Shown here one piece after another: positions 1 to 54,327 of a stretch of DNA of 54,327 nucleotides (position 1 is the stretch's first letter; each line of letters opens with the position of its first letter). The notes under the pieces are model-generated. The model did not search any database and was not told where the DNA came from. It was given only the letters and a program-made list of their open reading frames with translations. The position numbers and the translations under genes were made by a program. Origin of the DNA: Propionibacteriaceae bacterium (GTDB taxonomy: Bacteria > Actinomycetota > Actinomycetes > Propionibacteriales > Propionibacteriaceae); assembly GCA_031267295.1 (NCBI GenBank), contig JAIRZI010000031.1, forward strand, positions 1-54,327. Direction: 5' to 3'.

Positions 1-53
1 CGCTGTTACTTTGGGGTGGTTTCCTGCACCAAAACGGAATATCGTATCTGAGG

Positions 54-113
54 TTAGCGACAAAATTGTGTGCCTTTTCGGATTAGCGACAAAATTGTGT
101 ACCTTACTTCGGA
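54..113. repeat. tandem ~30-bp direct repeat, possible insertion-sequence end
   Basis: Two copies of a ~30-bp unit lie head to tail (54-82 and 83-113). Both begin TTAGCGACAAAATTGTGT and end near TTCGGA; they differ at a few positions. Repeated subterminal units of this kind occur at the ends of some insertion sequences, for example the IS21 family. No transposase is seen in this window, so any element would extend past the left edge or is a remnant. The repeat is seen directly; the IS link is inference. Confidence 0.5.
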
Positions 114-212
114 TGTGCCACGGTTAGCTTATTCACCCTATTCAGTCTTTTTTCAGCAATGTGAGCGATGTGGTATTCAGGTGGTATCGCTGCGGGTAAC
201 GATCTTGAGTTT

Positions 213-533
213 CCCCGTCACTGCGAAGAGCATAGGACGACACGACGCAACAACACACAACAACGTATCAAATCCCCCCATCACTGCGAGGAACATAGCG
301 GCAGCACGACGCAATGACAGACGATAAGTAACCGCACAGTAACGTATCGAGTCTCCCCGTCATTGCGAGGAGCGCAAGCGACGAAGCAATCCAGAAAAAG
401 GGTGCTTGCTAAACAAAAAAATGATCCTGTTCAATAAACCCGAACTAGAAAGACTCACATAAACGACACTTAAATAACTGGATCGCTTCACGCCCTTTTG
501 CTCACTCGCAACGACAAACGATAAGTAATCGCA
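213..533. repeat. cluster of dispersed palindromic repeats (GTCATTGCGAGGAGC type)
   Basis: Three related units start at 217, 280 and 359, each reading GTCAYTGCGARGARC or close to it. The third (359-394) has an inverted partner at 478-515 reading CTGGATCGCTTC...CTCGCAACGAC, giving a ~157-bp inverted-repeat element. A flanking 26-bp string, GCAAYGACARACGATAAGTA plus YCGCA with Y at one more site, occurs at 311-336 and again at 508-533. The core matches a palindromic repeat known from many unrelated bacterial genomes. It has no coding capacity and looks like a MITE or REP-type family. Nothing credible is coded from 1 to 719. Confidence 0.65.
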
Positions 534-719
534 TGTGTATATCACCACTTTGAATAGCTCTGATTTAGACCCACGTTTACACCACCATAACCACTTCCAC
601 ACAAAATAAGGAAAAACTCGGGTTACATCTAAGAAATTGATGGCTGTGGCCAGTTGGCAACTGGCGGCATCTTTGCTACCTACACCCGCTACTTCCGTAT
701 CGCTGTGTAGCAGTGCTTT

Positions 720-1730
720 TTATACCCTCACTGTTTTGATACCGCTGGATTGTCGGATCACCAGATGGTGGTCAAGAACGTGCTCCAGCGGTGTGGGTTC
801 ATGACCTATCAAGGCGAACAGTGCGGTCGCAGAAGTGACACCCAGTGCATAACACGGTTGAGCGAGAGTGGTCAATTGGGGACGGATCACCTCATTTACG
901 GCGACATCATCAAAGCCGGTGATGGAGATGTCGTCAGGCACCCGCAACCCGGCTTCCTGCGCCGCCACCACGGCTCCCATCGCCAGCGTATCGGAGATGC
1001 AAAATATGGCGGTGGGCGGTTCTGACAGATCCAACAGTGCTTGGGCAGCGGCTTTGCCGGAAGAGAAAGAGTAATCGGGGGAACCATATACAACGTACTC
1101 CGGTACCGGGGTGATACCGGCTGCTATAAGCGATTCGCGGTAGCCTGCGAGTCGATCAAGCGTTGATTGGTAGGTGTTATCTGCGCTCAAATGCGCGATA
1201 CGGGTATGCTCCAACCCCAGCAGGTAGCGCATCACGTCACAGCTAGCCGCTCGGTTATCGATAGAGACGTGTGCGATGTCGTGGCCAGGCAGAAACTCAG
1301 AACATAGCACCAGCGGAAAGTCGGCGGCGTAATCGTCTAGCCAAGTGGAATCGGTGTCAGTGGAAAGCAAGATGGCTCCGTCGGCTTGATGCTGCCGCAG
1401 ACGATCAAGGGCGGCGATGGTGCGATCTTGGTCATCAAGGGTATTGCAGATGAACGCTGCCGAGCCGTGCAGTGTGGCGGTATCGCTAATGCCGGTGAGG
1501 ATAGAGGCATAGTACGGGTTGGTCATGTTTGGTGTGAGAATCAAAATGACACCAGTTTGGTTGCGTCTAAGATTTCTGGCGGAGCGGTTCGGACTGTAGT
1601 GCAACGCGCCTACGGAAGTGAGTACCTTTTCGCGGGTGGTGGGGTTTATCCGTCCGTAGTTGCTGAGCGCGCGGGACACCGTCGCAATAGACACACCGGC
1701 GTGCGTTGCCACATCCGAGATGGTCGTCAT
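720..1730 (-). CDS. LacI family transcriptional regulator
   Basis: This is a LacI/GalR-type repressor of about 336 residues. The N-terminus has the family helix-turn-helix, TTISDVATHAGVSIATVSRAL, with one break from 20 letters here only by convention: the segment TISDVATHAGVSIATVSRAL matches the LacI HTH and is followed by hinge-helix residues. After it comes a periplasmic-binding-protein-like sensor domain (about residues 60-330) with motifs such as NPYYASI, ISDTLAMG and ITGFDD. I chose the ATG at 1730 because GGAG stands 8 bases upstream and the protein then begins at the HTH; an in-frame ATG at 1766 would add 12 unlikely residues. The gene is monocistronic. The genes around it are not sugar genes, so its effector and targets are unknown; a palindrome at 1783-1794 suggests autoregulation. 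Confidence 0.9.
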   Translation of the reverse strand: MTTISDVATHAGVSIATVSRALSNYGRINPTTREKVLTSVGALHYSPNRSARNLRRNQTGVILILTPNMTNPYYASILTGISDTATLHGSAAFICNTLDDQDRTIAALDRLRQHQADGAILLSTDTDSTWLDDYAADFPLVLCSEFLPGHDIAHVSIDNRAASCDVMRYLLGLEHTRIAHLSADNTYQSTLDRLAGYRESLIAAGITPVPEYVVYGSPDYSFSSGKAAAQALLDLSEPPTAIFCISDTLAMGAVVAAQEAGLRVPDDISITGFDDVAVNEVIRPQLTTLAQPCYALGVTSATALFALIGHEPTPLEHVLDHHLVIRQSSGIKTVRV

Positions 1731-1782
1731 TGACATTCTCCACTCTGTTTGCTGGACACGTTTCACAACTTTGTGTATTTGC

Positions 1783-1794
1783 GTAAACGTCTAC
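1783..1794. promoter_or_regulatory. candidate LacI-family operator
   Basis: GTAAACGTCTAC is a 12-bp palindrome with one mismatched pair and a central ACGT. LacI/GalR operators typically have a central CG of this kind. It lies about 55 bp upstream of the LacI-type start at 1730, fitting autoregulation. The palindrome is seen; the binding is inference. Confidence 0.45.
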
Positions 1795-1931
1795 ATCAGC
1801 CATAGCCAACTTACCATGCAACGGTCGTTACCCAATGGCTCTAACGGTTAGGGGTTCTCTCAAGTTAGCAATGTAACCCCGCATATTGGCCGCGTGACGG
1901 AAATAGCTGTGCCACCGTTAGTTTCCATTTT

Positions 1932-3032
1932 TTAACGTATCAAATCAACGACATCTTTTCTTAAAAATTGACGGGTCGGTATAGCGCAAAGCATGAACGA
2001 ATACAGCACCACTACCACAGCCATAACTGCAACCAAATACCACGGAATCCATATCATAAACCCTAGTATTGCGGCAACTGCGGCACATACTGTGAAAGCT
2101 ACACCAGCAAGTATGAACGAACAGATAGTCCTAGTTGTGCGTTCCGTCACTACCATCCAGAACACTTTTTTACGCGACATACCGAAAATCTGCAAGTATC
2201 CCAACTCTTTGCGGCGATAGTACAGTTCAAGGGCAGTTTCATTTTTTATAAATATTAAAGCTGTAACTGCGATTGTTGCCACGGCAAGCAGCAACACCAA
2301 TACGACGAGGTCTACAATCCCTTGAAACGCCATTATTTTCGAGTCCCACCAGGACAGCTCTGTGCCCAACTGTTCCCGTAGCTCAAGATAAACGTTATCG
2401 TCATAAAGCCCGGGTAACTTTACGCTCATAAGAGCGTCGGTGACGGGGGTACCGATCATTTCAAGGGTCTTATATGGCACTAGTACTATCGGCTTATCCC
2501 GGTCATTCCAATATAACGGTATCGCGTAAAACTCTTCGCCTGCATTGTTATCAACCAGAAAATCAACTGCAACTGCCGAAATTGTAAACTCATATCCTTG
2601 TATATCGATTTTTTGCGCTAGCGCAGCAGCGGGATTTGCGAGATGGATAACATCTTTGCAGTAGTCCGCGCCGATTATGACTTCATCGCCATTTTCTGGA
2701 AACGCACCGGCCGCGAGCATCCCCGGCATGGCAAGAGCGCTATCCTCACGCGGTAACAAAGGCGCGACATGAATGCCTGGCTCATGCAGTGTGTAATCTT
2801 GATAAACGGTGAAATCGTAGTGATTCTGCAACTTTTCATACTGATCAGTTCGCATCTGTATGATCTCAATAGGTCTGCCATCGGATATGAATTTGATAAA
2901 TATCCCTTCCAAACTACCCCACGCTGCTAAGCAGTAAAACAACAGCAGTACGATAACCGCTTCTGGCAGCAACCGCGACACTCTATATTTATCTCGGTTC
3001 CGTTTGATTACGCATTTTATGAAATCTCTCAA
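1932..3032 (-). CDS. FtsX/MacB-like ABC transporter permease
   Basis: A permease of about 366 residues with the FtsX/MacB layout. There is one N-terminal membrane segment (AVIVLLLFYCLAAWGSL), a large outside domain of about 200 residues, then three C-terminal membrane segments (around VDLVVLVLLLAVATIAV, SFILAGVAFTVCAAVAA and YLVAVMAVVVVLYSFML). I prefer a TTG start at 3032: it overlaps the TGA stop of the ATPase gene (TTGA) and has GGTGGTGGGG just upstream. An ATG at 3068 would overlap that gene by 40 bp. With the ATPase at 3029-3613 it would form a peptide-export or peptide-resistance ABC pump. It is the last gene of a four-gene AT-rich operon whose first two genes are broken. Confidence 0.75.
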   Translation of the reverse strand: MRDFIKCVIKRNRDKYRVSRLLPEAVIVLLLFYCLAAWGSLEGIFIKFISDGRPIEIIQMRTDQYEKLQNHYDFTVYQDYTLHEPGIHVAPLLPREDSALAMPGMLAAGAFPENGDEVIIGADYCKDVIHLANPAAALAQKIDIQGYEFTISAVAVDFLVDNNAGEEFYAIPLYWNDRDKPIVLVPYKTLEMIGTPVTDALMSVKLPGLYDDNVYLELREQLGTELSWWDSKIMAFQGIVDLVVLVLLLAVATIAVTALIFIKNETALELYYRRKELGYLQIFGMSRKKVFWMVVTERTTRTICSFILAGVAFTVCAAVAAILGFMIWIPWYLVAVMAVVVVLYSFMLCAIPTRQFLRKDVVDLIR

Positions 3033-3613
3033 TGCCCCACCACCTTGATTTTGCCGTAATCCAACCAAATAATCTCGTCGGCGTATTCGTCGAAATACTT
3101 TTCATGTGTAGCGATAATTATCAATCGTTGGGGTGCTTTCATAGCGTTTATATTTGCCGCTACTTTTGCCGAATTTCTTGCATCAAGAGACGCAGTGGGT
3201 TCATCTGCTATCACCAGGCTCGGGTTACCCGCTAAACATCTAATAATCGCAACACGTTGACGTTCACCACCGGAAAGTTGTTCCGGCAGTTTGTCCAGTA
3301 ACTGCGTCACTGCGAATTCTTCCGCAAGTTTTAGAATCAGCGACTTGTTATTGTGCAGAAATGTCAGATTCTCCAGTACAGAAAGCCCGGAAAGCAGCAG
3401 GCTTTGTTGGAAAAGGTAGCCTATATTGCCTGTCTCCCCGCTTAGTTCTCCACTGAAATGTTTATCCAATCCGCCGATAATATTCAGAAGCGTTGTTTTA
3501 CCGCAACCGCTCACACCCTTGATTAAATATAACTGACCTTGCGCAAGTTGTAGATTGACATCATCAAGTACGGGACGCTCGAATGATTTACAGACATGTT
3601 TGAGCGTGATCAT
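3029..3613 (-). CDS. ABC transporter ATP-binding protein, bacteriocin/peptide-export type
   Basis: A compact ABC ATPase of 194 residues. Walker A is GVSGCGKTT (33-41), the signature is LSGGERQRVAI, Walker B is LVIADEPTAS, and the H-loop His lies in IATHEKYFDEYADEI. A GYLFQ motif follows the Walker A region at the Q-loop; this and the size are typical of the ATPase found with lactococcin-972-type bacteriocin exporters, though the subfamily is my inference. The ATG overlaps the stop of the upstream fragment (ATGA), and its own TGA overlaps the permease start. This is translational coupling of the kind expected for subunits of one complex. The ORF itself is intact. Confidence 0.85.
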   Translation of the reverse strand: MITLKHVCKSFERPVLDDVNLQLAQGQLYLIKGVSGCGKTTLLNIIGGLDKHFSGELSGETGNIGYLFQQSLLLSGLSVLENLTFLHNNKSLILKLAEEFAVTQLLDKLPEQLSGGERQRVAIIRCLAGNPSLVIADEPTASLDARNSAKVAANINAMKAPQRLIIIATHEKYFDEYADEIIWLDYGKIKVVGH

Positions 3614-3840
3614 AGTAAATCTCTTTGCTGCTGTAGCAGTAAGTGCCAGCCAATCCGTTTTAATTTTTGCGCGTTATATAGCGAGAAAAGAACGCACATA
3701 AGTATCAACATGCCAAACAGGGCTGCGGTTAACAACGGATTAAAGGTAAAGATTTGAAACGGTATGAATGTATAGCTGGAGTTGACAATATTAAACAACG
3801 TTGCAATCAACTTCGGTGTCGATACCGCTAGCGGCACCAT
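3610..3840 (-). pseudogene. C-terminal fragment of frameshifted ABC-FtsX protein
   Basis: A 76-residue ORF with one membrane segment (LLTAALFGMLILMCVLFSLYN) and a basic tail. It overlaps the 3' end of the ATPase-permease fusion (3791-5095) by 50 bp in another frame and has no convincing ribosome-binding site. The simplest reading is that it is the continuation of that gene after a frameshift. Even joined, the pair shows only one C-terminal helix where an FtsX core should have three, so some sequence seems to be missing too. It could instead be a separately coupled small membrane protein; its stop overlaps the next ATG (ATGA). Confidence 0.5.
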
Positions 3841-5095
3841 ATTGCCGATTCAGCTCAGTAAATGTTGCAAAAATCCCGACAATTTCAAAATCATACGTAG
3901 CGTCATAAAGTTTCATCTCGTATGTTGACCCTATTAAATCTGCGGGAAACATGCTAAGTGACTTTGCCATATTAGCTGATAATATGATCTGCTCCGGGGC
4001 GCTAAAGTATGTTCCATACTCGATTAATCCCGACAATCTATAGCTTTTTTTGTCGTACGGAATGGTATACGCCTGGTTTTCATAATCAATATCAAAGCCT
4101 TGATCGGGATCGACGCCTTGCGCCGCCCGGTACAAACTGTCCCTATATCCTGCGGACATCATATAGTCCAACACAAGGGAAGTTACTTTTTTATCGGTAT
4201 ATACCGCTTCTAAAAACTCTTTCTCAGCGGTTCCGCCGACAGGAGCAACGAAAACAATCTGGTTTAATTTCAACATGTATTCCATGTTGCTGTCTTCTTT
4301 GTGTTCCGCAGTGTCGGCAAGACTGAGCAGTAGAACCGCAATTATGAGGGTGATGGAAAAACGCCGCGCCGCGCCGCGCTCTTTACCTGGACTTTTGAGC
4401 CATTGAGCGAAGAACGGCTTAAGCGCTCTCAGTGGCGCAGCCGCAATTTTCGTATTAGAAACATTTGGTTGTGCAACAAAAGAATGTTCTCCTGAGAAAC
4501 TGTCTATCACCTCATCTGCGTAACGTAACGCCTCTTCATCATGCGAACTGATAATAACTAGCCGTTCGGCGGATAATTTTTTGATCAGCTCGAAAAGTTT
4601 GATTTTATTTTCAGAATCCAGTGCGGCTGTCGGCTCGTCTAGAAACAGTATGGGTTTTTCTTTCAGCAGCATTCGAACAATAGCCAGCCGTTGCCGCTCT
4701 CCGCCTGATAATGTGCCGGGATACTGCTTTGCGCAATCGGCGAGAGCGTATTGTGTAAACAAATCGCTTATTCGCGCATCATCAGTGCTGCATAAACGCG
4801 CATTGTCCAGCACAGTTAGATAATCTACGAAAAAACTATCTTGCATGATGTAACCGCAGACTTGCTTCATCTCCTCGGCATCCACCCAAGCGTTATAGGT
4901 TTTTTTTGTCATTTCTACGGAAATAGAACCACTTTCAAACTCAGTCAAGCCTGCTAGCACATTGAATAATGTAGTCTTACCGGAACCACTCTCCCCAAGC
5001 AACAAAATAAATCCTGTTGTCGGAAACGTACAGGAAAAATCATTCAAAACTACGGTAGCGTCATAGCTTTTCGTTATATGGCTGACAGCTATCAA
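3791..5095 (-). CDS. ABC ATPase fused to FtsX-like permease, truncated by frameshift
   Basis: 434 residues. Residues 1-220 are an ABC ATPase: Walker A GESGSGKTT (34-42), signature LSGGERQRLAIVR, Walker B ILFLDEPTAALD and H-loop ISSHDEEAL. A membrane segment follows (RRFSITLIIAVLLLSLAD, about 267-284), then an outside domain to the end. ATPase-FtsX fusions of this design are common in Firmicutes and normally run on to three more helices. Here the frame ends at NVV-stop at 3791 and a membrane segment resumes in another frame (3610-3840). The product is therefore probably nonfunctional unless the shift is programmed or a sequencing error. Base composition is more AT-rich than the flanking chromosome, which suggests acquisition from elsewhere. 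Confidence 0.75.
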   Translation of the reverse strand: MIAVSHITKSYDATVVLNDFSCTFPTTGFILLLGESGSGKTTLFNVLAGLTEFESGSISVEMTKKTYNAWVDAEEMKQVCGYIMQDSFFVDYLTVLDNARLCSTDDARISDLFTQYALADCAKQYPGTLSGGERQRLAIVRMLLKEKPILFLDEPTAALDSENKIKLFELIKKLSAERLVIISSHDEEALRYADEVIDSFSGEHSFVAQPNVSNTKIAAAPLRALKPFFAQWLKSPGKERGAARRFSITLIIAVLLLSLADTAEHKEDSNMEYMLKLNQIVFVAPVGGTAEKEFLEAVYTDKKVTSLVLDYMMSAGYRDSLYRAAQGVDPDQGFDIDYENQAYTIPYDKKSYRLSGLIEYGTYFSAPEQIILSANMAKSLSMFPADLIGSTYEMKLYDATYDFEIVGIFATFTELNRQYGAASGIDTEVDCNVV

Positions 5096-5112
5096 CTAAG
5101 CTACCTCGCTTT

Positions 5113-5487
5113 TCAGGTGTTCGGTTCAAGATTTTTCAGAAGACTTTGCAGTGCCGAACCGTTGGGAAATCTTGTGTAATCAAAATCCACAAGGAATTTA
5201 GTGTCACTTAAAATTTTTTGTTCTAATTCGGCTGTAGCGGAGCTGACGACAAACTCACCACTGCTATCTAACAATTCAATATGCACCCGAGCAATAACAC
5301 CATGCGGACAAAAATAGCCGACTTGCCACTGATAGCCGTTGAGAACGGGCGATTGCACAATATCTACATAATTCAAATATTTGCCGTCCGCCAGAGGTTC
5401 TGCAGCAATTGCCTTGTTCCAAAGGTTACGAATGTGCTGTTTGTCGATAACTGCCAATACCATGCCCGCTAACTGTTCGACGGACAC
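5113..5487 (-). pseudogene. C-terminal part of frameshifted lipoprotein
   Basis: This 124-residue ORF begins with a GTG inside what looks like the interior of a protein. Reading upstream in its frame gives TEKQFENA before the GTG, which continues naturally from DEF in the lipoprotein ORF at 5469-5867. A one-base indel in or next to the A5/T5 runs at 5503-5516 would rejoin the two into one protein of about 250 residues. Motifs are not recognisable; the segment is hydrophilic. It may be translated separately by re-initiation, but a broken gene is more likely. Confidence 0.6.
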
Positions 5488-5867
5488 CGCATTCTCGAAT
5501 TGTTTTTCGGTAAAAACTCGTCTACCGTGATCACATCGTTGACGCGACTCTGGTCGTAAACAATGGCGGGCAGAGGAGGTTCGGCATAGCCCACGATGTC
5601 TCCATCTTCGGTTATTATTGGGACTTTATACCCATCCAAAGATTTATATTTCAGGTTATATCCGCCGTAATCATAGGTTTTGGATTGGCCATTTTTGCTG
5701 TAATCAAAGGTGAAATACTCAATCCACCCATCTGCTTGATCTTCAATATATATCTTGGTGTCGAAATTGAATACCGCACTTTCCTCTTCTTTATCCCCCG
5801 TAGGGGAGCAAGCTGGCAGTAGTAGGCACGCCAGTAACATAGAAAGCCATTTTCCTTGTCTTCCCAT
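5469..5867 (-). CDS. lipoprotein, N-terminal part (frameshift-truncated)
   Basis: The N-terminus is a clear lipoprotein signal: KWLSMLLACLLLPAC with the lipobox cysteine at residue 20, followed by a charged linker and a hydrophilic domain. The start has AAGGAA about 8 bases upstream of the ATG. The last ~14 residues (after DEF) are probably out-of-frame read-through, because the other frame carries a natural continuation (5113-5487). It is the first gene of the ABC cassette, so the intact protein was probably an exported partner or sensor of the pump. The function is not recognised. Confidence 0.65.
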   Translation of the reverse strand: MGRQGKWLSMLLACLLLPACSPTGDKEEESAVFNFDTKIYIEDQADGWIEYFTFDYSKNGQSKTYDYGGYNLKYKSLDGYKVPIITEDGDIVGYAEPPLPAIVYDQSRVNDVITVDEFLPKNNSRMRCPSNS

Positions 5868-6479
5868 ATTTTAGTTCCTTGCTTCTCACGCACTATATGA
5901 GTCACCCACTCACCCTTGCTACAAAATGCTCTGCGAAAAACCGAGTACGCAACCTTGTTAATACACCACAGCCAACCACTCGCACCCAAAATAATTGAGA
6001 CGTACCAGATGCGACGAAGTTTTTACACAGTTATAGCCGAGCCTGCTACGGTGAAAAGCACCGCCAGCGCAGTGACAAAAGACGCGCAGCCCTTTTGAGG
6101 TTTTGTTAACAAGATGTGCGTTTTCTTCCCCCCGTTATTCTATGAAAACATTCTGGTTGCACTGTACCCTTTGTGACATGAGGGTGAATAGCTTTGAAAC
6201 TATTGGTTATATTTGCATCTATATCTTTATATTATTATTGAAATCACTCCTTTTACGTCTCTTTTTACTGTACGTACCCCAAGAAACAACAGTGGATCGT
6301 CTCATTCGGCTTTCAGAGCCGGTGATCTGAATGTCGGTAGACACGGTAGTTCGGATTCTTGTGCAGTGACTATTACACCCGTATTCGGTAACAGTTCGCC
6401 AGAAGATAGCAATATTCATGTGGTCGTTTTGTTACGGATTAACACTGCCTGGTAACGGCAGGTAAACCCTGCCACTTTT
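5868..6479. other. 612-bp intergenic region, possible decayed secreted-peptide gene
   Basis: No sound gene is seen. On the minus strand, 6112 to 6026 reads from TTG as a 29-codon signal-peptide-like stretch containing SFVTALAVLFTVAGSA, with GGGGGGAAG upstream, ending at TAA (6023-6025). The same frame then stays open for over 300 bp and is rich in Trp, Tyr and Cys before running into the lipoprotein gene. A small secreted peptide gene in front of this exporter cassette would make sense, but the reading needs a stop to be ignored. Treat it as a possible remnant only. The rest (6130-6479) holds nothing I can identify. Confidence 0.3.
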
Positions 6480-6500
6480 GTTGAGCGTGATAGACTCAAC
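6480..6500 (+). promoter_or_regulatory. HAIR element (HspR operator) of clpB
   Basis: GTTGAGC, 7 bases, ACTCAAC matches the HspR-associated inverted repeat CTTGAGT-N7-ACTCAAG in spacing and in 11 of 14 arm positions. It lies about 84 bp before the clpB start. A promoter can be fitted over it: TTGAGC (6481-6486) and TATAAG (6503-6508) with a 16-bp spacer. HspR bound here would block RNA polymerase, giving heat-inducible clpB expression as known in other Actinobacteria. Confidence 0.8.
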
Positions 6501-6583
6501 TTTATAAGTGAACCTGGTGTTACACTACGCCCCCGTAGTGCAGCCAGAGAGAGTTTCAAAGGTTTTCAAGGAAAAGGTGCGCG

Positions 6584-9166
6584 ATGAATATTGAAAAACT
6601 CACCACTTTGAGCCGGGAAGCGCTGACTACAGCGGTGCGACTGGCGCTAAGCGCTGGAAATCCGAACGCTGAACCGTCACATTTGGCACATGCGCTGCTA
6701 CTTAACCCCGATAACACGGTGAGCGCACTACTTAATACAGTTGGTGCCGACCCGGTCAAGATTGACATCGCTGCCCAAAACGTGATTAAAAAGCAACCCA
6801 GTATGTCAGGCACTTCAGTAAGCCAACCAGGACTTTCCGGCTCTTTAGCTAGGGTGCTCGCTGAGGCTGAGGTGCAAGCGCAGGCGATGGGCGACGACTA
6901 TGTGTCCACCGAACATCTACTGATAGCACTGTGCGCGATTCCGTCTGACATTCAACCAACGTTTAGCGAAGCAGGCGTTACTACTGACGCGCTTATCGCA
7001 GTGTTCAATGCTGCGCGTGGAGAGCGGCGGGTGACGAACCCAGAATCAGAAGGCGGCGAAAGCGCGCTTGATAAATACTCCATCGATCTCACGCAACAGG
7101 CACGAGTTGGCAAACTTGACCCAGTGATCGGCAGGGACGCTGAGATTCGTCGCGTGGTACAGGTGTTGAGCAGACGCACCAAGAACAACCCGGTACTGAT
7201 TGGCGATCCCGGGGTCGGCAAAACCGCCGTCGTTGAAGGGTTGGCGCAACGGGTAGTCGCTGGTGATGTACCGGATAGTCTTCGAGAACGTCGAGTGGTG
7301 AGCTTAGACCTAGCATCCATGCTGGCCGGAGCGAAATATCGCGGCGAGTTCGAGGAGCGTTTGAAAGCTGTACTTGCCGAGGTTAAAGAAGCTGCGGGTC
7401 AAGTCATCACGTTCATAGATGAACTGCACACCGTGGTAGGTGCCGGAGCATCAGAGGGGGCGATGGATGCGTCCAATATGCTGAAACCGATGCTGGCGCG
7501 CGGTGAACTGCGCATGATCGGTGCTACCACACTTGATGAATACCGAGAACATATCGAAAAAGACCCGGCATTGGAGCGACGTTTTCAGCAGGTGTATGTC
7601 GGCGAGCCGAGTGTGAGCGACACTGTAGCCATCCTGCGAGGATTACGTGAGCGCTACGAGGCACATCACAAAGTGCGAATCACCGATCAGGCGTTAGTGG
7701 CGGCGGCTACACTATCAAATCGCTATATCACGGCTCGACAGCTTCCTGACAAGGCTATTGACCTCATAGACGAAGCGGCTAGCCGATTGCGTATGGAGAT
7801 TGACAGTTCTCCGGAAGTTATCGATACGTTGCGACGCACCGTAGACCGGATGACTATGGAGCAGTTCGCGCTTGAGAAAGAAGACGACGAAGCATCGAAA
7901 AATAGGCTGGCAACGTTGAATGCAGAACTTGCTAACACCAAAGAACAACTACGAGCGCTAGAACTCAAGTGGCGTGCCGAAAAAGATGTCCTCAACCAAG
8001 TAGGCGAGCGGAAGACGGAGATTGATCGACTACGCACTGAAGCCGAACGATTGCAACGCGATGGTGATTTCGCTAAAGCATCTGAGATTATTTATGCTCA
8101 GATTCCAGCGTTGGAAAGCGAACTAGAAGCAGCTTCCGCTATGGAGAAAGCTCCCGGAGCTATGGTATCGGAGGAAGTCACCAGTGAGGACATCGCCGAA
8201 GTGGTGAGCGCTTGGACTGGCGTACCAGTGGGGAAGATGTTGGAAGGCGAATCCGAGAAACTGTTGCATATGGAGCAGCGCATTGGCGAACGTCTCATCG
8301 GGCAGGCGGTAGCCGTAACTGCGGTTTCAGATGCAGTGCGCCGTAGCCGCGCTGGCATCTCCGACCCGAACCGCCCCACAGGTTCTTTCCTGTTTCTTGG
8401 CCCTACTGGTGTGGGTAAAACCGAGTTAGCCAAAAGCCTAGCGTGGTTTTTGTTCGACGATCCCGCCGCGATAGTGCGCATCGATATGAGTGAGTACATG
8501 GAAAAGCACACTGTGTCACGCTTAGTGGGCGCTCCGCCGGGGTATGTGGGCTACGAAGAGGGCGGCCAACTCACCGAGGCGGTGCGCCGCCGCCCCTACT
8601 GCGTGATTCTGTTAGATGAAGTGGAGAAAGCTCACCCGGATGTATTCAACATTTTGTTGCAAGTGTTAGACGACGGACGACTCACCGACGGACAAGGTCG
8701 TACGGTGGATTTCCGCAACACCATTCTCATTATGACGAGCAACCTAGGCTCACAGTTCTTGGCTGACCCTACCCTCACCGAAAACACCAAACGAGAACAG
8801 GTGATGGCGGTGGTACGTCAGGCGTTTCGTCCCGAGTTTCTGAACCGGCTGGATGAAATTGTGCTGTTCGACCCGCTCACCCCGGACGACCTAGCGCACA
8901 TCGTGAATATCTCACTGGCGGCACTAAACGCTAGATTGGCAGATCGACGTATCAACGTCGAAGTGACACCTGCTGGCAGAGAATGGCTAGCCTTGGCAGG
9001 CTACGACCCGGTATATGGTGCTCGCCCACTGCGCAGGTTGATTCAAAGTAGCATTGAGGACACAGTTGCTAAGCAGCTACTAGCCGGTGAAGTTAGCGAC
9101 AATCAAACGGTGACATTCGACGTGAACGCCGAACGCAGTGGGTTAGTGTTGCCCTTGCAATATTAA
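6584..9166 (+). CDS. clpB: ATP-dependent disaggregase chaperone ClpB
   Basis: Full-length ClpB (860 residues), the Hsp100 ring ATPase that extracts proteins from aggregates together with DnaK. The double Clp N domain spans about 1-145. NBD1 has Walker A GDPGVGKT at 207-214 and Walker B VITFIDE near 274. The middle coiled coil (about 400-520) is rich in E, K and R with long helices. NBD2 has Walker A GPTGVGKT near 606 and Walker B VILLDE near 676, and the family C-terminal domain with GARPLRR is present. The ATG follows AAGGAAAAGGTG. It is a single-gene unit behind a HAIR operator and converges on tilS, leaving only 9 bp between their stops. Confidence 0.98.
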
Positions 9167-9175
9167 CTTGGCTAG

Positions 9176-10165
9176 CTAACTTAAGTATTCACTACGGTAT
9201 ACCAAGGCCATAGCGTGCCGCAGCACTGCTCCGCCCGGCAGGTGGCATAACCCTTGGCCGTGCCAGTTGTTAACCAAAGCGAGTATGGCTTGGGTGTGCT
9301 CAAAACTCACTTCGGTGAGTTCATATGTTGCCAACCATTGGCGTACTGCGCGACTCTGCAGCGGTTCCGGTAAGGCGGCAAGTGGCGGGATAGCTAAACT
9401 GCCGTCTGGCTGAATGATAGTGGGTAGTAAAGCGGCTGTCTCTTGATCTAACCGGTCGGCATCAGCGCGAGCTAGTTCAGCAGTGCGAGCCAGCGCCGGA
9501 ATCACCGAATCCCCTAACACTGTAGTGAGGTGCGGCAACAGTTCGGTGCGTATCCTTGATCTGAGAAACCGGATGTCGACATTTTGAGGGTCGTGCCAGG
9601 CTGTTAACCCGAACTCGCTACAAGCTGCCACCGTTACGCAGCGACGTAGCTTCAACAGCGGACGAACGAACTCTGGTTGATTACCAAATCTTGCGGGCAT
9701 CCCAGCCAAAGAACGGGTGCCGGAGCCGCGCGCCAACCCCAATAACACAGTTTCAGCTTGATCATCAAGAGTGTGCCCCAGCAACACCATATCAGGCGAA
9801 GCGGCGCGTAACGCGGCGTAACGCGCCTCGCGGGCGGCGGCTTCTACTCCGTCGCCAACGAGATTTACCTGTACGCGCGTTACTGTCGTCGGCACTCCGA
9901 GAGCGGTTACTTGGGCAGCGGCTTGGGCGGCAACCGCAGCAGAACCGTCCTGTAACCCATGATCTACCACTACCGCGCCAACCTCGCGTAGCGGATCGGG
10001 GTGGTGTTGCTGCACCCAGGCGACGGCTGCGGCTAACGCCAAAGAGTCTGGCCCACCGGAACAGGCAACATGCACCGTGCTGCGGCGATGTAGCTTGTTG
10101 ACCAGAACCGGCTTAACGGCAGCTACTACGGCTAGGGCATTTGTGCCCAGTGCCTTGCGAGCCAT
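9176..10165 (-). CDS. tilS: tRNA(Ile)-lysidine synthase
   Basis: TilS modifies C34 of tRNA-Ile(CAU) to lysidine, using ATP and lysine, so that it reads AUA. The N-type ATP pyrophosphatase P-loop SGGPDS is at 36-41, followed by VVDHGLQDGS and GHTLDDQAETVLLGLARGSG, all standard for the family. At 329 residues it has the short actinobacterial form with a reduced C-terminal region. It lies downstream of the DUF2342 metalloprotease in the same orientation (74-bp gap), a familiar actinobacterial neighbourhood, although hpt and ftsH, which often follow, are absent. Confidence 0.95.
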   Translation of the reverse strand: MARKALGTNALAVVAAVKPVLVNKLHRRSTVHVACSGGPDSLALAAAVAWVQQHHPDPLREVGAVVVDHGLQDGSAAVAAQAAAQVTALGVPTTVTRVQVNLVGDGVEAAAREARYAALRAASPDMVLLGHTLDDQAETVLLGLARGSGTRSLAGMPARFGNQPEFVRPLLKLRRCVTVAACSEFGLTAWHDPQNVDIRFLRSRIRTELLPHLTTVLGDSVIPALARTAELARADADRLDQETAALLPTIIQPDGSLAIPPLAALPEPLQSRAVRQWLATYELTEVSFEHTQAILALVNNWHGQGLCHLPGGAVLRHAMALVYRSEYLS

Positions 10166-10239
10166 CAGTTAGCTCGCTTGCGCCGCGATGATAAATCCGA
10201 ATATGTTAACCGCAACATCTCGTTAATACCCGACATTAG

Positions 10240-11388
10240 CTAGCCTACTTTCGGCTCAATGGCAGATTGAGAACTGGCTGAGGTGCGCTCAGTTGTTTCT
10301 GAGACGGGTGCCGCACGACGGGCGGGAGAATGCGACGGTGCTGGCGCGTTGGACGGTTGTTGCCGGGTGCCAGTTACTCGCGCTATCCAACTGGCAGGAT
10401 CGGCCAACTCCGGCACTGACGGCAAGTTTTCTGGCGCGGCAAACGCCAAATTCAAGGTGTCCATGTCGGTTTCGCGTATCACCCCACGGCAGAACTGCGC
10501 TCCATCGGCGTACTGCGCCATTTTCGCATCCATGCCGGTGAGCTTAGCCGGTAGCGATTTGATACCTTTGGTGCGCTCGGCACGTCGGTTATCGAATTTG
10601 GCTCTAATATCGGCTAGCGACTTAATGACACCAGGGCCTACCTCATCCATAATTACGTCGGCATGTCCTTCCAGCAGACTCATTTGTGCTGTCACTGCGT
10701 CAAGGGCGGCGCTCATCTCTGCTGGTGCCGCCTGACGGATAAGGTTGACGATCCCCGTATCTCGCAGTTCCTTACGCCCTGCCTTGAGTATTTTCTCCCC
10801 GGTACGTAGCAACGTATCGGCTAGTTGCTGAGTGTCTTTTTCCGCAAGTGTTACCTGCGCGATCAACTGCAACAGTCGCTCAGCCATCCAGGGAGCTGCG
10901 GCAAACTGTGCCTGATGCGTTTGCTCATGGAGACACACCCAGAGCCGGAAATCATGCGGATCAACGTTTAAGCGGCGCTCCATACCCATGATATTGGGAG
11001 CCACTAGGTACAACGCCGAGTGTTGGAAAGGAACAAACTGCCCCAACACACCGTGCGCCAGATAGCTCATCACGGTTCCTAACACCACCCCGAATAAATT
11101 ATCGGCCGCTGTTTCGTCGGGGAGCAGTTTATCTGTGCCGGAAGCTTGGAACAGGTAAGCCGAGTTGGCGATGTTCACCGTGATAATAGTTGGCCGATCA
11201 ACCACATATACCGCTGCGCGTCCGTCATTGGGCAACCCGGAGGTGTTAACTACCAAGTCAATTGCTTCGCTGGCTGCGGCACGCAGTTCAGCGACCCCAA
11301 CAGCCATTTCACGTTTTGAAAACTGCGGCCCCGGTTTGGTGAGCTTATTGGCAATACGAGTGGCAAGTTCCCAATTGATGGCGTTCAT
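10240..11388 (-). CDS. zinc-dependent metalloprotease, DUF2342 / 'F420 biosynthesis-associated' family
   Basis: A 382-residue member of an actinobacterial zincin-like family. The HExxH motif appears as HEQTHQAQF near residue 153, preceded by DFRLWVCLHE, and a GHADVIMDEVG segment further on supplies likely further ligands. There is no signal peptide. The C-terminus (about 345-382) is low-complexity and rich in Ser, Pro and Ala. The substrate is unknown; despite the family label, no F420 genes are nearby. It is divergent from ppa and upstream of tilS, an order often kept in Actinobacteria. Confidence 0.85.
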   Translation of the reverse strand: MNAINWELATRIANKLTKPGPQFSKREMAVGVAELRAAASEAIDLVVNTSGLPNDGRAAVYVVDRPTIITVNIANSAYLFQASGTDKLLPDETAADNLFGVVLGTVMSYLAHGVLGQFVPFQHSALYLVAPNIMGMERRLNVDPHDFRLWVCLHEQTHQAQFAAAPWMAERLLQLIAQVTLAEKDTQQLADTLLRTGEKILKAGRKELRDTGIVNLIRQAAPAEMSAALDAVTAQMSLLEGHADVIMDEVGPGVIKSLADIRAKFDNRRAERTKGIKSLPAKLTGMDAKMAQYADGAQFCRGVIRETDMDTLNLAFAAPENLPSVPELADPASWIARVTGTRQQPSNAPAPSHSPARRAAPVSETTERTSASSQSAIEPKVG

Positions 11389-11650
11389 AATAACAGCCTA
11401 CGACTTAAGGATGCACTGACTAACCATGCACTGCACAGTGTCCGCCCGCAAACACCTTTAATACTTTCATCAGAAGCTCTTATAAGTAACAGTTCGACCC
11501 TTAACTTAAGTTGACGTTTCCGCTGGTGGTTCGCTTGGCGGGTGCTCAGGGTTATCATCATCAATGTCTCTTAGGTATCGTCTTGCTTATAACAGTGCTT
11601 TAATTAGTGTTCTTGAACCCAACCGGAAAAGGGTCGTCTAAACCCAATAT

Positions 11651-12238
11651 GTGAAGCATGAAAAGAGAGTAGCTGTGTCCGAAGATTTGCGTCAACAAGA
11701 CAGTAACCCTGCTAGCGGAATCACTTTCGATGTGACTATCGAAATCCCGCGTGGAGTAAAGAATAAATACGAAATGGATCATGAAACTGGGCGCATAGTG
11801 TTGGATCGCCCGCTGTTTACATCTACGCAGTACCCATATGATTACGGTTTTATCGAAGGTACGCTGGGCGACGACAACGATCCGCTTGACGCAATGGTGG
11901 TGCTAACCGAACCGACTTTTCCAGGCTGCATGATCCGTTGTCGCGCTATCGCTATGTTCCAGATGACCGACGAAAAAGGCGGTGATGCCAAGGTGCTCTG
12001 CGTTCCGGTATCTGACCGGCGACGCGCCTACCTAGACGACGTTGAGGACGTGGCCGAGTACGTGCTGTTAGAGATTGAGCACTTTTTCACAGTTTATAAA
12101 GATTTAGAACCCGGTAAGAGTGTTGAAGGTGCTTCTTGGGTAGGTCGCCAGGAAGCCGAAGCTGAGATTCGCACCAGTTTCGCGCGCGCTAAAGGCACCG
12201 ATTACGAGTTGTACTCCCACGAACTACACCGAAAATAA
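11651..12238 (+). CDS. ppa: inorganic pyrophosphatase
   Basis: A family I soluble pyrophosphatase that hydrolyses PPi to two phosphates. Diagnostic motifs are [23 protein letters not shown] and the metal-binding [12 protein letters not shown]. The length of 195 residues is slightly above the usual 160-175. The listed start is a GTG at 11651; a second GTG at 11675 (8 codons in) has GAGAG about 5 bases upstream and may be the true start. It is monocistronic and divergent from the metalloprotease. The 262-bp region before it shows no clear regulatory element. Confidence 0.95.
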
Positions 12239-12259
12239 GCTGCGCGTCACGGATTCGGG

Positions 12260-12332
12260 AGCCACCTAAGAGAATCGAACTCTTGACCTGTTCATTACGA
12301 GTGAACCGCTCTGCCAACTGAGCTAAGGTGGC
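12260..12332 (-). tRNA. tRNA-Thr (anticodon CGT)
   Basis: The minus strand folds as a full cloverleaf. The acceptor stem is GCCACCT pairing with AGGTGGC, the D arm contains AGCTCAGTTGGCAGAGC, the anticodon stem TTCA/TGAA flanks loop CTCGTAA (anticodon CGT, reading ACG), and the T arm is AAGAG-TTCGATT-CTCTT. CCA is not encoded. It is a single tRNA gene between ppa and the phosphoesterase gene. Confidence 0.96.
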
Positions 12333-12492
12333 ACGCCCCATCAGCTATCCACTTTCAAGGCGTACGACACTATACCCGTGCTCGGCCTGCAATGAGAAAA
12401 TCCAGAGGGCTACCATGCGTATCTTGGCTCTCACTCCTGCGAACATACTGCGGCGTAGTTCTGCGTTTTAAGGAAATACCTCTGGGCGAGGG

Positions 12493-14130
12493 TTAAAATC
12501 CGTACGCTAATCGCTCGGGGCGCAACCGTTTTAGTTCAATATCGCTATGAGTGGCGAAATACTCCAACAGTAGCTCGCTCATTGAGACGGTTATCTCAGC
12601 CAACGGGTGCTTGCCTACGTACATGGGGTACTCCCCGGCACCAGAAGCGCGATAGTTGTTTAAACAAATTCGGATGTGATCGTCTGGCGCAATGGGAGTG
12701 CCATCCCAGCGAGCTAATCTGGTGACTCGTTTGCCGGGCGGCAAACTAATATCGAAAGCGTAGTCAATCCCGGCGAAGAAGTCGTAGCTATAATGTTCGA
12801 TCTTTGGTACTAGGAAAGCCGCCGACACTGCTAGGTTCCCGGCGGCATCCAATGTCAGATACTCGGCGCTGCGTTCAATGGCGGCTTTGAGTTCCGCTCC
12901 AGTTAGTTGCAACGTCAGTAGGGTGTTGGCGTACGGATACGTTGCCAGAATGTCGCGGGTAGTGACGGTGGTGTTGAATCCGGCGATTTCATTTGCAAGC
13001 GACGATACCGCCACCTCAGCGCCGGTTGCTGCAAGCTGCACCTGGTTTACAAAATCTGCAATAGGCGATCCGTTCGCCGCCATCCGCTCCCTAGTATCAG
13101 GTTTCAGCGCGTAAGACAGTTGCCCCACCGGCTTATCAAGCCAGTTTTGCAGATCGTTTTCCAACGGTAGCAGTGCGCGAGCAACGGATGCAACGCGCGG
13201 GTTTGCAACTATATTTGACGAGGTTGGCGCATCTGGTGCAGCTAGAACCCAAGGTTCTGGAGCCGACAATCCGCTGATGCCGCTACGGGGAGTGACCAGT
13301 TCAGACAGCGACACCTCCCAGCGTCGTCCCGCAGCTAGCTCGGCACTCCCGTGTTCTACCAACTCCAAGTGGCAGTACTGGCGGCCGTATTCACCCGGCT
13401 GTATGGTGAAAGTGCCCTGTACTAGCCGTCCTGGAGTGGGGTTGTGTTGATGCCCGCAGAGCAGCAAGTCAAAATCGAGTTCTTCGCAGATACGATAACC
13501 AACATTCTCATTCGTTTTAGAAACGACCGCACCGGTTGCGGTGTCTCGTTCGTAACCGCCGTGGTACAAACACACCATGATGTCACAGCGCCCACGTAGC
13601 TCGTCGGCCGCCTGCCGTAGTGCCTCAAACGGGTCGCTCACTTTGATGCCAACCAGGTTCTCCGGTTGTTCCCAAACATTCACCCAATCGGTGACGGCTC
13701 CGGCCACCCCGACCTTAACTCCGTTACCTGTAGTAAGCACGACTGGCGGAAATAGCGCTTTCCCGGCAGCATCAGTGATGTTCTGACAGACGAAAGCAGC
13801 GCCGCCTTTGCGTAACTGTGTTACATAGTCAGCGAGGTATCGCCATCCATAGTTGAAATCATGATTCCCGGCAGTTGCCACGTGGTAACCGCATTCAATA
13901 AAAGCTTGCGCTATGGGAGCTGGGCTATGCAGTTTAGTGGCGCAGTAGTAGCCGAACGCAGACCCTTGCAAAGTGTCGCCATTGTCGAACACCAATGTTT
14001 CGGCATCAATGTCGAACTCCTGAGCGCAGGCAAGCATCCCCATTGGGGAGGGGGTGTGATCGGCATACCGCGTTGGGTACAGGTGAGAATGTGTGTCCGA
14101 TGTGTAGTAAATGCGCAGCCGTCTACCCAT
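12493..14130 (-). CDS. 5'-nucleotidase/UshA-like metallophosphoesterase, cytoplasmic
   Basis: A two-domain protein of about 545 residues. The N-terminal calcineurin-like phosphoesterase domain has SDTHSH (metal-binding D and H), FDNGDTLQGS, GNHDFNYGW and CGHQHNPTPG. The C-terminal 5'-nucleotidase domain has DILATYPYANTLLTLQLTG and YDFFAGIDYAFDIS, with the usual F/Y substrate clamp region. Unlike UshA it has no signal peptide, so it probably acts inside the cell on imported phosphate esters. I prefer the ATG at 14130 (GGAG 6 bases upstream) over 14142. It is the last gene after phnE, 22 bp downstream, so probably part of the importer operon. Confidence 0.88.
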   Translation of the reverse strand: MGRRLRIYYTSDTHSHLYPTRYADHTPSPMGMLACAQEFDIDAETLVFDNGDTLQGSAFGYYCATKLHSPAPIAQAFIECGYHVATAGNHDFNYGWRYLADYVTQLRKGGAAFVCQNITDAAGKALFPPVVLTTGNGVKVGVAGAVTDWVNVWEQPENLVGIKVSDPFEALRQAADELRGRCDIMVCLYHGGYERDTATGAVVSKTNENVGYRICEELDFDLLLCGHQHNPTPGRLVQGTFTIQPGEYGRQYCHLELVEHGSAELAAGRRWEVSLSELVTPRSGISGLSAPEPWVLAAPDAPTSSNIVANPRVASVARALLPLENDLQNWLDKPVGQLSYALKPDTRERMAANGSPIADFVNQVQLAATGAEVAVSSLANEIAGFNTTVTTRDILATYPYANTLLTLQLTGAELKAAIERSAEYLTLDAAGNLAVSAAFLVPKIEHYSYDFFAGIDYAFDISLPPGKRVTRLARWDGTPIAPDDHIRICLNNYRASGAGEYPMYVGKHPLAEITVSMSELLLEYFATHSDIELKRLRPERLAYGF

Positions 14131-14152
14131 GATATGCTCCATAACCGTCTCA

Positions 14153-15013
14153 TCAACCTTGTGCTAACTTCACCCGTATTCGGGTGGATGCCACTTCGAT
14201 CATCAGAATTAACAACAACAACCCCCACAGGATTGCTCCAGCTTCGCTCCAGCGATACGCCTGCATGGCAAAGATCAGCGGGGCACCTATGCCGCCCGCA
14301 CCCACCAAACCAAGCACCGTAGCATCACGTAGGTTCATATCGAAACGGTAAATGATAGTGGAGAGAAAATCTGGAATAAGTTGCGCAATAATGCCAAAAC
14401 GAATCTTCTGAAACAGTGTGCAACCTGCTGCGTCCAAAGATTCCAGTATGCGAGTGTCGAGGTCTTCAATGTACTCGATGTACATCTTTGCCACCATACC
14501 GATGCTCGCCAACCCCATCGTCATCAACCCTGCGAACGGGCCTGGGCCGGTGACACGCATAAACATCAATCCGTATACCATCACCGGTACGGTGCGGATA
14601 GCCATCAGCACCGTACGCCCAATCAAAGCCAACGGAGCGGGTACGATATTGGTGGCTGAAACAAACGCTAAAGGTACGGCAAGTACCGCCCCTACCAAGG
14701 TGCCCAGAAACGCGATACAGATAGTTTCAAACAGCAGATAGGCAACGGACTTCTCACTCAACGAGAATAATAAAGCCTTGTCAGGGTGGATTAACCCAGA
14801 AAAGATATTGTTGACGATCTTCATGCCGCCCTCAGTCATGTTAGCCAGATCAACCGCAGACGACGACCACGCCAGCAGTGCGCCCAAGATAACGAGCACG
14901 ATAATGTTACGCCGCCAAGAACGTGGCTCACTTAGCAAGGCGCGCTGCACTGGGGTGGCATCAAGTAGGGCGTCTTTGACGCCAGGATCAATTTTCGAGA
15001 GGTTCTTTGTCAT
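14153..15013 (-). CDS. phnE: phosphonate-type ABC transporter permease (PhnE-like, second)
   Basis: A membrane subunit of about 286 residues with five or six helices and the binding-protein-dependent permease EAA-like loop (LDAAGCTLFQKIRFGIIAQL). The end of the PhnE family is recognisable in NLRDATVLGLVGAGGIGAPL. I chose the ATG at 15013, which has GGGGAG 8 bases upstream; the GTG at 15031 overlaps the stop of the previous gene. It pairs with the neighbouring permease to form the channel for the PhnC ATPase. Confidence 0.9.
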   Translation of the reverse strand: MTKNLSKIDPGVKDALLDATPVQRALLSEPRSWRRNIIVLVILGALLAWSSSAVDLANMTEGGMKIVNNIFSGLIHPDKALLFSLSEKSVAYLLFETICIAFLGTLVGAVLAVPLAFVSATNIVPAPLALIGRTVLMAIRTVPVMVYGLMFMRVTGPGPFAGLMTMGLASIGMVAKMYIEYIEDLDTRILESLDAAGCTLFQKIRFGIIAQLIPDFLSTIIYRFDMNLRDATVLGLVGAGGIGAPLIFAMQAYRWSEAGAILWGLLLLILMIEVASTRIRVKLAQG

Positions 15014-15027
15014 TTCGCCAGCTCCCC

Positions 15028-15921
15028 TCACGTCAACTTCTTGCGTAGGTAGTGGCTAATCCACTCAATGAACACTACGGTGGCGAACAGCAACACAAAC
15101 ACCATGCCCACGTTGGGATACTGTCGCCACTGCACGTTCTCGTTAAGAGTCAAACCGATACCGCCAGCACCGACGTAGCCCAGGATGGCGGCATAACGCA
15201 CATTGCCTTCAAAACAGTACAGTGACGCTGAAAGATAAGCCGGTAACACCTGCGGCATGATGGCTGTCCAGAAAGTAGCCGGACGAGTGGCGCCTAGCGC
15301 AATCATGGCCTCATCTGGACCCATGTCGGCGGTTTCAATCATCTCGTATAGCTGTTTACCAAGATAACTAAAAGTGAACAGCCCAATAGCGATAGTACCC
15401 GCCATAGTGCCTAACCCAAACACGAAAGTGGCGATGAGTGCCGTAATCAAACTTGGTAACGTGCGCACCACTGCCAGTATGCCGCGCGCCACCATTAACA
15501 CCACCTTGTTACGCACCATATTGGACGATGCCACCACCGCGAGCGGAATAGCCAACACTGCGCCGGTAAACGATCCGATAACGCTCATCTTGATAGTGTC
15601 GAGCAGCGGTCCAAGTACCTTATGCCAGTAGTTCCAGTTTGGCGGAAACATGTTGCCGATGATTACAAAGAACTGCTTGCCGCGAGTTACTAGCACAGTA
15701 AGGCTGAAATCTGTCATGTAGATGGAGAGCACGCTGAACGCCAACACAAAAATCAGAATTATTGGCACTCGCGAGCGTGGCTCCCATACTTCGGTACCAT
15801 CGGCGAGATATGACTTGGTTGGTTTGAATATTTGGTCAAACCGAGTTAGTTTGGCACCAACAACAACGCGATGCTCGGACGTATCCGATGTCGCTTTAAC
15901 TGCGGTGGGTACGGTAGTCAT
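15028..15921 (-). CDS. phnE: phosphonate-type ABC transporter permease (PhnE-like, first)
   Basis: 297 residues. A cytoplasmic N-terminal stretch of about 50 residues precedes the first helix (VPIILIFVLAFSVLSIY). The EAA-like loop is MIALGATRPATFWTAIMPQV and the PhnE-type end is NVRYAAILGYVGAGGIGLTL. The ATG overlaps the phnC stop (ATGA) and has GGAGG 7 bases upstream, so the two are translationally coupled. Two different permease genes suggest a heterodimeric channel, as in several phosphonate and phosphite importers. Confidence 0.92.
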   Translation of the reverse strand: MTTVPTAVKATSDTSEHRVVVGAKLTRFDQIFKPTKSYLADGTEVWEPRSRVPIILIFVLAFSVLSIYMTDFSLTVLVTRGKQFFVIIGNMFPPNWNYWHKVLGPLLDTIKMSVIGSFTGAVLAIPLAVVASSNMVRNKVVLMVARGILAVVRTLPSLITALIATFVFGLGTMAGTIAIGLFTFSYLGKQLYEMIETADMGPDEAMIALGATRPATFWTAIMPQVLPAYLSASLYCFEGNVRYAAILGYVGAGGIGLTLNENVQWRQYPNVGMVFVLLFATVVFIEWISHYLRKKLT

Positions 15922-16691
15922 TCCACTACCTCCAGTTCCGCTTCACTGCCGGGAATCTTCCCCTGATAAATCACATCTAGAATCTCGGGGGTGACATCTG
16001 TGGTTGAGCCGTCATAGACGATGCGTCCAGCTCTGATGCCCACTACACGATCAGCATAATCAAGCGCCAATTCGACGTGGTGGATGTTGATAAGAATGGA
16101 GATGTTCAGGTCTTCGTTGATACGTCGGAAATCACCCATCACTTGTCGAGCGGTCACCGGGTCGAGCGCCGCCACCGGCTCGTCCGCCAAGATGATACTA
16201 GGGTCTTGCGCCAGGGTGCGCGCCAGCGCGACTCGCTGCTGTTGCCCACCGGAAAGTTGATCGGCGCGAGTGTAAGCCTTGTCAAGGATGCCCACCTTAT
16301 CGAGCGCTTCCAGTGCGCTCACCTTGTCAGCTTTGGTGTATAGACCTAGCAGCACGCGCCAAAACGGCATATCCGGCACTTTCGCAGTGAGTACATTACG
16401 GATAACAGTGGTGCGAGTCACCAAGTTGAAAGATTGAAACACCATACCGATACGGCGACGGAAACGGCGTAATGCCTTACCGGTGAGGGAATGGACAGAT
16501 ATTTCGTCCACGCTCAGCGTGCCGGAGGTGATGTCGTGCATCTTATTGATGCATCTGATGAGGGTGGATTTCCCGGCACCCGAAAGCCCAATGATAGCCA
16601 CAAACTCACCTTGCTCAATGGTGAGTGACACTTCGTCCAACCCTTTGACCCCGTTGGGGTAAACCTTGGACACATTATCGAAGATAATCAT
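15918..16691 (-). CDS. phnC: phosphonate-type ABC transporter ATP-binding protein
   Basis: A PhnC-type ATPase of about 257 residues: Walker A GLSGAGKST (35-43), Q-loop GMVFQSFNL, signature LSGGQQQRVALAR, Walker B IILADEPVAALD and H-loop NIHHVELAL. I chose the ATG at 16691 (AGG 8 bases upstream, protein beginning MIIFDNVSKVYPNG); an in-frame start at 16730 would add 13 residues that do not match the family. It overlaps phnE by 4 bp. A 307-bp gap with a strong hairpin separates it from phnD, which probably sets a higher level of the binding protein than of the membrane parts. Confidence 0.94.
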   Translation of the reverse strand: MIIFDNVSKVYPNGVKGLDEVSLTIEQGEFVAIIGLSGAGKSTLIRCINKMHDITSGTLSVDEISVHSLTGKALRRFRRRIGMVFQSFNLVTRTTVIRNVLTAKVPDMPFWRVLLGLYTKADKVSALEALDKVGILDKAYTRADQLSGGQQQRVALARTLAQDPSIILADEPVAALDPVTARQVMGDFRRINEDLNISILINIHHVELALDYADRVVGIRAGRIVYDGSTTDVTPEILDVIYQGKIPGSEAELEVVE

Positions 16692-16843
16692 CTTCATCGC
16701 CTCGCTTACTGCCCGTACTTCGTCGTACATGGGGCATCAATAGTAGCGCATCGGATACCGATACCGATACCGGCGCAGAGCACACATCACAGTACGCAGA
16801 ATGAGAATGCTATCGCAAAGCAGCAGGATAGTGCGCAACTCTA

Positions 16844-16865
16844 TTTTGCAAATCTTTTGCAAATC
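16844..16865. promoter_or_regulatory. perfect 11-bp tandem direct repeat in phnD-phnC gap
   Basis: TTTTGCAAATC occurs twice with no spacer (16844-16854 and 16855-16865). An 11-bp period places both copies on one face of the helix, the spacing used by OmpR/PhoB/PhoP-type response regulators. A related TTTTGC-phased array lies upstream of phnD. It could be an operator for an internal phnC promoter. The repeat is seen; its role is inferred. Confidence 0.5.
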
Positions 16866-16926
16866 TGACGTTTCGCTGTTTTATGCGACATCTAGCAAAA
16901 CGCCAAGTATCACCATATCGCTGGCT

Positions 16927-16967
16927 TAGACGACGGAACGAGCTGGTTTACCCGTTCCGTTCGTCTA
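16927..16967 (-). terminator. intergenic hairpin between phnD and phnC
   Basis: TAGACGACGGAACG and CGTTCCGTTCGTCTA form a near-perfect inverted repeat with one bulged base and a ~12-base loop. It lies 32 bp after the phnD stop. No T-run follows, so it is more likely a partial terminator or an mRNA-stabilising hairpin than a complete stop. Confidence 0.55.
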
Positions 16968-16998
16968 GCCGATAGCGCTTAGCTGATTAGCAATCTCA

Positions 16999-18054
16999 CT
17001 AAGCGTTCTGCATCTCCTGGATGACCTTTTGTGCTTTGCGAGCTGGGTCATAATCAGCAGAGGTTGCCGGAGCATAACCCTCATGGGCGTATATCTTGAC
17101 AACTTCTTTACCCTCAGGGGTGTTACCAATGTTAATCAAGGCCTGTGCGATGGCTTCTTTGAAACCGGGGTTGTTGTTCAGCGTGGCGGAACTCTTGGAA
17201 ACGGACACGGTGTCATTGAAGATTTTATCGGTGACACCCACGATGCAGGTTTCGTCCCAGATACTCGCAGTACGGCTGTACTCCGCCGTCCACTTGTCTT
17301 CGTAGTCACGACGACCATCAGCATAGACAGTCAGCAGATCCACCTGGCCGGAAGCAAGTCGCGCAAACGAAGTGCCATAGGAATCGGATTGCGCGGAGCG
17401 CGTAAGATCACTGACGCTCTTCTGATAGCTGTCGAGCAGCCACAGCGTCGGGTAGATGTAACCGGCGGAAGAAGTGGAACTCATCACAGCCCAGTTAGCA
17501 GCGTCAAGGTCATCCCAAGTGAGTTCCGTGCCGGAGTTAACAGTGTTACATAATTCCTGACCTTTAGCAGACGGACCGGCGATAACAAGAGCGCGGTAAA
17601 AACTTACCTGAGTGTCAACAGCAGTAGTTGGCTTCTCATCGTTCCAGACTTTAGCCTCCGGGGAATCGATAGACAGACCAGCGCGCGTAGAAGCAAGAAT
17701 CACCTCGGCGCCTTCGTCATAAAGCACGTAAGTACCTCCGGGGATAAAACCCACATCAACGGAACCAGCATCAAGTGATTCGCCGACGGCTTCGTAGGTA
17801 GTGCCTACAGAGATTTCAACATCACTGAGCGCGTAACCGGCCTTGGCTAACTCTGCGATAAGCATTTCTTTTAGCGGCGCGGTAGCGGTGATGATTTCAG
17901 CAGGCTCGCGGGATGGCACGAATGCTACTTTCAAAGTGTCAATCTTCACCGGGCCGGTTGTAGTAGAAATGGGATCAGTATCATCGGATGAACAACCGCT
18001 GACTAGACCTACCAGCAGGGCGCACGCAAATGCGCTGCTTAAGAGTTTTTTCAT
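16999..18054 (-). CDS. phnD: phosphonate-type ABC transporter substrate-binding lipoprotein
   Basis: 351 residues beginning with a lipoprotein signal MKKLLSSAFACALLVGLVSGC, of which the lipobox cysteine is residue 21. The PhnD-like fold follows: LKVAFVPSREPAEI, a DAGSVDVGFIPGGTYVL segment lining the pocket, SSTSSAGYIYPTLWLL (the phosphate-contacting STSSAGY motif of the family) and a C-terminal helix. It is the first gene of the operon. Whether it prefers phosphonate, phosphite or phosphate esters cannot be told from sequence; no C-P lyase or phosphonatase is in the window. Confidence 0.93.
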   Translation of the reverse strand: MKKLLSSAFACALLVGLVSGCSSDDTDPISTTTGPVKIDTLKVAFVPSREPAEIITATAPLKEMLIAELAKAGYALSDVEISVGTTYEAVGESLDAGSVDVGFIPGGTYVLYDEGAEVILASTRAGLSIDSPEAKVWNDEKPTTAVDTQVSFYRALVIAGPSAKGQELCNTVNSGTELTWDDLDAANWAVMSSTSSAGYIYPTLWLLDSYQKSVSDLTRSAQSDSYGTSFARLASGQVDLLTVYADGRRDYEDKWTAEYSRTASIWDETCIVGVTDKIFNDTVSVSKSSATLNNNPGFKEAIAQALINIGNTPEGKEVVKIYAHEGYAPATSADYDPARKAQKVIQEMQNA

Positions 18055-18158
18055 TTGGGTCTTCTTTGACTTGTAGTTGTATTGGTGGTTCCCAGCGACC
18101 TGCGGAAGAAAGTTTCGCCGGGATGTGCCAGCCTACCACCCGATTACTAGATTTTGCA

Positions 18159-18202
18159 GTATCGCAAAACTTCGGTAAAATATCTGTAAATTTCGTGCAA
18201 AA
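18159..18202 (-). promoter_or_regulatory. four 11-bp-phased TTTTGC-like units upstream of phnD
   Basis: Read on the minus strand, four consecutive 11-mers start TTTTGC, ATTTAC, TTTTAC and TTTTGC. They end 105 bp before the phnD start. The same core and period occur as a perfect pair at 16844-16865. The layout resembles direct-repeat operators of PhoP/PhoB-type regulators, so phosphate control is plausible. The two outer units also contain a TTTTGC...GCAAAA inverted pair at 18152-18169, so a different regulator reading a palindrome is possible. Confidence 0.45.
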
Positions 18203-18398
18203 TGCAGCTTAAAGGTGCCTTATTGTGCGGCAAACGCGAAATATTCCAGATAAGACAGTACGCCCTCATAAGGTGAGCGTCTAACGACTAGCTTGAAGTT
18301 GCGCAGATTAGCGAGCGATACGGGTAAAAGAGCATATTCGAGGAGAATATTTTCCACTCAGATGCTGCGCTGTCAGTAGGGGCACGTAGTCTATAGGT

Positions 18399-20780
18399 GT
18401 GGATGATGAACTTAACGAAGCGACTGACGGTGAACGCTCGGAGAGCTACTACGACACGAGCAGTCCGGGATTATTCGATGCCGCCACTGCGGAAAACGCT
18501 GCGAGTACTGCACCGGTGGATCCGGAAGACTCCCCGTCGGATGCCAAAAAAGTAGCCGCTGCACCGAAAAAGGTAAAAACATCCAAAAAGAAGAAACCGG
18601 CAGCGCAGCCTACTGACATGACACCTACCATTGACGAGCAGATAGCGGATGCGGAAGCAGCGGTTGAATCTATGGCCAGTGACGCAGGCAAACAGCCCCA
18701 AACGTTGGCGCTCTACCGGCGGTATCGCCCCGACACATTCAATGAAGTAATCGGCGAAGAACATGTCACCGAACCGCTAAAAAGAGCGCTTATCAACAAC
18801 CGAGTCAACCATGCTTACCTGTTTTCTGGGCCGCGGGGCTGCGGCAAAACAACAAGCGCACGCATCTTGGCACGCTGCTTAAACTGTGAACAAGGCCCCA
18901 CCCCTACTCCCTGCGGAGTATGCCAGAGTTGCCGTGAGTTGGCGACCGGTGGCTCCGGTTCCGTAGACGTAATCGAGATAGACGCGGCATCTCATGGCCA
19001 GGTCGATGATGCCCGCGATCTGCGAGATCGCGTCTACTATGTGCCAGTCAACTCGCGCTACAAGATTTATATAGTTGACGAAGCCCACATGGTCACCACG
19101 GCAGGGTTCAATGCACTACTGAAAGTGGTGGAAGAGCCACCGCCACACGTCAAATTCATCTTTGCAACCACTGAACCGGAAAAGGTGATTGACACTATTC
19201 GTTCTCGCACGCATCACTATCCTTTCCGGTTGGTACCTCCAAAGGTGATGCAGAGCTATCTTGAGAAAGTCTGCGCCGAAGAAAACGTAGCAGTAGAACA
19301 GGGGGTACTGGCACTGGTGGTACGCGCCGGAGCCGGATCGGTGCGCGATTCGCTATCGGTACTCGACCAGTTACTAGGAGCCGCTAGCAAGGAGGGCGTT
19401 ACTTATGCCCACGCTGCCGCACTGCTCGGCTACACTCCAGATTGGTTGCTGGATGAGTTAGTGGATGCGTTTGGTGATGCGTGGGGTACAGGCGTGTTCG
19501 CGGCGATCGACAAGGTGATTGAGGTGGGGCTTGATCCGAAGCATTTTGCGGAAGATTTGCTGCAAAGGCTGCGTGATCTGATGATACTGGCACGGGTTTC
19601 CGATGCAGTGAAAACGGGGTTGCTCGACCTCCCAGAAGATCAAGGTGCCAAATACGCCGAACAGGCATCCAAACTAGGCCCGGATGAGTTGACTCGTGCG
19701 GCTGAGGTGATTGCCGAAGGATTGACGGCGATGCGCGGCACTACCGCACCACGCCTACATCTGGAGTTGATGTGCGCGCGTGTGCTGTTACCCAGCGCTG
19801 ACACCGGGCCGCGGTCTGTGGCGGCACGAGTGGAACGCTTGGAAAGAATAGTGAATAGCGGCGGTGTTAGTGCTGATGCGACAGGTAACGTAACTCCCCG
19901 ACCACGCTCAGTTGTTGCTACGTCTAATTCGCCGTTAACGACTCAACCACCCGCAAATCAGGCGGTATCTTCACCGCGCCCCACCCCGCAATCAACTCAA
20001 CTGTCGGCGGGGCAACAACCAGCAGCACAACAGCAACGACAGCAGCAAGCCGGGGAGATAACTGCGCCACCACAGCAAGCTCCGGTGAACCAGCATCTCG
20101 TAGCGCAACAACCCGCTGAACAACGACCTGTTACCCAACAACCTACTGAACCACACCCCACCACCCAACAACCGGGAACAACATATGCCCCACTCACCGC
20201 AGCTACCGATCTATCCGCAGTTCAAGCTTCCGTATCCGGCGGCGCTGACGCGGTGTGGGGTCAACTGCTTGCCGCAGTTTCTGAAAAGAAAGTGTTCCGC
20301 GCGTTACTGTCACAGTTCAAACCGGTGACCATTGACGCCGATGTGCTCGTCATTGAAGCGCAACCGGCTTTAGTGCAGTCACAAGGTGGCCGTGCCACAG
20401 AGGTGGCGAACCAAATGTTGTCGCAGTTAAGCGGCGCTCTGGTGCGTCAGGTGCGAGTGATTGCTGTCGGTATGGGCGGACTACCTGCGGCCGCCAACTC
20501 AATACCTACCGCTACAGCGGCATCCGTCGGAGAACCCACACCGCAACCGGCAACCGGCAGCGAACCCAGGCAAACCTCGCCAGCTCCAACTGCACCCCCA
20601 GATACTCCCCCGCCGCCACCGTTAACCCCAGCGCCGCTAAATTATGTTGACGGCGGTAGCGAAAGTAGCGATGAAGACACCGAGATTAGCGACGACGACA
20701 TCGAACTCGGCACTACCGGAGCTGTCGGGTTGTTACAACAAGAGTTCGGAGCAGAGATTATCACCGAAGAAGATTTGTAG
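18399..20780 (+). CDS. dnaX: DNA polymerase III subunit gamma/tau
   Basis: The clamp-loader ATPase, 793 residues. The canonical start of the family (LALYRRYRP) occurs only at residue 103, after an acidic, then lysine-rich, then acidic low-complexity extension. The AAA+ core has Walker A GPRGCGKT (144-151), a zinc cluster (CLNCEQGPTPTPCGVCQSC), Walker B with YIVDEAHMV, and FIFATTEPEKV with sensor SRTHHYPF. Residues about 480-610 are a Pro/Gln-rich linker, and the last part is the tau-type C-terminal domain and an acidic tail. The start is a GTG with only a weak, distant AGGGG; no internal ATG before the core has a better site. It is followed by ybaB and recR in the usual order. Confidence 0.95.
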   Translation: MDDELNEATDGERSESYYDTSSPGLFDAATAENAASTAPVDPEDSPSDAKKVAAAPKKVKTSKKKKPAAQPTDMTPTIDEQIADAEAAVESMASDAGKQPQTLALYRRYRPDTFNEVIGEEHVTEPLKRALINNRVNHAYLFSGPRGCGKTTSARILARCLNCEQGPTPTPCGVCQSCRELATGGSGSVDVIEIDAASHGQVDDARDLRDRVYYVPVNSRYKIYIVDEAHMVTTAGFNALLKVVEEPPPHVKFIFATTEPEKVIDTIRSRTHHYPFRLVPPKVMQSYLEKVCAEENVAVEQGVLALVVRAGAGSVRDSLSVLDQLLGAASKEGVTYAHAAALLGYTPDWLLDELVDAFGDAWGTGVFAAIDKVIEVGLDPKHFAEDLLQRLRDLMILARVSDAVKTGLLDLPEDQGAKYAEQASKLGPDELTRAAEVIAEGLTAMRGTTAPRLHLELMCARVLLPSADTGPRSVAARVERLERIVNSGGVSADATGNVTPRPRSVVATSNSPLTTQPPANQAVSSPRPTPQSTQLSAGQQPAAQQQRQQQAGEITAPPQQAPVNQHLVAQQPAEQRPVTQQPTEPHPTTQQPGTTYAPLTAATDLSAVQASVSGGADAVWGQLLAAVSEKKVFRALLSQFKPVTIDADVLVIEAQPALVQSQGGRATEVANQMLSQLSGALVRQVRVIAVGMGGLPAAANSIPTATAASVGEPTPQPATGSEPRQTSPAPTAPPDTPPPPPLTPAPLNYVDGGSESSDEDTEISDDDIELGTTGAVGLLQQEFGAEIITEEDL

Positions 20781-20852
20781 CTCGGTGTGTTGCAAGTCAA
20801 TAAGCGAAGCGTAGGCGTTAGCCTGCAAGCAAGATGTGAAAGTGAGTGATTA

Positions 20853-21176
20853 ATGTTCCCCGAAGGTTTCGATTTCAATGATTTATTAGCACAAGCGCAG
20901 TCGTTGCAAGAGCAGATGCTTGCTACCCAAACGCAGTTGCAAGCAGCTAGCTACATCGGTACGGCTGGTGGTGGGCTGGTGTCGGTGGTGCTGCGTGGTG
21001 ACGGTGAATTGGAGCGAGTGGACATCAAAGCGGAGGTCGTAGACCTTGACGACCTCGAAGCGCTCGGTGACCTCATCGTCGCCGCCTACCGTGACGCCAA
21101 CTCTCAGGTGAAAACGGCTGCGGCTAGCGCGTTACCCCAGATACCCGGGTTTGACGCGGGTCAGTTGGGGCTGTGA
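20853..21176 (+). CDS. ybaB: YbaB/EbfC family nucleoid-associated protein
   Basis: A 107-residue member of the YbaB/EbfC DNA-binding family. The N-terminal helix FNDLLAQAQSLQEQMLATQ is followed by the beta core with GGGLVSVVLRGDGELERVDI and a C-terminal helix. It sits between dnaX and recR, the standard order, and its TGA overlaps a GTG in the recR frame. It probably binds DNA as a dimer. Confidence 0.93.
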   Translation: MFPEGFDFNDLLAQAQSLQEQMLATQTQLQAASYIGTAGGGLVSVVLRGDGELERVDIKAEVVDLDDLEALGDLIVAAYRDANSQVKTAAASALPQIPGFDAGQLGL

Positions 21177-21184
21177 GTGCGGTT

Positions 21185-21781
21185 ATGTACGACAACGCTA
21201 TTCAAAATCTCATCGACCAGTTCGCAAGACTGCCCGGTATCGGGCCGAAGTCGGCGCAACGCATCGCGTTTTGGATGCTTGATCAGAGCGCGGAGGAGGT
21301 AGCTACATTCTCGGCGGCATTGCTGTCTTTCAAAGCTCAAGTACATTTTTGTCAAGTGTGTTTCAGTGCGTGTGAGGGCGATCTGTGCCGTATCTGCGTC
21401 GATGAACGCCGCGACCTTACTACCCTCTGCGTGGTGGAGGAAACAAAGGATGTGTTCGCCATAGAACGCACTCGCGAGTTCCGGGGTCGCTATCATGTGC
21501 TAGGCGGCAATCTGTCTCCGATTGATGGCAACGGCCCAGAAAATCTGCATCTTAGGGAGTTGATGTCGCGTCTCGCCGTAGAGCCGGTACAAGAGATCAT
21601 CATCGCCACTAACCCCAATGTCAACGGGGATGCCACCTGCGCATACATCACCCGACTGTTACGTCCGTTTGAAGACATATCAGTAAGCCGTTTAGCTTCT
21701 GGTCTGCCAGTGGGCGGTGATCTGGAGTACGCCGACGAAGTAACCCTAGGACGTGCTTTCAAGGGACGTACCGCGTTATAA
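21185..21781 (+). CDS. recR: recombination mediator protein RecR
   Basis: RecR works with RecF/RecO to load RecA at gaps. The helix-hairpin-helix LPGIGPKSAQRIAFWML is followed by a four-cysteine zinc finger (CQVCFSACEGDLCRIC), then the Toprim domain with LCVVEETKDVFAIERT and the closing PVGGDLEYADEVTLGRAF. I chose the ATG at 21185 because the protein then begins MYDNAIQNLID, matching other actinobacterial RecR proteins; a GTG at 21173 would overlap the ybaB stop. The 195 bp after it hold no gene I can support. Confidence 0.95.
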   Translation: MYDNAIQNLIDQFARLPGIGPKSAQRIAFWMLDQSAEEVATFSAALLSFKAQVHFCQVCFSACEGDLCRICVDERRDLTTLCVVEETKDVFAIERTREFRGRYHVLGGNLSPIDGNGPENLHLRELMSRLAVEPVQEIIIATNPNVNGDATCAYITRLLRPFEDISVSRLASGLPVGGDLEYADEVTLGRAFKGRTAL

Positions 21782-21976
21782 ATTGCCTGAAACCCAAGTT
21801 CGTCGTTTTAGTGCGTTTTGATTTTGAGTTGATTGTGGAGTTAGCGGCATAACTGTGTGCTGTGTTTTGGATGTGTTGGCTTGTGGGGGGGGTTTAGTTT
21901 GGGCTAGGGTTTGTGATCCCCCAGTGTGCATGTTGTGCTGGATATTCCGAGGTTGTGTGGTATGCGGTGGGAAGTT

Positions 21977-22378
21977 TTAGCGTTGGCCAACTATGGCAAC
22001 ATTGCGCATCCGAGCTTGATAGCGCAGCACATCTTCCAGCAACACTAGTCGATGCTTGCGCGGTTGCTCATAGGTGATCTGCCCCTCTTCCAGTAACCGC
22101 ACCAACGTGGGACGGGAAATGCCCAGCAAAGCGGCAGCCTCTGAGGTGGTGAGCCGCGTAGTGACCCCATTCAACGCCACCCCCATCTGATCTGCCAACA
22201 ACCTCACAGCACTTTTTAGCACCTGCGCAACTTCCGGCGGTAACGAAATCGAGTTATTGCCAGCACGCAGCATTAACTTATCTGGGTGCGCTGAAAGAAA
22301 CGACTCCAATTCATATATCTGGGTTGAATCGTTTGCGGGAAGTACCACGTCTTCGGCGGCATTAACTGTGACGGCCAC
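21977..22378 (-). CDS. HTH (excisionase-type) antitoxin-like protein, orphan
   Basis: About 133 residues from a GTG at 22378 (GGTGGAG just upstream). The N-terminal half contains VVLPANDSTQIYELESFL and the C-terminal half is a MerR/Xis-type helix-turn-helix: LTTSEAAALLGISRPTLVRL followed by EEGQITYEQPRKHRLV and EDVLRYQ. This architecture is typical of antitoxins paired with PIN-domain (VapC-like) toxins, which normally follow directly. Here 195 bp without a gene and then recR follow, so the toxin is missing. The frame stays open upstream to a GTG at 22501 overlapping the MFS stop; those 41 residues look like non-coding read-through. Confidence 0.7.
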   Translation of the reverse strand: MAVTVNAAEDVVLPANDSTQIYELESFLSAHPDKLMLRAGNNSISLPPEVAQVLKSAVRLLADQMGVALNGVTTRLTTSEAAALLGISRPTLVRLLEEGQITYEQPRKHRLVLLEDVLRYQARMRNVAIVGQR

Positions 22379-22497
22379 CACTCCACCGTACCGTAGTACG
22401 GCAGTAGACGATAATAAAACGAAAGAAATAGTCGTGAGGATTTTAGTTGCGAAAAGCGCGGGCAGAGCACAGAAACAAGGCGGCTTGTTAAGTGTTT

Positions 22498-23955
22498 TCA
22501 CACTGTTTCAGTAAACGCCGTCAACTGCATGTCCGAGCCGCGTTGCAGCGCCATAACTCCAGCAAATACCAGCGCAGCTAATCCGCAACCAGCCCACACC
22601 AAACGCATTGAGATTGCGTCAGAGAGCGGCCCCCAGACCAGCATCCCAGCGGGCATAACCAACGAAAGTACCACGTTGAATAACCCCATCACTCGCCCCA
22701 TCTTTTCAGGGGCGATTCGTTCTTGAGCACTGGTCATCACCATAATCTGAGCGGTGGGGAACGTAAGCCCAAATATTAGCCACAACACTGCGAATACATA
22801 AATATTCGGCGAGAATCCCAGCGCCACCATCAGTACCGACCAGAGCGCAGCCACACCGATGAGCAGGGGCATCCGTTGCTTAGGCCCATTCCAGCGCGCC
22901 ATCAGTAACGCACCAAACATAGTGCCGAACGACCAAGTGACTTCAGCAGCGGCCAACTTCCACGATTCATCACCAAAGAAACGCACCACAAACACTGGTG
23001 TCAAATTACTGGGCGCTATTAGCAGTACCATCAAAACAGCGAAGATCAGTGACGCGCGCAACAGTGCCGGATGACGTTTGAGTTCGTCCAGGCCGAGTTT
23101 AGTGTCGTGCAGATAACCCAACAATCCATTCGGTTGATCAGGGTGCGGTGCGGTGGCCGGTAGTCGCGGAATCACCACTTTCAGCAGCAATCCAATACCG
23201 ATGACAGCGGTAGTGCTGTCAACCCAGAGAATCATGCCGAGTGGTACATAGGAGATCAGCACAGCCGCTACCGCCGGAGCCACCAACCATACCGCTGATT
23301 GTAAAGCGGAGTTGATGGAGTTGATGCGCAGTAGATACGCTTTCGGGACGATCTGCTGCCCGGCGGCGGCGGAAGCGGGGCTTTGCACACCACCACCAAG
23401 GCCGCGCAGCACAAGAATTACCACTATCAGCCAGTAATCCATGTGTCCAGTGAGTAGCGCCACTGATAGAAGCAACGTGAATACGGCGATGATCGCGTCG
23501 GAGCTGATCATCAATAGTTTCCGGTCATAGCGATCCGCCCACGCTCCGCCGACGATACTCATCAAAGCCATCGCCACCTGCTGGGCAATCACTGCGAGTC
23601 CGTATTTCCAGCTAGACGCTGAATCCAGCGCGATCCACCAGATGATGGCGTACGCCACCACTGACGAACCGAACTGACTGAATGCCTGCCCCACGTAGAA
23701 CAGTGCCACGTCCCGCTTCCAGTGTGCACCTACTTGGGTGCCGGTAACGGTTTCATGCCATCTGGCGTTATCGCTCGCGTCTAGTGTTGCTGGTGCAGTT
23801 GCGTTACTGGAAGTTGTTTGCTGCTGTGGCTGGGTACAGTTGGTTTCCTCAAGTGTGCTGAGCGATAGAACTGGAGTGCCGGAATCCAACTGCTTGCAGG
23901 GTTGCGCAGCAGTTTCTTTAGGTGTTGTCGCTGGTGGAGTTGGAGGTTGCGTCAT
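22498..23955 (-). CDS. MFS transporter (MFS_3/EntS-like)
   Basis: 485 residues. An unusual polar N-terminal tail of about 85 residues, rich in Thr, Pro, Gln and Ser, precedes about twelve membrane segments. The signature loop is GGAWADRYDRKLLMISSD after helix 2. The family resembles EntS-type exporters of siderophores or drugs. It overlaps the 3' end of the neighbouring MFS gene by 38 bp in another frame; a later start is possible but no better codon is obvious. The pair probably forms one transcript. The substrate is unknown. Confidence 0.85.
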   Translation of the reverse strand: MTQPPTPPATTPKETAAQPCKQLDSGTPVLSLSTLEETNCTQPQQQTTSSNATAPATLDASDNARWHETVTGTQVGAHWKRDVALFYVGQAFSQFGSSVVAYAIIWWIALDSASSWKYGLAVIAQQVAMALMSIVGGAWADRYDRKLLMISSDAIIAVFTLLLSVALLTGHMDYWLIVVILVLRGLGGGVQSPASAAAGQQIVPKAYLLRINSINSALQSAVWLVAPAVAAVLISYVPLGMILWVDSTTAVIGIGLLLKVVIPRLPATAPHPDQPNGLLGYLHDTKLGLDELKRHPALLRASLIFAVLMVLLIAPSNLTPVFVVRFFGDESWKLAAAEVTWSFGTMFGALLMARWNGPKQRMPLLIGVAALWSVLMVALGFSPNIYVFAVLWLIFGLTFPTAQIMVMTSAQERIAPEKMGRVMGLFNVVLSLVMPAGMLVWGPLSDAISMRLVWAGCGLAALVFAGVMALQRGSDMQLTAFTETV

Positions 23956-25189
23956 CTGACCTCACCGACTTTCCATCAATAGAAACCACTCGTGTAGTGG
24001 CTCGCACTGCCCGCACGCCAGGAGCACACAACGTTATAAGTGTAACTAGGAACAGTACCGCCCCGCAGCCAATCATTGCGTTATGGATACCGATGGCATC
24101 CGATACTGGGGTGGCGATGATCAACCCCAGCGGGCCAAGGCAGATTGAGCCGAAAGCGTCGTAGGCGGCAACACGAGACAGTTTGTCAGCAGGTACCTGA
24201 GTCTGCATCGCAGTTGCCCACTGCACGCTGAATATCTGATAGCCAAATCCGGCGAAGAACATAGCGATCACTGCCCACCACAGCGCAGCCTTCAATCCGA
24301 GCAGAGTAGTGGGCAGCGCCCAGAACAACAACAGCAACACACCAGCGAAGATGGGGCGCTTAGGCTTCCACAGGAACGACACCAACACCCCGAGGATAGC
24401 TCCGGTAGCTTCGCCTGCTAACACTTTTGCCCAAGCTTCTGGGCCGCCTAACTCAGTTTCCGCAAGATATGGGCCAAGCACGCCGTGCGCCGCTTGCAAC
24501 ATCATCACTATTACGGAGAGCGCCAGTACACTAACCCACAACCACTGACGCGAGCGGAACTCTCCCCATCCGGCGGCTAACTGTCGCACCATCGATTCCG
24601 TTGTGCCTGCTGGTGCGGGCAACGCCGGTAACATCATGGTGAGTCCCACTCCACAGATATAAATCGATCCGGCGATTATCATTGCGACCCCACCACCTAG
24701 GAAAGCCACTACAGTACCAGCGGCTATCAGACCGAACAGTTTCGCAATACTCATCCCCATCGCCAACCACGAGTTGCCCTGTTGCAGCAGCGGAGCCGGT
24801 GTCATCTCGGGGATGATTCCGGTCAATGCCGGGTAGATAACCGCGCTGGCTACGCCTCCCATAACTGCTAGTGGACAGTATGCCCAGAGACTTCGCACAT
24901 CCATTAGCATCAGCACACCCATCGACACCCAGGAGACGAAGTTGATGCTCTGACCCACTCGCAGTACCCAAACTCGCGGTAACCGATCAGCGACGACACC
25001 ACCAAATAATGTTAATAACACCTCTGGCAGGGTTTGCGCCACCAGCACTACAGACAAGAATGATTTATCGTTGCCAGTCAAGTGCAAAATACCGAACGCC
25101 AGCGCCACCGGTTCAAAAGCAAACCCCAACATATTCAACGTACGTGCCGCCAGCAGCACCGCGAATGGGCGATGTCTTAATAGTTCCAT
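23918..25189 (-). CDS. MFS transporter (MFS_3/EntS-like)
   Basis: About 423 residues and twelve predicted membrane segments, with the MFS loop GGVVADRLPRVWVLRVGQ after helix 2 and a short polar C-terminal tail. An in-frame ATG at 25204 is also possible; from 25189 it starts MELLRHRPFAVLLAARTLN, the usual short N-terminus of this group. It lies upstream of a second MFS gene of the same group in an overlapping arrangement, so the two may have arisen by duplication or act on related compounds. An inverted repeat just before the gene (25213-25237) may be an operator. Confidence 0.85.
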   Translation of the reverse strand: MELLRHRPFAVLLAARTLNMLGFAFEPVALAFGILHLTGNDKSFLSVVLVAQTLPEVLLTLFGGVVADRLPRVWVLRVGQSINFVSWVSMGVLMLMDVRSLWAYCPLAVMGGVASAVIYPALTGIIPEMTPAPLLQQGNSWLAMGMSIAKLFGLIAAGTVVAFLGGGVAMIIAGSIYICGVGLTMMLPALPAPAGTTESMVRQLAAGWGEFRSRQWLWVSVLALSVIVMMLQAAHGVLGPYLAETELGGPEAWAKVLAGEATGAILGVLVSFLWKPKRPIFAGVLLLLFWALPTTLLGLKAALWWAVIAMFFAGFGYQIFSVQWATAMQTQVPADKLSRVAAYDAFGSICLGPLGLIIATPVSDAIGIHNAMIGCGAVLFLVTLITLCAPGVRAVRATTRVVSIDGKSVRSDDATSNSTSDNT

Positions 25190-25212
25190 GTTGGTTGAGC
25201 GCACAACTGCCT

Positions 25213-25237
25213 ATCATTGCACGTTTTGCATAATGAT
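25213..25237. promoter_or_regulatory. imperfect palindrome upstream of the MFS pair
   Basis: ATCATTGCA at the left and TGCATAATGAT at the right form an inverted repeat of 9 pairs with a 2-base gap, within 25 bp of the MFS start. A repressor site (TetR or MarR type) would fit here, but no regulator gene is adjacent. Confidence 0.3.
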
Positions 25238-25325
25238 TTCGAACTGAAAGTATACCCATCGCTAGCGGATGCTGGATTGGCGACCGGCCACGCCGCGCCT
25301 TTACGCAGTAAGCGATAGCGCCGTA

Positions 25326-26990
25326 TTATCCCAACAGAGCGAACTTCAAGGTGTCGAGACCAACGCCACCGACGGCAAGCGCTTTCATATGGAAGTCTTT
25401 CAAGTTGAAAGTTGCTCCCTGACGACGCTGCATCTCGGCACGCAGTTCCAACCATTCTTTCTGACCAATTTTGTATGCCGGAGCTTGCCCTGGCCAACCA
25501 AAGTAGCGGTTGACCTCAAACAACGCCTGCCCTTCAGCCATGTAGCAGTGGTTCTTGTAGAAAGCGAGTGCTTTCTCAAATGTCCACTCTCCACCGCCAA
25601 CCTCAACCGGAGCTTCAAAACCGCAGTGCACACCGATGTCGATCACTACGCGCGCTGCGCGCATCGCCTGCGCATCCAACATGCCGAGCCGATGCCCTGG
25701 GTCTTCTAAGAAACCCAACTCACTCATCAAGCTCTCGGCGTACAACGCCCAACCTTCGCCGTGCCCTGATGTCCAAGCGCCGAAACGACGATAGGAGTTC
25801 AACGTCTCTTTGAGATACACGGCATACGCCAACTGCATATGATGCCCCGGCACCCCTTCGTGATACACCGTAGTCAACTCCGACCAAGTGCCAAAGCTCT
25901 TAGCATCTGGAGTAACTGACCACCACATCTGCCCCGGACGAGCGAAATCATCGCTGGGGCTGGTGTACCAGATTCCGCCATCGGTGGTGGGAGCTATCCG
26001 GGGACGCAACGTTTGCATAGGTTCTGGAATATCAAAATGTGTGCCGGTTAGCGCTTGCAACGCCTCAGCAATGGTGGTTTGCATCCATTTCAGCAAGTTG
26101 TCGGTGCCCACAATCTGATACTTGGGATCGTCGTCTAATGATTTTTTAGTTTCAGTCACGCTCATACCCGGCCGCAGTATGGCGGCAGTTTCACGTTGCA
26201 GTTCGTCGAGTTCCGCCACCTGCTGCTTGCCCCACTCATACATCGCGCGCACATCGATGGTAGTACCGAGGAAGTCGCGTGACTTCAACTGGTACAGTTC
26301 CTCACCGACACCGTCGGTTGGAGTGGCTAGCGGCAGAATCTCATCACTCAGCCGCTTGACCGCCCAGCGGTACGCTTCCTTAGCGTTCGCTACACCAGCG
26401 GCGAGCTTGTCGCGATATTCATTGGTTAACTTCGGAGCCACCGCAGCGGCGAGCGTATCGAAGAACGCGCCCTGTTGTGTCCACCCTGTCGCCTGTTCGA
26501 TAAGCAGTTTCACCTGACGCGCTGCGGGTGCATGTCCCGACTCAATACCGGCAAGTTGTCGCGCGCTCCACTGCTCTACCGCAGTCGGCAAAGCGTGCAG
26601 GCGACGCACGATAGTCTCGCACTGTTCGGCAGTGTCGGTCGGCATCATTTCGTAAACCGAACGAATCTCGGCCAATCCGGAAGATATGCCGTTAATCTCC
26701 ATCAGATCGTTATACGTCTCGTGAGTCTCGGCTGCGAGACCGATACGTTCGTTGATGGCGGACACAGTGACGGCATCCACGTCATCAACTGGAGTAAGCG
26801 CAGCCAAATCAGCTAAGAGTTTCTTGTTGCGTTGGTATCTGCGTTCCGCCTCCGCCGGGGTGAAATCGTCATATTCGTCTTGACGTTGCTCACTACCGAG
26901 TTGCGTTAACAGTATCGGCGAGGCGGCAACCGTCTCTTCAAAGTACTTCTCGGCGAGCGCATCAATCGCCGTAGCTTCACGTTTACTCAT
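25326..26990 (-). CDS. DUF885 family putative metallohydrolase
   Basis: About 554 residues of the DUF885 family, thought to be zinc-dependent peptidases related to M32/M3-like folds. The key motif is YHEGVPGHHMQLAYAVYL (His, Glu, His, His), followed by GHGEGWALYAESLMSELG (second conserved Glu-containing helix) and a conserved EGQALFEVNRYFGWPGQAP near the C-terminus. No signal peptide is present. I prefer the ATG at 26990 (MSKREATAIDALAEKYF) over the ATG at 27032. Substrate and role are unknown; nothing in the neighbourhood suggests one. Confidence 0.87.
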   Translation of the reverse strand: MSKREATAIDALAEKYFEETVAASPILLTQLGSEQRQDEYDDFTPAEAERRYQRNKKLLADLAALTPVDDVDAVTVSAINERIGLAAETHETYNDLMEINGISSGLAEIRSVYEMMPTDTAEQCETIVRRLHALPTAVEQWSARQLAGIESGHAPAARQVKLLIEQATGWTQQGAFFDTLAAAVAPKLTNEYRDKLAAGVANAKEAYRWAVKRLSDEILPLATPTDGVGEELYQLKSRDFLGTTIDVRAMYEWGKQQVAELDELQRETAAILRPGMSVTETKKSLDDDPKYQIVGTDNLLKWMQTTIAEALQALTGTHFDIPEPMQTLRPRIAPTTDGGIWYTSPSDDFARPGQMWWSVTPDAKSFGTWSELTTVYHEGVPGHHMQLAYAVYLKETLNSYRRFGAWTSGHGEGWALYAESLMSELGFLEDPGHRLGMLDAQAMRAARVVIDIGVHCGFEAPVEVGGGEWTFEKALAFYKNHCYMAEGQALFEVNRYFGWPGQAPAYKIGQKEWLELRAEMQRRQGATFNLKDFHMKALAVGGVGLDTLKFALLG

Positions 26991-27070
26991 GGAAGCACTA
27001 TACGGGATTTGCTTCGTTTGACACAGGCACATTTCGTTATCAAGTGCTGAGTTTCACTAGTGATCGAATG

Positions 27071-28054
27071 TCAGCAGTAACCTGTGATGCCGTGCGAGAA
27101 CGCCAGAATCGCCGGAGCAAGCTCGTTCAATGTAGCTTTAGCGGTGTCAAGCGTAGCGTCAACGGCCACCACTTGAACACTTACCGCATAAGGCACCCCG
27201 TTTGGTAGCGAAACAATGGCCGCTTGACGCACACTAGTTGCACCGCCCAGTTCGACACCAAAACCGCTCCGCACAGCTGCGCCGGGCAGCAACGCCAAGC
27301 CGTATGTGAAATCACGCTGAAGACTTGTTAGCTGCTTTAGCACTAGTTGCCCTTCAGTGGTGCAGTACATGGCACCCACAAAAGCCGCTTGGTTCGCCAA
27401 CCCCCAACGAGTTTGCGGATAAGGCGGTATACCTGGGTCTGCGGTATTGATTGGTATTTGGGTGCTGCTATCACCGTTCGCCGCCAGCACCGCCAATGTT
27501 TTAGCGGCGGCATCCGTATCCACACCTAGGAACTGCCATAACGCCGTGCTGCCGGCAGGCGATGACTCGTGTAACGCTCGACGTAGCAGATATTCGCTAT
27601 CTTCGGGTTGTTTTGGTTCTCGTAACACTGCTACCGCAATAGCGGTGTCTAATGTTTGCCACGCCAATCCAGTGGATAAAGAACCAGCTTGCCAAGGTCG
27701 CATTATGCTTCGTCCTGGTACGGAAATGGGAGCTAAAGCCACGCCGAGACTCACCTGGTACTTGTTCTCTAGATAAGCGATAGTTTGCGCAAGTTCCGGT
27801 TGATCTGGCGGGTCAAGTTGTCCGGTGCCAAGACTTGGGTTGGCAGTTGGCGGCACCGATGATGTTGAAACCACCGGAGGATTTGGACGTCCATTTGACG
27901 GCTTTGAAGCCGCATACACAATGAGCGCCAGCATCGCTACCACGCAAACGATCACGATAATCCGAAAGCGTACCACCCCGAGCCGATTGAAAAACCCTTG
28001 CGGCGGGTCTGTGACAGTTGATAAACCGGACGGCACTGGTTTGTGTCTGCTCAT
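27071..28054 (-). CDS. membrane-anchored beta-lactamase-fold protein lacking catalytic motifs
   Basis: 327 residues with one membrane anchor (RIIVIVCVVAMLALIVYAA, about 31-49), a Pro/Ser-rich linker and an outside domain. The domain follows the class A beta-lactamase layout: a helix in the SxxK position (TGLAWQTLDTAIAVAVL), an SDN-like region (SSPAGSTALWQFLG), and a KTG-like strand (AVRSGFGVELGG) followed by RQAAIVSLPNGVPYAVSVQV. The catalytic Ser/Lys and the KTG Lys are not present, so it is probably not an enzyme. It may bind wall material or another protein. The fold assignment is by pattern only. Confidence 0.6.
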   Translation of the reverse strand: MSRHKPVPSGLSTVTDPPQGFFNRLGVVRFRIIVIVCVVAMLALIVYAASKPSNGRPNPPVVSTSSVPPTANPSLGTGQLDPPDQPELAQTIAYLENKYQVSLGVALAPISVPGRSIMRPWQAGSLSTGLAWQTLDTAIAVAVLREPKQPEDSEYLLRRALHESSPAGSTALWQFLGVDTDAAAKTLAVLAANGDSSTQIPINTADPGIPPYPQTRWGLANQAAFVGAMYCTTEGQLVLKQLTSLQRDFTYGLALLPGAAVRSGFGVELGGATSVRQAAIVSLPNGVPYAVSVQVVAVDATLDTAKATLNELAPAILAFSHGITGYC

Positions 28055-28239
28055 GCGTACTTCTTCCCGCAGTTACTCCAAGTCAACTACTGACATGTGG
28101 CGGCGGATAGCCCTCCACAAACTCTGTTATAGCTTAGCTGCGAATGGGATTCTGCTGCCGCTTGATTCGTCATTTATATATGCCAATACCTATTTGTTTG
28201 TGCGGAGTTTCTCAGTACGACTATCGGCAAACGCTACTG

Positions 28240-29484
28240 TTAACTCTGATCTATAGCTGCAAGCAGCGGACGACGCGCAACCACTACGTCACGCCAGATC
28301 GCCTGATCTACCCGGTGCGCCAACTGTTCCCAAACGTCACCTGTTTGCGGTTCCAAACCAGCAGCGACGCAAATTTCTAGCAGTGCTTCCCGTGGCATGG
28401 TGAAAGTGTTGAACGCGATTCCTAGTGCGCCGCCGGGTTTAAGTTGACCACTCCACACTGGTACGGCTTCGGCCAGCAGTTGCTGTGGTGAGCGAGTGAT
28501 AACTGGTGGCGGAACATGGCTACTTCTACCCCCCGCGTTACTAGCCGCACCTTTAGCGTGGAAGTTGCTATTTTCGTCGTCGTGATTGCTGTGAAATGTT
28601 CCGCCACGCGCTCCGTGACTCACTCCATATGGAGCATCGGTGACGATACAGTCGAAGCGACGTTTACCATACAGTTTTGCGCAATCGCGGGTATCACCAG
28701 TGAATACGCTGAGTTTAAGCTCTGGCGATCCGCGTAGCACTGCGTCGAAGCGATGTCCTAGCATTTTGCCGTCCCGGCGAACTGGAGTGACGCTGGCGCT
28801 ATGTTTTAGCCGTTTAGTTCGCAGATAAGTTTTGAAGTAAGCAGCTAGCGCTTCGAATGAGCGCATGTCAGTCTCCACTCCAGCAGCGTCCAGCCCGTAC
28901 AACCAAGCGGTGCTCAGCGTGGTGCCCCGCCCGGCCAACGGATCTAGTACATCCGGGCGCTGGTTACCGGTAACGCAGGTAGCCAGCGTAAGATTCAGCA
29001 GTAACCGAGTGAACTGCTCATTAGTTTTCCCGTGATATTTAGGGATAGTAACCAGGTCGTCGGACATGACGAACGGCAGCGGTAATTTGATTGGAAAGAG
29101 CGGCGTATTGGGAAAATGTTCATTTTCTGATGTCGCCATGTCGCACGGAATCATGGTATCCGCTTGTTGAACATCGCTGCGGCAGCTATGCATGAAATGC
29201 TGTGCAGGGAAGCTACTAATCAGTGTCTCTCTAGCAGTTTTGTCATCCGATATGCTCTTTCGTTCAAACAGCGCCAACGCTGCAGATTGACGGGAAATAG
29301 TGCTGAGATTAGCGTCGCTCAATGGTGGGCTAGTGAACGCCAGATATTCAACCCCAGCGAGAGTTATCGGTTCAATCGCGTTGAAATCGCTAGTGAGTGT
29401 GAGTTCGGCAGCGGCCAACGCGGGAGTAGCTTGGGCATACACCCGGTTAGCTGCGGGTGCTAACAGTAGTAAGTAATCGTTCAT
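28240..29484 (-). CDS. TRM11-like SAM-dependent RNA/DNA methyltransferase
   Basis: 414 residues. The C-terminal half is a Rossmann-type methyltransferase with DPLAGRGTTLSTAWLYG (SAM-binding loop of the TRM11/THUMP type), an acidic residue in AGVETDMRSF, and the catalytic loop TDAPYGVSHG in the place of DPPY. The N-terminal half is poorly conserved and may bind RNA. Archaeal and eukaryotic TRM11 proteins act on G10 of tRNA; in Actinobacteria the substrate of this branch is not settled. It stands alone, with short gene-free gaps on both sides. Confidence 0.8.
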   Translation of the reverse strand: MNDYLLLLAPAANRVYAQATPALAAAELTLTSDFNAIEPITLAGVEYLAFTSPPLSDANLSTISRQSAALALFERKSISDDKTARETLISSFPAQHFMHSCRSDVQQADTMIPCDMATSENEHFPNTPLFPIKLPLPFVMSDDLVTIPKYHGKTNEQFTRLLLNLTLATCVTGNQRPDVLDPLAGRGTTLSTAWLYGLDAAGVETDMRSFEALAAYFKTYLRTKRLKHSASVTPVRRDGKMLGHRFDAVLRGSPELKLSVFTGDTRDCAKLYGKRRFDCIVTDAPYGVSHGARGGTFHSNHDDENSNFHAKGAASNAGGRSSHVPPPVITRSPQQLLAEAVPVWSGQLKPGGALGIAFNTFTMPREALLEICVAAGLEPQTGDVWEQLAHRVDQAIWRDVVVARRPLLAAIDQS

Positions 29485-29655
29485 CTGAATATCAAGATCG
29501 GTTGGGAGTGCAGCGGCGCACTCGAACTGTGAGACGTTACGCTATGCAAAGAAACGTTAGCCAGCGTTGTGTCATTATTGGGGTACAAAACGGTAGGAAT
29601 GAACCGTCCAATCTGGTGCTCGGTGTGACACTGCATGATTCATCAGTGGTGCTAT

Positions 29656-30177
29656 TTATAGCAAAGGATCGCTGACGTAGTTTGCTGGCGGTTCGTCGCT
29701 AGTGAAGACGGTCTGTGCTGGTGCGGCTAAGTTGGATGCGCTGACATTCACTCCTGCTTTGGCGGCTGCCCCACCGGCGGTAGCAGCGTTTGTGACAGCA
29801 AGAACAGTTTCGCGTACCTGCTGCAGCGCTTCGCGCGGCCCGCTGACTTTCTTGAATTGACGGGCACCAAGCACCGCGAAAGCCACCGTGATCAGCAACC
29901 CAAATAGCGCCATAGTACCAAAACCGAAGATGAGTCCGACTGGATAGCTGACATCAAATATGGCGGTGTAGAGGTAGGCAAACAGGAGCGCCAGCGTCAA
30001 CAGGCCGAAGCGCAATGCCGCTAAACCAACAGTTGCTGTAGCGCCAAATAATCCAGTGCCGACCGCTCCAGCTTTGATAGCTGGTTTAAGCTCGGCAGCC
30101 GCGAGGTCTTTCACACCAGCGAACACCGCCGACCCATCTGTCATTATGGTGGTGATGTTCTTAGCTATCTGTGCCAT
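29656..30177 (-). CDS. holin-X-like phage-holin-family membrane protein
   Basis: 173 residues with an amphipathic N-terminal part, two strong membrane segments (LLTLALLFAYLYTAIFDV and GLIFGFGTMALFGLLITVAF), a basic loop ARQFKK and a polar C-terminal helix. This matches the 'putative actinobacterial holin-X, holin superfamily III' group. Such genes are chromosomal in many Actinobacteria and not by themselves a sign of prophage; no phage genes are nearby. Confidence 0.75.
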   Translation of the reverse strand: MAQIAKNITTIMTDGSAVFAGVKDLAAAELKPAIKAGAVGTGLFGATATVGLAALRFGLLTLALLFAYLYTAIFDVSYPVGLIFGFGTMALFGLLITVAFAVLGARQFKKVSGPREALQQVRETVLAVTNAATAGGAAAKAGVNVSASNLAAPAQTVFTSDEPPANYVSDPLL

Positions 30178-30344
30178 AGTGACTCCTCATCTGTTTCCGC
30201 TAACCACCGCTCATTCAGTAGTTGACTATATACGTCAAGCGTAGTTGATTGCGACACCATGTTGGGCGTGAGCGGCGTAAAGAAACTGCTTAAATCTTGG
30301 TCTTGGCAGTTGTTTAAAGCGCTTTTAGCGTTACGGTCAACTAG

Positions 30345-31100
30345 CTAGAGAGAGATGATTAAGCCATCATCAGCAAGGCGCACCGGGCGCGTGAACTCTG
30401 TGTGATCCACCGCCGCACGCCAACACCGCAGTTGGTAAGGCAACCTAAGTTCTCCACCACTAGCGGCCGAATCATAGATTTCACCAGCTACGTTAAGCAG
30501 TCGAGTACGCTCAGTGGTTCCCAGCATGTCTACCACAGGCTGGCGCGCCACCATCGCCACCAACTGGTTGCGCGCGATTGGCATCCAAACTCGGAAATCT
30601 TTATTTTCAGCGTTCGGGAAATATTTCGATGCAGTGAGCGGCAAGTGGTGCGCGGAATCGTCAGATGGCATTGCTGCCGGGTCAACATCACGCATCAGAC
30701 TCACTAGCCGTTTAACCCACGGCACCGAATCGTCACGAATGAAATAACAAGCGGCGACGTGCCCATCGGGTGCCAGTACCCGCGCAATTTCTGGCATCGC
30801 TAACCCCGGAGCGAAAAGATGCAACGCCTGATAAACCATCACAGTACCCACACTGTACGTTGCGAAAGGTAACGCTTCGGCACGCGCGACAACGGTACGC
30901 ACTCCAGGTACCAAAGTGAACCGCGCCGCTTCTTCACGGTCATGTACCGTGACCACCACGTCAAACCCGGCAGCGGCCAGTAGCTGTGGAATTTTGGGAA
31001 CAGCCGACAACGCCACCACTGGAGTTGTGCGGTTAGACCCTTCGGTTAACCAATCAACTGCAGCGAGCGGAAACTCAGGACGGCTGATTGCCATGCTCAT
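30345..31100 (-). CDS. class I methyltransferase-like protein with degraded SAM motif
   Basis: 251 residues resembling UbiE-type methyltransferases: VVVTVHDREEA at the acidic-loop position, VVARAEALPFATYSVGTVMVYQALHLF at motifs II-IV split across two strands, and EIARVLAPDGHVAACYFIRD at motif V. The glycine-rich motif I, normally a GxGxG loop, reads VVALSAVPKIPQLL, with no glycine. SAM binding may be weak or lost. It starts ATG at 31100; an ATG two codons on is also possible. The function is unknown. Confidence 0.65.
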   Translation of the reverse strand: MSMAISRPEFPLAAVDWLTEGSNRTTPVVALSAVPKIPQLLAAAGFDVVVTVHDREEAARFTLVPGVRTVVARAEALPFATYSVGTVMVYQALHLFAPGLAMPEIARVLAPDGHVAACYFIRDDSVPWVKRLVSLMRDVDPAAMPSDDSAHHLPLTASKYFPNAENKDFRVWMPIARNQLVAMVARQPVVDMLGTTERTRLLNVAGEIYDSAASGGELRLPYQLRCWRAAVDHTEFTRPVRLADDGLIISL

Positions 31101-31409
31101 ACCTTATGTGTTGTTTGGCTTGTTGGTTGTAGGGCGCTCCGATTATTATTCACGCGCCGCCACATAAACATTCTAATTGAGCGATTTTTCATGTTACGCA
31201 ACAATGTAAGCGTTAACCAGGTTCCTTAAGCTGTGACGCACCGGAACGCCGACTATCCCCCCGCACTAGCGACAAACTGCTAGGTTTGTTTCCCGCTGAC
31301 TGCACTGGTTACGGGTCTGCTTTGCTGGTTTAAGCGGATGAGCAGTTTAAGTTATCCACACGCATCAAAAGACGACTTTTTATCCACAAGAACTATTTAA
31401 CTGGCCGAT
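31101..31409. promoter_or_regulatory. divergent intergenic region with two perfect DnaA boxes
   Basis: A 309-bp gap without a gene, upstream of tad locus 1. It contains TTATCCACA at 31352-31360 and again at 31380-31388 in the same orientation, 28 bp apart, the last ending 21 bp before the ssd start. A small hairpin, ACAAAC-TGCTAG-GTTTGT (31272-31289), lies further upstream. There is no AT-rich unwinding region or dense box cluster, so it is not an obvious origin. Binding by DnaA could link ssd/tad expression to replication. Confidence 0.55.
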
Positions 31410-32633
31410 ATGAGGTGGCGCTACCGTAGAGATAAGGATGTGAAAGAAGCGGTTCTTATCAGCAGCGATGCAACCTTAATTGAGATAGTGGAAGCATCTG
31501 CTGCGGCAGCTAAGTGTGTACTCCAAGTTGTGCCGGACGTATCGCAGTTAGCAGTCGCGGGGTTTCGTGGCGGGGTAGTGCTGATCGGCGTTGACCGAGC
31601 GGCTGAAATGTTAAACGTAGCGTTACCCAGCGAGTTGGAACTGCGGTTAGTGGGCATCAAAGCAGAAGCGTTGCTGGCATGGTCTACTCCGCTCGGTGCC
31701 CCTACAGTGCTATTACCTAACCAACAAGGGTTTCTCACAGCACTGCTGGCGGATGAGATTACCACCGGCCGGCAGGCTAAGTTACTGCGGGTGTTTGGTG
31801 GTAGCGGCGGTGTCGGAGCTACCACATTGGCGGTTGGTTTGGCGGTACGAGCGGCAAAACGCGGAATGAAAACGGCGCTGGTTGAAGCAGATTCCGCCGG
31901 TGGTGGCGTTGATTTACTATTCTCTGCCGAAAATGAACCGGGATGGCGTTGGAGTGAATTGACTAGCGCTCGCGGACATATCGGTGACCTTACTGGACGA
32001 TTGCCGCAGGTGGTAGGAGTGGATTTAGTTTCTGTCGCTGGTGCTGCCGCTTTGGGTGCGGGATTTGCCGATAACGTTCCGATACTAAACATCGAAGAAT
32101 TATCAACCAAAGGGGTTCCGGCGCGGATACCGTCCACTGTTGAAATACCAGACGAAGCATTACGTGCGGTAGTGTCGTCGCTCCGACGTAGCCATGACCT
32201 AGTAATAGTAGATCAAGGACACCACGAAATTAGTGACGGTCAGCCGGTGGTTGTGGTGGCGGCGGATCTGCGAGGAGTGGCGGCGGCGAAAGCGCGTTTA
32301 CGGACGCTACGTAATGGCAGTAACAGCAAAACTGTTGGTGCGTTAGGCGCGGTTGCGCAACTGGGTGCCGTGCTTCGACCTGGCCCTGGCAGACGATTGT
32401 CTGCTGCGCTAGCTGCCGAAGTTCTCGAAGTACCGATCATCGGTCAGTTTCAGCATCACAAGCGGCTGCCACACGATACCGAAGCGGGTGATCCGCCCGG
32501 TCGCGCCATCGGATCGGTGGCTGACAATCTGGACATGCTCTTGCAAACGTTGCTCGGAGAACCAGCGTCACAGAAAAGGGGTGTCATCACGCGGCTTAAG
32601 GGGGTGTTTCTTAATCAGGCATTACCTGTTTAG
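31410..32633 (+). CDS. ssd: Ssd/CpaE-like ATPase, tad locus 1
   Basis: 407 residues, like the mycobacterial 'septum site-determining' protein Rv3660c that leads tad clusters. Residues 1-120 form a degenerate receiver-like domain. The P-loop ATPase follows with a deviant Walker A (FGGSGGVGATTLAVGLAV), EADSAGGGVDLLF as the switch region and LVIVDQGHHE in the Walker B strand. CpaE/TadZ proteins of this sort place Tad machines at cell poles or septa. An in-frame GTG at 31440 with AAGG close upstream is an alternative start. A hairpin-bearing gap of 139 bp separates it from tadA. Confidence 0.8.
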   Translation: MRWRYRRDKDVKEAVLISSDATLIEIVEASAAAAKCVLQVVPDVSQLAVAGFRGGVVLIGVDRAAEMLNVALPSELELRLVGIKAEALLAWSTPLGAPTVLLPNQQGFLTALLADEITTGRQAKLLRVFGGSGGVGATTLAVGLAVRAAKRGMKTALVEADSAGGGVDLLFSAENEPGWRWSELTSARGHIGDLTGRLPQVVGVDLVSVAGAAALGAGFADNVPILNIEELSTKGVPARIPSTVEIPDEALRAVVSSLRRSHDLVIVDQGHHEISDGQPVVVVAADLRGVAAAKARLRTLRNGSNSKTVGALGAVAQLGAVLRPGPGRRLSAALAAEVLEVPIIGQFQHHKRLPHDTEAGDPPGRAIGSVADNLDMLLQTLLGEPASQKRGVITRLKGVFLNQALPV

Positions 32634-32680
32634 GAAAAAAACATGCGCTTATTTCACTTCATATTTTGCAACGGATATAT

Positions 32681-32696
32681 AGCTTGTTCGCAAGCT
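32681..32696 (+). other. UUCG-loop hairpin between ssd and tadA
   Basis: AGCTTG-TTCG-CAAGCT is a six-pair stem closed by a UUCG tetraloop, a very stable RNA hairpin. There is no T-run after it, so it may be a processing or partial attenuation site in the ssd-tadA transcript rather than a terminator. Confidence 0.4.
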
Positions 32697-32772
32697 GTGG
32701 TGCAAAAACCTTATCTCTCGCAACTCCTCACGAGCGGCACAGTGTTAACTGATGTTTCTTTAAGGCGGCGTT

Positions 32773-33927
32773 ATGACTGAGCAAGTGAACTTAGACGCGC
32801 TGCGTTCCTATCTCGCTAATCTGGGAAGAACATACGTGGTTGATGATGTGGTAGCTGGAGTGCGTCACCAAGGGTTAATGGTCTCAGATACCAACATCGC
32901 CGAAGCATTGCAAGCGTTGCGCACCGGAAGCAGTGGCGCCGGGGTGCTGGAACCGTTGCTTCGCTTACCGGGAGTTACTGATGTGCTTGTCAACGGGGCG
33001 CACCAAGTGTATCTCGAACGTGATGGCGAATTGGTTGAAACTCGTTCCCCGTTCCCAAACGAAGCGGCAGTACGCGCCTTAGCGGTGCGGTTAGCCACCA
33101 GTGCCGGAAGACGATTGGACGACGCTACCCCATATGTTGACGCGCGTCTTGCCGATGGCACGCGACTACATGCCATATTGGCTCCACTTGCGCAGCCAGG
33201 TACCTGCATTTCATTGCGTATTCCGGCATCTGGTGGAATACCACTAGATACTTGGGTATCAAGTGGGTCGTTGTTAGCTGAGATGGCGGAGCTACTGCGA
33301 GCTATAGTGGCGGCAAAACTGGCATTTTTGGTGAGCGGAGGCACTGGTTCCGGCAAAACTACGCTGCTTGGGGCACTACTAGCAGAAGTATCGCCACAAC
33401 AACGGATCGTCATTGTGGAAGATTCTCAGGAACTGCTGCCCAATCATCCGCATTGTGTGCGAATGGAAGCGCGACATGTCAACTCGGAAGGTGCGGGTGC
33501 GGTTACCCTCACAGATTTAGTGCGACAAGCGCTACGGATGCGTCCCGACCGTTTGGTGTTGGGAGAGGTGCGTGGAGCGGAACTTACTGACCTACTAATC
33601 GCCTTGAACACTGGGCACGAAGGTGGGTGCGGCACTATTCATGCTAATTCAGCAACAGATGTGCCTGCCAGATTGGAAGCGTTGGCTGCTTTAGCTGGTA
33701 TGTCGCGGGAAGCTTGCCATGCCCAAGCTGCCAGCGCATTGCAGGTAATAGTCTCCGTTAAAAAACGCGGTAACGGCCAGCGCATAGTGGAACAGTTGGG
33801 GGTGATAACTCGCACCGGTTCGCTGGTAGAGGTTACCCCGGCAGTGACGCTCACTCCCCGCGGCACTTTACAACGCGAGGCAGGATTAGAGCGTCTGGAA
33901 CATCTGCTGTCGGTTGGGGCAAGGTGA
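32773..33927 (+). CDS. tadA: TadA/CpaF-type secretion ATPase, tad locus 1
   Basis: 384 residues, a GspE/VirB11-type ATPase driving Flp pilus assembly or secretion. The N-terminal domain has RLPGVTDVLVNG, the usual N-terminal marker. The ATPase core has Walker A GGTGSGKTTLLGAL, the Asp box IVEDSQELLPNHP, Walker B LRMRPDRLVLGEVRGAE and the His box GHEGGCGTIHANSA. The ATG has TAAGGCGG about 9 bases upstream. A small ORF and the fused tadB-tadC follow directly. It is distinct in sequence from the locus 2 ATPase. Confidence 0.93.
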   Translation: MTEQVNLDALRSYLANLGRTYVVDDVVAGVRHQGLMVSDTNIAEALQALRTGSSGAGVLEPLLRLPGVTDVLVNGAHQVYLERDGELVETRSPFPNEAAVRALAVRLATSAGRRLDDATPYVDARLADGTRLHAILAPLAQPGTCISLRIPASGGIPLDTWVSSGSLLAEMAELLRAIVAAKLAFLVSGGTGSGKTTLLGALLAEVSPQQRIVIVEDSQELLPNHPHCVRMEARHVNSEGAGAVTLTDLVRQALRMRPDRLVLGEVRGAELTDLLIALNTGHEGGCGTIHANSATDVPARLEALAALAGMSREACHAQAASALQVIVSVKKRGNGQRIVEQLGVITRTGSLVEVTPAVTLTPRGTLQREAGLERLEHLLSVGAR

Positions 33928-33933
33928 TTCTAG

Positions 33934-34110
33934 ATGGTTTGGGTTGTTTTATCTGTCGGTGCGCTGCTGCTGTGGCATTTCACTGGTGGCACAGCGTATT
34001 CATCGACTTTTTTGTTACGAAGCGGGTTTTTAACTGTACGGTGTGAAGTTTCGCTGCGGGAGTTGAAGTTCGTAACTGCAACATACCTGTGCTCGGATGA
34101 GATGGGGTGA
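33934..34110 (+). CDS. 58-aa membrane ORF repeating the start of tadBC
   Basis: Too short to be found by ordinary cut-offs. It starts ATG 6 bp after the tadA stop, with AAGG upstream, and encodes MVWVVLSVGALLLWHFTGG, a membrane helix, then a short basic and polar tail. The next protein begins MVWIMVSALTVALWCFVGG: the two share MVW, S, LW, F and GG in register. At the DNA level both starts read GATGGTTTGG and both follow a TGA by 5-6 bases. So this looks like a remnant or duplicate of a tadB start. Its stop overlaps the in-frame GTG of the next gene, fitting translational coupling. Confidence 0.5.
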   Translation: MVWVVLSVGALLLWHFTGGTAYSSTFLLRSGFLTVRCEVSLRELKFVTATYLCSDEMG

Positions 34111-34115
34111 ATTTG

Positions 34116-35462
34116 ATGGTTTGGATTATGGTGAGTGCGCTCACGGTAGCGTTATGGTGTTTCGTTGGCGGTGCGATACGTCCGTTGGCTGTTCGGCTAG
34201 GAAGAGGTGCAGTTGATCACAACGTTACGGAGCGTGACCAAACGGGATGGCTGTTGGGGTTAAGTACGCTCGTCGCGTTGCTAGCACTGCCGGAAGTAGG
34301 AACCTGGATAGGATGCACTGCGGTAGGAGTTGGTGTTATTCACTGGTTACGACTTCGCTCTGCTAGGGCCGGGCGACGCCAAGATGGGCGTGAACAACTG
34401 TTACGGGGATGTGGGATACTGGCGGGGCAGTTGGCCATCGGCGAATTACCGGCGGCGGCGCTTAAGGCTACTGCTTTTGATGCTCCATTATTTGCTCCAG
34501 CGGCAGCGGCGGTGACAGTGGGTGGTGACCCAGTAGCAGCGTTGCGCACGATGGCACAACAACCTGGCTGCGACATTCTGATGAGATTAGCTGACAGTTG
34601 GCAGGTGTGTTTACGCACCGGTATGCCCCTGGGTGACACAGTTAGCGCGGTAGTGCAAAACGTGGAACGCGAAATTGAATATGAAGCGACTCGCGAAGCG
34701 GAGTTGGCTACTACGCGCACCACTGGGCGGATGCTGGCAGTACTGCCCTTGGTAGGTCTTTTGATGGGATTTGCAGTGGGGGCTGATCCGTTTGCATTCA
34801 TCACCGGCAGTGTCTTTGGCCAATGGTGTCTTTTGGGTGCTTGCTGTTTCGCTGGCGGCGGCTTGATCTGGACGGAACTGCTCGGCGATCCAGATCGACT
34901 ACACGCGCCAGAGCAGCGAAAGAGCCAACGGAATATAGTTCCGCAGTTAACCGCAATGCTGCCCGGCAGCCGCAGGCGCAACACTACATGGCACCTCGAT
35001 TCAGTGGTATCTCCTAGCGAAAAAGCAGCAGAGCAAGCGGGCTTTGCTGCCACTTTGGAACTGCTAGCTGCCGTGATAAGCGCGGGGTTACCGCTACGCT
35101 CGGCAACCTCCATCGTAGGTGAGGTGATAGCTGGGTCACTGGGGAAACGCCTACGCGGAGTGTGGGCGCTAACCGATATTGGCTTCGGTGATGCTGCCGC
35201 TTGGCGCTCATTACAGCATCACTCCTTATGGGGCGAGGTGGCGCGTCAAGTTGCGCACTCCGCCGACTCAGGCGCTGGGCTTAGCCTATTGTTGCGCCGA
35301 GCTGCGTCTCGCCACCGCGACAAAATGGCCGCCAATTTGATGGTGCAGGTACGAAGTATCGGTGCCAAAGCTGCGCTACCTCTAGTGGTCTGTTATCTTC
35401 CTGCTTTCCTGTTAGTTGGAGTGTTGCCGATCATCGGATCATTGGTTACTGAATATTTCTGA
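34116..35462 (+). CDS. fused TadB-TadC inner-membrane platform protein, tad locus 1
   Basis: About 448 residues containing two type II secretion F domains in one chain. The TadB-like part (about 1-250) has a helix at the start, then the F domain with WQVCLRTGMPLGDTVSAVV and a helix pair (LAVLPLVGLLMGFAVGA, QWCLLGACCFAGGGLIW). The TadC-like part has LELLAAVISAGLPLRSATSI, a second F-domain repeat, and ends LPLVVCYLPAFLLVGVLPII. TadB and TadC are normally separate genes, as in locus 2 here. I prefer the ATG at 34116 (GGGGTG upstream) to the GTG at 34107. No pilin genes follow. Confidence 0.85.
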   Translation: MVWIMVSALTVALWCFVGGAIRPLAVRLGRGAVDHNVTERDQTGWLLGLSTLVALLALPEVGTWIGCTAVGVGVIHWLRLRSARAGRRQDGREQLLRGCGILAGQLAIGELPAAALKATAFDAPLFAPAAAAVTVGGDPVAALRTMAQQPGCDILMRLADSWQVCLRTGMPLGDTVSAVVQNVEREIEYEATREAELATTRTTGRMLAVLPLVGLLMGFAVGADPFAFITGSVFGQWCLLGACCFAGGGLIWTELLGDPDRLHAPEQRKSQRNIVPQLTAMLPGSRRRNTTWHLDSVVSPSEKAAEQAGFAATLELLAAVISAGLPLRSATSIVGEVIAGSLGKRLRGVWALTDIGFGDAAAWRSLQHHSLWGEVARQVAHSADSGAGLSLLLRRAASRHRDKMAANLMVQVRSIGAKAALPLVVCYLPAFLLVGVLPIIGSLVTEYF

Positions 35463-35669
35463 TAAACAACTCCACAAAACATAAACCAGCCTACCTGCGG
35501 CGGGAACCTCAAAAGGTTGCCTACCCTAACTCGTTTACTACTTCTGGTCGCCTATATGAACCAGTTGCTAACTACCAGTTCACAAAAACATGATGTTCAG
35601 CATCGCTTAGAGGCTAGAAACACTGATAGTTGCTCGGCAGCTTGACCTACCAGTCTCTCTATATACCGC
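35463..35669. other. 207-bp intergenic gap after tad locus 1
   Basis: No pilin, TadE or other gene is visible here, where actinobacterial tad clusters usually continue. A weak hairpin, AACCT-CAAA-AGGTT near 35505, is the only structure noted. Confidence 0.4.
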
Positions 35670-36122
35670 TCAACGTCGCTCGGCGAAAAACGTCTGCAAC
35701 GCCATAGCGCACTCATCGGCCAACACACCAGAAACCACTTCGGGACGGTGCGGCAACCGCAGGTCTCGTAACAAATCCCAAAGCGATGCCACCGCTCCAG
35801 CTTTTTCATCGAAAGCTCCGAATACCAAGCGCGCTAACCTGGTTTGAGAAATAGCTCCGGCGCACATTGCGCACGGTTCCAATGTGACAACCAGAGTACA
35901 GCCGTCTAATCGCCAGCCCCCAACTGCGGCAGCGGCGCGATGCAGTACATTCACTTCGGCATGTGCCAACGGATCACCACGTACCGCACGCTCATTGTGC
36001 GCGCTAGCCAATATTTCGCCAGTTAACCCCAGCACCACCGCACCAACGGGTACATCGCCATGCGCACGTGCAAGTTCCGCTTCCGCAAGCGCAAGTCGCA
36101 TCGTCTCGTCCCATATGGTCAT
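35670..36122 (-). CDS. tRNA adenosine(34) deaminase TadA-type
   Basis: A 150-residue zinc deaminase converting A34 to inosine in tRNA-Arg(ACG). The catalytic HAEVN and PCAMCAGAI motifs are intact, after VPVGAVVLG, and DLRLPHRPEVVSGVLADEC near the end matches the family. The name tadA is also used for it but must not be confused with the Tad secretion ATPase nearby. It is convergent with tadBC. Confidence 0.94.
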   Translation of the reverse strand: MTIWDETMRLALAEAELARAHGDVPVGAVVLGLTGEILASAHNERAVRGDPLAHAEVNVLHRAAAAVGGWRLDGCTLVVTLEPCAMCAGAISQTRLARLVFGAFDEKAGAVASLWDLLRDLRLPHRPEVVSGVLADECAMALQTFFAERR

Positions 36123-36244
36123 AACTGCAGCCTAGATGACTGCACCCAAATGATACGCAACTGAGAACACACACCTTTCACATTGAAGCTGCACGCAACA
36201 GTATTTTCCGCTTGAGCTGAAAACATATCGCATAACAAAACGTG

Positions 36245-36275
36245 AAACCCCGGCTACGAAAATTAGCCGGGGTTT
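36245..36275 (-). terminator. rho-independent terminator after the CoA-transferase gene
   Basis: AAACCCCGGCTA and TAGCCGGGGTTT form a perfect 12-pair GC-rich stem with a 7-base loop, 38 bp past the stop of the minus-strand CoA-transferase. On that strand it is followed by TTTCACGTTTTG, a broken T-run. The symmetric A/T ends would let it work in both directions, though no plus-strand gene ends nearby. Confidence 0.8.
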
Positions 36276-36312
36276 CGACGTCACCTTGAAAGGCACTTAA
36301 GTGAAGCGAACC

Positions 36313-37824
36313 TCACTTCTTCATTGAGCCACTATCAAGGAAGCGCTGATGGAACGACAGCGCCTCAGTGAGGATGTGGGGCGTATGAATACCTTTGGCC
36401 TCTTTAAGCGCTCTGGCGTAATAATCTTCCAGAATCGGCTTGTAATCCGGGTGGGCGCACTTCTCAATGACAACCTTGGCACGCTGACGCGGTGCGAGAC
36501 CTCGCAAGTCCGCTAGCCCTTGTTCCGTGATGATGACAGACACGTCATGCTCGGTGTGGTCATGGTGTGAAACCATTGGCACGATCGCCGAAATGTCGCC
36601 ATTCTTTGCGGTGGATGGCGAGACGAAGAACGACATGAAAGCGTTACGAGTGAAGTCGCCCGAACCGCCGATACCGTTCTGCATCTTGGTACCACATACG
36701 TTAGTAGAGTTGACGTTGCCGTAAATATCAGCTTCAATCATGCCGTTGCAGGCAATGACACCGATACGACGCACTACCTCGGGATGGTTCGATACATCCT
36801 GCGGGCGCAACACCACCTTGCCGCGATATGTTGCAGCAGTTTCGTTGAGCCGGGCAGCATATTCTGGTGACAACCCGAACGAAGTAGCGGACGCAACATC
36901 CATCTTGCCAGCGTCAATCAAGGCGATTAAGCCGTCTTGGATTACTTCGGTGTAACTAGTCAGATGTTCCAGATCGGAATCCAACAAACCTGCAAGCACC
37001 GCGTTGGCAACATTGCCCACACCGGATTGCAACGGCAGCAGATTCTTTGGCATCCGACCAGCCTTAACTTCACCGAGCAAGAAGTCTACGAAGTACTTTC
37101 CAATGGTGATGGAATCCTGATCGAGATCCTTAAACGGCGAGTTGCGATCCTTGGCATCTGTTTCCACAACGCCAACCACCTTGTTCCAGTCCACCCGCAA
37201 CGTTGGCTGGCCGATAATATCGCCCGGCTTGGTGATCGGAATCGGCACCCGATTCGGAGGTAACGCTTCCAAACCGTAGTACACGTCATGCAACCCGAAC
37301 AGATCTTCTGACTGCCAAGAGTTGACTTCGATAATAATTTTTTCGGCATTCTCTAGATAAGCCCGGCTGTTGCCCACTGAAGTGGACGGCACAATTTCGC
37401 CGTCAGCAGTGATAGATGAAGCTTCTACGACTGCCCAGTTGAGTTTGCCGAACCAACCCTGGCTAACTTGCTGTGCAAGATGCGACAGGTGAATGTCGGC
37501 ATAGAGACTGGTGCCGTCATTGATCTTGTTGCGCATCGTCGGATCGCCGTTGTATGGCGTACGGAACTTGATGCCGTCTACTCCGGCGAGCACGCCATCA
37601 AGGTCGGGAGCGGTAGAAGCGCCAGTGAAGATGCTTACCATGAACTCTTCGCCGCGCTCATGCGCAGCTTTGATCTCCGCGGCCAGTGCGGTCGGGAATG
37701 CTTTCGGATAGCCGGCACCAGTGAAACCGGCAACGCCAATCTTGTCGTCATTCTTAACGAGTTTGACGAGCGATTGGATGTCAGTCACTTTGGCTTGTGC
37801 AGGCGCATATTTGATGCGTCCCAT
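36313..37824 (-). CDS. acetyl-CoA hydrolase / succinate:acetate CoA-transferase family protein
   Basis: 503 residues of the class I CoA-transferase (AarC/Cat1/YgfH) type, which move CoA between acetate, succinate or propionate. Seen motifs: GVAGFTGAGYPKAFP, SIFTGASTAPDLDG, VVGVVETDAKDRN (likely region of the catalytic Glu), PLQSGVGNVANAVLAGL, and GIGGSGDFTRNAFMSFF followed by AIVPMVSHHDHTEHDV. I chose the ATG at 37824, which has AGGAGGAAAGA directly upstream; the ATG at 37890 would add 22 residues not found in the family. It probably serves acetate/succinate fermentation energy metabolism. It ends at a strong terminator. Confidence 0.93.
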   Translation of the reverse strand: MGRIKYAPAQAKVTDIQSLVKLVKNDDKIGVAGFTGAGYPKAFPTALAAEIKAAHERGEEFMVSIFTGASTAPDLDGVLAGVDGIKFRTPYNGDPTMRNKINDGTSLYADIHLSHLAQQVSQGWFGKLNWAVVEASSITADGEIVPSTSVGNSRAYLENAEKIIIEVNSWQSEDLFGLHDVYYGLEALPPNRVPIPITKPGDIIGQPTLRVDWNKVVGVVETDAKDRNSPFKDLDQDSITIGKYFVDFLLGEVKAGRMPKNLLPLQSGVGNVANAVLAGLLDSDLEHLTSYTEVIQDGLIALIDAGKMDVASATSFGLSPEYAARLNETAATYRGKVVLRPQDVSNHPEVVRRIGVIACNGMIEADIYGNVNSTNVCGTKMQNGIGGSGDFTRNAFMSFFVSPSTAKNGDISAIVPMVSHHDHTEHDVSVIITEQGLADLRGLAPRQRAKVVIEKCAHPDYKPILEDYYARALKEAKGIHTPHILTEALSFHQRFLDSGSMKK

Positions 37825-37916
37825 TCTTTCCTCCTGTGTATGGTCAGTTGGACGGTCTTTGTCCCACCGAATTCGGGGTTGACAACTCATAATAGTTCAG
37901 TGCCGAAGCATGAACT

Positions 37917-37930
37917 GGTTGGTGCCAACC
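37917..37930. promoter_or_regulatory. perfect palindrome upstream of the CoA-transferase gene
   Basis: GGTTGG-TG-CCAACC has six-base arms that pair perfectly. It lies about 93 bp upstream of the gene start, near a possible -10 (TATTAT on the minus strand, about 37889-37894). It could be an operator for carbon-source control. No regulator is adjacent. Confidence 0.3.
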
Positions 37931-38093
37931 AAAACCTATGGACACAGCCTAGCGTGTCTACGGACGTTCTGCGTCAGCCAATCGGATTGCGAATCACTTT
38001 TATAGTGGTCAATTTTCGTTTCACTACCGCAAAATGACATCGTTTAATCCATTATTTGAACCCGTAACGCACTAGGTGATTTCTTCGACTAAT

Positions 38094-40664
38094 TCATGCA
38101 GCAATCTCCATTTCTACCACTTCTTGCAGCAACATAATGACGTTATCGGGAAGGTCTTCACCAAGCTGACGAGCTCTTCTGGTGGCTTGCAGCACCAACT
38201 GATTAAGCTCTTGCCGGTTGCCGCATGCCTGCTCAATACGCATTCTACGAATGAACAACGCTTCATCACTTTCTCCAGCTGCCAGCACACCTTGCAGCAC
38301 TGCCCAGCGGGCCAGCGTGAAGTCGCGGCGCTCTATCGCTCTGTCGGCAAACTCTGCGGCCACATCACGAATCTGTGACACCATCTCCACCCGCCACTGT
38401 TCCGCCCAACGCCACGAACCCGGTATAGCATCAGCAAGCGGCGTGCCGCGCACCAACGAAAGCGCCATTCGCAACGCACCATCAGACGCCCGGTTAACCC
38501 CACCGGCTACCAGCAACCGGAACTGTTCCCAGTCACTAGATATCTGCATATGTAACTCAATATGTCCCGAATAGGCATCCGGTAGATATAACGCACCTTC
38601 CTTTGTGGTGCCCAACCATGTCCGCAAGCGGCTCATGTTAGATCGTCTAGTGCTCTCAGCTACCAACAAATCGTGTGCCATCTGAGCAGACGTGGAACCG
38701 GGATTACGCATAATCCAAGCGCAGTATTCTGTACATTGCTTCACAGCACGTAGCGGAACTTCACCTTTAGCGCCAACAAGAACTGCAGAACCAAGCAGTA
38801 AAAGACGCGGACAATCATAAAACATATCTTTCTCCAGAAACGCTATTTCGGTTACGTCATCGGGTTCGTTCAGCCGCAAAGCAAAAACTTCACTTCTTGA
38901 ACTATCAGTAGTAACAGCATCCTGCGGAGACACCAGATTATGCGTTACCACATCTTTGCCGTCCGTAATCGGAGTATTGGAGTGAGACGATGTTTCTACA
39001 ATGGTTAACTTCAACTTTGTACTATTCCCATTGAGAGTTATCTCCGCATCCGGTGTAACGCTCTCAGCAATCCCGTCACCTGCAACAAATGTGCTCTTTT
39101 CAACAACAGCGGCGGCCGTATCCCACCAATCCGCAGAAGTGTACTCGCTTCGATTAACTTGAGCCGCTATAGCTTGCAGGCTACTGCGCAGCTTCGTAGT
39201 GGCAAGATTCGGCACGAAACGCACCACTTCATCACCAGTGGTAAGAACTGCACTTTGTTCATCGTTGATAGTTATCACATGACTAGCGGCGATTTCGGCA
39301 GCAACAACAACACTCACTCCGGCAACTTCCAACCCATTCGGAATAGGTTCCGTTGGCGTGTCTTCGAATAGAAACACTGCGGGAACCCACGATTCAGGCA
39401 TGGCTGTCTTAAGACGTGAATGTAGTAACGCATGTAGATTGTGCATCGCTTGCGTGGAATCAGAGACCACTGTAAAGCGTGAATCGTCAAGATCGCGCAA
39501 CCAATCAGCATGATCACTAACAATCGTTACATCGGCTATCGGCAAAGCATCCCTCATAAATTGCGTAGCCACAGCCGTTAACATCCCAATGGCGAGTGTA
39601 GGTTCACCTATAATTGCCACCACGCCAGCACCGCCAAGATCAAACTCTACAACTTGATCTGGCGCACCAGTCCCCAGCACAACAAATACGGTGTTTGTGT
39701 CCTGTTGAATTGGCGGCTGCGGCAACGCTCCTCTTAGATCAAGAGCTTGCTCCACTCGCGCTAACTCTGGTTCTAACTTTGCTAAAGCTTTCCCAACTGG
39801 ACGCTGTTCGAGTCGGCGTCGCCGTCGAGCCGCTAGCGTTGTAGCCAATACGGCGGCGGCACCGACACTGATTGACCCTACGATACTGGCCACAGCGGAC
39901 GAATCAATACCCGTTTCCGTTTCCGCAAGCACCGGAGCCGATTGAGAAAGGCCTTCATCTGTTTTGGTTGATTGTTGCATTTCATATGTTTCGCTGCTGG
40001 TAACTGCGATTTCCGATTGCGTTTTCGGCAGTAATAACACAGTGCCGGGCATCAGATCGCGCAACGGATCAGCTGCTAGTGTGGGGTTCAAATCAGCAAT
40101 CTCATGCCACCTAGCTCCTTCCCCTAGCTGCAACAAAGCCAATGTCCATAGGTCGTCCCCAACTTGTACCACATATCCTCCGGCAGGAAGTAGCGCATCA
40201 TCTGCGGGGTTTAGAACATTTTCTGAACCGGTCGCGTCGCTGATAACAACTACACCATTTTCCGAACTGGAAGACACCCCGCCATTCACAGCAACGTTAG
40301 GCGAAAAACCAGCGGTAGCTTCAACTACTGCGCCCGAGATACTCGACGCTCCCATAACTGTAGCTAGCAGGAACACCGCCAATGGCCGACACCAGCGCGC
40401 ACCGGGGATACGCACCTGCCAACGACCGTTACTTACCCGTTCAACCAACTCCCCAAAGAACGAAACTGCGATAGCCGCCCATGCTAGCCACCCAAAAGTC
40501 GTCAATAATGCCTGCAATGCGCCACTGGTCAATGGACGCAACAGCCACTCTCTAGGTTCCAAATTGACAAACGCCTCCAATGAACCCAAATGCCACAGTG
40601 CCAATGGAATCCCTATGCTTAGCGCCAGTGTAGTCAACAGCGCCGCAGTGCGTTTTATAATCAT
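38094..40664 (-). CDS. LysM and BTAD domain membrane protein of the tad locus
   Basis: 856 residues. Two or three helices at the start (TAALLTTLALSIGIPLALW, QALLTTFGWLAWAAIAVSFF, PLAVFLLATVMGASSISGAV) are followed by a LysM domain (about 163-213: VVQVGDDLWTLALLQLGEG to PGTVLLLPK) and another helix near 260-282 with RRRRR after it. A long middle region follows, and the C-terminal third is a winged-helix-like and bacterial transcriptional activator (BTAD) region: NMSRLRTWLG, then a TPR-like helical end. Such LysM-BTAD proteins are recurrent in actinobacterial tad clusters. It may sense wall or pilus state and signal inside. Its ATG overlaps the upstream stop (ATGA), so it is the last gene of the operon. 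Confidence 0.8.
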   Translation of the reverse strand: MIIKRTAALLTTLALSIGIPLALWHLGSLEAFVNLEPREWLLRPLTSGALQALLTTFGWLAWAAIAVSFFGELVERVSNGRWQVRIPGARWCRPLAVFLLATVMGASSISGAVVEATAGFSPNVAVNGGVSSSSENGVVVISDATGSENVLNPADDALLPAGGYVVQVGDDLWTLALLQLGEGARWHEIADLNPTLAADPLRDLMPGTVLLLPKTQSEIAVTSSETYEMQQSTKTDEGLSQSAPVLAETETGIDSSAVASIVGSISVGAAAVLATTLAARRRRRLEQRPVGKALAKLEPELARVEQALDLRGALPQPPIQQDTNTVFVVLGTGAPDQVVEFDLGGAGVVAIIGEPTLAIGMLTAVATQFMRDALPIADVTIVSDHADWLRDLDDSRFTVVSDSTQAMHNLHALLHSRLKTAMPESWVPAVFLFEDTPTEPIPNGLEVAGVSVVVAAEIAASHVITINDEQSAVLTTGDEVVRFVPNLATTKLRSSLQAIAAQVNRSEYTSADWWDTAAAVVEKSTFVAGDGIAESVTPDAEITLNGNSTKLKLTIVETSSHSNTPITDGKDVVTHNLVSPQDAVTTDSSRSEVFALRLNEPDDVTEIAFLEKDMFYDCPRLLLLGSAVLVGAKGEVPLRAVKQCTEYCAWIMRNPGSTSAQMAHDLLVAESTRRSNMSRLRTWLGTTKEGALYLPDAYSGHIELHMQISSDWEQFRLLVAGGVNRASDGALRMALSLVRGTPLADAIPGSWRWAEQWRVEMVSQIRDVAAEFADRAIERRDFTLARWAVLQGVLAAGESDEALFIRRMRIEQACGNRQELNQLVLQATRRARQLGEDLPDNVIMLLQEVVEMEIAA

Positions 40665-41245
40665 CGTGTTCTCCTAACAAACGTGTCCACCACTTCGACG
40701 GCATGAGTTTGTAGCGTGAGCGCGCCGGGTAACCCTGGAACCAACAGATCGTTCAGTTTCACTCGGCACGACACGTCAATCTGTAGCTGAGCGCTAACAC
40801 CAGGCTGTGCAGTGATGGCACCCATCTGGGCGTTTACTGTTAAGTTGTCGCAGTGCACTTGCGCCGTCGCCATATCCGCTGCCACTACAGTTCGCGCCAA
40901 CGATTCCGCAGCTTCTACAGTGCCAGCAAAACTTGCCGCCCTAACAGCGGCGGCGGCGCTGCCTTCCAATTGTTGCCCTGACCACCAGATGCGCCAGATA
41001 CCGGTTGCCGCACAAGCTACCAACACGATTACCGGAAGTAGCGCCGCGATTTCAACAGAGACTGCTCCCCGCTCTCTTAGATGAACCCAGCGATGTGACG
41101 ACCATGACTGCTCTGGCATGTCGCTCGTTTCCCGTTCTCTCCAGCCGATACAACCAACATGGCTAAGCGACCCACCGCTGCGGCTAGTTATCTTTATTTT
41201 TCGCCGCCAGTAGTCAGCTAAAACCTTGCCACTACTGCTCATCAT
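40661..41245 (-). CDS. TadE-like pseudopilin (second), tad locus 2
   Basis: About 194 residues from the ATG at 41245, which has AAAGGAG 6 bases upstream and overlaps the stop of the previous gene. A basic stretch leads to RERGAVSVEIAALLPVIVLV, a class III prepilin cleavage site (after G) with Glu at position +5 and a hydrophobic helix. The mature part has paired cysteines (VHCDNL and VSCRVKL). The 55 or so residues before the helix are longer than usual, so an inner ATG (MPEQSW, about 41119) is possible. It is probably a minor pilin or TadF-like subunit. Confidence 0.75.
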   Translation of the reverse strand: MMSSSGKVLADYWRRKIKITSRSGGSLSHVGCIGWRERETSDMPEQSWSSHRWVHLRERGAVSVEIAALLPVIVLVACAATGIWRIWWSGQQLEGSAAAAVRAASFAGTVEAAESLARTVVAADMATAQVHCDNLTVNAQMGAITAQPGVSAQLQIDVSCRVKLNDLLVPGLPGALTLQTHAVEVVDTFVRRTR

Positions 41246-41604
41246 GATCGCTCCTTTGGACGAGTAGCCTGCGCGGTGACCGTGGCCGGAAACCATCCCA
41301 CAAGCCCAGTGCTACGTGCGGTGACATCCACATTGATCCACTCCGCACCATTCGATAGCTTCACTTGCGGATCGCTTAACCCGCCAGCTAGCACCACGCG
41401 ACTAGCCACATCGCTAGCTATTAACGCACTTGTGCCGTATGCTGCTTGAGCTTCCGCCGCAGCGAACGCTGCTTCCGTCACCACAGTTCGGGCGTTGAGC
41501 CAAAACATTCCTTCAATGAGCGCCAGTAGACACAGTATGAACGTGGGTACAACCAACGCCCACTGCACTGATTCGCTCAAGCCACGTTCCTGTTTGGTAT
41601 TCAT
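41242..41604 (-). CDS. TadE-like pseudopilin (first), tad locus 2
   Basis: 120 residues starting ATG 41604, with GGAGG 6 bases upstream; the longer open frame from 41916 is not credible as protein. The N-terminus NTKQERGLSESVQWALVVP followed by a hydrophobic run (TFILCLLALIEGMFWL) is a TadE-type prepilin. After the predicted cleavage at RG|LS the Glu is at +4, one place off the usual +5. TadE proteins are minor pilins needed for Flp pilus assembly. Confidence 0.8.
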   Translation of the reverse strand: MNTKQERGLSESVQWALVVPTFILCLLALIEGMFWLNARTVVTEAAFAAAEAQAAYGTSALIASDVASRVVLAGGLSDPQVKLSNGAEWINVDVTARSTGLVGWFPATVTAQATRPKERS

Positions 41605-41633
41605 TTCTATCCTCCAAATCCGATAGCCATGAT

Positions 41634-41822
41634 TCAACTCGGCAGATGTGCGCGCACATATGCGGTGATGACAGCTATGATGATGCCCGCAACGGCAACA
41701 GCTCCGGCGAGCAAAATCGCATTTTCGGTAGACTGCGAAAGCCCCCGTTCGCCATAAGCCGGTACCCGATACGTAAGTACCTGTACCATCATTGACTGTA
41801 GTTTCATTTTTAGTGTGTTCAT
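41634..41822 (-). CDS. Flp-like major pilin candidate, tad locus 2
   Basis: 62 residues with AAAGGGA upstream of the ATG. A leader of about 27 residues ends in GERG, followed by LSQSTENAILLAGAVAVAG and a long hydrophobic helix (IIIAVITAYV), then a short tail. Size, leader and position between tadC and tadE fit an Flp pilin. The Glu after the predicted cut is at +6 rather than +5. It shares ERGLS with the TadE next to it, implying the same prepilin peptidase, which is not in this window. Confidence 0.7.
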   Translation of the reverse strand: MNTLKMKLQSMMVQVLTYRVPAYGERGLSQSTENAILLAGAVAVAGIIIAVITAYVRAHLPS

Positions 41823-41905
41823 TTTGATTCCCTTTCGTGTTTTTCGTATTTGTCTTTTTAGACGTTTTGCGAGGCTTTAGTTGCTGGTGTTTGAAATATT
41901 CATGA

Positions 41906-42865
41906 CTACGCCACACCAGTAAGTTGTAGTAACGGCGGGATTAAAAAGATAAGCGCAAAGACCAGTACTGGTATCACCATCCAGATGGTCATCGCTTCGG
42001 TACGCGCTTGAGCGGCGGTCTTCTCTCGAAACAGACTGGCAATACGTACTTCACGCACCCGCGCTCGTAGCGCTTCAGCAAGCGCTGCCCCTTGCTCATC
42101 AAGAGCCATAATGTCGGCAATGTCGTGCAGTTCAGTTAGTTCGAGTTCGTCAGCAAAGCGATGAAGTTCCGGCCACGGACTGCGCTGTTGTAGCCGGGCA
42201 TACTCCATCGCTGCCGATACTCTGGTGAACACTGGCCCACCGCCAGCAGCAGCGGCAGCAGTGATGGCTTGTACCGCAGAAGCATTGGCTAACCGTTCCA
42301 GTACGACGAGATCGAACAGTACGCTTAAGGCTTCCGTGCCACTTTCGCGCACCGTATTAGCTTGCGAACGCAGTTGCAGATTGGGTATGAAGAATCCTAA
42401 TACTCCAAGCACGAGCGATAGCACCAGCGGTGTACTACCCCATCCCATACCAAACGCCATCCCCACTATGGTGAAGATCACCGGAAGCAGTAACCCCGCC
42501 ATACCAAGTAACAATTTAGCGGTGACAAAACCGGCTTCGCTGTCGCCGCGAAGTGCCAACAGTCGTCTAGTGGCATCACCCAAAGGCAACCGTAACCGGT
42601 GGTAGTAGGAAACTGCATGTGCTTCCAGTGCACTAACTGCGGCAGCGGAACCGGTGGCAGCATCCCCTGGATTCTCTGCATTTTTTGTTGTGATAGTAGC
42701 GTTATCAACCAGCCCGTAGCCAGTTACATTCGTCTGTGAATTTTCCAACAGTTGCAATGCATCAGTTAACTTCGGAGACTCTTGCAGAAAAGAGCGGATT
42801 GCGAACCACACTCCGCCAGCGGCTAACCCGCCAGCTAACACTGCGATCAAGAATGGATCAATCAT
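41906..42865 (-). CDS. tadC: TadC-like platform protein, tad locus 2
   Basis: 319 residues with a type II secretion F domain. There is an N-terminal helix (FLIAVLAGGLAAGGVWFAI), a helix pair in the middle (LLGMAGLLLPVIFTIVGMAF, LVLSLVLGVLGFFIPNL), the F domain with VQAITAAAAAGGGPVFTRVS and LDEQGAALAEALRARVREVR, and a C-terminal helix (MVIPVLVFALIFLIPPLL). Its ATG shares bases with the tadB stop (TAATG). With TadB it forms the inner-membrane platform. Confidence 0.88.
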   Translation of the reverse strand: MIDPFLIAVLAGGLAAGGVWFAIRSFLQESPKLTDALQLLENSQTNVTGYGLVDNATITTKNAENPGDAATGSAAAVSALEAHAVSYYHRLRLPLGDATRRLLALRGDSEAGFVTAKLLLGMAGLLLPVIFTIVGMAFGMGWGSTPLVLSLVLGVLGFFIPNLQLRSQANTVRESGTEALSVLFDLVVLERLANASAVQAITAAAAAGGGPVFTRVSAAMEYARLQQRSPWPELHRFADELELTELHDIADIMALDEQGAALAEALRARVREVRIASLFREKTAAQARTEAMTIWMVIPVLVFALIFLIPPLLQLTGVA

Positions 42866-43803
42866 TATGGGTTCCTACTGTTGCTCATGTTCGGCCGGCT
42901 AGTTGACAGTTGATTCGCGGTTCGCTCATTCGTGCTTAACTGCCCCACCACAAGTATTCGTGCCCTTGCCGGTGCAGCAGACATCACTCGCAGCCGTAAC
43001 AACGCCGCTAGATAGATCGTCGTAAGACCGATCAGAAGCACAGTCCCCAGCGCGCTATTGTACGGCGCAAAATATCCGGGGTTAGTGAAAGCGGCGAACC
43101 CCACTACGGCTACGGTGATCGCAGTGATTTGTCGCACCACAATACGCGGTTTAGCACGTTCGGCAGAAACCTCACGGGCGGCCGTCAGCCGATCTTGAAT
43201 TGAATCAGCGAGCGCTTCTAAAGTGGCTCCAGCGCCACTGCCGCCCCGCTGCCCTGCCACCATCACCGCTGCGGCAACCGCATCTACCTCATGGTGAGCG
43301 CAATCATGGGCAAAGTGCGTCAACGCTTCGTCAAGGCTCCAACGTTGCTGTAGCCGCAACGCCAACAGCCCAACTGGAGTAGCTAGCGGAGCAGGTGCTT
43401 GTTTGAAAGTAGCTTTTAATGCTTCGTTGATAGATTTTCCAGTGGCGAGTGATGCGATAATGGCACGTAGCCAGCGGTCGAGAGCCGCCAACCACTCCAC
43501 TTCGGTATCAGGAGGTTCAGACAACACCATCTGCCCCACTAGCACAATGATCGGCACCAGCACCAGCAGTACCAGCCATCCCGTAAGTACACTCAACACG
43601 AAACCAGCGACGAGTGCTGCCAGTAACCACGTCTTATTGGGGGAGATGACATTCCAAACCCGCGCCAAGCGCTGTGAAATATTTAAACGTATTTCTGCAC
43701 TTCGATGAGTGTCGCTACTATCACCTTGTCGCGCTACAACAATCAATAGCAGCAAACCCAAAACCCCCAACATGACAGCAAACGCTGCAAGATACAGTTT
43801 CAT
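42865..43803 (-). CDS. tadB: TadB-like platform protein, tad locus 2
   Basis: 312 residues. Helices at the start (YLAAFAVMLGVLGLLLLIVV) and near 60-100 (LLAALVAGFVLSVLTGWLVLLVLVPIIVLV in two parts) are followed by the F domain (LDRWLRAIIASLATGKSINEA, AGQRGGSGAGATLEALADSI), then two more helices. The ATG overlaps the stop of the ATPase gene by 4 bp (ATGA). It is the separate-gene counterpart of the N-terminal half of the locus 1 fusion. Confidence 0.88.
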   Translation of the reverse strand: MKLYLAAFAVMLGVLGLLLLIVVARQGDSSDTHRSAEIRLNISQRLARVWNVISPNKTWLLAALVAGFVLSVLTGWLVLLVLVPIIVLVGQMVLSEPPDTEVEWLAALDRWLRAIIASLATGKSINEALKATFKQAPAPLATPVGLLALRLQQRWSLDEALTHFAHDCAHHEVDAVAAAVMVAGQRGGSGAGATLEALADSIQDRLTAAREVSAERAKPRIVVRQITAITVAVVGFAAFTNPGYFAPYNSALGTVLLIGLTTIYLAALLRLRVMSAAPARARILVVGQLSTNERTANQLSTSRPNMSNSRNP

Positions 43804-45320
43804 AACTCCACCTCATCGCGGTAGCGTGCCAACTCATCTAAAAGCTGCCGAGACGCAGTGAACTGTTCCGCTGTATCGGCATTTTTCTGATACAGCAGAT
43901 GGGTTACTGGGCGCTCGTTTTCCAACCCGCCGGTCAGTTCCACCACTTCATCGACGTAACGCACCCGTCGGCCGCCACGCCAAGTGTTATCGTCCAACCG
44001 GACATGCACTATCAATCCCAGGTGATGCGCGATCTGGCGGTAGGCTTCTAGCACCCCTACCACACCGCCTTGCGCCACTCGCGCAGCCAATCTATCAATA
44101 GTTCCAGCCGCAGAATGTGAATGTGTGGTGCTCATAGTGCCAGCCCCGGACTGCATTGCCTCAAACATGGCACCCGCCTCAGCGCCGCGCACTTCGCCCA
44201 CCACTAACCGGGTAAGGTTCTGCCGCAACGCCTCGGGGATCAGATCAGTGACAGTGTATTCACCGACGTTGCGTCCACTTTGTAACTCCCCTAACCCCAC
44301 TCTGGCTTGCAACGCCACCACATTGGGGCGCGGAGTTCGCAAGTGAGTTAACAATTCATAGTCAGTTTCCAGCGTGCCGAACCGTTCAGTTGCTGGAATT
44401 GCAGCGATGAGCGCACGCAACAACGTAGTTTTACCAGCGCCTTGATCTCCCGAGATAACAATAGAGAGTCGCGCCTTTACCGCTGCTTCCAACAACTTAG
44501 CCAATTGAACACTGAGCATTCCTCGCGTAGCCAACTCAGTTAAGGTCACTTCCGTCAACAGATGTTGCCTAATAGCGATCGACGGACGATCCGAGAGACC
44601 AAAACCAATAGCGTGCAATCGGAAACGATCCCCCAATGCGAGTGTCATTACCGGATGCGCATCATCAAACGGACGTGGCGGATCAGCCGTTTGCCCTAGG
44701 AAACGAATGGCTTCTACCAGTTCGCCATCATCATCAGCCACCGACGGCAACGTAGTGCGCGTACCGTCACCCGCCTGCACAAAAACAACCTCGCAGCCGT
44801 GAATCTCCACATTCTCCGCCTCGGGCAACTCGAATAACGGTTGCAGTCGACCGAAGCCAAATATTGCGTTCTCAATCGTGGTGGAGTAAGCCTGTTCTGT
44901 TTCTAAACTCCAAACTGGCTCACCAGCTTGAGCTTGATGTTCAATATGGTTACGTACCGCTGTCCGGATCGCCGACCGCCCCAGCAATCGCCGGTCAATG
45001 ATCGGCATGGGGGTATCGTGCTCCGCCACCCATGCCGCATCCCGTTGTGTAATAATCTCAATCGCCATGCGCCGCAGTCGCCGTACCACCGTCCAATCGA
45101 GTGACGTTGTCGCATCCGCGCAGTTACTCAGTTCTGTCACGGACGACACAGCTATCTCAGTTGGCGATAACGCCGATTCTCCGTGAGCACTACCGGCAAC
45201 TTCTCGACCCATTACAGTATCCACCCCCGTCGACGTAGCGTCAGCAGCATCTAAACTTTCTGTTACGCCATCACTGATGCTGTGTAAAGCAGTGCCTAGT
45301 TCCATAAGTGCCAAGTTCAT
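43800..45320 (-). CDS. tadA: TadA/CpaF-type secretion ATPase, tad locus 2
   Basis: 506 residues, longer than the locus 1 ATPase because of an extra N-terminal region of about 85 residues rich in Ser, Thr and Ala. The core has Walker A SGDQGAGKTTLLRALI, an Asp-box-like TLETDYELL, Walker B LTRLVVGEVRGAEAG and His-box SGAGTMSTTHSHSA. The FGRLQPLFELPEAENVEIHG stretch is the CpaF N-terminal signature. Start ATG has GAGGTG 5 bases upstream and overlaps the cpaE stop. It would power assembly of the Flp pilus encoded downstream. Confidence 0.92.
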   Translation of the reverse strand: MNLALMELGTALHSISDGVTESLDAADATSTGVDTVMGREVAGSAHGESALSPTEIAVSSVTELSNCADATTSLDWTVVRRLRRMAIEIITQRDAAWVAEHDTPMPIIDRRLLGRSAIRTAVRNHIEHQAQAGEPVWSLETEQAYSTTIENAIFGFGRLQPLFELPEAENVEIHGCEVVFVQAGDGTRTTLPSVADDDGELVEAIRFLGQTADPPRPFDDAHPVMTLALGDRFRLHAIGFGLSDRPSIAIRQHLLTEVTLTELATRGMLSVQLAKLLEAAVKARLSIVISGDQGAGKTTLLRALIAAIPATERFGTLETDYELLTHLRTPRPNVVALQARVGLGELQSGRNVGEYTVTDLIPEALRQNLTRLVVGEVRGAEAGAMFEAMQSGAGTMSTTHSHSAAGTIDRLAARVAQGGVVGVLEAYRQIAHHLGLIVHVRLDDNTWRGGRRVRYVDEVVELTGGLENERPVTHLLYQKNADTAEQFTASRQLLDELARYRDEVEL

Positions 45321-46171
45321 GGTGTCACCTCGCTAGTTTCTGAATGCAACAGTTCTCTGCGTTGCCTTGCCTGTTTTTGTATCGCCGCTGCTACGGCTAT
45401 GAACGCTTGTCCCAGTGCCGTATCACGGCGGTGTCGGAAACGAAAAATGCCATCAGAAAGCACGGCGGCTTCATCTGAACTCCAAGGCAAAGTTGCCATC
45501 ACTGGCACTGCAAACTGTTTATTGATCTCCGCCACAGAGTATGGGCGACCTGGCCCCACCAGCAGTAACCCCACCTCAGCCGCCGTCCGCGCAGCAGTCA
45601 CACTTTTTAACTGTGCTTCCAATCCAGCAAGCGAACGCAGCGACGACCGCCCCACAAGCAGCACCAGAGTAGCGACATCTAGTAAGCCCGCCGGCAACCC
45701 GATACCGATACGACCGCAATCAACAAGCACATCGACACCGTCTGCATCTAGTGCGTTCAATTCGATACCCAGCGATGCCCAAACAGGTTCAAACACGCTA
45801 GCCGCAGCTGGATGTGTGAACCCTGGTAGAAATGATGCCGGATGCTCCACAACATTTGTATGCTTCGCTTTCTTCACCCACAGCGTTGCGGTAGCGTTAG
45901 CCGCACCGGCTACCGCATTTCCGCGCAGCGGTATCAGGTTATGCGCTAACCCAGCACGCAACCCCACCCCCTGCCTATAAGGTTGCATGAGTTGATGTAT
46001 GGCGCGGCCAGCCGCATCGCTCCTAATCAGATACCCGGAGAGCACTGCGCGCCCGGCATCACGATCTGCGTCAACAAGTACTACGGCGCGTGGCCAAGCC
46101 AGTGCAAGCCCCAAGCAGGTGGTGGTGACACCTGGCGAATTGGTAGCGGACGCAAATAAAACCACACTCAT
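45317..46171 (-). CDS. CpaE/ParA-like ATPase, tad locus 2
   Basis: 284 residues of the MinD/ParA superfamily. The P-loop is weak (FASATNSPGVTTTCLGLAL, without the usual Lys-rich GKGG), then VVLVDADRDAGRAVLSGY as switch I and VDVLVDCGRIGIGLP as the Walker B strand. CpaE-like proteins place the pilus machine in the cell. Start ATG has AGGAG 7 bases upstream and overlaps the upstream stop (ATGA). Confidence 0.8.
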   Translation of the reverse strand: MSVVLFASATNSPGVTTTCLGLALAWPRAVVLVDADRDAGRAVLSGYLIRSDAAGRAIHQLMQPYRQGVGLRAGLAHNLIPLRGNAVAGAANATATLWVKKAKHTNVVEHPASFLPGFTHPAAASVFEPVWASLGIELNALDADGVDVLVDCGRIGIGLPAGLLDVATLVLLVGRSSLRSLAGLEAQLKSVTAARTAAEVGLLLVGPGRPYSVAEINKQFAVPVMATLPWSSDEAAVLSDGIFRFRHRRDTALGQAFIAVAAAIQKQARQRRELLHSETSEVTP

Positions 46172-46941
46172 CGCACGTCTCCTATCCCGATGAGTGCGAT
46201 TCGGTCGGCGGCAGCCATGCGAGCTACCAGCGTTGCGTCCGCGTCAGCTACCCAGATGTTAATCACCCAGTTTGTGCCGTCCGCTAATAACTGTGGCGCG
46301 CCAGCAAGTATCGCAGCGATGCGAGAAGTATCTGCGCTAACATCTGGCGCAGTATCCGATACGCCGCTAGCCGCCGGGTTATCTGTAGCGTTAACGTTTG
46401 CCGGATCGTCAGTTGCGGTTACGCTGCTAGCATCGCTGGAGTCGCCAAGCTCCGCCGTGCTAGGCACAAACACCATGCGCGCCGCCGGATCGTCTAGTAC
46501 CACCAACAGCAGTTCGTTACCTACCCGCAGCCCCTCATTTGGCAAACGCCCATATGGCAAGCGCAACCCGAGCAGTACCGTTCCTGTTGGCTGAGTTAAC
46601 CGGCCGACAGCAGCAGGGTTCACCAGTGAACCGGCGGATATATCTGCCAACGCCTGCGAACCGACTACGTCGTCGTAGCTTTCCGCCGTCATCACCGCAA
46701 GGCCAGTATCGGAGTTGATGCGTACAACGGCGATGTCGGTAGCTACGATCTGTTGCCCGCTTGACACCGCCCGAGTGAATGCCAAGGCCTCTATAGTGTC
46801 GGTGGCGGACAGAAAAGCGAACGCAGCGCCTAACCCACCAAGAACTATGCATAACACTCCAACTGCTAGTAACTGCGGGTTGCGGCGGTTGGGAACCACC
46901 GATTGTTGAGGTGAGGTAGGAGTCATGCTAATGCTCATCAT
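46168..46941 (-). CDS. SAF-domain CpaB/RcpC-like protein, tad locus 2
   Basis: About 257 residues, the first gene of the locus 2 operon. One helix (LLAVGVLCIVLGGLGAAFAF) is followed by a SAF domain: AVSSGQQIVATDIAVVRI and LADISAGSLVNPAAVG, then the strand GTVLLGLRLPYGRLPNEGL. CpaB/RcpC proteins help pilus assembly at the cell surface. Two ATG codons (46944 and 46941) are possible; AGGA lies 4-7 bases upstream. A low-complexity Asp/Ala/Ser/Thr stretch interrupts the C-terminal half. Confidence 0.82.
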   Translation of the reverse strand: MMSISMTPTSPQQSVVPNRRNPQLLAVGVLCIVLGGLGAAFAFLSATDTIEALAFTRAVSSGQQIVATDIAVVRINSDTGLAVMTAESYDDVVGSQALADISAGSLVNPAAVGRLTQPTGTVLLGLRLPYGRLPNEGLRVGNELLLVVLDDPAARMVFVPSTAELGDSSDASSVTATDDPANVNATDNPAASGVSDTAPDVSADTSRIAAILAGAPQLLADGTNWVINIWVADADATLVARMAAADRIALIGIGDVR

Positions 46942-46944
46942 CAA

Positions 46945-47530
46945 ATCCTGTCGCGCAAGTTAAGGAAACATTGGTTGATCTGTGCGCTCGGCTTAGGTGA
47001 GCGGTGGAACGAATATTCCGCCGTCTGCTTAGGCCGGTTAATACACGTCTAATCAGTTTCCTTAAATATCGTTTTCTTATCAGAAACACCGATTGACGTT
47101 GCGCTGTCGTAAGGGGTGGTAGAGCGAGCTGTTCGCTCAAACCAGCGCTCCACCTGACAGTACGTGATTAACCGATATTTCTTTTGCTTATGACAGTACG
47201 GACTTTTGGCAATAACCGGAACACATTGACTTGAAATCTGTGGATAACTGGGGGGTCACAGCGTAAAACCTTGTGGAAAAACCCTGTGTATTAGTGCATT
47301 TTCTGTGGAAAACTTGCCGTTACTTGGAAATGCACCCGTGTCAAAAGCGATAAACATGCAATTTCATGCCCTATGAGCCGCTGCGCATTCATTCAAGCTC
47401 ATTCAAAACTTGTCAAAATCTTAGCAATCTGATGCATAATGCTACGATGGCTTCTCGTCTATAGGGCGACAATAGGACTATCCCCAAAGAACTACTGTGC
47501 CATGACTAGCGCGCGAAGAATGGGGTCGCT
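46945..47530. promoter_or_regulatory. divergent tad locus 2 / ileS control region with DnaA boxes
   Basis: A 586-bp region without a supported gene. It contains one perfect DnaA box in reverse orientation (TGTGGATAA, 47239-47247) and two one-mismatch boxes (TGTGGAAAA at 47272-47280 and 47304-47312), all in the same direction. A 10-bp inverted pair TTAAGGAAAC / GTTTCCTTAA (46960-46969 and 47056-47065) flanks the likely tad promoter. For ileS, TTGTCA (47410-47415) and CATAAT (47435-47440) form a weak promoter with a 19-bp spacer. No T-box leader is present. Confidence 0.5.
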
Positions 47531-50500
47531 ATGGCTGAATATGCAGTGGGTGCAAACCCGATGTATCAACCTGTTCCGGCTACTCTCGATCTACCTAAAC
47601 TCGATCACGAAATTATTGCGTTCTGGAGGGCAAACAACACCTTTCAAAAATCTTGGCAGGCCACGGAGCAGGGTCAGCAATGGACGTTCTATGAAGGCCC
47701 GCCAACCGCGAACGGCCAACCCGGTACCCATCACATTGAAGCTCGAGTGTTCAAGGACGTTTTCCCCCGCTTCAAAACTATGCAAGGATTCCGCGTTGAT
47801 CGCAAAGCTGGTTGGGACTGCCACGGCCTACCTGTGGAACTCGCTGTCGAAGCAGAGTTAGGAATCGATCATAAGAGTCAGATCGAAGAATATGGCGTGG
47901 CAGCGTTCAACGAGAAATGCCGCGAATCGGTAGGACGTAACGTTGGCAAGTTCGCTGAACTCACTGAACGTATGGGCTATTGGGTTGACCTGGATGCCGC
48001 CTACTGGACGCTAGCCCCTGAGTATATTGACTCTGAGTGGTGGGCGCTGAAAACCATCTTTGACAAGGGGCTATTGGTAGAAGACTATCGGGTAACCCCG
48101 TATTGCCCGCATGATGAAACCGCACTCTCTGACCATGAGGTCAGCCAAGGTTATGAAGACTTAAGCGACCCGTCGGTGTTTGTACGGATGCCGCTCACTT
48201 CCGGCTCCTGGGCGGATAAAGGTGCCGCGCTACTGGTGTGGACAACCACCCCTTGGACGCTAGTCTCCAACACCGCTGTTGCCGCGCACCCCGAAGTGAC
48301 ATATCAATTGGTGGGCAATGGAATCGAGTTTTTGGTTATCGCAGAACCACTGTTTGGCAAGCTGTTCGGCGATGATCTCGACGCTGCTGGCAACCCTCGG
48401 TGGCAGGTACACGACACCATCAAAGGTGCCGACATGCGCGGCTGGACATACCAACGTCCTTTCACCTGGTTGAGCTTCGACAAACCGGCAAACTTCGTAG
48501 TAACCGCCGAATACGTAACAACTGAAGACGGCACTGGTTTAGTGCACCAAGCACCGGCATTCGGTGCCGAAGACATGGCGGTAGGTCGGGAATACGGCTT
48601 GCCGGTGGTGAACCCGGTGCGCAAGGACGGCACTTTCGAGCAGTGGTTGCCGCTTATCGGTGGGCAGTTCTTTAAGGAAGCTGACGATGCCCTGGTGGCT
48701 GATCTCCGCGAGCGCGGGTTGTTGTTCAAACTGTTGCCATATGAACACCCCTACCCGTTCTGTTGGCGCTGCCACAGCCCGTTAATCTATTACGCACAGC
48801 CGTCGTGGTATATCCGTACCACGCAGCGCCGCGCCGAACTGTTGCGTGAAAATGAAAACACTAAATGGTATCCCGACACTATCAAATGGGGGCGCTACGG
48901 CGACTGGCTTAACAACAACGTCGATTGGGCGCTTTCGCGCACCCGTTACTGGGGTACGCCGTTACCGATTTGGCGCAACGATGCTGATCCGAAACTGCTC
49001 TACTGTGTAGGCTCACGCGCCGAGTTAGCCGAACTGGCAGGCGATGCAAGCGTCGCCAATATGGATCCACATCGTCCTTTTGTTGACGATGTGACGTTCA
49101 CATTGCCCGGTGTTACCGGCGTTTTTCGTCGCGTTCCCGAGGTGATCGATGCCTGGTTTGATTCCGGTTCGATGCCGTTTGCGCAGTGGGGTTATCCGTG
49201 GGTGGAAGGCTCAGTTGAAGCCTTTGAAAGCCATTTCCCAGCCGATTTCATCGCCGAAGCCATTGACCAGACTCGGGGTTGGTTCTATACCCTGATGGCC
49301 GTTTCCACGTTGGTGTTCGAGCGATCTTCATATCAAAATGTGCTCTGTCTAGGCCATATCTTGGCTGAGGATGGCCGCAAGATGAGTAAGCATCTTGGCA
49401 ATATTTTGCTACCGATGCCACTGCTGGACGACAATGGCGCTGACGCGGTGCGCTGGTTCATGGCGTGCGCCGGTTCGCCGTGGAGCGCCCGTCGAGTAGG
49501 CAACAACACCCTACAAGAGGTGGTGCGCAAAGTATTACTCACCTACTGGAATACGGTGAGTTTTCAAGCACTATATGCGCGGGCGAACGGCTGGACACCA
49601 TGGCCCACCAAGGCGGAGCATGTGCTAGATCGCTGGCTTACGTCCGCTACCCAGCAGTTGGTGTTAGACGTAAGCGCAGCGCTCGACAACTTTGACACTC
49701 AGCGCTATGGGCAACTATTAAGCGCTTTCATCGACGACTTATCGAATTGGTATGTGCGGCGCTCCCGGCGGCGTTTCTGGGACGGTGACCCTAACGCGCT
49801 ATGGACACTACACACCACTCTTGACACCTTAACCCGGTTGTTAGCGCCAATGGTGCCTTTCATCACCGAATCGGTATGGCAAAGCCTGTTCGTCGCCACT
49901 GATTCGGCTGCTTCCGAATCCGTGCATCTGGCAAGTTGGCCAATAGCCAACGCTAATCTCATCGATACCGAATTGAACAACGCAATGGGCATTACCCGGC
50001 GTTTAGTGGAGTTAGGACGCGCAGCGCGAGCCGAAGCAAAGGTGAAAACTCGACAGCCGTTGTCACGGGCGCTCATCTCGTCTACCAGTTATGAACAGTT
50101 AAATGTTGAACTGCTGGCGGAGATCTGCGCGGAGTTGAATGTCGGTGAGGTTTCCACTTTCGCTGCCGCCGGTGACCTGGTGGATATTAGCGTCAAGGGT
50201 AACTTCCGCAATCTTGGCAGACGGTTTGCCCAAAATACTCCGGCTATAGCTGCCGCTATCGCCGCCGCCGATGCTGCTGCTTTAAGCGCCGCGCTGAGTG
50301 CCACCGGAGTCGCCGAAGTGGATGTGCCAACTGTCGCTCGGATAACGATTAGCGCAGACGATGTCATTGTCACTGAACGCCCCCGTGAAGGTTGGGCTGT
50401 GCTAGGCGACCAAGGCGATACTATCGCACTCGATTTAGAGTTAACCCCCGAATTAGTAGCCGCCGGAATTGCCCGCGAGATTGTGCGTTTGATTCAAGAT

Positions 50501-50749
50501 GCGCGCAAAACGTCCGGTTTCGATGTCTCCGACCGCATAAAACTCACCTGGAAAGCAACCGACGAAGCCGCAGCAGCATTCCGAACCCACACCGCCTTGA
50601 TCGCGTCCGAAGTGCTCGCGGTAGAGATCACAGAAGTAGCTGCCCTAAGCGACGAATCCGCCAGCTTCGGTGATAAGGATTTGGGCATCGAGTTTATGCT
50701 TGAGCGCGTCTATAGACACCAATGTTCTTCTCAGGTTTGCGTTAGCTGA
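47531..50749 (+). CDS. ileS: isoleucyl-tRNA synthetase, type 2 with GxHH signature
   Basis: Class Ia synthetase of 1072 residues that charges tRNA-Ile. The length and the EGPPTANGQPGTHH region put it in the eukaryote-like IleRS2 group. The HxGH signature is replaced by G65-T66-H67-H68. The rest is intact: an editing domain with WTTTPWTLVSNTAVA and FGAEDMAVGREYGLP, a DQTRGWFYTL stretch, the KMSKS loop as KMSKHLGN near residue 616, and the anticodon-binding domain with SNWYVRRSRRRFWDG. IleRS2 enzymes resist mupirocin, and GxHH forms are reported as extremely resistant. It stands alone, with no T-box. The last 15 residues are unlike the family and may be extra. Confidence 0.96.
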   Translation: MAEYAVGANPMYQPVPATLDLPKLDHEIIAFWRANNTFQKSWQATEQGQQWTFYEGPPTANGQPGTHHIEARVFKDVFPRFKTMQGFRVDRKAGWDCHGLPVELAVEAELGIDHKSQIEEYGVAAFNEKCRESVGRNVGKFAELTERMGYWVDLDAAYWTLAPEYIDSEWWALKTIFDKGLLVEDYRVTPYCPHDETALSDHEVSQGYEDLSDPSVFVRMPLTSGSWADKGAALLVWTTTPWTLVSNTAVAAHPEVTYQLVGNGIEFLVIAEPLFGKLFGDDLDAAGNPRWQVHDTIKGADMRGWTYQRPFTWLSFDKPANFVVTAEYVTTEDGTGLVHQAPAFGAEDMAVGREYGLPVVNPVRKDGTFEQWLPLIGGQFFKEADDALVADLRERGLLFKLLPYEHPYPFCWRCHSPLIYYAQPSWYIRTTQRRAELLRENENTKWYPDTIKWGRYGDWLNNNVDWALSRTRYWGTPLPIWRNDADPKLLYCVGSRAELAELAGDASVANMDPHRPFVDDVTFTLPGVTGVFRRVPEVIDAWFDSGSMPFAQWGYPWVEGSVEAFESHFPADFIAEAIDQTRGWFYTLMAVSTLVFERSSYQNVLCLGHILAEDGRKMSKHLGNILLPMPLLDDNGADAVRWFMACAGSPWSARRVGNNTLQEVVRKVLLTYWNTVSFQALYARANGWTPWPTKAEHVLDRWLTSATQQLVLDVSAALDNFDTQRYGQLLSAFIDDLSNWYVRRSRRRFWDGDPNALWTLHTTLDTLTRLLAPMVPFITESVWQSLFVATDSAASESVHLASWPIANANLIDTELNNAMGITRRLVELGRAARAEAKVKTRQPLSRALISSTSYEQLNVELLAEICAELNVGEVSTFAAAGDLVDISVKGNFRNLGRRFAQNTPAIAAAIAAADAAALSAALSATGVAEVDVPTVARITISADDVIVTERPREGWAVLGDQGDTIALDLELTPELVAAGIAREIVRLIQDARKTSGFDVSDRIKLTWKATDEAAAAFRTHTALIASEVLAVEITEVAALSDESASFGDKDLGIEFMLERVYRHQCSSQVCVS

Positions 50750-50768
50750 TATTCCTGAGCAAACTGAG
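50730..50768 (+). terminator. weak hairpin at the end of ileS
   Basis: CTCAGGTTTGC and GCAAACTGAG pair over ten bases with one bulge and an 18-base loop, overlapping the ileS stop. No T-run follows, so it is at most a weak terminator or a 3'-end stabiliser. The remaining gap to 50933 shows nothing else. Confidence 0.3.
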
Positions 50769-50933
50769 GCCGCCAAAGCTCTAATCTGCGAATCGCGCAA
50801 CTCGAAAATCAGCTACCCCACTGTTCACTTTTGATCGTAAACTTGCCAAGCAACATCCCGCAGCCCAACTTGTGCCATTCATATTCCAGACCTAATATTC
50901 AGTAGTTGCTGTAAAAACAAATCGGAAATAATC

Positions 50934-52352
50934 GTGAACGAAGAACAATATGTAGCCGACCCGCGTCGCTGGAAGGCTCTTGGAGTATGCATGGCAGGTG
51001 CGTTCATCTCCATGCTAGACATCTCTATTGTCAATGTGGCACTGCCATCTATTGAGAGTGGATTGCACGCTGGTAGTGCGCAAGTGCAGTTAATCGTCGC
51101 CGGTTACACGTTAGCGCTGGCGCTGCTGGTGGTGCCGATGGGCAGACTCGGTGACGTGTACGGACGACGCAATATGTTTGCGCTCGGCGTGACTGGATTC
51201 GGATTAGCCAGTTTGGGAGCCGGGTTGGCACCAAACGCTACTGTATTAGCGCTAATGCGCATACTACAAGGCTGTTTCGCCGGTATGCAGAATCCCCAAG
51301 TGTCCGGCATTATTCAACAGACGTTTCGGGGCGCTGAGCGCGGTAAAGCGTTCGGATTTTTAGGTGCGCAGGTGGGGGTGGCGACAGCATTAGGGCCGCT
51401 TATCGGTGGGCTTATCATCAACATGTTCGGTGCCGAGCAGGGGTGGCGCTGGGTGTTTTTCATCAATGTTCCGGTGGTGATTCTTGTTGTTCCGCTGGCG
51501 CTCAAACTGATGCCGAAACCGGAACCGCGCAGCGGTGCCGTCCATCTTGATCTGCCGGGGGTAGCGTTCATCGGTCTGGCAACCGCCAGTTTCATGGTGC
51601 CGTTCATCTTTTCAGGCGCTGAAGGTGGAACTGGTTTGCCAACTTGGCGTTGGGGATTTCTAGGAGTGGCCGCACTACTGATAGCCATGTTGGTCAAATG
51701 GGAACGCGCCTACCATGCCCGCACTGCTTCCGCCGTGTTCGCACCGGAACTGATGCGCAACATCGGGTTCCGCTTCGGTGTCGGTGTCGGCGGGTTATAT
51801 TTTGCTGGGTTCACATCCACTTTTCTCATCATGACTATGGTTTTGCAGCAAGGGCTGGGCTATACCCCACTGCAATCGGGGTTTGTGGGGATGCCGTTCG
51901 CGGTAGCGTCCGGTTTCTCGTCGCAGTTTGCCGGACGAATCGTAACCAAGTACGGACGCAAGCTTGTCGTCATCGCACTCACTGCGGTGCTCTGCGGTCT
52001 CATCGCCATAGACCTCGTGATGCGATTCGCTCCTGAAGCGCGCTTCGGCTGGATCATGGCCGCCGTGATGTTCTGTACCGGTGCTGGCGCTGGCGCGGTA
52101 GTCAGCCCCAACCAGACGCTCACTCTTATTCATGTGCCGCCGCGTATGGGCGGAGTCGCGGGAGCGGTGCTCACTGTAGGACAACAGTTGGGTGGTGCTA
52201 TCGGGATGTCCATTGTGCTATCCGGTTTCTTCGCCGGTATCTCCACTCTCGGCCCCCGATTAGCCGCCGCCCAGACGTTACTCGCCGGAATAGGCATCGT
52301 CTGTGTTGCTCTAACGGTTGCGATTTTCGATATGCGCCGCGAACATCGCTAG
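50934..52352 (+). CDS. MFS exporter, DHA2 (EmrB/QacA) family
   Basis: 472 residues with about 14 membrane segments. Family markers are FISMLDISIVNVALPSI (motif D1), QLIVAGYTLALALLVVPMGRLGD (motif A start, GRLGDVYGRRNMF), ILQGCFAGMQNPQVSGII and the motif C-like GPLIGGLI. Such proteins export drugs or toxic lipids using proton antiport. The start is a GTG at 50934 after TCGGAAATAATC, a poor ribosome-binding site. No regulator is adjacent. Confidence 0.88.
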   Translation: MNEEQYVADPRRWKALGVCMAGAFISMLDISIVNVALPSIESGLHAGSAQVQLIVAGYTLALALLVVPMGRLGDVYGRRNMFALGVTGFGLASLGAGLAPNATVLALMRILQGCFAGMQNPQVSGIIQQTFRGAERGKAFGFLGAQVGVATALGPLIGGLIINMFGAEQGWRWVFFINVPVVILVVPLALKLMPKPEPRSGAVHLDLPGVAFIGLATASFMVPFIFSGAEGGTGLPTWRWGFLGVAALLIAMLVKWERAYHARTASAVFAPELMRNIGFRFGVGVGGLYFAGFTSTFLIMTMVLQQGLGYTPLQSGFVGMPFAVASGFSSQFAGRIVTKYGRKLVVIALTAVLCGLIAIDLVMRFAPEARFGWIMAAVMFCTGAGAGAVVSPNQTLTLIHVPPRMGGVAGAVLTVGQQLGGAIGMSIVLSGFFAGISTLGPRLAAAQTLLAGIGIVCVALTVAIFDMRREHR

Positions 52353-52454
52353 GGAAAGCGGTAATTGGGCATCGGACGGTCGAGCCACGACGCTTCATTC
52401 AAGTCACCGCGCGGCACAATCTGGTTAACAGCAGTGCGTCTACTATCATGCCCG

Positions 52455-53315
52455 TTATTTCAGTAACCCGGTGAGATACGCACCATACCCCGATTTGGCG
52501 AGTGCCGCTGCTCGCAGAGCCAACGCTTCGTCAGATAAGAAACCGCGTTTCCAGGCAGCCTCCTCCGGGCAACCGACCTGCAACCCTTGTCGCGCTTGGA
52601 TGGTGCGTACGAAATCGGATGCGTCGTTCAACGAATCAAAAGTGCCAGTGTCAAGCCACGCGGTACCCCGTGGCAACACCTCAACCTTAAGCTTCCCCGC
52701 AGCCAGGTACACTTTGTTCACATCAGTGATTTCATATTCACCGCGAGCACTAGGCTGTAGCTCGCGGGCAATGCTGAGCACGTCGTTGTCATAGAAGTAA
52801 AGACCCGGCACCGCATAGTTGCTCTTCGGGTGAATGGGCTTCTCCTCCAACGAGATTGCCATCCCGTTACTGCCGAATTCCACCACTCCATACGCCTGTG
52901 GTTCGGCAACTTGATAAGCAAAAATGACGGCACCCTCGATTTGGTTATAGCGTGCAAGGGTGCTCCCCAATCCGCTCCCGAAGAAGATATTGTCACCCAA
53001 CACCAAACATGCGTCATCATCTCCGATGAAATCAGCTCCGATAGTGAACGCCTGCGCCAGCCCACGCGGTTCGGGTTGCGTGGCGTATGCAATATTTATA
53101 CCGAACTGGCTACCGTCACCTAACAGGCGCGCAAAATTAGTGGAATCTTCTGGGGTGGTGATCACAAGCACATCTTGGATACCGGCCCACAACAGCGTCG
53201 TTAACGGATAGTAGATCATCGGTTTGTCGTACACCGGCACCAACTGTTTACTGGTGCCAAGGGTTATCGGGTGCAATCGGGTGCCGGAGCCGCCCGCCAA
53301 GATAATACCGTGCAT
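52455..53315 (-). CDS. rmlA: glucose-1-phosphate thymidylyltransferase
   Basis: RmlA/RfbA (286 residues) makes dTDP-glucose from glucose 1-phosphate and dTTP, the first step to dTDP-rhamnose. The nucleotide loop [20 protein letters not shown] is complete; further motifs are [61 protein letters not shown] and [13 protein letters not shown]. It is divergent from the rmlC-rmlD fusion, with a 124-bp shared promoter region. The dehydratase rmlB is not in the window and may lie beyond the right edge. Confidence 0.97.
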
Positions 53316-53439
53316 ATTGTCATTCTCGCATGTGAACGGCCTGATGCCACCTATGCCACTTATCCCATTTACGCAAAATTAGTGATCAGCTCGTTTCGTG
53401 AGCCGTCATCTCAACATCTGAGTCAGCTACGCTTGACGG

Positions 53440-54327
53440 GTGGACGAACTTACTTTGCAACACACCGCGATTGATGGGCTGTTGGTGATCGACTTAGTGT
53501 TATACACCGATTCGCGGGGCTGGTTCAAAGAGAACTGGCAACGAGAAAAGATGACAGCTCTGGGGTTGCCATCGGATTTCGTGCCGGTGCAACAGAACAT
53601 GAGTTTCAACACCAATCGGGGCGCAACTCGCGGAATCCATGCTGAACCTTGGGACAAACTGGTCTCACTGGCCAGCGGTCGGGTGTTCGGCGCTTGGGTT
53701 GATCTGCGCGCTGGTTCGCAAACGTTTGGAGTGAGTGTATCGTTTGAATTCGGCACTGATAAGGCGGTATTCGTGCCACGCGGAGTAGCCAACTCCTATC
53801 AGGCGCTGGAGGACGCTACTGCGTACTCCTATCTGGTGAACGAACATTGGTCTCTGGCTGCAAAGAACAGCTACACATTTGTGAACTTAGCTGACCCAAA
53901 CTTGCGAATCCCTTGGCCGATCCCACTCTGCGATGCCGAAATTTCTGACGCTGATCTGGCCCACCCGCTGCTCGCTGAAGTTTCCCCGATGCTTCCCAAA
54001 GTTACCATCATCATCGGTGCTGGCGGTCAACTGGGCACCGCGTTACAGGCCGAACTGCCCGACGCTGTGCCACTGACACAAGAAAAACTAGATTTACGTT
54101 TTCCAGAACAGATCGCGGCTTTCGACTGGAGTCAAGTAGGTGTTGTAATAAACGCCGCCGCCTACACCGCTGTCGATTCAGCCGAAACTGTCGAAGGCCG
54201 CCGGAACTGCTGGGATACCAACGTCACCGCTTTAGCTCGCCTGGTTCAAGTGTGCCAAGAACATCACATCACGCTGGTGCATGTCTCCACTGACTATGTC
54301 TTTGATGGCAGCAATGAAATGCATACC
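53440..54327 (+). CDS. fused RmlC-RmlD (dTDP-4-keto-rhamnose epimerase/reductase), partial
   Basis: The frame is open from a GTG at 53440 to the window end (296 codons, incomplete). Residues 1-180 are an RmlC-type cupin: DSRGWFKENWQREKM, VQQNMSFNTNRGATRGIHAE (the RGIH histidine), DKLVSLASGRVFGAWVDLR and VPRGVANSYQALED. From about 186 a Rossmann domain starts, VTIIIGAGGQLGTALQAEL, with INAAAYTAVDSAE and VHVSTDYVFDG, as in RmlD. One chain would therefore perform the last two steps of dTDP-rhamnose synthesis. Such fusions are known in Bifidobacterium and relatives. Confidence 0.93.
   Translation, partial: MDELTLQHTAIDGLLVIDLVLYTDSRGWFKENWQREKMTALGLPSDFVPVQQNMSFNTNRGATRGIHAEPWDKLVSLASGRVFGAWVDLRAGSQTFGVSVSFEFGTDKAVFVPRGVANSYQALEDATAYSYLVNEHWSLAAKNSYTFVNLADPNLRIPWPIPLCDAEISDADLAHPLLAEVSPMLPKVTIIIGAGGQLGTALQAELPDAVPLTQEKLDLRFPEQIAAFDWSQVGVVINAAAYTAVDSAETVEGRRNCWDTNVTALARLVQVCQEHHITLVHVSTDYVFDGSNEMHT

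Follow-up and report, generated by a model that had tools for sequence, protein, structure and literature searches.

Two spots in the phn operon of a Propionibacteriaceae bacterium carry 11-bp direct repeats, and the question is whether they mark binding sites of a regulator and, if so, of which one. An earlier note on the window (the whole stretch of 54,327 nucleotides that was analysed) had described a perfect tandem 11-mer in the gap between phnD and phnC and four 11-mers upstream of phnD, had treated both spots as control points, and had proposed a distinct response regulator or a changed Pho box. The genome comprises 1,692,476 bases in 97 contigs and is 95.65% complete; several counts were made on 568,142 bases of it (568 kb). 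We propose that the array upstream of phnD, which is no standard Pho box, may serve a winged-helix regulator of OmpR/PhoB type as its operator, and we give this reading an even chance of being correct.

Upon searching the encoded proteins against Pfam and NCBIfam, we found a binding protein, an ATPase and two permeases in one operon, which makes this a PhnDCEE-type importer, with PhnD itself below the cut-offs for TIGR01098 and TIGR03431 (Table 1). No obvious signal peptide was seen by eye in the metallophosphoesterase encoded by the last gene.

Table 1. Features of the phn operon and its intergenic regions, with positions in the window.
Feature	Position	Strand	Remarks
5'-nucleotidase / 2',3'-cyclic phosphodiesterase-type metallophosphoesterase	12493..14142	-	last gene of the operon
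phnE, permease 2	14153..15031	-	TIGR01097 above cut-off
phnE, permease 1	15028..15921	-	TIGR01097 above cut-off
phnC, ATPase	15918..16697	-	TIGR02315 above cut-off; longest ORF starts at 16730
phnD-phnC gap	16698..16998	-	predicted highly structured RNA (z -4.47 and -5.24, on 16700-17000)
9-pair hairpin of the gap chain	16816-16843		
Perfect tandem duplication in the phnD-phnC gap	16844..16866	.	TTTTGCAAATC x2.1, Tandem Repeats Finder
8-pair hairpin formed by the duplication itself	16845-16863		TTTGCAAA-AGA-TTTGCAAA, as RNA
13-pair stem-loop	16865..16906	-	adjoins the tandem duplication
20-pair stem-loop	16923..16970	-	just downstream of the phnD stop codon
phnD, substrate-binding protein	16999..18054	-	Phosphonate-bd, PF12974
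Divergent phnD/dnaX intergenic region	18055..18398	.	contains the array
Four-unit 11-bp direct-repeat array	18159..18202	-	TTTTGCACGAA/ATTTACAGATA/TTTTACCGAAG/TTTTGCGATAC, phn coding strand, 18202 -> 18159
dnaX, divergent neighbour	18399..20780	+	

Both repeats described in the earlier note are present: the gap unit occurs twice at 16844-16865 on the plus strand with 100% identity, and the four 11-mers upstream of phnD lie on the minus strand. The words that it saw as shared between the two spots also exist, but it had mixed strands in comparing them, reading the gap on the plus and the array on the minus strand. Read along the phn coding strand, the array units have TTT-R-C in common, and on the plus strand the array reads GCAAA-N6-GTAAA-N6-GTAAA-N6-GCAAA, so that GYAAA with 6-bp spacers is found in 6/6 units (four at phnD and two in the gap). 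The core of the gap unit, TTTGCAAA, is palindromic, and the unit can therefore be read on either strand. The array keeps the 11-bp register of direct repeats, 104 bp separate it from phnD and 196 bp from dnaX, and the G+C content is 39.6% in 18140-18240 versus 52.9% in the window. This position, together with the phase, speaks for an operator. Against one, the phnD strand showed no sigma-70-like promoter downstream of the array. A single weak match, inside the array, is directed to dnaX, with the total number of matches at the level of shuffles.

Next, we examined how unusual the repeats are. The 11-bp self-similarity of each of the two phn intergenic regions was reached by 0/400 dinucleotide shuffles, which favours an operator and agrees with the earlier claim of a period like that of PhoB/PhoP-type operators. 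Neither the phnD upstream region nor the gap region has a second copy in 568 kb of genome, and a repeat-element origin was rejected on that ground. Across the genome, TTTRC-N6-TTTRC occurs at 19 exact places, compared with 18 for the reversed pattern, and 5/19 are the two phn spots. The two-unit form is thus at chance level, and TTTRC was rejected as a regulon motif; of the phosphate genes before which the earlier note had suggested looking for enrichment, pstS was covered, and its upstream region, like that of pitA, carries GTTCACC-like units, not TTTRC arrays. Three in-phase TTTRC units are found exactly only in the phnD array (two overlapping places), with 0 for the reversed control in the genome, which again favours an operator. 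When up to 3 mismatches are allowed, the three-unit form occurs at 241 places against 270 for the reversed pattern; a place with one mismatch, on contig 35, lies inside a 1008-aa frame. Furthermore, the 568,142 bases contain 2 places with four TTT words at 11-bp phase, one being the phnD array, and only the array keeps an extra column, a C, in 4/4 units. The wider pattern TTYRCA-N5-TTYRCA with at most one mismatch has 93 places in the genome against 103 for its reverse. Its 10 exact places comprise 3 at phn, 1 between phoP and pitA, and 6 inside ORFs as given by mechanical ORF lists, so that the only other intergenic exact match is the phoP box TTCACA-N5-TTCACA, which is probably autoregulatory.

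Self-similarity as such is less exclusive. Windows of 4x11 bp with a self-similarity of at least 0.75 occur at 8 distinct places in 568 kb, the phnD array included; some are of low complexity and another one lies in the window, at 14225. At eight places in 568 kb, such self-similarity would not by itself be unusual in a stretch of 54 kb. What is notable about the array is its position and the fact that its word appears again in the second intergenic gap of the operon. These counts bear on the possibility that there is no operator at all, only phased T-tracts in an A+T-rich promoter, perhaps with intrinsic bending, and an unrelated slippage duplication in the gap. The T-runs that recur at each turn, the low G+C content of the promoter and the seven other self-similar places all fit this account, as do the perfect tandem duplications, only 9-10 bp long, that occur at other places in the window, and a second tandem repeat in the phnD-phnC gap, GATACC x3.2 at window positions 16754-16772, near the start of phnC. 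It does not explain why the C after the T-run is kept in all four units, nor why the same word stands in the operon's other gap, where about 0.002 two-unit places are expected per 268-bp gap (from 14 non-phn places in 1.69 Mb). We regard it as rather unlikely, though far from negligible, and the phased C column is in turn a point in favour of the operator.

If the array is an operator, which resident protein could read it? Six OmpR-type DNA-binding domains are encoded in this genome. In a search of solved structures, one of these regulators is nearest to RegX3 (2oqr), its gene directly following pstSCAB and a histidine kinase; another is nearest to M. tuberculosis PhoP (3r0j/5ed4), its gene divergent from pitA; and a further one is nearest to GlnR, with 8hih/8hig as its best PDB matches. 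On contig 2 (L070: 7305-12984), a SenX3-like kinase gene and regX3 come directly after pstSCAB with no gap, the kinase ORF overlapping the end of pstB by 4 nt; no stretch of the kinase has the hydrophobicity typical of a membrane helix (highest 19-aa mean 1.44). PhoU gave 0 matches in the genome, with the control positive in 13/14 genomes. On contig 95 (L072: 9878-13748), pitA is divergent from the PhoP-type regulator and its kinase, and the intergenic region between them has TTCACA-N5-TTCACA near phoP and GTTCACC-like units towards pitA, which suggests that the RegX3 and PhoP-type regulators meet there.

The boxes of the two phosphate-type regulators were footprinted in relatives. A GTTCACC-N4-GTTCACC-type pair at 11-bp phase, the footprint of RegX3, was present on the coding strand in 25/25 pstS promoters (a pair being counted as present at 10 or more of 14 positions; the set consists of 25 matches, L138-L162, without the weaker rows L163-L167 and the rows without a locus). 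Similarly, the TTCACAG-type pair TCACAG-N5-TCACAG was found in 17/18 phoP promoters examined, with L120 lacking the box (18 matches, L108-L125; the remainder, all of at most 61% identity, was left out), and this box in relatives is likely autoregulatory. Scoring models were built without this genome, whose own promoters are among the 25 and the 17, from 24 pstS promoters for RegX3 and 16 phoP promoters for PhoP. Among 130,180 intergenic two-unit placements, the RegX3 model gave rank 1 to the genome's own pstS promoter, 147 to the phnD array and 2276 to the gap, and the PhoP model gave rank 1 to the own phoP promoter, 90 to the array and 944 to the gap. At two, three and four units, the rank of the array was 147, 76 and 36 with the RegX3 model and 90, 126 and 492 with the PhoP model.

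These ranks bear directly on a reading raised in the earlier note, a changed Pho box, here in the form of a degenerate Pho operator through which resident RegX3 or M. tuberculosis-type PhoP would induce phn in phosphate starvation. Both regulators are encoded, and Pho control is natural for phn operons; the general TTNAC orientation is retained in the coding-strand units, both models have their best local match at ATTTACAGATATTTTACCG, the RegX3 rank improves as units are added, and cooperative binding is possible on arrays of weak units according to passages of PMC4832192. Nevertheless, neither model picks out the arrays as it does its own promoter, and the PhoP rank worsens with more units. 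The core is indeed not GTTCACC, as the earlier note had stated: G1 and C4 are absent in 4/4 phnD units, and C3 of TTCACAG likewise. A canonical Pho box is rejected by both footprinted models, and we consider the degenerate form unlikely. Of the two proposals made earlier, a distinct response regulator may hold, but the genome's own GTTCACC-like boxes at pstS and before pitA indicate that its Pho box has not changed in general.

We also compared the array with the operators of GlnR. Passages of PMC3087709 describe GlnR operators as having 5+6 bp geometry, with four-unit tandem boxes at amtB and glnA, and the phn units agree in having 5-bp units, 6-bp spacers and an A at position 4 in 6/6 units on the plus strand. 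They do not agree at position 5, where an A stands in 6/6 units in place of the C (or T) of the AC-n9-AC core. The genome's own amtB promoter has the box GTAAC-N6-GCAAA-N6-GTAAC, one of whose units, GCAAA, also stands in the phn arrays. The pattern GYAA[AC]-N6 x3, chosen after seeing both sites, has no places in 568 kb other than phnD and the amtB promoter. No glnA was found in the genome stretches taken. With a GlnR model made from consensus words in Table 2 of PMC10704036, not from relatives, the amtB promoter came first at three and four units. The phnD array ranked 306 of 131,514 with two units, 95 of 124,338 with three and 36 of 117,500 with four.

As a special case of the OmpR-type operator, GlnR would thus place the imported phn operon under nitrogen control, the array being a double box and the gap a single box, GCAAA-N6-GCAAA. 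The presence of a GlnR orthologue, the shared GCAAA unit and the published architecture point this way. The ranks, no better than those of the RegX3 model, the missing C5, the orientation away from phnD and the post-hoc nature of the comparison point the other way. Additionally, 2/4 coding-strand units have GC, and a passage of PMC3662644 reports that binding of M. smegmatis GlnR was abolished by mutating AC to GC or GG. No report of GlnR control of a phn operon like this was found in a limited literature search, though one may still exist. We hold GlnR control to be quite improbable. For the wider class of OmpR-type operators, the shared GYAA[AC] form is a point in favour, as is the geometry shared with the 7+4-bp sites of PhoP and the 5+6-bp sites of GlnR (passages of PMC4832192 and PMC3087709), and against it stand the post-hoc nature of this comparison, the missing C5 and a GYAAA orientation that points to dnaX. 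Each model recovers the target known for it, but the phn arrays are picked out by none, so no resident model fits, which also counts against the operator.

The history of the operon offers a separate line of evidence. PhnD is 53% identical to its homologue in a Clostridia MAG, in which the gene order is as here, phosphoesterase included, and PhnC is 72% identical to the Clostridia homologue compared with 49% to a system of the same family in G024. In 393 other genomes of the class nothing matched PhnD at E<=1e-40, and among the relatives only matches of at most 32% identity were found, in 3/56. Judged from these comparisons, the operon was probably imported by transfer from Firmicutes. The G+C content of the phn genes, 51-55%, already equals that of the window, and the transfer is therefore probably not recent. 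No such array was found in the promoters of the Clostridia and Erysipelotrichaceae homologues or of the 32%-identical system in G024, and import of the operator along with the operon was rejected on this ground. Because the Clostridia promoter is without the array, the array probably arose in the recipient. The same absence weighs against an operator, and since no relative shares the phnD promoter, the array cannot be footprinted, which weighs against it too. Import of the regulator along with the operon was likewise rejected: the candidate on contig 68 (L074: 4119-4514, minus strand) is a 131-aa OmpR-type DNA-binding fragment that lacks an intact receiver domain, seems to be what is left of a decayed response regulator, and is unlinked.

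A single exact three-unit TTTRC match was found in the relatives set of 56 other genomes, in G026 of the same family. It is intergenic, with an OmpR-type regulator gene on one side, whose product shares 40% identity with RegX3 here, and an ABC-transporter gene on the other. The array, on contig 102 (L194: 1451-2500), reads TTTGCC/TTTGCC/TTTACC with a fourth in-phase TTTAC two turns on, and it adjoins a kinase-regulator gene pair, which makes it a candidate operator of that regulator. For the phnD array this is a supporting parallel, suggesting a use of TTTRC arrays as OmpR-type operators in the family; numerically, it equals the one chance match of the reversed control in the same 56 genomes (G039), and one match against one control is no statistic.

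The duplication in the gap may have another meaning. Upon folding 16700-17000 (301 nt), we obtained an MFE of -113.6 kcal/mol at z -4.47, with 0/100 shuffles as stable, and z -5.24 in a second run, whereas 60 random 301-nt windows of the genome had a mean z of -0.47, with 1/60 at or below -4. These values suggest, for the gap only, that the duplication may work as RNA, and that the consecutive hairpins of 20, 13, 8 and 9 pairs may stabilise the phnD mRNA or cut read-through, with the outcome that more binding protein than transporter would be made. The gap also exceeds the 74 bp found in the Clostridia operon. On the other side, the hairpin of the duplication itself is weak (-5.6 kcal/mol), Rfam gave no match, and the phnD array has the same word, yet its region (18040-18180) is not strongly structured (z -1.38). 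We place this role of the gap slightly short of an even chance. With such a fold and hairpin chain, a role in mRNA stability or read-through suits the duplication about as well as a second operator does, and we consider a second site for the same protein and an RNA hairpin about equally likely. Of the two control points in the earlier note, the array thus retains an operator-like geometry, but the gap repeat may be an RNA hairpin.

Overall, the phnD array is in phase, well positioned, nearly unique in the genome and a poor match to the RegX3 and PhoP boxes, and from these properties of the sequence we infer that a protein may bind it. In the OmpR/PhoB-type reading, the regulator would bind head to tail, one subunit per 11-bp unit on one helix face, and the bound array would control transcription of the phnD-phnC-phnE-phnE-phosphoesterase operon, divergent from dnaX. 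If a protein does bind, a transporter operon that is probably foreign has gained a new, helically phased operator in the recipient, and being a phosphorus gene would be separable from being a Pho-box gene. A more specific and speculative version, which we consider a long shot, is that a Firmicutes-derived importer of organophosphorus compounds was wired to an orphan GlnR through newly arisen GYAAA double boxes and not to the phosphate regulators. The role of the importer would then be scavenging driven by nitrogen or carbon, for example of nucleotides or aminophosphonates, and the classical boxes of the phosphate regulators would persist at other genes. The boxes footprinted for RegX3 and PhoP in the lineage also offer a clean test of which phosphorus genes the classical regulators control.

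Finally, the array can be set beside the known boxes of the same general form. The B. subtilis PhoP box is TT(A/C/T)ACA-N5; it has the same 6+5-bp spacing and permits TTTACA as a half-site, but only 1/6 phn units fits. No B. subtilis-type PhoP was identified in this genome, and the contig 68 fragment, Firmicutes-like by eye only, is unlinked. The box of RegX3 and Streptomyces-type PhoP (GTTCACC-N4-GTTCACC) is the same 11-bp direct repeat of the OmpR family, and the phnD units likewise have T at 2-3 and C at 6 on the coding strand; beyond the missing G1 and C4, they differ in having A5 in only 2/4. The box of M. tuberculosis PhoP and C. glutamicum PhoR (TCACAGC-N4-TCACAGC) also consists of 11-bp direct repeats, for which multi-unit arrays are known. 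One phnD unit, TTTACAG, is close to it and the other three are without the CACAG core, unlike the genome's own phoP promoter, which keeps the classical TTCACAA-N4-TTCACAG. The C. glutamicum PhoR site is given as CCTGTGAAaatCCTGTGAA in a passage of PMC3353115, and its reverse complement, derived here, is TTCACAGGattTTCACAGG. For PhoP of M. tuberculosis and Streptomyces, passages of PMC4832192 state a 7+4-bp rule, with three and four repeats bound more tightly, and give the S. coelicolor and E. coli consensus sites; an 11-nt unit definition is given in a passage of PMC4415409. By the form of its units, the phnD array most resembles a GlnR box (gTnAC-n6-GaAAC; in M. smegmatis t/gTAAC-n6-Gc/aAAC), a post-hoc likeness that the scoring does not confirm. 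The phn units differ from it in the A for C at position 5 and in an orientation opposite to phnD, and they share with it the 5+6-bp spacing, the four tandem units, G1 and A4 in 6/6 units on the plus strand, and the GCAAA common to the genome's own amtB box.
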